Shown in pieces: positions 1-33,978 of a DNA stretch of 33,978 bases. Source of the stretch: Bacteroidota bacterium (lineage in GTDB: Bacteria > Bacteroidota > Bacteroidia > J057 > JAJTIE01). Where the stretch lies: the NCBI GenBank assembly GCA_019638695.1, contig JAHBTG010000030.1:1-33978 (forward strand), written 5' to 3'. The notes beneath the pieces were generated by a model. That model saw only the letters and a list, made by a program, of their open reading frames with translations. It was not told the DNA's origin and ran no database searches. The stretch's first letter is position 1; each line of letters begins with the position of its first letter. Position numbers and translations under genes: made by a program.

Positions 1-178
1 CGGGAACGCCCAGTTCCAGTAATTCCGGCAGGAGTTGTGCCCGCAGCCCGGTGGTCAGCTCATGCTCTGTGCAACCATTTGCCACAGCGCCCGGGTCGTT
101 TACGTGATGGCCGGCCCGCAGGTAGAGGACAGGCTGCTGCATGTGGGGATCGAATTGAGAAAAAAGCTCGGCGAGCAT
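1..178 (-). CDS. N-acetylmuramoyl-L-alanine amidase-like protein, N-terminal part (cut by window edge)
   Basis: The first 59 codons are visible, starting at ATG 178-176 on the minus strand; the rest lies beyond position 1. Residues 19-36 contain LRAGHHVNDPGAVANG, which resembles the opening beta strand and first zinc-ligand histidine (AGH) of the Amidase_3 family, followed by a TEHELTTGLR helix typical of these enzymes. The family cleaves the bond between N-acetylmuramic acid and L-alanine in peptidoglycan. No signal peptide is visible, as expected for a phage-type cytoplasmic endolysin. It follows the capsid-like gene on the same strand after about 120 bp holding a strong hairpin, so a lysis or tail-associated role is inferred from context. 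Only the N-terminus can be judged; the remaining zinc ligands and catalytic glutamate are outside the window. Confidence 0.6.
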   Translation of the reverse strand, partial: MLAELFSQFDPHMQQPVLYLRAGHHVNDPGAVANGCTEHELTTGLRAQLLPELLELGVP

Positions 179-241
179 GGTCTTGTGTCATTTTGTTTGA
201 AGGGTGCTTGTGTAATCCGCGGAACAACCGCCGCCAGGGGT

Positions 242-273
242 GCCCCGCGGCCGGCAAGCGGCCGGCGCGGGGC
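242..273 (-). terminator. GC-rich hairpin between the capsid-like gene and the amidase
   Basis: GCCCCGC (242-248) pairs with GCGGGGC (267-273), and GCCGGC (250-255) pairs with GCCGGC (261-266). G249 is bulged and the loop is AAGCG. This gives a 13-bp, nearly all-GC stem just downstream of the capsid-like stop codon at 301. There is no U-tract on either strand, so it is not a classical intrinsic terminator. It could attenuate transcription into the amidase or stabilise the 3' end of the capsid message. Confidence 0.4.
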
Positions 274-300
274 CGGTTCCCCGGCAGAGGCGGGTATGGC

Positions 301-1179
301 CTAGCTGGTGGCCGTGACGATAGCGCCTATACCCTTGTTGCGGACGGGTAGTGCCAGGAAGCGCTGCTGAAAGCCGATAATATCGCCACGGGCGTCCGGG
401 TCGCGCAGGCGCTCAAACATGTCCAGGCTGCCCACTGCTTTCATCACCTCGTCCTTATGGAAGGCCAGGGCACGGGCATAGCGGTCATTCACCCCAAAAG
501 AGGCGCCATAGGCCTTCTTGGCGGTGCCGCTGTCGTAGAAAGGCAGATTCTCATAGGTATACACCTTGAAACCATAGAGGAAGCCGGGCGTGCTGCCATC
601 GCCATGATTGAACATCTGGTTATACAGTGCACGGTCTTCATTACGCAGGTGTTCCTGCGCCTGGCTATCGAGCAGGAGCACACGCCCTATGCGGGGAATA
701 TGCTGGCTGTCAAACCGCTGGGCGAGATTGGCCACATCGGAATAGGTGATCTGGCGGTGTCCGCCGCTCAGCGTACCGGAGGTTTGCATCACGGGCGTGA
801 GGGACCCGTCTGCCGCAGGGGCATAGGCATGGGCCGCTTCATTGTACTGGCGCAGCAGGAGCGCCTGCTTATGCCCGTAGATAATGCTGGCCATCTTGTC
901 ATAGCTCAGTTCGGCCTGTTCTGCATTGCGCACAATGGTACTCTCCGTGTCATAATAGGCCAGAGTGAGTGTCAGAGCCGTGTCCGTGCGGGTAGAGGCG
1001 GGCACCGGGTAAGTAGTGTTGTTTTTCAGCACCGCGGGGTTGACGCCGGCTTCCGCCAGGTTGATTACGTCATTTTCCACAAAAGTGCTGAGATCCAGGG
1101 CCTCGTTCAGAAAAGTAAATTCCGGATAGAAATTCTCCTTGACGAGCGCAAGCCAGACTTCTTTGTTGAGTCCTGCCAT
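301..1179 (-). CDS. Probable phage major capsid protein
   Basis: A 292-residue protein with an ATG start and TAG stop, no signal peptide and no membrane segment. The N-terminal region (MAGLNKEVW, then VENDVINLAEAGVNPAVL around 33-51) and the middle strands (TLTLAYYDTESTIVRNAEQAELSYDKMASI around 70-100) resemble major capsid proteins annotated in Bacteroidota prophages. In those, strand-rich segments alternate with a YDK-type helix, and a late segment (here FGVNDRYARALAFHKDEVM) leads to the C-terminus. Its length is normal for a capsid subunit. The identification rests partly on context: a ClpP-type head maturation protease ends 55 bp upstream and an amidase follows. No scaffolding, portal or terminase gene is visible. 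It may equally be a domesticated shell-forming protein; a profile or structure search would decide. Confidence 0.55.
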   Translation of the reverse strand: MAGLNKEVWLALVKENFYPEFTFLNEALDLSTFVENDVINLAEAGVNPAVLKNNTTYPVPASTRTDTALTLTLAYYDTESTIVRNAEQAELSYDKMASIIYGHKQALLLRQYNEAAHAYAPAADGSLTPVMQTSGTLSGGHRQITYSDVANLAQRFDSQHIPRIGRVLLLDSQAQEHLRNEDRALYNQMFNHGDGSTPGFLYGFKVYTYENLPFYDSGTAKKAYGASFGVNDRYARALAFHKDEVMKAVGSLDMFERLRDPDARGDIIGFQQRFLALPVRNKGIGAIVTATS

Positions 1180-1234
1180 AAGAATAAATTGTTTGGGTGA
1201 ATGAATACGGAAAAGAAAGAAACACGGTGCGGGC

Positions 1235-1951
1235 TTATGCCTTCACACGATCCAGTAATGCCCGGAAGCGTTCGGGTTCCTGGGCCTTGAGCCGCGCCAA
1301 TCCCTGGGGATCCTGGCGGGCCCATTGCAGGTAATCCCAGCCTGCACGGGCATCCGTAGCCCGGGGGAGCAGAGCCGCCAGCCGCTGAGGGGCAGGCCGC
1401 TCTTCAGTAGGGTAAAATGCCGCCATCTGCAACTGCAGCACCTCGTCTACAAAACCCAGCTCGTGGGCACGGGAAGCAGAAAGCCATTTCTCCTCGCGAA
1501 GTAATTGCAGCATATCCTCCGCAGACATGCCCGTGCGGGCCGTATACAACTGCACAAACTGCTGCTCCAGCTCCTCGGAGATCTGAGCGGCATCCCTCAG
1601 CTGGTCGCTGCGACCCGTAGCGGTGGTGATGGGCAAATGAACCATCCACTCTGCCAGGGCATCCATCACGACACGGTCGCAGCTGAGTGCAATGAGCGTG
1701 GCCATACTGGCGCAGGCCCCTACCACATAGGCTGTCTTGGGCGCAGGGTGCTGCCGCAACGCCACAGCGATGGCATTGCCCACCGGCACACTGCCGCCTC
1801 CGGAATTGATATACACTTCTATGCGCTCTGCCTGGGGCAGCGCATCCAGTTGCCGGGTAACGGAAGCTTCCGTCACCTCTTCTCCCAGGTAGCCCGTGAT
1901 GCGAATACGGAGCGTCCCGGCTTGATTGGTTATTTGTAAGGGCTTGAACAT
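1235..1951 (-). CDS. ClpP-like phage head maturation protease
   Basis: 238 residues from ATG at 1951. A longer reading back to 1987 would add MRWKKIPFSFAS, but the ATG at 1951 fits the family start and has a promoter-like box just upstream. It carries the Clp serine-protease layout: INSGGGSVPVGNAIA at about 49-62 (oxyanion glycines), nucleophile Ser82 in GACASMATL, His105 in WMVHLP, and AHELGFVDEV near residue 170. ClpP/SppA-fold proteases of this kind process capsid and scaffold proteins during phage head assembly. Cellular ClpP has the same active-site spacing, but is about 200 residues and more strongly conserved (MIHQP). Here the neighbouring capsid-like gene and the 45-residue basic C-terminal extension favour the phage role. 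Likely cotranscribed with the capsid gene (55 bp gap). Confidence 0.82.
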   Translation of the reverse strand: MFKPLQITNQAGTLRIRITGYLGEEVTEASVTRQLDALPQAERIEVYINSGGGSVPVGNAIAVALRQHPAPKTAYVVGACASMATLIALSCDRVVMDALAEWMVHLPITTATGRSDQLRDAAQISEELEQQFVQLYTARTGMSAEDMLQLLREEKWLSASRAHELGFVDEVLQLQMAAFYPTEERPAPQRLAALLPRATDARAGWDYLQWARQDPQGLARLKAQEPERFRALLDRVKA

Positions 1952-2109
1952 GGAAGCAAAGGAAAACGGTATTTTTTTCCAGCGCAAATTATCTAAACCA
2001 TTGAGGTACAGATAATTACTATTAAGGTAGACGTGCCGACCAAAGGAGTATTTTGGTCCGGAATCTTACCAAACAGGTACCGGATTTGGGCGTTTCGCCG
2101 GCCGAAAGC

Positions 2110-2814
2110 TCAACGCCCACTCACAACAATCCGCAGGAAGTTAACGGACTCGGTGAACAATACGCGCAGCCCCAGCTTGCGAAAGGTGACCTGCGGACGC
2201 AACGTAACGGGTACGGCCTGCACCTGCAAACCCGGCCGGCCGGCCACCCGGTAGATAAACTCCAGGTCAAAGAGATAACGACGAATGCGGGTGTGTAGAA
2301 ACAGGGGACGCGCGCCCGGAGAAAATCCTTTGAGACCCGCCTGGGTGTCCGTCACGGGCAAGCGCAATACCCTGCGCAGCACCCACCGGAACGTGCGCGA
2401 CAAGACCCGCCGGAAACCCGGCACCTGGGCATAGTAGCCTGTATGGCGCACGCCTATGGCGACATCTGTCCCACACAGCAGGGTATCCAGCACGGCAAGC
2501 ATGCTTGCTTCGGTATAGGGAAAATCGATATCTGTATACAGGTAATACTGGGCATCCAGCACGGCGACTCCGGCCCGTAGTGCAAAACCTTTGCCGCGAT
2601 TAGGGGCATGGCTCACATACTGCATACCGGGCAAACGCTGGCGCAGGAAATCCAGGTCGGCAGCAGTCACTCCATGTGTACTGCCGTCATTGACCAGGAC
2701 CACCTGCAGATTTACCCGGGGCCGGGCAGCCTGCAATGTGTGTATGGCAGCAGCTACCCGCTGCGACCAATCTGGCGGGGGATTGTAACAGGGAAGCACC
2801 AGGGCCACATGCAT
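2110..2814 (-). CDS. GT2-family glycosyltransferase (dolichyl-phosphate-mannose-synthase-like)
   Basis: 234 residues from ATG 2814, the first Met directly before the GT-A opening strand. The motifs in order are LPCYNPP (7-13), LVNDGST (40-46), the RGKGFALRAG loop (73-82), the metal-binding YTDIDFPY with D95 and D97, and DTQAGLKGF at 156-164. This set is typical of the DPM1/DPG-like branch of GT2, which transfers a sugar from a nucleotide donor to a polyprenyl phosphate at the inner face of the membrane. There is no C-terminal membrane segment, so it is a soluble or peripheral form. It is divergent from a membrane protein starting 36 bp away, a pairing that suggests joint work on a lipid-linked sugar, though this is inferred. 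Sugar specificity cannot be read. Confidence 0.85.
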   Translation of the reverse strand: MHVALVLPCYNPPPDWSQRVAAAIHTLQAARPRVNLQVVLVNDGSTHGVTAADLDFLRQRLPGMQYVSHAPNRGKGFALRAGVAVLDAQYYLYTDIDFPYTEASMLAVLDTLLCGTDVAIGVRHTGYYAQVPGFRRVLSRTFRWVLRRVLRLPVTDTQAGLKGFSPGARPLFLHTRIRRYLFDLEFIYRVAGRPGLQVQAVPVTLRPQVTFRKLGLRVLFTESVNFLRIVVSGR

Positions 2815-2850
2815 GTCTTCAGATGTGTATATTGGGACCTGTATTTTGCA

Positions 2851-4458
2851 ATGGCCGGTCCGTCCGGTCATTCTTCCCGGCCAAAAGTAGACAAATTCGT
2901 GGCAAAGACGCGCATCCGGCCTGCCTGGCAAACAGAGATCCTGTTCTCCCTGCTGTGCGTACTGACCTATACACTGCTGCAAGGGTATATCGTGGGACTG
3001 GAGGATCAACTGGACTACCTGCCCTACAGTCTGTATCTTTCCCAGCCAGACTTATATTCACAGGATCTGTTTATCCAGACGCTGGCCAGCCAACCGGTGC
3101 ATGAACGAACCGTATCCGCCGGGCTCGTCAGCCTGTTTGCGCCGCATCTGGAGGCTGCCATGCTGGGCCTGCACCTGCTCACAGCCTGTGCACTGGCCTG
3201 GGGGCTACTACGGGTGGCGCAGCAATACCTGGGAGTTAACTGGCGCGCCTATCTCACGGTACTATTCACCTTTACGGCCTTACAATATGTCTACTGGGAT
3301 GCAACGGAATTGCTGTACAACAACTGGCAGGGGGACACCGTAGCCATGACCTGCGGCGTGTGGGCCTTATGGCTGGCAGACCGACGGCAATATTTACGGG
3401 CTGCGGGATTACTGGCACTGGGCACACTGTTTCACCCATTAGTGGGGCTCTTGTGGGCAATCTGGCTGGGGCTGGCCCTACTGGTCACACATCGGCAGTA
3501 CCCGTGGCGCAGCGTGATGGCAGCGGGCATATTCTATTTCTTACTGGCAGGCTGGTACATAGCTTTATTGCTGTATTCCAAACAAACGGGCGCACCTCCT
3601 GACCCTGACCATTTTGCCAGGTACTATGTATTCAGGGCCCCTCATCATTTTATGCCGGACAGCTTCAGCCGGAAAGGCTGGATACTGCTGGCCATGTTTA
3701 TTCCGCTGGGTATATGGCGATTACGAGGTATGCCACGGGCGCTTATCCTGTGCTTTATGGTCATTGCCTGCCTGTATGCCTTATGTGTGGGGCTCTTACG
3801 CCACCCCGCCATCGTTCCCCTGCAATGGTACCGGCTCAGCCCCGTGGTCGAATTCCTGGGAGCAATAGCCGCCGCCAGCCTGTTGCCGGCAGCATTACCC
3901 CTAAAGGTCAGCCGGATACTCCGGCACAAAGGGATATGGACGGGAACCGGCCTACTGCTCATGGTCCTGCTGGCCTGGTGGCCTGCACATACACCCAGGC
4001 CCTATCACTATCACCCGGGCAACCTGGCCACACACCCGGAGGTGGTCCTGGGCCGGGTCATGCGCCAGAAGCTCCCGGCAGAGGCCCTGGTATTACACCC
4101 CTTGCGTTTTGGAGGCCACAAGTATTTCGGAGGGTGCAGCAGTTACCTGGAATACAAGTCTATTCCCCGCACGCAAGCAGCTTTCCGCACCTGGTATGAG
4201 CGGCTGAGCCGTATCTACGGCAAGGAAGCGCTCAACCACCCCGACTTTTGGGAACAGGCAGACAGCCTGTACCCGGCCAGGATACCTGCCCTACAAGACT
4301 CGCTTCCGACATGGGGGATTACACATGTCATAATGCCTGCAGGGCAGGCGCTGTCTTTACCCAAAGTATGGGAAACCCCGCATTACGTACTGTACACGGT
4401 ACCGTCTGTCATCAAAAAAGGGGAGCCTGTGCTCCCCTCTTCCTGGTTTTCTGAATAA
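2851..4458 (+). CDS. Polytopic membrane protein, unknown function (possibly DUF6798-like)
   Basis: 535 residues from ATG 2851, with about ten hydrophobic segments. The first (SLLCVLTYTLLQGYIVG) comes about 30 residues in and the last (TGLLLMVLLAWW) around residue 365. It is followed by a roughly 160-residue C-terminal extracytoplasmic domain. Recognisable spots are DQLDYLPY after the first membrane segment and GTLFHPLVGL in the middle; the arrangement recalls GT-C-fold or DUF6798 proteins, but I do not identify it firmly. Other possible starts are GTG 2899 (VAKTRIRPAW) and in-frame codons upstream of 2851. A TATTTTG box at 2842-2848 sits so close to ATG 2851 that GTG 2899 must be considered. 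The C-terminus overlaps a terminator hairpin for the facing gene. Divergent from a GT2 transferase, so a lipid-linked glycan role is plausible but unproven. Confidence 0.75.
   Translation: MAGPSGHSSRPKVDKFVAKTRIRPAWQTEILFSLLCVLTYTLLQGYIVGLEDQLDYLPYSLYLSQPDLYSQDLFIQTLASQPVHERTVSAGLVSLFAPHLEAAMLGLHLLTACALAWGLLRVAQQYLGVNWRAYLTVLFTFTALQYVYWDATELLYNNWQGDTVAMTCGVWALWLADRRQYLRAAGLLALGTLFHPLVGLLWAIWLGLALLVTHRQYPWRSVMAAGIFYFLLAGWYIALLLYSKQTGAPPDPDHFARYYVFRAPHHFMPDSFSRKGWILLAMFIPLGIWRLRGMPRALILCFMVIACLYALCVGLLRHPAIVPLQWYRLSPVVEFLGAIAAASLLPAALPLKVSRILRHKGIWTGTGLLLMVLLAWWPAHTPRPYHYHPGNLATHPEVVLGRVMRQKLPAEALVLHPLRFGGHKYFGGCSSYLEYKSIPRTQAAFRTWYERLSRIYGKEALNHPDFWEQADSLYPARIPALQDSLPTWGITHVIMPAGQALSLPKVWETPHYVLYTVPSVIKKGEPVLPSSWFSE
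2882..2889 (-). promoter_or_regulatory. -7 promoter box for the GT2 gene
   Basis: The minus strand reads TACTTTTG, an exact match to the Bacteroidota TAnnTTTG element, about 67 nt upstream of the GT2 start codon at 2814. It lies inside the 5' end of the divergent membrane-protein reading frame, which is one reason to doubt that gene's ATG 2851 start. Confidence 0.45.
4414..4437 (-). terminator. Intrinsic terminator for the TerB-like gene, inside the facing coding region
   Basis: GGGGAGC (4420-4426), loop CTGT, GCTCCCC (4431-4437), preceded on plus by six A residues (4414-4419). Read on minus this is a 7-bp GC stem followed by a run of six U, the classical Rho-independent form. It serves the minus gene whose stop is at 4472. 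It also encodes residues close to the C-terminus of the plus-strand membrane protein, whose stop is at 4456-4458. Confidence 0.8.
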
Positions 4459-4471
4459 AAATCATTAAAGC

Positions 4472-4903
4472 CTAAGAAACCGCGGCGCCAATTTCCACGC
4501 CATAGGTCTCATTGAATACCTTGAGCACGGCATCCATATAAGCTTGTTCGCCGTCGGTAATCTCGCCTACTTCCATGATCATCTCCATGATCTCCCAAAG
4601 GGCATTGAGATGACTTTTGCGGTAAGCAGGCATGTTATGGAATTTGGCCAGGAACTCAAAGGCCTTTTCGCGGTGCATCTCAGGCGTCCACAGCTTGTAA
4701 TCGGCATCTACAGACATGGCCTCCAGTACCGGCTTGATCTCAGGGTACTTTACGGGCAGGCCGCGGTCCATCTTGTAGATAATAATCTTGATTTTTTCGA
4801 TCTCTGCTTTGCTGAGACCAGCATCAGCTTTGATCAAACCAACGAAAAAATGTACGAGATACATTTTAGCGTAGTCTTCTGCATTGTGCTTGTAATTGAT
4901 CAT
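4472..4903 (-). CDS. Small helical protein, TerB-like
   Basis: 143 residues from ATG 4903 (MINYKHNAEDY). A 21-residue longer reading exists, but the start at 4903 lies a normal distance behind a canonical promoter. The protein is predicted all-helical, without signal peptide or membrane segment. The phrases GLIKADAGLSKAEIEKI (about residues 22-38) and VGEITDGEQAYMDAV (about 112-126) resemble the two acidic, EF-hand-like turns of the TerB/DjlA N-terminal fold, where Asp/Glu clusters bind metal in some members. That match is by eye only. A monocistronic unit: own promoter upstream and own terminator downstream at 4414-4437. Its function in the cell is unknown. Confidence 0.75.
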   Translation of the reverse strand: MINYKHNAEDYAKMYLVHFFVGLIKADAGLSKAEIEKIKIIIYKMDRGLPVKYPEIKPVLEAMSVDADYKLWTPEMHREKAFEFLAKFHNMPAYRKSHLNALWEIMEMIMEVGEITDGEQAYMDAVLKVFNETYGVEIGAAVS

Positions 4904-4953
4904 GGGGTGTTGTGGTATTGAGGATGTCTTAATTATCAAGTTGAATTGCGCTG

Positions 4954-4984
4954 CAAAATTAGACAATAGCCAACATTAAGGCAA
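4954..4984 (-). promoter_or_regulatory. Canonical Bacteroidota promoter of the TerB-like gene
   Basis: On minus, TTG (4984-4982) is followed after 20 nt by TAATTTTG (4961-4954), an exact TAnnTTTG match with near-ideal spacing to the -33 element. The predicted transcript start is near 4948, giving a leader of about 45 nt before ATG 4903. Confidence 0.65.
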
Positions 4985-5016
4985 TAATTTTATGAGATCA
5001 CCAGAATACAATTTGT

Positions 5017-5142
5017 TCAAAAGCCGCTTTTGATAGCCCAACGGAAACCGGGAAGGGTTGAATAGCCATTTTTTTCCGTCAAGGTCTGGTTCCATACCTC
5101 TGAGATGGTCTCCGCTACCTTAAAGGGAAACCCGATTTGCAT
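5017..5142 (-). CDS. Possible 41-residue small protein
   Basis: An uninterrupted frame from ATG 5142 to TGA 5017, opening MQIGFPFKVAETISEVW and ending RWAIKSGF. It fills most of the gap between the TerB-like gene promoter and the 5202 gene. Its composition is protein-like (a mix of hydrophobic, charged and aromatic residues), but no -7 box is visible upstream. An alternative frame across the same bases also stays open for about 47 codons, so this may be a gene relic or chance. Not recognised. Confidence 0.2.
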   Translation of the reverse strand: MQIGFPFKVAETISEVWNQTLTEKNGYSTLPGFRWAIKSGF

Positions 5143-5167
5143 CGTATAGAGTGGCTACTGTACTTTG
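5136..5167 (+). promoter_or_regulatory. Promoter of the 5202 gene
   Basis: TTTG (5136-5139), 21 nt, then TACTTTG (5161-5167), a one-base-shorter version of TAnnTTTG. The predicted start of transcription is about 30 nt before ATG 5202. Confidence 0.5.
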
Positions 5168-5201
5168 CGCCCCATTCAAACGTCAATCAAATTCTCATCC
5201 C

Positions 5202-5882
5202 ATGTCTCTTGTTTCCTCTCCTTTCCTGCAACTCTCGCAGGCAGGTGCCGTATGCCTCGACAAGGTGCAGTATGTCAAAGGCCTCCAGCTATTCCTGAAC
5301 GGAGCCCCGCCCGTTACCCTCACCGCAGAAGAAACCGCCTGGTTTCGAGATCCGGCGCATTGTATCAACACCGGGCAACTGGCTGCAGCAGAAAAGACCT
5401 GGCAACAAGCCAAACGCGAGTATAACCGTGCCGTCAGCACAGTGGATGCCCACAACACCCACCTGGCCGAACTGCACCAGCTGCGGGAACAAGCCCACTC
5501 CCTGGGACTAACGGACGAACATGCCCGAATCTACGAGAAGCTGAGAGCAGCCGGCGCCCCCCGGGAATACCCGCGGCCGCCTCACCCGCCGGTCGTATCT
5601 ATGGCAGACAAGACGTTCCTGTGTGTGGAAGAATATGTGCTCACCCGACGGATTGCCCGGTTCCAGTACAAAGACGGGCGGGCACAGCTGTTCTATCCCG
5701 GGCACAGCCAGCCCCTTGTGTTAAAGCAAGCTGCACTTGTGGAGGCCTTCTTGCTGGGTGACCTTACCAAACCCCACCCGGCAGCACCCGATGTGGCCAA
5801 TCACTTGCCCGACACAACGGAAGGCCACACCTTAAAAGATACCGGCACCCTGCGCCAGCGGCTTATGGAACTGGGCATATAG
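5202..5882 (+). CDS. Hypothetical cytoplasmic protein, unrecognised
   Basis: 226 residues from ATG 5202 (MSLVSSPFLQLSQ). An upstream in-frame ATG at 5151 would lie ahead of the predicted promoter and is rejected. There is no signal peptide or membrane segment. Residues about 70-125 form an amphipathic, probably coiled helix pair (AEKTWQQAKREYNRAV, HTHLAELHQLREQAHS). They are followed by a proline-rich linker (PREYPRPPHPPVV) and a small strand-rich part containing CVEEYVLTRRIARFQYKDGRAQ. The promoter at 5136-5167 and a terminator at 5902-5939 make it a one-gene unit. I do not recognise the family and assign no function. Confidence 0.65.
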   Translation: MSLVSSPFLQLSQAGAVCLDKVQYVKGLQLFLNGAPPVTLTAEETAWFRDPAHCINTGQLAAAEKTWQQAKREYNRAVSTVDAHNTHLAELHQLREQAHSLGLTDEHARIYEKLRAAGAPREYPRPPHPPVVSMADKTFLCVEEYVLTRRIARFQYKDGRAQLFYPGHSQPLVLKQAALVEAFLLGDLTKPHPAAPDVANHLPDTTEGHTLKDTGTLRQRLMELGI

Positions 5883-5901
5883 GTCTTGTCTTCATCATGG
5901 C

Positions 5902-5939
5902 AAAACGGGGGCGCCTCCTCCCAGATGCCCCCGTCTTTT
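5902..5939. terminator. Intrinsic terminator after the 5202 gene
   Basis: ACGGGGGC (5905-5912) pairs with GCCCCCGT (5927-5934) around a 14-nt loop. AAAA precedes the stem and CTTTT follows it, so the structure could act on either strand. Its position, 20 nt past the stop codon of the plus-strand gene, fits termination of that unit. Confidence 0.7.
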
Positions 5940-5983
5940 GCCGTAAAAGCGTTTCTTTTACAAGCCAGACAGCCGTTTCCTTC

Positions 5984-5990
5984 TAATTTG
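5984..5990 (+). promoter_or_regulatory. -7-like box of the 5996 membrane-protein gene
   Basis: TAATTTG, a seven-base version of TAnnTTTG, ends 5 nt before ATG 5996. This predicts a leaderless or nearly leaderless transcript. The match is imperfect, so support comes mainly from its position. Confidence 0.35.
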
Positions 5991-5995
5991 CAGGC

Positions 5996-7249
5996 ATGAA
6001 GCGTTACACCCTGGCTTCGCAGACGGATACGCAGCTTGTGTTGCGTGAACAGGCTGGCACCCGCAGATTGATGGGGGCGCTCCTGCTCTTCATTGCCAGT
6101 ATCATTGCCCTGGTACTGGGTGCAGACTGGTGGGACATGCTGCAAGGTGAGGCCCCTCTCAGGCCGGTCTACTTGGCACTGGCGGGTATTACCCTGGCCT
6201 TTGCCACAGGAGGCAGCCTGCTTATAGCGGACCGCCAGCGCCGCCTGCAGGCCACAAGCTATGTATTTGACAATACGCTGGGGGCATTTGTAGTAAAGAT
6301 CACAACCCGCCGCCAGGACGAGGCATTTGCTGTTGCCTATGCAGAGATTGCCGCCGTCAGTGTACGCCGTGTGAGGCGTTCTGTGAACAACAGCAACAGC
6401 AGCACTACCCGGCGGAGGTATTATTATGTGTATGTCACCTACTTACTGATGCAGGACGGCAGCTTGCGAGACCTTTGCGGTTTTGGCACACAGGAGGGCA
6501 AAGCCAAGGCACTGGCAGAGCGTATCACTGCATTTATACATAAGGAGGCTCCTTTTACAGGCAAGAACCCCACTACAGTAGCCCCAGAGGTGGCCACACT
6601 CAGTTCCCAGGCATGGCCCCGGGAGTTGCGCTGGCGAAACAACGCCCTGCCGCAGATCCTGTCAGCATTGCCCCTTATCGTAGGCATAGGCTCCGTGGCG
6701 GCAGGCATCATCCTCACTGCCAGGCAAGTGGGCCGGCCGGGAGACAATCTTTCCTTTTACATTGCCTGCGGGTTCTTTATTTTTTTCTTCCTGGTACTGG
6801 CTTTCATTCTGCGCCATACCTTGTTCAAGCAAGCATTCGGCACCTATGCAATACAGGTGGGCAGGCAGGAAGTAACGTTCGGCCAATACTTTGGCGGGCA
6901 GTTCCGCGCCCTGCGCAGCCTACCCCGTGAAGAGGTGTTCGCAGCCTACCTTCATAATTATTCCAGCGACAATGCGCTTACTGATGAGCTGGGTATTGCC
7001 AGCTATGCCGCCATGGCCAGTATGCTGTCCCTCTATGACACGCCGGGCATTGAAAACTCTATACAGGGTATCTATCCGCGCCTGGATGCCGAGATTGCCA
7101 AACTGCAACAACAGGGACTATGGCAAAAGGCCGGCAACTGGTGGCGGAGCCTGCGCAAGGAGAAACTGACCTGCAAACCCCTGAAAGCCACGGCCGTGGA
7201 CAAGCTTATCCTGCACCGGTGGCTGCAACACCAGTTGAAACAAGACTAG
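5996..7249 (+). CDS. Membrane protein of unknown function, two-part architecture
   Basis: 417 residues. The N-terminal half has two membrane segments (LMGALLLFIASIIALVLGA around 25-43 and VYLALAGITLAFATGGSLL around 58-76). They are followed by a PH-like, strand-rich soluble part with an unusually basic, Ser/Asn-rich stretch (VRRVRRSVNNSNSSTTRRRYYY around 125-146). The second half repeats the plan: a membrane pair (LPQILSALPLIVGIGSVAAGI around 221-241 and FYIACGFFIFFFLVLAFIL around 253-271), then another soluble part. The layout suggests an internal duplication, although sequence identity between the halves is low by eye. It shares its transcription direction with the secreted-protein gene that starts 53 bp downstream. 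Not recognised; no function is assigned. Confidence 0.7.
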   Translation: MKRYTLASQTDTQLVLREQAGTRRLMGALLLFIASIIALVLGADWWDMLQGEAPLRPVYLALAGITLAFATGGSLLIADRQRRLQATSYVFDNTLGAFVVKITTRRQDEAFAVAYAEIAAVSVRRVRRSVNNSNSSTTRRRYYYVYVTYLLMQDGSLRDLCGFGTQEGKAKALAERITAFIHKEAPFTGKNPTTVAPEVATLSSQAWPRELRWRNNALPQILSALPLIVGIGSVAAGIILTARQVGRPGDNLSFYIACGFFIFFFLVLAFILRHTLFKQAFGTYAIQVGRQEVTFGQYFGGQFRALRSLPREEVFAAYLHNYSSDNALTDELGIASYAAMASMLSLYDTPGIENSIQGIYPRLDAEIAKLQQQGLWQKAGNWWRSLRKEKLTCKPLKATAVDKLILHRWLQHQLKQD

Positions 7250-7302
7250 CATCTTTTTTCACATAAACCATTAATTACCAGCAAGATACAAATCCATTTC
7301 AT

Positions 7303-8427
7303 ATGCAGAAGATAATACAGCCCTCCGTATTCCTGGCTTACCTTTGGCTATGGGCCCTGTATATGGCAGGTCCTGCCCAAGCGCAAAACACCCCACAGTT
7401 TATGGTTGCCTACCAAACCGAGCAGGGATGGTATGTATTCAATACCCGCGGAGACTCCTTGCTGTCTCCCGGTATGCTGGGGCTTACCGGCCCGGTACAA
7501 GGGCCTGCCTTTGGCTTTATCTGTATCCGGCAACTACACAGGCTGGACCCCCAAACACTGATGCCGGAAACACACCAGATCCTGATGGACGCCACGGGCA
7601 AACGCTATATGGAGAACCTGAGCGTGGATGAGCGCATCCGTTTTATTATCGAAGGCCGTTATGTGGGCACAGAGCACCAGAAGAATGGAGCCAATACGGT
7701 ATATGATATGACCACCGGCAAAGTGACCATACCCGGTGAGTATGTGAGTGCAGGCCCCGCGCACGGGGGGCTTATCTTCCTCAACGGCCTGGCAGAAAGC
7801 AACGATGATGCAGAAAACCACACTTGGCTAGCAGTGGACTACCGCACTGGCAAAAAACGTTATACGCTGACGGATGTCTCTTACCTGGAAAAGACAGAGG
7901 ACGGCCTACTGCTAGCCCACAAAGAGGATGATAGTGTATGGCAAGTAGATGCCGCCGGCAAGCTCAAACCCTACAAGGAGGAATCATCCGGGGAATACCT
8001 GGAAACGGAGGACACCTTACCAACGGAACCGTTTGAGGTAGAGAGCAACCCGCAGGGACTTACCGTAAAGGATGCCAAAGGCAAAGTACTGGTGCGTAAC
8101 CTGGATGCCGAAATGGTGGACTACGTTTGCCGGGGATTTGTGGCCTATGCCAAGAACGAAAATATGGGACTGTTTCGCATCAGCGACCAGAAGCACCTGA
8201 TTACTCCTGCGGCAGGATACTCAGAGATCTATGTGTACCCCACCTTCCTGGAGGCCTTTGGCAGTCAAAACGATACCCGCCGGCTGGTGTTAATGAAACC
8301 GGACGGCGCACCTCATCATACGCCCGGACTGGATACTGCCTATTACTTTATGAGCCTGCAGGCGCAAGACTGTGATACGAATACTCCTGCGCCGCCCGCT
8401 ACCGTGCAGTATTTTATTCCCCGGTAA
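7303..8427 (+). CDS. Secreted protein with WG-repeat-like character, unknown function
   Basis: 374 residues with a clear signal peptide (MQKIIQPSVFLAYLWLWALY, cleavage after AQA near residue 28). The mature part is strand-rich. It contains spaced phrases such as QGWYVFNTRGDSLL, YDMTTGKVTIPGEY, VDYRTGKKRYTL, MGLFRISDQKHLITP and LVLMKPDG, which recall degenerate WG/KWG repeats or a beta-propeller-like fold. It has no C-terminal sorting domain and no lipobox, so a periplasmic location is likely. It follows the 5996 membrane-protein gene by 53 bp without an exact promoter box and may be cotranscribed. It ends 8 bp before the stop of the convergent glmS. Family assignment is tentative. Confidence 0.7.
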   Translation: MQKIIQPSVFLAYLWLWALYMAGPAQAQNTPQFMVAYQTEQGWYVFNTRGDSLLSPGMLGLTGPVQGPAFGFICIRQLHRLDPQTLMPETHQILMDATGKRYMENLSVDERIRFIIEGRYVGTEHQKNGANTVYDMTTGKVTIPGEYVSAGPAHGGLIFLNGLAESNDDAENHTWLAVDYRTGKKRYTLTDVSYLEKTEDGLLLAHKEDDSVWQVDAAGKLKPYKEESSGEYLETEDTLPTEPFEVESNPQGLTVKDAKGKVLVRNLDAEMVDYVCRGFVAYAKNENMGLFRISDQKHLITPAAGYSEIYVYPTFLEAFGSQNDTRRLVLMKPDGAPHHTPGLDTAYYFMSLQAQDCDTNTPAPPATVQYFIPR

Positions 8428-8435
8428 AAGGACGG

Positions 8436-10277
8436 TTATTCCACAGTCACGCTTTTAGCCAGGTTGCGGGGCTGGTCTACATTGCAGCCGCGCAGCACGG
8501 CGATATAATAGCTGAGCAGCTGGAGCGGCACCACTGCTACCACGGGCATCAGAATCTCGTCTATGACGGGAATCTCCAGTACATGGTCTGCCAGGTTCTC
8601 AATGGTGCTGTCTCCCTGTGTAACCACAGCGATCACATTGCCCTTGCGGGCTTTTACCTCCTGGATATTGGAGAGGATCTTGTCATAGCTTTTGTCCTTG
8701 GTGGCAATAAATACCACCGGCATGTTTTCATCTATGAGGGCAATAGGGCCGTGTTTCATCTCTGCCGCCGGATACCCCTCGGCATGGATATAGGAGATCT
8801 CCTTGAGCTTGAGGGCGCCTTCCAGGGCTACCGGGAAGTTGCAACCGCGGCCCAGGTACAGGAAATTGGCCGCATCCTTGTATTGCTCGCTGATCTCCCG
8901 CACCTGGTCATTTACCTGCTCCAGCACCTGGGAGATCACATCCGGCAGGCGCACAATCTCCCGCACCAGGTCATGGAAACGTTCCTCGGAAAGGGTATTG
9001 CGCTTGCGGCCAATGAGCATGGCCATGAGGGTGAGTGCCGTCACCTGACCGGTAAAGGCCTTGGTACTGGCCACGCCAATCTCGGGACCGGCATGGATGT
9101 ATACGCCGCCATCGGTCTCACGCGGGATAGAGCTGCCCACCACATTACACACACCCAGCACCGTGCAGCCAAATTCCTTGGCCAGCTTCACGGCAGCCAG
9201 CGTATCGGCCGTTTCTCCGCTTTGGCTGATGGCAATGACAATATCTTCCGGGTACAGCACAGGGTTGCGGTAGCGGAATTCCGAGGCATATTCCACCTCC
9301 ACCGGCAGGCGGGCCAGTTCTTCTATGAGGTACTCTCCTACCAATCCGGCATGCCAGCTGGTGCCGCAGGCCACAATGATAATACGCTTGGCAGCCACCA
9401 GCTTATCCTCCATATGATCCAGCCCGCCCAGGCGCACCTCGCGCAAATCATGCGAAATGCGGCCCCGCAGGGAGTCCTGGATAGAATGCGGCTGCTCAAA
9501 GATCTCCTTGAGCATAAAATGGTCATACCCCCCTTTCTCAATGGCGCTCAGCTCTATATTGAGCGTCTGTATCTCGGGGATCACCGTATCGTTCTTAATG
9601 GTCTTGATAGTCACCTCATCCCGGCGGATGATGGCAATATCATTGTCATTGAGGTAGATTACACTCTTGGTAAACTCCACGATGGGGGTGGCGTCGGAAG
9701 CCACAAAGTATTCACCCTCTCCCAGTCCAATGACCAGCGGACTGGCGCGGCGGGCTGCAATCAGCAGATCGGGTTCTTCATTGCATACCACCACCAGGCC
9801 AAATGCGCCTTCTACTTTGGTAAGGGCCAGACGGACAGCCTCGGCAGGAGTCACATTGCCCACACTGTAAACCTCCTCTATCAGGTGCGCCAGAACTTCC
9901 GTATCCGTTTCGCTTTCAAAATGATAGCCGCGGTCCTGCAGACGCTTCTTGAGAATATGATAGTTCTCTATAATCCCATTGTGGATAATGGCAAACCGCT
10001 TGCTCTGACTGAAATGCGGGTGGGCATTCAGGTCACTAGGCTCTCCGTGCGTAGCCCAGCGGGTGTGTCCTATGCCCAGGGTAGCAGGAGGCTGCTGCCG
10101 GTTAACATAGGACTCCAGGTCCTGCACCTTACCCTTGCGCTTGTAGACGTGGATATTGTCATTGTACAGAAGGGCCACTCCTGCAGAATCATAACCGCGG
10201 TATTCCAGGCGTTTGAGGCCGTTTATCAAAATAGGATAAGCTTCCTGGAAGCCTATGTACCCAACAATTCCACACAT
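8436..10277 (-). CDS. glmS: Glutamine--fructose-6-phosphate aminotransferase (isomerizing)
   Basis: 613 residues, full length for GlmS. It converts fructose-6-phosphate and glutamine to glucosamine-6-phosphate, the first step to UDP-GlcNAc for peptidoglycan and lipopolysaccharide. The start MCGIVGYIG puts the catalytic cysteine at the N-terminus after Met removal, and LEYRGYDSAG and GHTRWATHG mark the glutaminase domain. Two SIS domains follow (VACGTSWHAG and AISQSGETADT; then YLGRGCNFPVALEGALKLKE). The C-terminal tail ends DQPRNLAKSVTVE, matching the conserved loop that closes the synthase site. Its own -7 box lies at 10314-10321. The DUF4270 gene and the half-length glycogen synthase lie upstream on the same strand. 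No ribozyme-like leader is present: the predicted leader is only about 30 nt. Confidence 0.97.
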   Translation of the reverse strand: MCGIVGYIGFQEAYPILINGLKRLEYRGYDSAGVALLYNDNIHVYKRKGKVQDLESYVNRQQPPATLGIGHTRWATHGEPSDLNAHPHFSQSKRFAIIHNGIIENYHILKKRLQDRGYHFESETDTEVLAHLIEEVYSVGNVTPAEAVRLALTKVEGAFGLVVVCNEEPDLLIAARRASPLVIGLGEGEYFVASDATPIVEFTKSVIYLNDNDIAIIRRDEVTIKTIKNDTVIPEIQTLNIELSAIEKGGYDHFMLKEIFEQPHSIQDSLRGRISHDLREVRLGGLDHMEDKLVAAKRIIIVACGTSWHAGLVGEYLIEELARLPVEVEYASEFRYRNPVLYPEDIVIAISQSGETADTLAAVKLAKEFGCTVLGVCNVVGSSIPRETDGGVYIHAGPEIGVASTKAFTGQVTALTLMAMLIGRKRNTLSEERFHDLVREIVRLPDVISQVLEQVNDQVREISEQYKDAANFLYLGRGCNFPVALEGALKLKEISYIHAEGYPAAEMKHGPIALIDENMPVVFIATKDKSYDKILSNIQEVKARKGNVIAVVTQGDSTIENLADHVLEIPVIDEILMPVVAVVPLQLLSYYIAVLRGCNVDQPRNLAKSVTVE

Positions 10278-10313
10278 ATCCGGGCGGGCTGCTTAAAGTG
10301 AGAGGACTGGAGA

Positions 10314-10321
10314 CAAAGATA
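10314..10321 (-). promoter_or_regulatory. -7 promoter box of glmS
   Basis: The minus strand reads TATCTTTG, an exact TAnnTTTG match, 36 nt upstream of the glmS ATG at 10277. It lies just outside the 3' end of the upstream DUF4270 gene (stop at 10330), so glmS can be transcribed independently of that gene. Confidence 0.55.
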
Positions 10322-10329
10322 AGACAGGA

Positions 10330-11673
10330 CTAAGGGATTTCGGTATAATGTACCCTAATACGCGGCTTGCGGTCCGGATGGTTCCAGTTATGCAGGATAC
10401 TGCGTTGCACACAGCCTATGTTCTGGGTAAGAAACCCTCCGCTGTTACGCGAAGAATAGGCAAAAGGGGTGGGCAGGAGCAGGAATCCATAATCTGGCAA
10501 AGTGCCCTGCATCACCTGGTGGAAATAGGCGCTGATGTCAAACTCATAACGCGCCAGGGTATTATTATAGTTGGCATACGCCTCTATGCCCAGGAAAGGA
10601 TCCGGCGTAACGGAATCGCTCTCGGCAGGGATCAGATACAGGTCATTGGGAATAGGGCGGAAATAGCGGTAGGGATTATGATCTATGGCACTGGTATCCA
10701 CAGGGATCTCCAGTATGGCACGGTTAATGGCCAGCGGGCGGGCGGGCAGGTTACGGATGCGGGCCCGTACCCTTAAAGGCACCACAGACTGCAATGCCGC
10801 ACTGAGCTGGCTATCCGGAATCTCCCGTCCTTCCAACCGCTCCAGAAAAGTACCGGTGGTCTCCGTGCGGATCAGTTTGTTGAAACGGAAACTGACACTG
10901 GGCTGAATCATGAGGTTATAGGGTGTCCGGGTTTCTCCGTCCACGGAATAATGCAGGCGCAGGGTAGCCGCACGATTACTGGTCACCAGCAGGTTGCGCA
11001 GCGCCACGGTATACATCACACCCACATCTGCGGAACTGGTAGGCTGGGCACTGATACGCAGCCCCTTAAAGAACTGGTGAAAATTGGCATTATTCGCCAG
11101 CGGACCATTCACATCTGCATCCAAAATACGCTGGCCCAGTTCATCGGCCAGGCGGATACGCAGGGTATCGAACCGGAAAGAATCTGCCGGGTGCGTATAG
11201 GTATAGCTGCCGGCCAGGTTTGCAGGGTCATAGGTAAGGCTGCTGGTAGCAAAGTACCGTGTGCCGCCACTTCCGTCAAAAGCCTGGGTCAGCTCGTTCA
11301 CCTCCAGCTGCAACGTACTGGTGGGCTTGCCATAATACGAGTCCAGGGGTAACAGCAGCATCACGGAATCTATCACGGCATTCTCCGGGAAAGACACGAA
11401 CTCGCCCCCCAGGCTGAACTGCGTATAGATCTCCCCGTTGACCCTGCCCAGCAAAGGATCTGAATAGCTGCCCAGCACCATATAGCTTTGGTTCTGGGTA
11501 AACAGGGAATCCAGGGGGGGGACATAGGTAACCAGTTCTACCTTCACGGAATCCAGGTATCCCACCTGCGCAGGGGGATTAAGCCCCACATCAAACACAT
11601 CTGGTTTCTTACAGCCACCCAGCAAGGCCAGTGCAGCAACCCAATATAGGGCCGCCCGGGAGAAGGGTCTCAA
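10330..11673 (-). CDS. DUF4270 family lipoprotein
   Basis: 447 residues, beginning with a lipoprotein signal (hydrophobic WVAALALLGGC, lipobox LGGC with Cys at about 21) followed by KKPD. The only plausible start is TTG 11673: an in-frame stop lies at 11692-11694 and no early internal Met exists. The mature protein is strand-rich and contains SYMVLGSYSDPLLGRVNGEIYTQF, a conserved-looking phrase of DUF4270, along with repeated outer-surface-type beta segments. DUF4270 proteins are Bacteroidota-specific outer-membrane lipoproteins of unknown function. Commonly, as here, they sit between a short glycogen-synthase-like gene and glmS. Stop and start of the upstream gene are 2 nt apart, suggesting translational coupling. 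Confidence 0.85.
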   Translation of the reverse strand: MRPFSRAALYWVAALALLGGCKKPDVFDVGLNPPAQVGYLDSVKVELVTYVPPLDSLFTQNQSYMVLGSYSDPLLGRVNGEIYTQFSLGGEFVSFPENAVIDSVMLLLPLDSYYGKPTSTLQLEVNELTQAFDGSGGTRYFATSSLTYDPANLAGSYTYTHPADSFRFDTLRIRLADELGQRILDADVNGPLANNANFHQFFKGLRISAQPTSSADVGVMYTVALRNLLVTSNRAATLRLHYSVDGETRTPYNLMIQPSVSFRFNKLIRTETTGTFLERLEGREIPDSQLSAALQSVVPLRVRARIRNLPARPLAINRAILEIPVDTSAIDHNPYRYFRPIPNDLYLIPAESDSVTPDPFLGIEAYANYNNTLARYEFDISAYFHQVMQGTLPDYGFLLLPTPFAYSSRNSGGFLTQNIGCVQRSILHNWNHPDRKPRIRVHYTEIP

Positions 11674-11675
11674 GT

Positions 11676-12494
11676 TTACGAGAGTATTTGGTTATACAGT
11701 TCATGATAATGGTCTACCCCATTCTCCTGCTCATCCGTGATGGTTGCAAAGCAGTTCTGGCTATCCCGCAGCTTCAGGGCGCCCTCTACTTCCTTATGTA
11801 CGGTAGCGCTGCCCTGTGTCACAAAGTCTGCCATATGAATGCCGCCGCGGCTCACCCCCACATAGGTCTCTCCGCTGTATTGCTGGAGCAGATCCTGCGG
11901 AGTACCTTCCAGCCGGGCCTTTTCGGCAAAGTTGGCGGGCAAGGGAGAGTCCACTTCATTGTCATAAACCGTGTATACGATCTTGCTTTCCTTGAAGATG
12001 GGATCGTCCTTAAAGTGCGTCTTCAGGTAGAGGGGGATCAGGGCAGTCATCCAGCCATGGCAATGAATGATATGGGGCGTCCATCCCAGCTTCTTAACGG
12101 TTTCGATAACGCCCTTGCAGAAGAAGATGGAGCGTTCGTGGTTATCCGCATGAAAGATCTGGTTCTTAGGATCTATCAGCACACTTTTCCGGTGAAAATA
12201 GTCTTCATTATCCAGGAAATACACCTGCAGGCGGGCATTGGGAATAGTAGCCACTTTAATGGTAAGAGGTTTTTCCTCCTGCCCCACACGGATATTGATA
12301 CCAGAAAGGCGTACCACTTCATGCAGGCGGTTACGGCGCTCATTGATCACCCCGAAGCGGGGCATGAGTATGCGAATTTCATGGCCTTTTTCCTGTAATC
12401 CCTGAGGAAGCGTGCGGATAAAATTTGCGGAGTCTGATATTTTCAGAAATGGATCTATCTCCATTGTTGCATGCAGAATCCGTAGTTTTTCCAT
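11676..12494 (-). CDS. Glycogen/starch-synthase-like protein, GT5 N-terminal domain only
   Basis: 272 residues corresponding to the N-terminal Rossmann half of bacterial glycogen synthase (usually about 480). Recognisable parts are RILHATMEIDPFLK at 5-18, HEIRILMPRFGVINERR, IIHCHGWMTALIPLYLK (the counterpart of the HxHDW helix), and KIVYTVYDNEV. The KTGGL substrate loop of true GlgA is replaced by Lys18-Ile-Ser-Asp-Ser, and the entire C-terminal GT1-type domain that completes the active site is missing. It is therefore unlikely to be a conventional ADP-glucose transferase. Bacteroidota genomes commonly carry this short form beside panC and a DUF4270 gene, which argues for a conserved but uncharacterised role rather than recent truncation. 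It has its own promoter and is divergent from panC. Confidence 0.85.
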   Translation of the reverse strand: MEKLRILHATMEIDPFLKISDSANFIRTLPQGLQEKGHEIRILMPRFGVINERRNRLHEVVRLSGINIRVGQEEKPLTIKVATIPNARLQVYFLDNEDYFHRKSVLIDPKNQIFHADNHERSIFFCKGVIETVKKLGWTPHIIHCHGWMTALIPLYLKTHFKDDPIFKESKIVYTVYDNEVDSPLPANFAEKARLEGTPQDLLQQYSGETYVGVSRGGIHMADFVTQGSATVHKEVEGALKLRDSQNCFATITDEQENGVDHYHELYNQILS

Positions 12495-12527
12495 AAAGCA
12501 AAGAAATTTTGTTCAGAGAAAGAGATA

Positions 12528-12535
12528 CAAAGATA
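12528..12535 (-). promoter_or_regulatory. -7 promoter box of the glycogen-synthase-like gene
   Basis: The minus strand reads TATCTTTG, an exact TAnnTTTG match, 33 nt upstream of ATG 12494, in the 128-bp gap shared with the divergent panC. A second, weaker TTTCTTTG lies nearer the start codon (12499-12506). Confidence 0.55.
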
Positions 12536-12622
12536 CGCAATGCCTGTGCATTTGACAACTTAACGGAACATAGTGTATTTTATTTTAAAAAAGCAATATT
12601 TGCGCGTCATTTTTTCTGGCAA

Positions 12623-13492
12623 ATGAAAATAATTCAAACGGTCTCTGCGTTAAGGCGCTGGCGGGCGGAAAGACCTTCTCCTGAGGAATTAGGCTTTGTA
12701 CCCACCATGGGCGCCCTGCATGCAGGCCACTTGTCTCTCCTCAAAGCGGCCCAGGCCCAATCGGACGCCGTTATTGCCAGCATCTTTGTCAACCCCACCC
12801 AGTTTGACCGGCCGGACGACCTGGCGGCTTATCCGCGGGAAGAAGCCCGGGACCTCGAATTGCTGGAGGCCGCAGGCTGCCAGGCTGTCTTTATGCCCCA
12901 TGCCAGCGAAATGTACCCCTCAGGCGCATCTCGCGTGCACATATCCCTGCCCCCGCTCACAGGAGTATGGGAAGGCGCCAGCCGCCCCGGACATTTCGAC
13001 GGGGTGGCATTGATCGTCAACAAGCTCCTCATGCTGGTCCAGCCGCATCATTTATACATGGGGCAAAAGGACTTCCAGCAAACGGTGGTTATCCGGGCCA
13101 TGCTGGAAGAACTGTTCATTCCCACGGAACTGCGCGTGCGGCCCACTCTGCGGGAAGCAGACGGACTGGCCATGAGCAGCCGCAATGTGCGCCTGAGCCC
13201 CGCACAACGCGCGCAAGCTGCCTGCCTGTATGCCACGCTGAGCCAGATGCACAAGCAATGGCAGGAAGCAATACCTCCCGGTCAGATCGTATCCTGGGCC
13301 GCCGCACAATTACAGGGTGCGCCCGGATGCCAGCCGGACTACGTGCAGCTGGTGCACGGGCGCACCCTGGAGCCCGTCACGGTGCCCCTGCCTCCTGAAG
13401 AGCCGGTGGTTGCCCTGGTAGCAGCGTTCTTTGGACCCGTGCGGCTGATCGACTGCCTGCCCATGACAGACCAGACCATGTTTTTTGCGTAA
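12623..13492 (+). CDS. panC: Pantothenate synthetase (pantoate--beta-alanine ligase)
   Basis: 289 residues from ATG 12623; the upstream in-frame sequence is AT-rich and not protein-like. The enzyme joins pantoate and beta-alanine with ATP, through a pantoyl-adenylate, to make pantothenate. It is a HIGH-type nucleotidyltransferase: [13 protein letters not shown] at 27-39, FVNPTQF at 55-61, RPGHFDGV at 121-128, MGQKDFQQ at 146-153 and the KMSKS-like SSRN at 185-188. Length and motifs are complete. Its stop codon overlaps the -7 box of panD, and the two genes supply consecutive inputs of the pathway (PanD makes the beta-alanine). panB is not in the window. Confidence 0.96.
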
Positions 13493-13497
13493 GTTTG
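13490..13497 (+). promoter_or_regulatory. -7 promoter box of panD overlapping the panC stop codon
   Basis: TAAGTTTG is an exact TAnnTTTG match whose first three bases are the panC TAA stop. The predicted transcript start is near 13502, about 23 nt before ATG 13525. panD could thus be expressed separately from panC. Confidence 0.5.
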
Positions 13498-13524
13498 CTT
13501 CCCAAATACGTTCCCCCTGTGTCC

Positions 13525-13875
13525 ATGCTGGTAGAAGTGCTGAAATCGAAGATTCACCGCGTCGTCATTAATCAACTGGAACTGCACTATGTGGGCAGTA
13601 TCACTATAGATATGGACTTGGTAGATGCTGCCAATATGTTCCCTAACGAAAAGGTACAAATCGTCAACCTGAATAACGGGGCGCGGTTTGAGACCTATAT
13701 CATCGCAGGCGCACGCGGTACCGGTATCATAGGGCTTAACGGTCCGGCAGCGCGCATGGCAGCCATGGGCGATACCGTTATCATTATTTCCTATGCCCAT
13801 ATGGAACTGGAGGCTGCCAAGCGCTATGAGCCGGCAGTGATTTTCCCGGGCCCAGACAACCGGTTGCCTTCCTAG
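13525..13875 (+). CDS. panD: Aspartate 1-decarboxylase proenzyme
   Basis: 116 residues from ATG 13525; a TTG at 13495 would overlap the promoter and add non-conserved residues. The enzyme decarboxylates aspartate to beta-alanine for pantothenate synthesis. The proenzyme self-cleaves between Gly24 and Ser25 (YVGSITID), turning Ser25 into the pyruvoyl cofactor. Lys9 of the N-terminal segment and the downstream GARFETY and [12 protein letters not shown] segments match the family, including the asparagine of the NGAAA-type motif. Length is normal for bacterial PanD. It lies 32 bp after panC and 25 bp before a flippase-like gene on the same strand, a grouping often seen in Bacteroidota. Confidence 0.96.
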
Positions 13876-13900
13876 TCGTTCTCTATCAGTGCTCCCACAT

Positions 13901-14908
13901 ATGAACAAGCGACTGAAAAGCACCCTGCTCTACCTGGTAGGCGCCGCATTGGGGGCCAGCCTCCTGTACCTGGCATTGGCCAAAGCCGACTTTGCAGAGC
14001 TATGGCAGATGATGGGTCAGGCCCGGTGGTTGCCACTTATCGGGGCATTGGTGGTCGTAGTGCTCAGCCACTGGCTGAGGGCCTGGCGCTGGAGCCAGCT
14101 GCTGGACGCATCCGGTTACCCGGTGCCCACCGAGCGCACCTTTGCCGCACTGATGTTCGGCTACCTGGTCAATTATGCCGTGCCCAGGCTGGGAGAAGTC
14201 TCGCGCTGCAGTGTGCTCATCAAAACCAACCGCACCCCCATAGCCACCAGTGCAGGCACGGTTGTAACGGAGCGGCTGATCGACGTGATCACGCTCGCAC
14301 TCTTCCTGGGAGCCATCCTGCTCACAGAGCTGCAAACGCTTGCCGGATTCTTCACTGCAGCCAGTAACCCGCTGGAGAACCTGAACTTCACCTACCTGTA
14401 CCTGCTGGCAGCCATCCTGGTACTGCTGGGGCTATTTCTGATCAGGTTTCGCAAACGCCTGATGCGGCTGAACGCGGTGCAGAAGCTGGCGGCATTCCTG
14501 TCCAAGCTCGTATCCGGCTTGCTCAGTATCCGCCACCTGGGCAGACCGGTTTTGTTTGGGATACTGAGCGTGGGCATCTGGGGCGGATATGTGCTCAGCA
14601 CATGGCTCTTCCTGCAGGCATTTCCACAAACAGAAGGGGCCAGCCTGTGGTTTGCCATCATCCTAAATACCATGGGCGCCGTGGGTATGGCGCTGCCCGT
14701 GCCAGGCGGCCTTGGGCCTTTCCATGCAGCCATTACCTACACCATGGTGCTATATGGCTTCACAGAAACCCAGGGTGCCAACATTGCGCTGGTCATGCAC
14801 ACCTCCCAGCTGGTACTGAACATCCTGATGGGCGCGGTGGGTTATGGCTACCTGCTGTTCCAGCAACCCTCAGCAGCAGAAATAGCCGCCTCAGAGGCCG
14901 GCGAGTAG
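13901..14908 (+). CDS. Lysylphosphatidylglycerol-synthase transmembrane-region family protein (UPF0104-like)
   Basis: 335 residues from ATG 13901 with about eight membrane helices. It matches the flippase-like transmembrane part of MprF without the cytoplasmic aminoacyl-transferase domain. Typical motifs are LSHWLRAWRWSQLL (about 55-68), the GYLVNYAVPRLGEVSRCSVL loop (about 87-106), VVTERLIDVITL (about 122-133) and the late PVPGGLGPFHAAI (about 267-279). Relatives are annotated as flippases or lipid-transport proteins, but substrates are mostly unknown. The gene follows panD by 25 bp and is probably in the same operon; a functional link to pantothenate is not obvious. Its last 18 bp overlap the end of the convergent GT4 gene. 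Confidence 0.85.
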   Translation: MNKRLKSTLLYLVGAALGASLLYLALAKADFAELWQMMGQARWLPLIGALVVVVLSHWLRAWRWSQLLDASGYPVPTERTFAALMFGYLVNYAVPRLGEVSRCSVLIKTNRTPIATSAGTVVTERLIDVITLALFLGAILLTELQTLAGFFTAASNPLENLNFTYLYLLAAILVLLGLFLIRFRKRLMRLNAVQKLAAFLSKLVSGLLSIRHLGRPVLFGILSVGIWGGYVLSTWLFLQAFPQTEGASLWFAIILNTMGAVGMALPVPGGLGPFHAAITYTMVLYGFTETQGANIALVMHTSQLVLNILMGAVGYGYLLFQQPSAAEIAASEAGE

Positions 14909-16081
14909 CGCCAGGTAATCCTGCGCCAGTTGTTTGCGGTCAAACCGGCTAACCGCCAGTTCCCTGGCATTCCGGCTCATCGCAGCACGCAACCCGGGGT
15001 CTTCTGCCAGCCGGACGATCGCATTCATCCAAGCCTCGTCATCCTCCATAGGTGCAGAGAGCCCGCAGGCATGAGCAGCCAGGTAATCTGCCTGCCACCC
15101 CTGGTAATTGAGCACTACCGGGAGGCCTGCCGCCAGGTAATCATAGAATTTGTTGGCACTATTGGCCTCCAGTACCGGGTAGGAAGCAAAGGTGCACAGG
15201 GCGATATCCGCAGTATTCAGCAAGGCATTCAGCTCTGCTTTGGGAACGGGCGGATGCAGGTGCACGTTAGAAAGGCCCAGTGTGCAGACAAGAGCGGACA
15301 ACAGGGCAGCTTCCTGCCCCCATCCATAAATATCCAGCCGCACAGGTGTAGCCAGCCGGGCATTGAGCGCGGGCATCAGCCGCAGTACCCGACCCAGGTC
15401 ATTGGCCTGCCCCAGTGCTCCGGCATAGATCAGGCGCACAGGTTCACCGGCTGCGCGTGAAGCACCGCTTACCGGGAAGAACTGTGCCGTATCAGTACCA
15501 TTGTAGCTGACCGTTATCTTATCCAGGGGTACCCCATGAGCGCCCACCTGTGCCCGCATACCGGGGCTAAGCGCTACAATGTGTGCAGCATGTGTATACA
15601 CTATAGCATTAAGCCCATGCAGGACCGACAACAATAACTGGTTGCGAAGTATACCCATGCCCTGGGGGACATCGGGCCACACATCTACCACTTCCAGCAC
15701 CAGCGGCACTCCGTGCAGTTTGCTGGCGAGGTAACCGGCATAGCCCACTGTGGGTGGCGTCACACTGGCAATAATGACATCGGGCTTATCCTGAGCCAGC
15801 GCTTCCTGCAAAGCAGCCAGTCCGAAGCGCATAAAGCTCCGGGCTTTGGCCCACCTGGACATCTGCTGCCGGTAAGCAATGGGGAGAACCCTTACGGTTA
15901 TCCCTTCATGGAGCTGCCATTCGGCGCGCGGGGGTCTATAAGGAGGAGGAAGATATGCGGTACTGGTGATGCAGGCAACCTGGTGCCCGGCAGCCGCCCA
16001 GTGCGCCATTAAGGCACGGCTACGGTCATTTCCCCAGCCGGAGGACGGGCAAAAATACTGGTGCAGGAACAGGATGCGCAT
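14891..16081 (-). CDS. GT4-family glycosyltransferase (WbuB-like)
   Basis: 396 residues, a complete GT-B glycosyltransferase. The N-terminal half opens MRILFLHQYF and contains EVVDVWPD (residues 130-137), a phrase typical of WbuB-type enzymes. The C-terminal half begins with RLIYAGALGQANDL and contains the nucleotide-sugar signature EANSANKFYDYLAAGLPVV. Such enzymes extend lipid-linked O-antigen or capsule repeat units on the cytoplasmic face. It starts 6 bp after the stop of the wecA-like gene. The two are almost certainly one transcript, with the WecA-like protein priming undecaprenyl phosphate and this enzyme adding a further sugar (inference). It overlaps the convergent flippase-like gene by 18 bp. 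Donor sugar unknown. Confidence 0.9.
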   Translation of the reverse strand: MRILFLHQYFCPSSGWGNDRSRALMAHWAAAGHQVACITSTAYLPPPYRPPRAEWQLHEGITVRVLPIAYRQQMSRWAKARSFMRFGLAALQEALAQDKPDVIIASVTPPTVGYAGYLASKLHGVPLVLEVVDVWPDVPQGMGILRNQLLLSVLHGLNAIVYTHAAHIVALSPGMRAQVGAHGVPLDKITVSYNGTDTAQFFPVSGASRAAGEPVRLIYAGALGQANDLGRVLRLMPALNARLATPVRLDIYGWGQEAALLSALVCTLGLSNVHLHPPVPKAELNALLNTADIALCTFASYPVLEANSANKFYDYLAAGLPVVLNYQGWQADYLAAHACGLSAPMEDDEAWMNAIVRLAEDPGLRAAMSRNARELAVSRFDRKQLAQDYLALLAGL

Positions 16082-16087
16082 GCCCTG

Positions 16088-17245
16088 CTAAAGGCGCTGC
16101 GCCACGGGCTGCAGGGTTTGCGCCGTAGTGGCAGGCTGCAGTGCCAGTAGTTCTGCACGCAGTTTCTCGCGGGCTTTCTCCACATCCTTGAAGCGGCGCA
16201 AACGGGCACCTATACGATACAGGACAAGGAAAATGGCAAACATCGCCACCACAAAACCCGCATACATCACGGTATAGCTAAGGCTCCACTTATCAATGTA
16301 GAGCGTGGTAAGCATCAGGATCCCTCCCGTGAGGCTCACGGCACCCGTCACAAGGGGTACAAACTTATCGGGCATTCCCAGGTAGCTGAGATGGTGAGTA
16401 GTATGGTCTCTCCCGCCCACAAACGGGCTTTGTCCGCGCGAGATGCGTGCCACACTCACAAAAGTGGTATCGATGATAGGCATGAGAAACACCAGCAGGG
16501 GGGCCAGCAGCTGGCGCTCCAGTACCAGTTCGCCACTGATACCCGGCATGTTCCAGAAATACTTGATGCCCAGGAAAGCCAGCAGCATGCCCAGGAACTG
16601 GCTGCCGGTGTCTCCCATATACAGTTTGCTGGGATTCCAGTTCAGGATCAGGAAACCGGTCAGGGCACCGGCGATCGCCAGCAACATGTAGAAGTACACG
16701 GTGTTCTGCTGACCCACCAGGTAAATAACCGCCACTGTAAAGGCCGTAATGATCAGGGAAATGCTCCCGGTAATGCCATCCATATTGTCCAGCATATTGA
16801 TGCTGTTCATCAGTCCTATTACCCATAACAAGGTAAGGAGACCATCCAGCACGGGAATCCCAAAGAACCGGATACTGACATCAAAGGCCAGCAGGATAAC
16901 CCCGCAAAGGAGCTGGCCTATAAATTTGAGGATAGGACGGGTAGTATAAGCGTCATCTGCCAGGCCCACCACAAAACCCAGGGTTATCGAAAGCAGGAAA
17001 GGGATATAGTCTGTGCTGGATTGAACCCCCTCTACATAAGGGATCAAGGAATAGACCACGGCAGCGACCAGGAAGACAATGAAAAAGGAGATGCCGCCCA
17101 CCAATGGCTTAGAAGCGCTGGCCCATCTCACCTGTGTGGTCTGGCCCTGCGACAGTTGGCCCAGCCTGCCTGCAAAATTGATCAGTACACTATTCAGTAC
17201 ATAAGAAAATGCAGTAGTCAGTAGGAATAGTAAAGAAAGTATCAT
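16088..17245 (-). CDS. Undecaprenyl-phosphate N-acetylglucosamine-1-phosphate transferase family protein (WecA/TagO-like)
   Basis: 385 residues with about ten or eleven membrane helices, a member of the MraY/WecA (PNPT) superfamily. It transfers a sugar-1-phosphate from a UDP-sugar to undecaprenyl phosphate, the priming step for O-antigen or capsule polymers. All signature loops are present: GLADDAY at 94-100 (the Mg-binding DD), SINMLDNMDGITGS at 148-161, NWNPSKLYMGDTGS at 202-215, and the GGRDHTTHHLSYLG histidine loop around 277-290. The loop favours WecA/TagO-type over MraY. It heads a two-gene unit with the GT4 transferase and has its own -7 box. Exact donor (GlcNAc or another) cannot be read. 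A short charged helix ends the protein (FKDVEKAREKLRAELL). Confidence 0.9.
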   Translation of the reverse strand: MILSLLFLLTTAFSYVLNSVLINFAGRLGQLSQGQTTQVRWASASKPLVGGISFFIVFLVAAVVYSLIPYVEGVQSSTDYIPFLLSITLGFVVGLADDAYTTRPILKFIGQLLCGVILLAFDVSIRFFGIPVLDGLLTLLWVIGLMNSINMLDNMDGITGSISLIITAFTVAVIYLVGQQNTVYFYMLLAIAGALTGFLILNWNPSKLYMGDTGSQFLGMLLAFLGIKYFWNMPGISGELVLERQLLAPLLVFLMPIIDTTFVSVARISRGQSPFVGGRDHTTHHLSYLGMPDKFVPLVTGAVSLTGGILMLTTLYIDKWSLSYTVMYAGFVVAMFAIFLVLYRIGARLRRFKDVEKAREKLRAELLALQPATTAQTLQPVAQRL

Positions 17246-17283
17246 TGAAAAGCCGGGTATTGATTTTAGTCTTCCTAGTTAGG

Positions 17284-17291
17284 CAAATATA
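17284..17291 (-). promoter_or_regulatory. -7 promoter box of the wecA-like gene
   Basis: The minus strand reads TATATTTG, an exact TAnnTTTG match, 38 nt upstream of ATG 17245, in the 245-bp divergent gap with mlaD. Confidence 0.55.
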
Positions 17292-17332
17292 GCCGAATTA
17301 TCGCATTACCCATACCGGCGCAGCATAAATTT

Positions 17333-17346
17333 CATATTTAAATATG
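17333..17346. repeat. 14-bp perfect palindrome in the wecA/mlaD divergent gap
   Basis: CATATTTAAATATG is its own reverse complement. It lies upstream of both divergent promoters, about 42 bp from the wecA-like -7 box and 131 bp from the mlaD box. It could be an operator for a dimeric regulator. An AT-rich palindrome of this size may also arise by chance. Confidence 0.3.
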
Positions 17347-17477
17347 GCTAATCCAGTCAAAAACCGCCATACCGCCTCAACGACAAGCAAGCCCTTAAGC
17401 AGGGGAGGATCACTTATCAGATTAGTTGTAATAGGCAGAACCGCGGCATGAACGAGGGCATATGCTGGATTTTCTGT

Positions 17478-17485
17478 TACCTTTG
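17478..17485 (+). promoter_or_regulatory. -7 promoter box of mlaD
   Basis: TACCTTTG, an exact TAnnTTTG match, ends 5 nt before ATG 17491. The transcript is therefore expected to start at or next to the start codon (leaderless). Confidence 0.6.
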
Positions 17486-17490
17486 CCACA

Positions 17491-18441
17491 ATGCCTAAAA
17501 TCACCAAAGAAGTCAAAGTAGCACTCCTGGCCGTCACGGCCATTGTTCTCTTTATCATTGGTCTGGGCTATCTCAAGGGCCGTTCGGTATTTGGCAACCG
17601 CAACTATTATTATGTGCACTTTACGCATGTGAGCGGGCTGCCTACAGGCTCTAAGGTGCAGCTGAGCGGCACGGACGTGGGGGTAGTACAGGAGTTAAAA
17701 CTGGACCCCAAGACCCGCAAGGTAACCGTGGGCTTTGATGTGAATGCCGATATTGAATTACCGGAGGACACCCGTGTGGTACTGACCACTACGGATCTTT
17801 TCGGCAGCAAGGCACTGATACTTCTCCCGGGCCAAAGCAATAAAATGGCTGCTCACAAAGCCGTGCTCAAAGACAGTATTGCTCCCGAGCTGATGGACAA
17901 AGCCAGCAGCTACTTGGATCCTACCTCCCGCAAGCTGAATCTGGTACTGGATAACCTGGGGGAGATCACCGGGCAGATCAACTCGCTGATGAAGCGGGAC
18001 AACAGCCGGGCCAAGCAGTCTGTAGACAACCTGGAAGCCACACTGGCCAACCTGGCAAGCCTTTCTGCACGCCTCAATAAAAGCGTTCAGCAACTGGATA
18101 TGCTCATGGCCAGCACCCAGAACCTGGTGAATAACCCCGACCTGAAGGGTACGCTGACAAACATCCGCCAAAGCACGGACAGCCTGGCAGCTACTACACA
18201 GGACGTCCGCCAGCTGGCGGTGCATACCCAGCGGTTGGTCAAAGAACTCCAGACACTTAGCCAGAACCTGAACGAAGGACAGGGCACGGCAGGCAAGCTG
18301 CTCAAGGACAAGGAACTGTATGACAACCTGACCAAAACCACAGCCAGCCTCAACAGCCTGCTGGAAGACCTGAAGAAGCACCCCAAGCGGTATGTGCACT
18401 TCTCGGTGTTTGGCCGCAAGGAGAAATCTCCCAAGCCCTAA
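17491..18441 (+). CDS. MCE/MlaD family lipid-transport protein
   Basis: 316 residues. A short basic N-terminus precedes one membrane anchor (VALLAVTAIVLFIIGLGYL, about 9-27). A single MCE domain follows (about 37-115), with the conserved VSGLPTGSKVQLSGTDVGVV loop and a late TTTDLFGSKALILLPG. The remaining 200 residues are a long helical, coiled-coil-prone region rich in Asn/Gln/Leu (NLEATLANLASLSARLNKS and similar), as in MlaD homologues that form tunnels between membranes. The family anchors in the inner membrane and moves phospholipids to or from the outer membrane. The usual partner genes (mlaE permease, mlaF ATPase) are not in the window. It has its own promoter and is convergent with rsfS. 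Confidence 0.88.
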   Translation: MPKITKEVKVALLAVTAIVLFIIGLGYLKGRSVFGNRNYYYVHFTHVSGLPTGSKVQLSGTDVGVVQELKLDPKTRKVTVGFDVNADIELPEDTRVVLTTTDLFGSKALILLPGQSNKMAAHKAVLKDSIAPELMDKASSYLDPTSRKLNLVLDNLGEITGQINSLMKRDNSRAKQSVDNLEATLANLASLSARLNKSVQQLDMLMASTQNLVNNPDLKGTLTNIRQSTDSLAATTQDVRQLAVHTQRLVKELQTLSQNLNEGQGTAGKLLKDKELYDNLTKTTASLNSLLEDLKKHPKRYVHFSVFGRKEKSPKP

Positions 18442-18456
18442 ACCGGGCTACCTGGG
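18430..18456. terminator. Possible hairpin terminator between mlaD and rsfS
   Basis: CCCA+AGCCC (18430-18438) can pair with GGGCT (18445-18449) and TGGG (18453-18456), with a 6-nt loop and a 3-nt bulge. It sits in the 15-bp gap and the very end of mlaD, between two convergent genes. No U-run follows on either strand, so termination is only suggested. Confidence 0.3.
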
Positions 18457-18831
18457 TTACTCTGCCCAGCGGGTGATTTCCGCATCGCCCCACAACTCTT
18501 CAATGCCATAATAGTCGCGGATGCGGGGCAACATCACGTGTACAACTACATTGATATAGTCCAGCAGCACCCACTCCCCCGTGCGATTACCCTCGCTCTG
18601 CCAGGGTTTCTCGCGCAGTTTATTCCGCACTTCATGCTCCACATTATCGGCAAGGGCTTTCACCTGGGTATCCGAGTTGCCGCTACAGAAAATAAAATAA
18701 TCGCACACAGCATTGCGCAGCCCCCGCAGGTCCAGGAGTGCTATATCAAATCCTTTTTTCTCACGAATGGCGGCAATGACTTCATGAGCCAGGGTAGTAG
18801 AATCGGCTATAGGTTTAAGCGTTTTTTGCAT
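18457..18831 (-). CDS. rsfS: Ribosomal silencing factor RsfS
   Basis: 124 residues from ATG 18831 (MQKTLKPIADS); a GTG two codons upstream is a less likely start. RsfS binds ribosomal protein uL14 and blocks joining of the two ribosomal subunits when nutrients are short. The family signature is complete: DIALLDLRGLRNAVCDYFIFCSGNSDTQVKALAD (about 33-66), the GEWVLLDYINVVVHVM strand pair, and a C-terminal RDYYGIEELWGDA. Length is normal. It is divergent from the biotin ligase gene, with about 126 bp between start codons. No exact -7 box was found upstream. Confidence 0.93.
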   Translation of the reverse strand: MQKTLKPIADSTTLAHEVIAAIREKKGFDIALLDLRGLRNAVCDYFIFCSGNSDTQVKALADNVEHEVRNKLREKPWQSEGNRTGEWVLLDYINVVVHVMLPRIRDYYGIEELWGDAEITRWAE

Positions 18832-18957
18832 GAACACAAGGTGCAGGAGAAAAGAAATGGCGCAGCCATGTTACTGAAAATGAGCGCGCTGAAGATTTCT
18901 TACAAAATTGCGAAAAAATACGTTCAAGGGTACGCCTTCATTTCTAAGAATACTGAT

Positions 18958-19689
18958 ATGGATATCATAGGCAGCCAGGTGATGAGCCTGCAGGTCACAG
19001 ACTCTACCAACAGCTGGCTGTTGCAGCAGTGCCAGCGCAAGGATATGCCGGAGGGCACCCTGGTGGTAGCAGAACACCAGCGGCAGGGCCGCGGGCAGCA
19101 GGGCAACACCTGGCAGGCACCGGCAGGACAGAACCTTACCTGCAGTGTCTTGCTGAAACCCCATCATCTGCCGCCCAAACAAGCTTTCCTGCTGAACAAG
19201 ATGAGTGCACTGGCCGTGCGCGACGTGCTGGCCGACGCAGCCCCGGAAGCCCGGGTACAGGTCAAATGGCCCAATGATGTCATGATCAATGGCCTGAAAG
19301 CGGCCGGGATACTTATCGAAAATATCATACAAGGCAATGCGCTCACAGAGAGCGTAGTAGGTATGGGCCTGAACCTCAACTGGCACCCGGCGGAGCTGCC
19401 CACGACCAGCCTGGCAGCCCATACCGGCGGCCGGGTATCCATTGCCACCGTGCTGGATGCACTGGTACATAAGCTGAATGCCTATTACCTGCTGCTGCAA
19501 ACCCAGCGATATCATGTGCTGGACGAGTACTATCACCTGCACCTGTACCTGCGCCAGCGGCCGCACATCTTCACGGTACAAGGAGCGCCGCTGCCCGGCG
19601 TCATCCAGGGCGTGGATGCAGACGGCCAGCTGCTGGTACAAACGGAAGCAGGACTTCGTGCCTTTCAGCTCAAAGAAATTACATTCTAA
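18958..19689 (+). CDS. birA: Biotin--[acetyl-CoA-carboxylase] ligase
   Basis: 243 residues from ATG 18958. The frame is open further upstream, but that part is lysine-rich, not conserved and overlaps rsfS antisense. The enzyme makes biotinyl-AMP and attaches biotin to a lysine of the carboxylase carrier protein. Motifs seen are VTDSTNSW at 13-20, GRGQQGNTW at 44-52 (adenylate loop), KWPNDVMI at 103-110, AGILIE at 116-121 and GMGLNLNW at 135-142, then a short SH3-like C-terminal domain. The N-terminal DNA-binding domain of E. coli BirA is absent, so it is a catalytic-only ligase and not a repressor. It precedes a DUF218 gene by 50 bp. Confidence 0.94.
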   Translation: MDIIGSQVMSLQVTDSTNSWLLQQCQRKDMPEGTLVVAEHQRQGRGQQGNTWQAPAGQNLTCSVLLKPHHLPPKQAFLLNKMSALAVRDVLADAAPEARVQVKWPNDVMINGLKAAGILIENIIQGNALTESVVGMGLNLNWHPAELPTTSLAAHTGGRVSIATVLDALVHKLNAYYLLLQTQRYHVLDEYYHLHLYLRQRPHIFTVQGAPLPGVIQGVDADGQLLVQTEAGLRAFQLKEITF

Positions 19690-19726
19690 GCACCCGGCCC
19701 TGCAGCCCACTTTAGCCAAGGTTGTG

Positions 19727-19733
19727 TAATTTG
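19727..19733 (+). promoter_or_regulatory. -7-like box of the DUF218 gene
   Basis: TAATTTG, a seven-base variant of TAnnTTTG, ends 6 nt before ATG 19740. This again gives nearly leaderless geometry. The match is imperfect. Confidence 0.3.
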
Positions 19734-19739
19734 GCTTGC

Positions 19740-20354
19740 ATGAACCGCAAGCGACTGCTAACCATCGGCGCGGCTGCAATTTTAGGACTGGCCTGTATAC
19801 TCTCCTACCGCTCTATGCTGGAAGGCGTGGGCACGGCACTTATCGACACGGATGAGCCCCAGCCGGCACAAGCCATCTTTGTGCTGGCAGGAGGGCCCGT
19901 GGAGCGAGGCAACTACGCCGCACAATTATATCACCGGAAATTAGCACCGGCAATCTATTGCACAGGTGAAATAGAGCCTGAGATCCTGAGTATGTTTTGC
20001 GATACGCTGAACGAGGGGGAGATCACCCGCGAGGTGCTGATCCGGGCCAACGTGCCGGATTCGGTCATACAAGTCATCCCGTCGGGCACCAGCACGCTGG
20101 AGGAGTGTTATGATATCCTGCGGTTCTGTATGCAGGCTGGCATCCGGCGCATCATGGTGGTCAGCACGGCACAACATACCCGGCGCATCTCACTCATCCT
20201 GAGGCCCAGGGCACGCCGCCTGGGGATAACCGTGCGGATAGTGGGGGCACCACCAGACAGTTATCTGCCGCAGGAATGGTATAAAGCAGAAGAGGGGCTG
20301 CTGTTCGTCACCAACGAATACCTCAAGCTAGCCTACTACCTGTATAAATACTAG
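19740..20354 (+). CDS. DUF218 / YdcF-SanA-type membrane-anchored protein
   Basis: 204 residues from ATG 19740. One N-terminal membrane anchor (LLTIGAAAILGLACILSY, about 6-23) is followed by a Rossmann-like domain. It shows IFVLAGGPVERGNYAAQLYHR (about 46-66), SGTSTLEECYDILRF (about 114-128) and RIMVVSTAQHTRRISLI (about 138-154), typical of DUF218. E. coli relatives SanA and ElyC affect envelope integrity and peptidoglycan or lipid-carrier metabolism, but the biochemical activity is unsettled. The domain should lie in the periplasm. The stop codon lies in a 14-bp AT palindrome (20346-20359) followed by T-rich sequence, which may be a weak terminator. Confidence 0.85.
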   Translation: MNRKRLLTIGAAAILGLACILSYRSMLEGVGTALIDTDEPQPAQAIFVLAGGPVERGNYAAQLYHRKLAPAIYCTGEIEPEILSMFCDTLNEGEITREVLIRANVPDSVIQVIPSGTSTLEECYDILRFCMQAGIRRIMVVSTAQHTRRISLILRPRARRLGITVRIVGAPPDSYLPQEWYKAEEGLLFVTNEYLKLAYYLYKY

Positions 20355-20431
20355 TATTTTTTATTTATCGGAATTATTTCCAGTTGCGAATAGTTCTTAT
20401 ATTGAAATTTACCATAAAATCTCAACCCTAT

Positions 20432-20749
20432 ATGTCTCTTCAGAAAGTTACCGATACCGAATTCAGCCAACTGTTAGCTCATCATCCCAAGGTAGTGGTC
20501 AAATATTATGCCGACTGGTGCGGCAGTTGTCGGCTGGTTGCGCCCAAGTACAACAAAATGGCGGCAGATGCCGGGGAAGACGTGCTGTTCCTGGATGTCA
20601 ATGCCGAGGAGAATCCTGAAGCCCGCCGTGCTGCAGGCGTAACCAACCTGCCCTTTTTTGCCGTATTCAAAGACGGCCAACTGGCAGAAGGCGTCAATAC
20701 TTCCCGTATTGAACTGCTGGAGGAGATCATAGCCAATCACCTTAACTAA
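20432..20749 (+). CDS. Thioredoxin family protein with WCGSC active site
   Basis: 105 residues from ATG 20432 (MSLQKVTDTEF), an in-frame start preceded by an AT-rich leader rather than coding sequence. It is a complete single-domain thioredoxin without signal peptide, hence cytoplasmic. The redox pair is Cys30 and Cys33 in YADWCGSCRLVAPKY. The usual proline between the cysteines (WCGPC) is serine, which in other thioredoxins raises the redox potential. The cis-proline loop is TNLPFFAVF (about 75-83). The next gene, encoding a DUF6952-like protein, begins 10 bp downstream, and a Crp-type regulator follows. A redox unit is likely; the target is unknown. Confidence 0.92.
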   Translation: MSLQKVTDTEFSQLLAHHPKVVVKYYADWCGSCRLVAPKYNKMAADAGEDVLFLDVNAEENPEARRAAGVTNLPFFAVFKDGQLAEGVNTSRIELLEEIIANHLN

Positions 20750-20759
20750 TAAAGGCCAC

Positions 20760-20999
20760 ATGCAACTACCTGTTGTGCGCAAACTGGTGCAGAATCATTC
20801 ACTGGATGCGCTAAAAGCCACAGAGGAAGCCCTTTATGAAGGTCAGCCCCTGTCTATTACCGTGGAAGGAACAGATGAAGGCGAGCAGCTTACACATGTG
20901 CTGGGCGCCATATGGGTACTGGAACAGGTAGCCGACGGCGCAGATGCCGGCGAAGCGCTCCGCGCCTTTGCCACCAGGGTGCGCAATAGCATCAGCTAA
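20760..20999 (+). CDS. Small DUF6952-like protein
   Basis: 79 residues, acidic, with no signal peptide or membrane segment. The sequence shows LPVVRKLVQNHSLDALK at 3-19, an ITVEGTDEGEQLTHVL core at about 33-48 and a C-terminal RVRNSIS. By memory this matches the Bacteroidota family DUF6952, which is typically encoded directly downstream of a thioredoxin. Here the gap to the thioredoxin stop is 10 bp, so the two are surely cotranscribed. There are no cysteines, so it does not itself carry out thiol chemistry. A role as partner or regulator of the thioredoxin is an inference; no function is established to my knowledge. Confidence 0.85.
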   Translation: MQLPVVRKLVQNHSLDALKATEEALYEGQPLSITVEGTDEGEQLTHVLGAIWVLEQVADGADAGEALRAFATRVRNSIS

Positions 21000-21011
21000 G
21001 CGGCTTAGATG

Positions 21012-21018
21012 TATTTTG
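21012..21018 (+). promoter_or_regulatory. -7-like box of the Crp-type regulator gene
   Basis: TATTTTG ends 7 nt before ATG 21026. It is one base short of TAnnTTTG. It would give a leader of only a few nucleotides. Confidence 0.3.
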
Positions 21019-21025
21019 CAGGAAG

Positions 21026-21601
21026 ATGTATCCTCACCTGCGAAACAAGATAGAAGCCTGGACAGGTCCTGTGCCCAACCCTGAATGGGAGGACTTTCTG
21101 ACACACTGGGAACCGGTCTCATTTGAAGAGAACGTCTTTATTACGCAATTCGGACAACAGGAGCTTTACTTCTACTGGGTAATTGAAGGGCTTCAGCGGG
21201 CATTCTTCGTGCACGAAGGCAACGAGATCTGTATAGGCTTCACCTACTACCCTGATTTCTCCGGAGTTTACGATGCTTTCCTAGAAAAAAGCCCGGCCAA
21301 TTTTGCCCTGCAGTGTCTTTCTGCCTCGCAACTGTTGCGCCTGCATGTAGACAGCTATCACCGCCTACTGGATCGCTATACATGGGTGGAGCGGCTCTAC
21401 CGCAGATTTAACGAACAAATGTTCCTGGCCAAGGCCCGGCACGAGATAGCAGTATTCACTTACTCTGCGGAAGAACGTTACCGCAGGTTATTACGTGCCG
21501 CACCGCATCTTTTCCAGTTAGTACCCCAGAAGCACCTGGCTTCTTACCTGAGTATGACGCCCGAGACCTTTAGCCGCCTGCGCAACCGCGTGCGGGACTA
21601 G
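21026..21601 (+). CDS. Crp/Fnr-family transcription regulator
   Basis: 191 residues. The N-terminal part (about 25-115) is a cyclic-nucleotide-binding-type beta barrel (VSFEENVFITQFGQQELYFYWVIEGLQRAFF), but the phosphate-binding PGE/RSA residues of true cAMP receptors are not visible. A long dimerisation helix follows (about 118-150, RYTWVERLYRRFNEQMFLAKARHE). The C-terminus is a compact helix-turn-helix (QKHLASYLSMTPETFSRLRNRVR, about 168-190). Many Bacteroidota Crp-like proteins share this degenerate sensor. No FeS cysteines (Fnr) are present. It follows the thioredoxin and DUF6952 genes by 26 bp, and might control or respond with them. Its ligand is unknown. Confidence 0.85.
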   Translation: MYPHLRNKIEAWTGPVPNPEWEDFLTHWEPVSFEENVFITQFGQQELYFYWVIEGLQRAFFVHEGNEICIGFTYYPDFSGVYDAFLEKSPANFALQCLSASQLLRLHVDSYHRLLDRYTWVERLYRRFNEQMFLAKARHEIAVFTYSAEERYRRLLRAAPHLFQLVPQKHLASYLSMTPETFSRLRNRVRD

Positions 21602-21608
21602 ATTGAGC

Positions 21609-23219
21609 TTAGGGTAACAGCAGCATTCTGGCGGTATGCACCCCCAGGGCCGTATACACTACTACCATATACATCCCGGAAGGCACTTCCTCACACCGAA
21701 TGCTGGCACTGGTAAGCCCGGCCTGGTAATTAATGGGCAACGACCTGCCTTGCAGGTCTCTCAGCTCAACGGCCAGCACCGGAACGTTAAGCTCAATACG
21801 AAAGCGCCCCCTGGCCGGATTGGGGACCAGCCTGAAAGCCAAAGCAGAGGCGGGCAACGGGCGGGCACTCGGCAACTCATCCAGGTGCTGGGTAAGCAGG
21901 CTATCGGCTTTCAGGAGCTGAATCAGGCCATATCCATAGTTATTGTCGGGCAGTGCGGAGCGGTCTGCCGTGCGCACCAAAGCACCCCTGATCTGCCAGG
22001 CATCCGCCTCGGGGTGCGCCTGCCACAAACAGGCTGCGGAGCCTGCCACATAGGGAGCGGCAAAGCTGGTACCGCTGCTGGTAGAAACCGTTGCGGAAAG
22101 GTAAACAGGCACACTCTGCCCGGCAGCCATCACATCGGGCTTGATGCGCCCGTCTGCCGTGGGCCCCCTGCCGCTGGTAGCCGCCACGGTCCAGCCGGTG
22201 CGGGAAACAGAGCCTACACACAGGACACTGTCGCCGTCGCACGGAGAGGTAATGCGTCCTTGCCACTGGCTGTTGCTCCCTTCATTTCCGGCAGAATTGA
22301 CCACGAGCATGCCCCTGCCGGCAGCCATATCGGCAGCCCGGGTGATCAATGCGGTATAGCCATTCAGATCGCTTACCGTGAGATTATGCGCAGGGTTATC
22401 AAAGGTATTATAGTTGAGAGAAGACGAAATGATATGCAGTCCCAGGCTATCGGCCCACTCGGCGGCCTGCAGCCAGTTGAGCATCTCTGCAGTGCTTTCC
22501 GAAGCCACCGTCTCTGTGCGGGCCAGGGCGACCCTGGCCTGGGGCGCTGCGCCCACATAGGTACCTGGCACTAATGCCGCAATGCGGGACAACACCCCGG
22601 TACCATGCAGATCCTCGGCAAACAGCAGGGAATCCCGGTCCACAAAATCATACCAGGTACGCACACGGCCCTGTGCCCAGAGAGAGTCAAATGCAGCAAG
22701 GGTACGCACATCGCGAAACCCGCTGTCAAATACCCCGATCTCTATGCCCTGCCCCTGGTGGCCGCGGCAGTGCAGACTATCCAGCCCGGTTTTTGTATGT
22801 TCTGTAGCCATCTGGCCCATGCCCCACTGCGGACCCACACAAGCAGAGACATGCGCAGTACCCTGGGACACCGGCGCAGACAAAGGCATCCAATGCATCA
22901 CAAAAGGCAGGGCTTTAAGGGCATCTTCCGTTCCCGGGGCCACACTGCCCCATACCAGGTTGAACCAGCGGCTATACCCGTGTATTTGCAGGCCGCTCTG
23001 TGCCAGTTGCTGCAGATAGGGAACATACACCGGCCAGTCTGCCCGGGAGACAGGGATACAACTGTGGCTGCGCCGCTGCCAGGCCGCGGGGGACAGGTAG
23101 CCGGGTGAAGGAGCGTAGTGGGCGGGCCCTTTATCGGCCAGCTCTAGCACATATACCCGCTGGGCATATGCCCCAAAGGTAATCGACCAGGCACACAGCA
23201 ATAGGACAATCCTTCGCAT
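21609..23219 (-). CDS. Subtilisin-like serine protease (S8) with T9SS C-terminal sorting domain
   Basis: 536 residues from ATG 23219 (MRRIVLLLCAWSITFGAYAQ, signal peptide). An ATG three codons upstream is also possible. An N-terminal prodomain-like region precedes the S8 domain. The triad is Asp165 (GVFDSGF), His205 (DLHGTGVLS) and Ser385 (GTSFAAP), with the oxyanion Asn312 in SAGNEG. The last 80 residues (from FRLVPNPARGRF) form the beta-sandwich type A sorting domain used by the Bacteroidota type IX secretion system. The protein is therefore expected to cross the outer membrane and be released or anchored at the surface. Substrate unknown. It is divergent from the lptC-like gene with its own -7 box, and its stop faces the Crp-type regulator gene 7 bp away. 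Confidence 0.94.
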   Translation of the reverse strand: MRRIVLLLCAWSITFGAYAQRVYVLELADKGPAHYAPSPGYLSPAAWQRRSHSCIPVSRADWPVYVPYLQQLAQSGLQIHGYSRWFNLVWGSVAPGTEDALKALPFVMHWMPLSAPVSQGTAHVSACVGPQWGMGQMATEHTKTGLDSLHCRGHQGQGIEIGVFDSGFRDVRTLAAFDSLWAQGRVRTWYDFVDRDSLLFAEDLHGTGVLSRIAALVPGTYVGAAPQARVALARTETVASESTAEMLNWLQAAEWADSLGLHIISSSLNYNTFDNPAHNLTVSDLNGYTALITRAADMAAGRGMLVVNSAGNEGSNSQWQGRITSPCDGDSVLCVGSVSRTGWTVAATSGRGPTADGRIKPDVMAAGQSVPVYLSATVSTSSGTSFAAPYVAGSAACLWQAHPEADAWQIRGALVRTADRSALPDNNYGYGLIQLLKADSLLTQHLDELPSARPLPASALAFRLVPNPARGRFRIELNVPVLAVELRDLQGRSLPINYQAGLTSASIRCEEVPSGMYMVVVYTALGVHTARMLLLP

Positions 23220-23245
23220 ACAGCACATACTTACGCATAAAACGG

Positions 23246-23253
23246 CAAAAATA
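23246..23253 (-). promoter_or_regulatory. -7 promoter box of the subtilase gene
   Basis: The minus strand reads TATTTTTG, an exact TAnnTTTG match, 26 nt upstream of ATG 23219, in the 90-bp gap with the divergent lptC-like gene. Confidence 0.5.
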
Positions 23254-23297
23254 CGGCTATCCGGGTGTGTGTTGTTCAGAATTGGGGTTCATCCGTG

Positions 23298-23305
23298 TAC
23301 CTTTG
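23298..23305 (+). promoter_or_regulatory. -7 promoter box of the lptC-like gene
   Basis: TACCTTTG, an exact TAnnTTTG match, ends 4 nt before ATG 23310. This predicts a leaderless message and supports 23310 over the upstream in-frame start at 23265. Confidence 0.6.
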
Positions 23306-23309
23306 GGGT

Positions 23310-23855
23310 ATGCGCCGGATGGGTATACTCCTGGGAATCGTTGGGTGGGTCAGCGCCTGCCAGCCTCCGGAGAATGCGCCTGTGGACCTCAACGCCCTGC
23401 GCCAGGGCGAACCGCTGAGCAAAAGCTTCCATGTGCGCTTCATGTATACGGACAGCGCCAGAGTGCGTGCCCGCATACAGGCCCGCAGTATGGAAGAGGT
23501 ACTGGAAGGCACGCCCCCGCAGCGTATCCGCCAGGCCAATGAGGGCTTACATATCATATTCTATGATATCAAAGGCGCCCAGCAAAGTTCCCTGACTGCC
23601 GAGCGGGGACGGCTTGACGAGTCTAAAGGCATGGCAGAAGCGCTGGGCAATGTAGTAGTGACTACTGTAGAGGGCGATGTGCTGGAAACGGAACGCCTGG
23701 TATGGGAGCAACGCAAGAACCGCATCTACACCAATGAGTTTGTAAAAATCACGCGGCCCGGCGAGATCATACTGGCAGACAGCCTGGAAACAGATGCGTC
23801 TTTCTCTTTTTACAAGATCTACAAGATCCGCGGGGTCATCCAGGTAAACGAATAG
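23310..23855 (+). CDS. lptC: LptC-like LPS export lipoprotein
   Basis: 181 residues from ATG 23310. The lipoprotein signal MRRMGILLGIVGWVSAC has its lipobox Cys at residue 17. The mature part is an OstA-like beta-jellyroll: IIFYDIKGAQQSSLTAERGRLDESKGMAEALGNVVVTTVEGDVLETERLVWEQ (about 75-127), ending in SFYKIYKIRGVIQV. LptC links the inner-membrane ABC transporter LptB2FG to the LptA bridge, and its jellyroll passes lipopolysaccharide along. In many Bacteroidota the protein is a lipoprotein rather than a membrane-anchored form, as here. It has a leaderless-type promoter and is followed after 13 bp by a GNAT gene that has no obvious LPS role. Confidence 0.8.
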   Translation: MRRMGILLGIVGWVSACQPPENAPVDLNALRQGEPLSKSFHVRFMYTDSARVRARIQARSMEEVLEGTPPQRIRQANEGLHIIFYDIKGAQQSSLTAERGRLDESKGMAEALGNVVVTTVEGDVLETERLVWEQRKNRIYTNEFVKITRPGEIILADSLETDASFSFYKIYKIRGVIQVNE

Positions 23856-23868
23856 ATCGCTGTCTTTT

Positions 23869-24324
23869 ATGTCACAGATCCGCATATCTCAGGCTATAGG
23901 GACCGACGCTCCCGTACTGGCCCAACAGAATGTGGCGCTGGCGCTGGAAAGCGAGGGTATGGTGCTGAACCCGGCCACTACCCTGGCGGCGGTACAGCGC
24001 ATCCTGGGAAACCCCGTCCTGGGCACCTATTATACCCTGAGGAACCAGGATGTCATCCTCTGCCGGCTGCTCATCACTTATGAATACAGCGACTGGCGGG
24101 ATATGCCCTACTGGTGGATCCAAAGTGTCTATACGGAACCTGGGCACCGGGGCAAAGGATATTTCAGGCAGCTCTACCGGCATATCCTGGAAGAAGCCAA
24201 AGCCGCAGGCGCAGGCAGTGTGCGGCTCTACTTTGCTGCAGGCAATCTTGCGGCAGGTACTGCCTACCAACAACTGGGTATGGAGACCGGTCACTACGTG
24301 GTAGGCCAGCAGGACCTCTGCTAA
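23869..24324 (+). CDS. GNAT family N-acetyltransferase
   Basis: 151 residues with the GNAT fold. After two amphipathic N-terminal helices come the strand YWWIQSVYTEPGHRGKGYFRQLYRHILEEAK (about 81-111), whose GHRGKGY (92-98) is the acetyl-CoA pyrophosphate loop, and the late AYQQLGMETGHYVV. The family moves an acetyl group from acetyl-CoA to an amine; the substrate here is unknown. It starts 13 bp after the lptC-like gene and probably shares its transcript. Its last four bases overlap the last four of the convergent DUF4421 gene (24321-24324). Confidence 0.9.
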   Translation: MSQIRISQAIGTDAPVLAQQNVALALESEGMVLNPATTLAAVQRILGNPVLGTYYTLRNQDVILCRLLITYEYSDWRDMPYWWIQSVYTEPGHRGKGYFRQLYRHILEEAKAAGAGSVRLYFAAGNLAAGTAYQQLGMETGHYVVGQQDLC

Positions 24325-25376
24325 TCTCCATCCAACCATTTGCGCAGGGGCCTGATCCTGCGCAAGAATACATTGTTGGGCAATAACCGGAAATGCGGGA
24401 AGCGATACCCCACATATAGCTGAGCTCCGGAGAGGTTAGCAACCAGCTGCATTTCTTCATAGATATTGGCAGAAAGCCGGGCATATACCAGGAAGCCGGC
24501 GAACCACCTCGGACGGGAGTAGTTTAAGGTAAGGCGGGGTTCCGTGGCCAGGTAGAGCGACCCTTTGCGGATCTCTCCCCCGCTACCCGCCAGGTACTGC
24601 CGCTGATACCCTATACCCAGCAGGAGGAAAGGGCTAATGGCAAAACGCCGGGCGATGACGAAAGTGTGGGCATACCCCGGGGAAACATGGATATTGGAAA
24701 AAGTGGCCTGTGTAAACCCGGAAACGGAAGGGAACAGGCTATCCACCTGCGGGGGGATCAGGGAGCTGTCGGCCCATACCCTGGACTGCCCCACCTGTAT
24801 CTTCAATAGCCAGGACCCTGCGCTTTTACGCTGCACATTGGTCTGGTTCAACTGGGCACGCAGGCTGTAGCGCCTGTGGTTAAACACATACATGTATTCG
24901 GCAGCAAGCATCTGCGCATGCATATCCGGGCGCAGCTGAGGCGGCAGGGTGTCTACAACGGGCACTTCAAAGGCGCCCGGATTGGGCAGGTAAAAACCGG
25001 ATGTGCGGTTAAAGACAAATGCGCCACACCAGCGATGGCGGACAAAATCGAGACTAAGGTCCAGCCGGCGGGAATATCCATACCGTTCCGGGTTATTCCG
25101 GGCCTCATTGGGCAGCAGGTAAAAACCAAGCCCCAGCCCATTATAGGCCACATGGCCGCCAAAGGTACTCAGCAGGTTTACGTTATAATTGATATCGGGG
25201 GCCTTACCCTGCCGGTGCACGATTGCCCACTGCTGGCTGATCCGGCCTAACCGGGTGCGCACCGTAAGCCCTTCTTTATTACCGGAAACGTAGTTGGTAT
25301 CAAAAGGGGCCACAGCAGTGTGGGTACCCTGTGCCCGCAAAACCGGCGCACAAAGTACCCACAACAGTACGATCAT
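24321..25376 (-). CDS. DUF4421 family outer-membrane-associated protein
   Basis: 351 residues from ATG 25376 (MIVLLWVLCAPVLRAQ, signal peptide). A TTG at 25397 would add MGRLYRS and give a better basic n-region, but lies at the predicted transcript start. The mature protein is strand-rich with alternating aromatic and hydrophobic residues (LSLDFVRHRWCGAFVFNRTSGFYL, ISPFLLLGIGYQRQYLAGSG, LRLTLNYSRPRWFAGFLVYA-type strands). It is consistent with an outer-membrane beta-barrel, as predicted for DUF4421 proteins of Bacteroidota, whose function is unknown. Ends in a basic tail (RRIRPLRKW). No companion gene explains its job. Confidence 0.75.
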   Translation of the reverse strand: MIVLLWVLCAPVLRAQGTHTAVAPFDTNYVSGNKEGLTVRTRLGRISQQWAIVHRQGKAPDINYNVNLLSTFGGHVAYNGLGLGFYLLPNEARNNPERYGYSRRLDLSLDFVRHRWCGAFVFNRTSGFYLPNPGAFEVPVVDTLPPQLRPDMHAQMLAAEYMYVFNHRRYSLRAQLNQTNVQRKSAGSWLLKIQVGQSRVWADSSLIPPQVDSLFPSVSGFTQATFSNIHVSPGYAHTFVIARRFAISPFLLLGIGYQRQYLAGSGGEIRKGSLYLATEPRLTLNYSRPRWFAGFLVYARLSANIYEEMQLVANLSGAQLYVGYRFPHFRLLPNNVFLRRIRPLRKWLDGD

Positions 25377-25444
25377 AGACCTGTATAACCGGCCCAAGGA
25401 GCAACAAACTATGAGCTCATAGAAATAACGGGCGACAGGGACGA

Positions 25445-25888
25445 CTAATCGAATCCGAATTTATCCATGCCCAGTCCTACCAGCTCAATCTTATTGATAA
25501 CTGACTGGATAAAGAGAATGGAACTGATCAGGTTCTTCTTGTCTGCATAGGGGCCCAGATTACTTAGGCTAGCCTGGTTGGTCTTGGAAAGGTTATCTAC
25601 CGCAGTGGTCATGCTGGTAAGCGCCTTTTCATTCAGCTGATTGGTAGGGATCTTAAGATCATTGGGGCTCTGGGGCTGCAGCTTCTCAAATGCGATGTAG
25701 GGCAGGATGCTGTACAGGCGGTTAAGCTTGGCAATATAGATCTCGCTCAGCTGCAGCTTATCCAGTTTTTCCAGGTCGCCGAGGTTATAGCTCACCGTGC
25801 TGGAATTGGCGGTAGTAGTGGCGTTCGTTTGAGCTGTGGCAGACAAGGCCCCCAGCAACAGCAAACCTGCTACAAAGAATACTTTCAT
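25445..25888 (-). CDS. Small secreted protein of unknown function
   Basis: 147 residues with a signal peptide (MKVFFVAGLLLLGALSATAQ, cleavage after residue 19-20). A Thr/Asn/Ser-rich linker (TNATTTANSSTVSYN) is followed by a helical domain (LEKLDKLQLSEIYIAKLNRLYSIL, LNEKALTSMTTAVDNLSK, LISSILFIQSVINKI). It has no cysteines, lipobox or sorting domain, so it is probably periplasmic. The TPR gene upstream on the same strand ends 57 bp before it, but a perfect -7 box in that gap indicates its own promoter. I do not recognise the family. Confidence 0.75.
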   Translation of the reverse strand: MKVFFVAGLLLLGALSATAQTNATTTANSSTVSYNLGDLEKLDKLQLSEIYIAKLNRLYSILPYIAFEKLQPQSPNDLKIPTNQLNEKALTSMTTAVDNLSKTNQASLSNLGPYADKKNLISSILFIQSVINKIELVGLGMDKFGFD

Positions 25889-25924
25889 GACATTAGGGTT
25901 TAGGTAGACATCAACAAACTAGCT

Positions 25925-25932
25925 CAAACTTA
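25925..25932 (-). promoter_or_regulatory. -7 promoter box of the small secreted-protein gene
   Basis: The minus strand reads TAAGTTTG, an exact TAnnTTTG match, 36 nt upstream of ATG 25888, inside the 57-bp gap after the TPR gene. Confidence 0.55.
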
Positions 25933-25945
25933 CAGAAAAGTTCTG

Positions 25946-27373
25946 CTAGTCTTGCTTGAGCGACTCGTAATACTTCACCTTTTCCTGGTCATCCAGCGTC
26001 ACGGATATGATATGGCATTTGTTCAGCGCATCCGGGTCTTTATTGATCTGATAGGCGCTGTCCATATGCGTCAGGGCCTCGCGGAGCAGTTCATTGCGGC
26101 GGGCCATGGTTTTCTCTATAAGAGAGGCATTATTGTAGGGGATGACATTGTAGAAATCGCCATGCAAGGCGGCCCAGTTATTAAACACAGCGCCCAGGTT
26201 GTAATAAGCCAGGTAATTTTTGCCATCCAGCGCTATGGCCTTCTTGTAATAGTCAACCGCTTCCTGCACTTCCGGCTCAAATACCGCAATAGCACTCTCC
26301 GTTTCTTTGACCATCTGGTAAATCTGCGGGCGGGTGAGCGTGCTTTCTCCCTTCTTGAGCGAATCGATAAGGGCCTGTGCCTTGTCGCGGCTGGTATCGC
26401 TCTTACGCTTCATCACGCGGGCCATGCGGATGTTCATCTTCACATCATCGGGATTTTCGGCCAGTTCCTTTTTGAAACGGGGAATGGACTCATTCACCAG
26501 CTTGGGATGGAGGTAAACATCCATTTCCGCATCTCCGATCTCTTGATTGTCGGGGAAGAACTTCTGAGCACGATTCACAATGCTCAGAGCAGTCTCATAG
26601 TCGCCCATATCTGAATAGGCGCGGATGACAAAAGCCACTGCCTGAGAAAACTCCGACGACATCTTGGCACGGGTCTCCGGGTCTACGCCGCCCAGAGCCT
26701 TGTCAAAATTATCGGCAAACACCTTCAGCTCCTTTTGCGCCTCCAGGGTATCTGCATGCGTGCGCATACCCATCAGCAGCTTGGCATTCAGTATCTTAGG
26801 GGTTATCTTCTGCAATGCCATACCGGTAAGGGCAGACATGTACTCCAGGTTGCGGGCATAGACCAGTGCCTTTTGTAGATCTTCGCGCTGGATATTCTCT
26901 TTGCGGGCATGCTGGTCTATCTTATAGGCCTGGAGCTGCAGCAAGGGGAGATAATACTGCATCTTCATGTCCTTATAGGTGCCCTTGGGATCATTATCGG
27001 AAACGTACCTGAAGGAAGTAAAGCTTTTATCCGCCACCTCTGGCATTTTTGCAAATACCTCATCCAGTTTTTGCTGCACAAGCTTCTTCATTTCTTCCAT
27101 ACTACGCTTCACGCCCGTGGCAGGGTCTACAGCATCTACCCTGCTATTTTGCTGCACGATCTCCATGAGCGTGGCATAATAGTAATAGTGCGCCTTGACA
27201 ATGTCCGTCTCTGCCAGCAGGGAAGGACTGGCCAGCGCCAGTTCCAGGTTCTGGCGCGCCTGGGTGTAATTCTTGTCATTAAACTCTATGACACCGGTAG
27301 TGACGTATTTCTTCTGCGCTTGCAAAGGCAGGGCCAGTATAGCAAGCGACAGGGCAAAGAAAAAGCTTTTCAT
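25946..27373 (-). CDS. Secreted TPR-repeat protein
   Basis: 475 residues with a signal peptide (MKSFFFALSLAILALPLQAQ). The mature protein is helical throughout and contains tetratricopeptide units: VIEFNDKNYTQARQNLELAL at about 28-47, AYSDMGDYETALSIVNRAQKFFP in the middle, and VDYYKKAIALDGKNYLAYYNLGAVF near residue 390. TPR proteins serve as scaffolds; being exported without a lipobox or sorting domain, this one is likely periplasmic. It follows gyrA by 66 bp on the same strand without a good -7 box, so partial cotranscription with gyrA is likely. A weak inverted repeat (GTATA..TATAC, 27397-27411) sits in the gap. The partner protein is unknown. Confidence 0.88.
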   Translation of the reverse strand: MKSFFFALSLAILALPLQAQKKYVTTGVIEFNDKNYTQARQNLELALASPSLLAETDIVKAHYYYYATLMEIVQQNSRVDAVDPATGVKRSMEEMKKLVQQKLDEVFAKMPEVADKSFTSFRYVSDNDPKGTYKDMKMQYYLPLLQLQAYKIDQHARKENIQREDLQKALVYARNLEYMSALTGMALQKITPKILNAKLLMGMRTHADTLEAQKELKVFADNFDKALGGVDPETRAKMSSEFSQAVAFVIRAYSDMGDYETALSIVNRAQKFFPDNQEIGDAEMDVYLHPKLVNESIPRFKKELAENPDDVKMNIRMARVMKRKSDTSRDKAQALIDSLKKGESTLTRPQIYQMVKETESAIAVFEPEVQEAVDYYKKAIALDGKNYLAYYNLGAVFNNWAALHGDFYNVIPYNNASLIEKTMARRNELLREALTHMDSAYQINKDPDALNKCHIISVTLDDQEKVKYYESLKQD

Positions 27374-27439
27374 ATCTGTGAGATAACGCTGTGACAGTAT
27401 ATTCAGTATACCCGGAGGGTCTGTGGTCGTATTAAGGGA

Positions 27440-29932
27440 TTAATCTTCGGCACTCTCCTCGCCCTCGTCTCCTTCTTCCGGCAGGTCATTGTTTTCCTGC
27501 TCAGCCAGCTTGGCCATAGCCGCAATGGCATCTCCGTCCCGCAAGCGAATGAGGCGCACACCCTGTGTGGCACGGCCGGCCTGGCGGATACTCTCCACCG
27601 GCATGCGAATAGCGATGCCTTCTGTGGTGATAATCATCAGGTCATTCGTATCATTGACTTCCGCAATACCAATGAGGTTTCCGGTCTTGGGCGTAATGCT
27701 GATGGTTTTGACCCCTTTACCGCCCCGGTTGGTGATGCGGTAGTCTTCCAGGCTGCTACGTTTGCCGAAACCATTTGCTGAAAGAACGAGTAGCTGTGTA
27801 TTGGGTTGTTTCACAACAACCATGCCAACTACTTCATCATCGCTGGCCTGCAGGCGCACACCGCGCACGCCGGAAGCGTTGCGCCCCATATCCCGCACCG
27901 TGCTGGCCGGGAAGCGGATGGCCGCTCCGTATTTGGTGGCTACCACCACTTCGCAGCTGTCATCCAGCAACGAAGCATTGATCAGGCGATCTCCTTCGTT
28001 GATGTTGATGGCAATGATACCGTTGGCGCGCGGACGGCTGTAGGCTTCCATCAGGGTACGCTTCACAGTACCCTGTGCCGTCACCATGAGGATGGAGTTC
28101 TTGTTGAGGAACTCAGAGTCATTCAGGTTCTGGACATTGATAAAGGCCTTGATCTTGTCGTCGCGCTCTATCTGGATGAGGTTCTGAATGGCACGGCCTT
28201 TGGTAGCGCGGCCGCCTTCCGGTATCTCATATGCCTTGAGCCAATAGCACTTACCTTTCTCCGTGAAGAACAACAGGTAGTTATGGGTGCTGGCGATGAA
28301 CAGGTGCTCTACAAAGTCCTCCTCCTTGGTACCCGCACCCTTGCTGCCTACCCCGCCCCGGTTCTGGCGACGGTAGCCTTTGAGCGGCGTGCGTTTGATA
28401 TACCCCTGGTGACTGACGGTAATGACCACATCTTCCACCGCGATCATATCCTCTACGGAGAAATCCTCTGCGCTGTGTACAATCTGGGTGCGGCGCTCGT
28501 CTCCATACTTGGCGCTCATTTCGCGCAGTTCGTCCTTGATGATATTCATCCGAAGCTCCTCCTTGGCCAGCACTTCTTCCAGCCAGGCGATCTTCTTCAT
28601 GATCTCCTCATACTCGTTCCTCACCTTGGCAATCTCCAGGCTGGTGAGGCGCTGCAAACGCATGTCCAGGATGGCCTTGGCCTGGATCTCGCTCAGCTTG
28701 AATTCGCGCATCAGTCCTTCACGGGCTACATCTGCATTGGCAGAGGAGCGGATGAGCTTGATCACCGCATCGAGGTTATCCAGCGCAATGATAAGACCCT
28801 CCAGGATATGAGCACGCTGGCGGGCCTGCTCCAGGTCAAACTGGGTGCGGCGAATCACTACCTCATGGCGATGCTCCACATAGTGGTAGATCATATCCTT
28901 GAGGTTCAGGATCTCCGGACGGCCTTTGACCAGCGCCACATTATTGACACTGAAGCTCGTTTGCATGGCCGTCATTTTGTACAGGTGGTTCAGCACCACT
29001 TTAGGTACGGCATCGCGTTTGATCTCGATCACCAGGCGAATACCGTCGCGGTCACTTTCGTCCCTGATCTCGGCAATACCTTCCAGTTTCTTTTCATTGA
29101 CCAGCTGGGCCATCTTCTCGTGCAGGTTGGCCTTGTTCACCATATAAGGCACCTCGGAAACGATGATACGCTCGCGCCCGTTCTTCTGGGTCTCAATATG
29201 CGCCAGAGCACGCAAGACCACACGGCCGCGGCCGGTCTCAAAAGCATCCCTCACCCCCTGGTAACCATAAATGATACCGCCTGTGGGAAAATCAGGAGCC
29301 TTGATATACTGCATCAGCTCCGTCACCGTAATATCCCGGTTATCTATATAAGCTATGATGCCGGCTATGATCTCTTTGAGATTGTGCGGGGCCATATTGG
29401 TGGCCATACCCACCGCAATACCGCTGGCGCCGTTCAACAGCAGGTGAGGTATCTTGGCCGGCATCACCGACGGTTCTTTGAGCGAATCGTCAAAGTTGTT
29501 GGTGAAGTCTACCGTGTTCTTGTCCAGGTCGGCCAGAAGTTCCTCTGCAATGGAGCGCAGACGAGCCTCGGTATACCGCATGGCCGCAGGATTATCCCCA
29601 TCAATGGAACCGAAGTTCCCCTGTCCGTCTACCAAAGGATAACGCAGGCTCCATTCCTGTGCCAGACGCACCATCGTGTCATATACAGCCGTATCTCCGT
29701 GAGGGTGGTATTTACCCAGTACTTCCCCTACGATACGGGCGCTCTTTTTATAAGGACGGTTACTGGCCAGTCCCAGCTCACTCATCCCATACAATACACG
29801 GCGGTGTACAGGCTTCAGGCCATCCCGCACATCCGGCAGGGCGCGCGCCACAATGACCGACATGCTATAGTCAATGTATGCGGCCCGCATCTCATCTTCT
29901 ATCCCGCGTAACGTTATTTTTTCGTTAGACAT
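27440..29932 (-). CDS. gyrA: DNA gyrase subunit A
   Basis: 830 residues, full length. GyrA cuts and rejoins DNA in the A2B2 enzyme that introduces negative supercoils. The N-terminal part shows [21 protein letters not shown] (25-45) and the quinolone-resistance region [12 protein letters not shown] (74-85). The active-site tyrosine is Tyr120 in [10 protein letters not shown]. The position equivalent to E. coli Ser83 is Thr81 and that of Asp87 is Asp85, a natural combination in several wild-type gyrases. The C-terminal beta-pinwheel starts near residue 500 and contains the GyrA-box (QNRGGVG), distinguishing it from ParC. The acidic tail ends [10 protein letters not shown]. The promoter is at 30005-30012; gyrB is not in the window. 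Confidence 0.97.
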
Positions 29933-30004
29933 ACTTTTTATTCTATACCCGACATCTGCTCAATAGCGGCAGCGTAAGAATCCTCTAGCTCATACGCCGA
30001 ACCG

Positions 30005-30012
30005 CAAATTTA
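30005..30012 (-). promoter_or_regulatory. -7 promoter box of gyrA
   Basis: The minus strand reads TAAATTTG, an exact TAnnTTTG match, 72 nt upstream of ATG 29932. The predicted leader of nearly 70 nt is among the longest in the window. No clear -33 element is seen. Confidence 0.5.
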
Positions 30013-30096
30013 ACATAAAGCAAGGCACGGCGCACGTCTTTTATGCCCCGGAAGCGCCGGGACAAACACAATGTGGAAAGTTTTCGCACCAGGTGA

Positions 30097-31296
30097 TCAG
30101 GCACTTCGCCAAAGCAGGGACCCATCTCCATAGCTCAGGAAACGGTATCCATGCGCCAGGGCATGTGCATACAGGCGCCGCCAGTCTTCCCCCACCCATG
30201 CCGCGATCAGCAATAAAAGCGTACTGCCCGGCTGATGAAAGTTGGTAAACAGCCCCTCTGCCATGCGCGGCCTATACCCGGGGGCGATCAGGATCTGCGT
30301 GCTGCCTGTCAGGCGGTCCAGCTTGCGGGCATCCAGGTATGCCAGCAGTGCCCCGGCGGCTTCCTGGCGGCCCAAATGGGCAGGTTGGTCATATGCCGCC
30401 CACTGTGGCCAGTGCAGGGTTTCCCCCAGAGTGCCTGCGGCAGCCTGGCAGCCTAGCCAGTAGAGGCTTTCCAGCGTGCGCAAGGTAGTAGTGCCCACGG
30501 CTACCACGGGACCTGTATGCGTGGCCAGTTGCTGCAGGCTGGCCCTGTCCACGCTAAACACTTCGGTGTGCATGGGATGCCCGGCCAGCTCTTCGCTTTT
30601 CACCGGCAAGAATGTACCTGCTCCCACATGAAGCGTCAGCGGGCAGCGCTGCACTCCTTTGTCTGCCAGCGCCTGCAACGCGGCAGGGGTAAAATGCAGG
30701 CCCGCAGTTGGGGCCGCCACACTTCCGGCCACCTGAGCAAACACGGTCTGGTAGGCTTGTGCATCACCGGCTTCCGGGGCACGGTTCAGGTAAGGCGGGA
30801 GGGGCAGCTGGCCCAGCCGGGCCAGCACCTCACCAAAGGACAGTTGGTCGGGTGTCCATTCAAAGCGCACTCTGTGCACATTGCCTTGTGGGGCCACGTA
30901 AGTGGCGGCCAGCTTTCCGCCGGGCCATTCTACGACAAGGGGCTTGCCTTTCCAGCGCTTGAGATTGCCCACCAGGCAGTGCCATTCGCACGGACCCGGA
31001 TATGCCAGCACCTGCTCGGCAGGTGCGGAAGCAGGCTCCAGGCACAAGATCTCTATGCGGGCGCAGGTATGAGTAAGCATATGGAGCCGCGCCGGGATGA
31101 CCCGGCTGTCGTTATAGACAAGCAGGCTATCGGAGGGCAACAGGGAGGGCACCTCTGCAAACAGGTGGTCGGAGATACGTCCGTCCCGGTACTGGAGCAA
31201 TTTACCACCGCCCCGCTCTGCCAACGGATACCGGGCAATGCGGTCGGCAGGGAGGTCATAGGTATAATCGGCAATGCGGAGGTGCGGGATGGGCAT
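30097..31296 (-). CDS. queA: S-adenosylmethionine:tRNA ribosyltransferase-isomerase
   Basis: 399 residues from ATG 31296. A longer frame to 31365 exists, but the -7 box at 31301-31308 lies inside it and fixes the start. QueA transfers and isomerises the ribosyl part of S-adenosylmethionine onto preQ1 in tRNA, making epoxyqueuosine. Typical features are YDLPADRIARYPLAERGGGKLL near the N-terminus, LLVYNDSRVIPARL, SVAAPTAGLHFT (catalytic region), LHVGAGTFLPV and GLFTNFHQPGSTLLLLIAA near the C-terminus. It is slightly longer than E. coli QueA (356), as usual in Bacteroidota. The downstream end faces the gyrA promoter region; upstream lies the fadN-like gene with an 82-bp gap. Confidence 0.96.
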   Translation of the reverse strand: MPIPHLRIADYTYDLPADRIARYPLAERGGGKLLQYRDGRISDHLFAEVPSLLPSDSLLVYNDSRVIPARLHMLTHTCARIEILCLEPASAPAEQVLAYPGPCEWHCLVGNLKRWKGKPLVVEWPGGKLAATYVAPQGNVHRVRFEWTPDQLSFGEVLARLGQLPLPPYLNRAPEAGDAQAYQTVFAQVAGSVAAPTAGLHFTPAALQALADKGVQRCPLTLHVGAGTFLPVKSEELAGHPMHTEVFSVDRASLQQLATHTGPVVAVGTTTLRTLESLYWLGCQAAAGTLGETLHWPQWAAYDQPAHLGRQEAAGALLAYLDARKLDRLTGSTQILIAPGYRPRMAEGLFTNFHQPGSTLLLLIAAWVGEDWRRLYAHALAHGYRFLSYGDGSLLWRSA

Positions 31297-31300
31297 TCCG

Positions 31301-31308
31301 CAAAAGTA
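31301..31308 (-). promoter_or_regulatory. -7 promoter box of queA
   Basis: The minus strand reads TACTTTTG, an exact TAnnTTTG match, ending 4 nt before ATG 31296. The queA message should start at the start codon itself. Confidence 0.6.
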
Positions 31309-31378
31309 CGCAGCCGGTACCGGAACGCACCGTTTCCATGCAGCTTTTACGGCGCCTACCGGCAACCGGCGGGGGTAT

Positions 31379-33811
31379 CTAGTTTCTTAGCGGCTTCCCG
31401 GTATTGAGCATATGCTGGATACGCTCCAGGGTTTTGCGCTCGCCCAGCAAGCTGAGGAAAGCCTGCCGCTCCAGGTCCAGCAGGTATTGCTCGCTCACCC
31501 GCCCGGGTTGGGAGAGGTCTCCGCCGCACATGACATAAGCCACCTTTTCGGCAATCAGCTTGTCATGCGCAGAAGCATATCCGGCATAGTGCATCTGGTG
31601 GATGGCGGCATAGGTAGCGCCGAGTCCACCCCGCCCCAGCGCCCGGATATCGGTGCGGGGGATGGGCTGGGTATAGCCGGCATCGGCCAGTTCCCGGCAC
31701 AGGCGCGCGGCATCGGCTATCTGGCGGCGCTTGCTCAGGGTTACCTGGTCGCGCCCGCGGCGCAGCAGTCCCATAGCATATCCTTCGGGCCCGGAAGTGG
31801 AGACCTTTGCCTGGGCGATAGCCATGAGGTAATGCGTGAAGGCATTGAATTCCACATCTCCTTCGCGGTATTCGTCGCTCATGCGTACGGTCAGCTCTTT
31901 AGTGCCCCCTCCGCCAGGGATAAGGCCCACCCCTACTTCTACCAGTCCCATATAGGTCTCGGCAGCCACCATGGCGGCATCGGCATGCAGGGTGAGTTCG
32001 CACCCGCCTCCCAAGGCAAGCCCATGCGGCGCGACCACCACGGGTATGCTGCTGTAGCGGGCACGCATCGTGGTACGCTGGAAATACCGCACTGCAAAAT
32101 CCAGCTCATCCCACTCCTGTTCCACGGCCATCATAAACACCATGGCCAGGTTGGCGCCGGCCGAGAAATGCTCGCCCTGGTTGCCGATGACAAGGCCACG
32201 GTAGCCCTGCTCGGCCATATCTATGGCACGATGGATGCCCCCCAACACATCTGAGCCCAGGGTATTCATTTTGCTATGGAACTCCACGCACAAGATGCCG
32301 TCTCCCAGGTGGAAGATGCTGCTGCCGACGTTGCTCCACAGGACATGGCTCTGGCGAAGATTATCCAGGGTAATATACTCGTCTGCACCGGGAATGGGCA
32401 GGTAGCTTTTAGTGGCGGGATCATAGAACAGGCGCTTGCCCTGTTCGATCTTGTAGAAAGTGGTGTGTCCGGCGGCCAGCATCTCATCCACCCAGGCAGC
32501 CGGCGCATACCCCATGGCTTTGGCAGCCTCGGCGGCACGGGCTACCCCCAGGATATCCCATTTCTCAAAAGCGCCATGTCCCCAGCCAAAACCGGCCTTG
32601 ATGCCTTCGTCTATCTGATAGAGATGATCTGCAATCTCAGGCACCCGGTGACTTACATAAGCAAAGATGCCGAAGAACAGCTCTTGCAGAAAACGGGCAT
32701 GGGAGTCTTCACCTTTGGCTATGAGCCTGAGGCGGGCGGGCACCTCTTCCACGGTCTTGAGCTGGCTCAGGGTGGCCGAAGCGGGCTTTTGCTGCGGGCC
32801 GAAGGTGCGGGTCTTAAGGTCCAGGCTCAGGATCTCGGATTTGCCATCTGCGCTCTTGGCTTTCTGGTAAAAGCCTTTGCCGGACTTATCTCCCCAATAC
32901 TGGTTATCTACCATCCATTGCACATATTCGGGCAACGCAAACACGGCCCGGGCTTCATCCTGCGGGCAGTTCTGGGCAATACCTGCAGCCACTTTGGCGG
33001 CGGTATCCAGTCCCACCAGGTCGCAGGTGCGGAAGGTGGCGCTCTTGGGGTGGCCGATCAACGGGCCGGTAAGCCGGTCTACTTCTTCTACCCGCAAGCC
33101 ATATTTTTCTACCAGGTGAAAGGTATGGCAAATGGCATAGATCCCTACCCTGTTGGCGATGAACGCTGGAGTGTCCTTGCACAGTACGGTTCGTTTGCCC
33201 AGGAAACGGTCGCCATAGTGCATCAGGAAATCCACCACGTCGGGGGCTGTGTCTTCTGCAGGAATGATCTCCAGCAGCTCCAGGTAGCGGGGGGGATTGA
33301 AGAAATGGGTGCCGCAGAAGTGCCTGCGAAAATCATCCGAACGGCCCTGTGCCAGCATGTGCATGGGTATGCCGCTGGTATTTGTGGTGATAAGGCTGCC
33401 GGGCTTGCGGTATTGCTCCAGCTGGGTATACAGGTTTTGTTTGATATCCAGCCGCTCTACAACTACCTCCACCACCCAATCGCAATCTGTAATGCGGGCA
33501 AGGTCATCCGAGAAATTGCCCAGGGAGACGCGCCTGGCTACGTCTACAGTGTAGACAGGACTGGGATTGCTCTTGAGGGCATCCTGAAACAACTGGGTAA
33601 CGATACGATTCCGGAAGGCGGGGCTTTGCTCGGTAAGGCCTTTCCGGGTTTCTTCGGGCAGTAGTTCGCGGGGCACCATATCGAGCAGCAATACCTCTAC
33701 TCCGGCGTTGGCCAGGTGCAGGGCTATGCGGCTACCCATGATACCGGCGCCCAGCACGGCTGCCTTGTGGATATGTCTGGACGAATGTGGCATGGTCTCT
33801 GGAACAAACAT
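31379..33811 (-). CDS. Multifunctional 3-hydroxyacyl-CoA dehydrogenase / enoyl-CoA hydratase (FadN-like)
   Basis: 810 residues from ATG 33811 (an internal ATG at 33793 gives 804 and is equally family-like). The NAD-binding Rossmann domain comes first (KAAVLGAGIMGSRIALHLANAG; GAGIMG at 21-26), with DCDWVVEVVVERLDIK and the catalytic histidine in CGTHFFNPPRYLELLEI. A helical dimerisation domain follows (DTPAFIANRVGIYA). The last 300 residues are a crotonase-type hydratase (FSAGANLAMVF, HGLALGGGCELTLHADAA, GVGLIPGGGGTKEL). The order dehydrogenase-then-hydratase is that of B. subtilis FadN, opposite to E. coli FadB. It performs two steps of fatty-acid beta-oxidation. The thiolase and acyl-CoA dehydrogenase genes that often follow are absent; queA follows instead. 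Confidence 0.93.
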   Translation of the reverse strand: MFVPETMPHSSRHIHKAAVLGAGIMGSRIALHLANAGVEVLLLDMVPRELLPEETRKGLTEQSPAFRNRIVTQLFQDALKSNPSPVYTVDVARRVSLGNFSDDLARITDCDWVVEVVVERLDIKQNLYTQLEQYRKPGSLITTNTSGIPMHMLAQGRSDDFRRHFCGTHFFNPPRYLELLEIIPAEDTAPDVVDFLMHYGDRFLGKRTVLCKDTPAFIANRVGIYAICHTFHLVEKYGLRVEEVDRLTGPLIGHPKSATFRTCDLVGLDTAAKVAAGIAQNCPQDEARAVFALPEYVQWMVDNQYWGDKSGKGFYQKAKSADGKSEILSLDLKTRTFGPQQKPASATLSQLKTVEEVPARLRLIAKGEDSHARFLQELFFGIFAYVSHRVPEIADHLYQIDEGIKAGFGWGHGAFEKWDILGVARAAEAAKAMGYAPAAWVDEMLAAGHTTFYKIEQGKRLFYDPATKSYLPIPGADEYITLDNLRQSHVLWSNVGSSIFHLGDGILCVEFHSKMNTLGSDVLGGIHRAIDMAEQGYRGLVIGNQGEHFSAGANLAMVFMMAVEQEWDELDFAVRYFQRTTMRARYSSIPVVVAPHGLALGGGCELTLHADAAMVAAETYMGLVEVGVGLIPGGGGTKELTVRMSDEYREGDVEFNAFTHYLMAIAQAKVSTSGPEGYAMGLLRRGRDQVTLSKRRQIADAARLCRELADAGYTQPIPRTDIRALGRGGLGATYAAIHQMHYAGYASAHDKLIAEKVAYVMCGGDLSQPGRVSEQYLLDLERQAFLSLLGERKTLERIQHMLNTGKPLRN

Positions 33812-33817
33812 TGGGCT

Positions 33818-33846
33818 GAAAATTACAGAAACAACTGTAAGCGCAA
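33818..33846 (-). promoter_or_regulatory. Probable promoter of the fadN-like gene
   Basis: On minus, TAATTTTC (33825-33818) differs from TAnnTTTG only in the last base. TTG lies 18 nt upstream (33846-33844). The box ends 6 nt before ATG 33811, again nearly leaderless. Confidence 0.4.
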
Positions 33847-33896
33847 TCAAAGCATTCCCCAAAAAAGTGAAGATACCCAGAAAGCGATGGGGACAC

Positions 33897-33927
33897 TTGC
33901 ACGATAACCCGCTACCTGTTACCTTTG
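33897..33927 (+). promoter_or_regulatory. Promoter of the tRNA gene
   Basis: TTG (33897-33899), 20 nt, then TACCTTTG (33920-33927), an exact TAnnTTTG with near-ideal spacing. The predicted transcript start is around 33932, about 15 nt ahead of the mature tRNA 5' end at 33947. Confidence 0.7.
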
Positions 33928-33946
33928 CACCACTCTTTGAAAATCC

Positions 33947-33978
<32 letters not shown>

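Follow-up and report, generated by a model that had tools for sequence, protein, structure and literature searches.

A 33,978-bp window, comprising the entire contig C71 of a draft Bacteroidota assembly (G000, 2.94 Mb in 146 contigs), appears to carry the edge of a phage-derived element that has been domesticated, is passed on vertically and functions in the manner of a gene transfer agent (GTA), a reading to which we assign a probability of about 0.6. By sequence, the element combines a Mu-type head and packaging module (TerS-like ORF, TerL, portal, gp36 adaptor, ClpP-type protease and HK97-fold capsid) with a short siphovirus-like tail and a holin and amidase, distributed over two chromosomal loci. 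The gene set occurs once each in both genomes of the family examined, G000 and its sister genome G001, which belongs to another genus; the explanation rests on these two genomes, both draft assemblies.

Head genes at the end of the window

Three co-directional genes, running right to left, lie at the left end of the window, as described in the sequence-only reading. The first, on the minus strand at positions 1235–1951, encodes a 238-aa ClpP-type prohead protease (PHROG 94, head maturation protease, E = 3.5e-50; Pfam CLP_protease, E = 1.9e-25), in which the active-site residues named earlier were located, Ser82 within GACASMAT and His105 within MVHLP. It is followed on the same strand by a 292-aa major capsid protein (301–1179; PHROG 267, major head protein, E = 3e-24), previously called a probable capsid, and by the N-terminal 59 aa of an N-acetylmuramoyl-L-alanine amidase, or endolysin (2–178, minus strand), which is cut by the contig end and continues on contig C8. 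The matches of the amidase fragment itself are weak (Pfam, 0.025; PHROG endolysin, 2e-4), and the remainder on C8 matches Amidase_3 (3.9e-7), in agreement with the original assignment. The protease is the first gene of locus 1, and chromosomal genes start right after it, as had been claimed: a family 2 glycosyltransferase (2110–3009, minus strand), outside the element on its chromosomal flank, ends 159 bp from the protease start. The reported absence of terminase, portal and tail genes from the chromosomal side holds for the window, and such genes are present in the same genome on C8, C132 and C30. The window also encodes a T9SS sorting domain which, together with a weak match to BamH, assigns it to Bacteroidota.

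The window protease carries a C-terminal W-x-Y-x-x-W-x-x-x-D-P-x-G-L motif. The scaffold middle of the proteases of its phage relatives (130–150 aa) is missing, with the active site and the last 35 residues retained. In three phages (L008:7620–8519, L010:8805–9839 and L041:17171–18160), a different prohead-protease domain has apparently been substituted for the ClpP-type one, and in L008 and L010 the scaffold region or C-terminal motif still continues despite the apparent swap.

The capsid belongs to the family found in Mu-like Bacteroidota phages (PHROG 267), and its start coincides with the end of a longer N-terminal segment in these relatives. A structural model (pLDDT 80) matched a cyanophage capsid (Foldseek E = 2.6e-11) and the capsid of phage LME-1 (Z = 16.6) and, almost as well, encapsulins (Z = 13–15); the capsid of the cf-PICI EcCI2 likewise matches the fold. 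The comparison of this protein with HK97 capsids and encapsulins that had been proposed thus gave a predicted capsid fold resembling both, and since the encapsulin scores lie near those of phage capsids, the fold by itself cannot decide between them. Capsid ORFs of relatives (L007, L008, L010, L012 and L020) carry an N-terminal hydrophobic segment of 45–50 aa, which is absent from the window capsid and from the Porphyromonas phage capsid.

A two-locus gene set in two genera

The remainder of the set was found by protein and profile searches of the other contigs of G000. Contig C8 (6,399 bp) begins within the amidase. Then follow a holin, a lipoprotein-like ORF of 149 aa, a protein of 296 aa at the position of the major tail protein, another of 224 aa, a tape measure of 365 aa and the larger part of a tail-tip protein. 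C132 begins with the end of the tail-tip protein, fused to a Laminin_G_3 domain, followed by a 99-aa ORF and a 444-aa protein; its middle holds genes for an ABC transporter, a Cys/Met PLP enzyme and a TPR protein on the other strand, and it ends with a second, TerS-like 99-aa ORF (8081–8380) and TerL. C30 contains the end of TerL, gp36, the Mu portal and a convergent glutamine synthetase. The contig order C71–C8–C132–C30 was derived from genes split at contig ends, with gaps of about 7, 50 and 20 residues, and the sequences were not joined. Locus 1 thus spans C71–C8–C132 and locus 2 (TerS-like ORF, TerL, gp36 and portal) spans C132–C30, with about 5 kb of host genes separating the tail genes from the TerS-like ORF. 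Profile matches were obtained for the Mu-type portal (PF06074, 2e-70), TerL (PHROG 38, 1.6e-51) and gp36 (PF07030, 1.6e-6). TerL retains its Walker and nuclease motifs, TerL and portal genes of this type occur once per genome, and no gene of the set is broken in either genome apart from contig-end cuts.

Comparison with the related genome, as had been suggested, showed the same set intact in G001, again in two loci. Locus 1 is unbroken on C28 (approximately 6.1–16.1 kb of 61 kb), with housekeeping genes on either side, and locus 2 (a 96-aa ORF, TerL, gp36 and portal) lies on C39 (14.6–18.1 kb of 55.8 kb) beside an LptC-like gene and other housekeeping genes. The window at 8.4–19.7 kb is syntenic with C39 at 34–45 kb, indicating that the chromosome stretches match and that the phage loci occupy different spots. 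The split over two contigs in G001 could be a misassembly.

These findings separate the two interpretations offered by the sequence-only reading. The search beyond the contig end did recover the terminase, portal and tail genes, in two loci rather than as a complete prophage. An ordinary prophage edge is further disfavoured by the lack of transposition genes adjoining either locus, and because locus 1 on C28 lies in a housekeeping context on both sides, a plain edge was rejected. The other proposal, a small domesticated shell or GTA-like locus, is supported in its GTA form and not favoured in its shell-only, encapsulin-like form, since TerL, portal, head adaptor, tail, holin and endolysin genes are all part of the set.

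The Laminin_G_3 domain, a lectin-like C-terminal part of the G000 tail-tip protein (L060:3–1190), is absent from the G001 copy and is possibly a cell-surface binding part. Homologues of the 224-aa tail protein were also seen standing alone among housekeeping genes, away from phage genes (L089:10794–11465 and L088:653–1288), in G002, near a gyrB-like gene, and in G007.

Both loci begin with the same kind of start. A leaderless promoter-like element, TTCCTTTG-N5, occupies positions 1952–1964 of the window (minus strand), immediately 5' of the protease ATG, and the form TTCCTTTG-N4/5-ATG opens each of the two loci in G000 and in G001 (4/4 sites), with no further site in the initial scan of 339 kb of strand. 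The pattern was picked after three of the four sites had been seen, leaving the G001 protease site as the independent one. In a wider scan (2.15 Mb, about 79% of G001), TAnnTTTG-N3-6-ATG was found at about 110 genes, and TTCCTTTG at three open-frame genes, namely the two loci and an mtnA-like gene. TAnnTTTG is the Bacteroidota -7 element, here positioned as for leaderless mRNAs. As a rare variant of this common element, TTCCTTTG weighs less as evidence; it supports the view that the loci are transcription units starting exactly at the protease and the TerS-like ORF, and hints at their joint control. Leaderless mRNAs are probably common in the lineage of G001 (for example, L141, L207 and L142).

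Descent, shared losses and alternative explanations

For the capsid, TerL, gp36 and portal, relatives are found in Bacteroidota as transposable prophages of the Mu-like kind, in which the TerL-gp36-portal-neck block is divergent from the protease and directly adjoins it. In TerL and capsid trees, G000 and G001 formed a fully supported clade (100/100 and 100/99) among the Mu-like phages, on a stem of 1.05 (TerL) and 0.42 (capsid) changes per column. The tail parts resemble those of siphovirus-like elements in G002, a genome of the same taxonomic order, so that the element combines a Mu-type head with a tail of a different kind. Siphovirus-like elements or remnants in G002 (L067, L066, L065 and L068) have a different head together with related tail-tip, 319-aa and 221-aa proteins. 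Beyond the family, the order (22-genome set) yielded such a TerL only in G011 and G019. No further member of the type was detected by a capsid search of 395 class members or by searching the 22 genomes of the order with the tail protein and TerL; the other capsid matches in the class are 22–39% identical, and some of their neighbourhoods were read. Among 2.9 million viral contigs, in a search that reaches close relatives only, capsid identity never exceeded 49% and TerL and the 224-aa protein had no relative; the latter was also unmatched in phages.

Three features appear to be derived losses shared by the two genera: a TerS-like ORF lacking the helix-turn-helix (HTH), a protease lacking its scaffold middle, and a halved tape measure (363/365 aa versus 630–750 aa in relatives). 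The ORF in the TerS place (99 aa in G000, 96 aa in G001) aligns solely with the part of the relatives' TerS that follows the HTH (from position 57; probability 75). It matched no HTH family in either genome, and all eight phage relatives scanned gave an HTH or terminase-small family match near the N-terminus. By hmmsearch the G000 ORF was the best of 475 (E = 0.014), and that of G001 was not significant (E = 4); identification as TerS is weak, the homology being convincing from its place and only moderate from its score. A concatenated query found no gpF, gpG, tail completion, MuB or Gam gene in G000 or G001, with positive controls for gpF, gpG and MuB. The gpG family (PF05069), a feature of the head module of Mu-like prophages, was absent from both genomes and present in three Mu-like controls (G011, G019 and G072), and the portal and gp36 are of the type found in such prophages, to whose TerL that of the element is related. 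No MuA lies beside either locus; the genome-wide test for it was weak, the concatenated query matching only its own source, and a PF09299 search was uninformative because the controls also fell below the cut-off.

The phage-derived genes appear to have diverged like housekeeping genes. Between G000 and G001 their dN/dS was 0.15–0.43 and dS 0.8–2.8, compared with 0.08–0.35 and 1.35–2.5 for eight neighbouring host genes, all these values being rough because synonymous sites are near saturation. Their GC3 is similar to that of the host, and the capsid is 75% identical, compared with 73% for GyrA and 74% for GlnA. The tail genes are 34–43% identical and have drifted faster than the head genes. Motifs of the capsid, protease, TerL and portal are kept across this genus-level divergence.

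The main rival to the GTA-like reading, which we consider unlikely, is an old defective Mu-like prophage of the family ancestor, stripped of its early genes, broken apart by rearrangement and now decaying. The relatives are indeed Mu-like prophages that share its gene order, the failure to find gpF, gpG and tail completion genes fits a defective phage, and domesticated elements themselves start as defective prophages. Decay is difficult to reconcile, however, with unbroken genes and conserved motifs in both genomes, with dN/dS within the host-gene range, with domain-precise deletions in the protease and TerS common to both genera, and with matching starts kept at both loci. Two related but separate recent infections by a small phage whose genome is split or unusual, that is, a living prophage, form the least probable reading, a very unlikely one: the intact appearance of the holin, amidase, portal and TerL and the siphovirus-like tail parts would suit it, but replication and transposition genes were not seen, the viral contigs yielded no close relative, and synonymous divergence equals that of host genes.

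A domesticated particle with a purpose other than DNA transfer, such as a satellite-like capsid provider or a killing particle, is very unlikely. The short tail, the failure to find connector gpG and tail completion genes, and a capsid fold shared with encapsulins and the cf-PICI capsid point in that direction; TerL with its Walker and nuclease motifs, gp36 and the Mu portal, which a shell or tailocin would not need, have nevertheless been kept. A capsid-forming PICI would normally carry an integrase and be free of tail genes, and such a satellite is disfavoured by the tail genes and by the absence of an adjacent integrase. An encapsulin was rejected on gene content: the HK97 shell fold is present, as it is in phage capsids, but an encapsulin shell gene stands without phage morphogenesis genes in its operon, and here the capsid gene comes with protease, TerL, portal, tail and lysis genes in one set.

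Proposed function and comparison with known systems

In the GTA-like reading, both loci would be transcribed under some condition from their matching leaderless starts, and a small head would assemble on the shortened scaffold. The terminase, its small subunit lacking the DNA-binding HTH, would load host DNA without sequence choice; the holin and amidase would lyse the cell, and short-tailed particles would carry the DNA to kin. GTAs have been defined by tailed-phage proteins, a fully endogenised genome, often in multiple loci, mostly vertical inheritance with host co-diversification, packaging of mostly random host DNA, a particle too small for its own genome, and delivery of DNA to other cells (Kogay et al. 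2022, PMC9662315). Descent from tailed phages was found, as was endogenisation, with two loci inside housekeeping genes in both draft genomes; with these two of the six features, we file the element not as a GTA but as one that most likely works like one. Vertical inheritance was addressed in two genomes only, by the host-like divergence and the fully supported TerL and capsid clade. The loss of the HTH is consistent with packaging of mostly random host DNA, and the short tape measure and scaffold give only a hint of small particles. We put at even odds the stronger claim of a functional Bacteroidota GTA, independently domesticated, with a Mu-type head, a siphovirus-like tail and an HTH loss from TerS parallel to that in RcGTA, for which this loss was proposed as a hallmark of GTA-type TerS (PMC6854486).

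Recent papers describe GTAs from Alphaproteobacteria, Desulfovibrio, Brachyspira and Methanococcus and a Faecalibacterium candidate (PMC12946183; PMC9662315), and none from Bacteroidota was found in the GTA literature searched. If true, independent descent from a transposable phage would reveal what a phage has to lose before it can serve its host as a DNA-sharing organ, and with HTH loss occurring in parallel this idea would become testable.

Like RcGTA, the alphaproteobacterial type I GTA, the element is a defective-phage gene set fixed in the chromosome at several loci (about 15 kb in total), with an HK97-fold capsid, a TerS without HTH, a siphovirus-like tail and lysis genes. It differs in its phage ancestor, with a Mu-type TerL, a PF06074 portal, gp36 and a ClpP-type protease, in the placement of head-tail and packaging genes in two separate loci, in its Bacteroidota host and in being known from genes alone. 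Porphyromonas phage010a and the Mu-like Winogradskyella phage Peternella_1 have homologous capsid, TerL, gp36 and portal, and Mu-like Bacteroidota phages share the protease-capsid-endolysin order and, in most, the protease C-terminal motif. In contrast, these phages have MuA, MuB and other early genes and a TerL-portal-neck block divergent from and adjoining the protease; their TerS contains an HTH, their scaffold is long and their tape measures exceed that of the element in length. Encapsulins share the HK97 fold and lack terminase, portal, protease and tail. Brachyspira VSH-1 and Bartonella BaGTA likewise arose when a bacterial lineage domesticated a tailed phage on its own, in other hosts and from other gene stocks.
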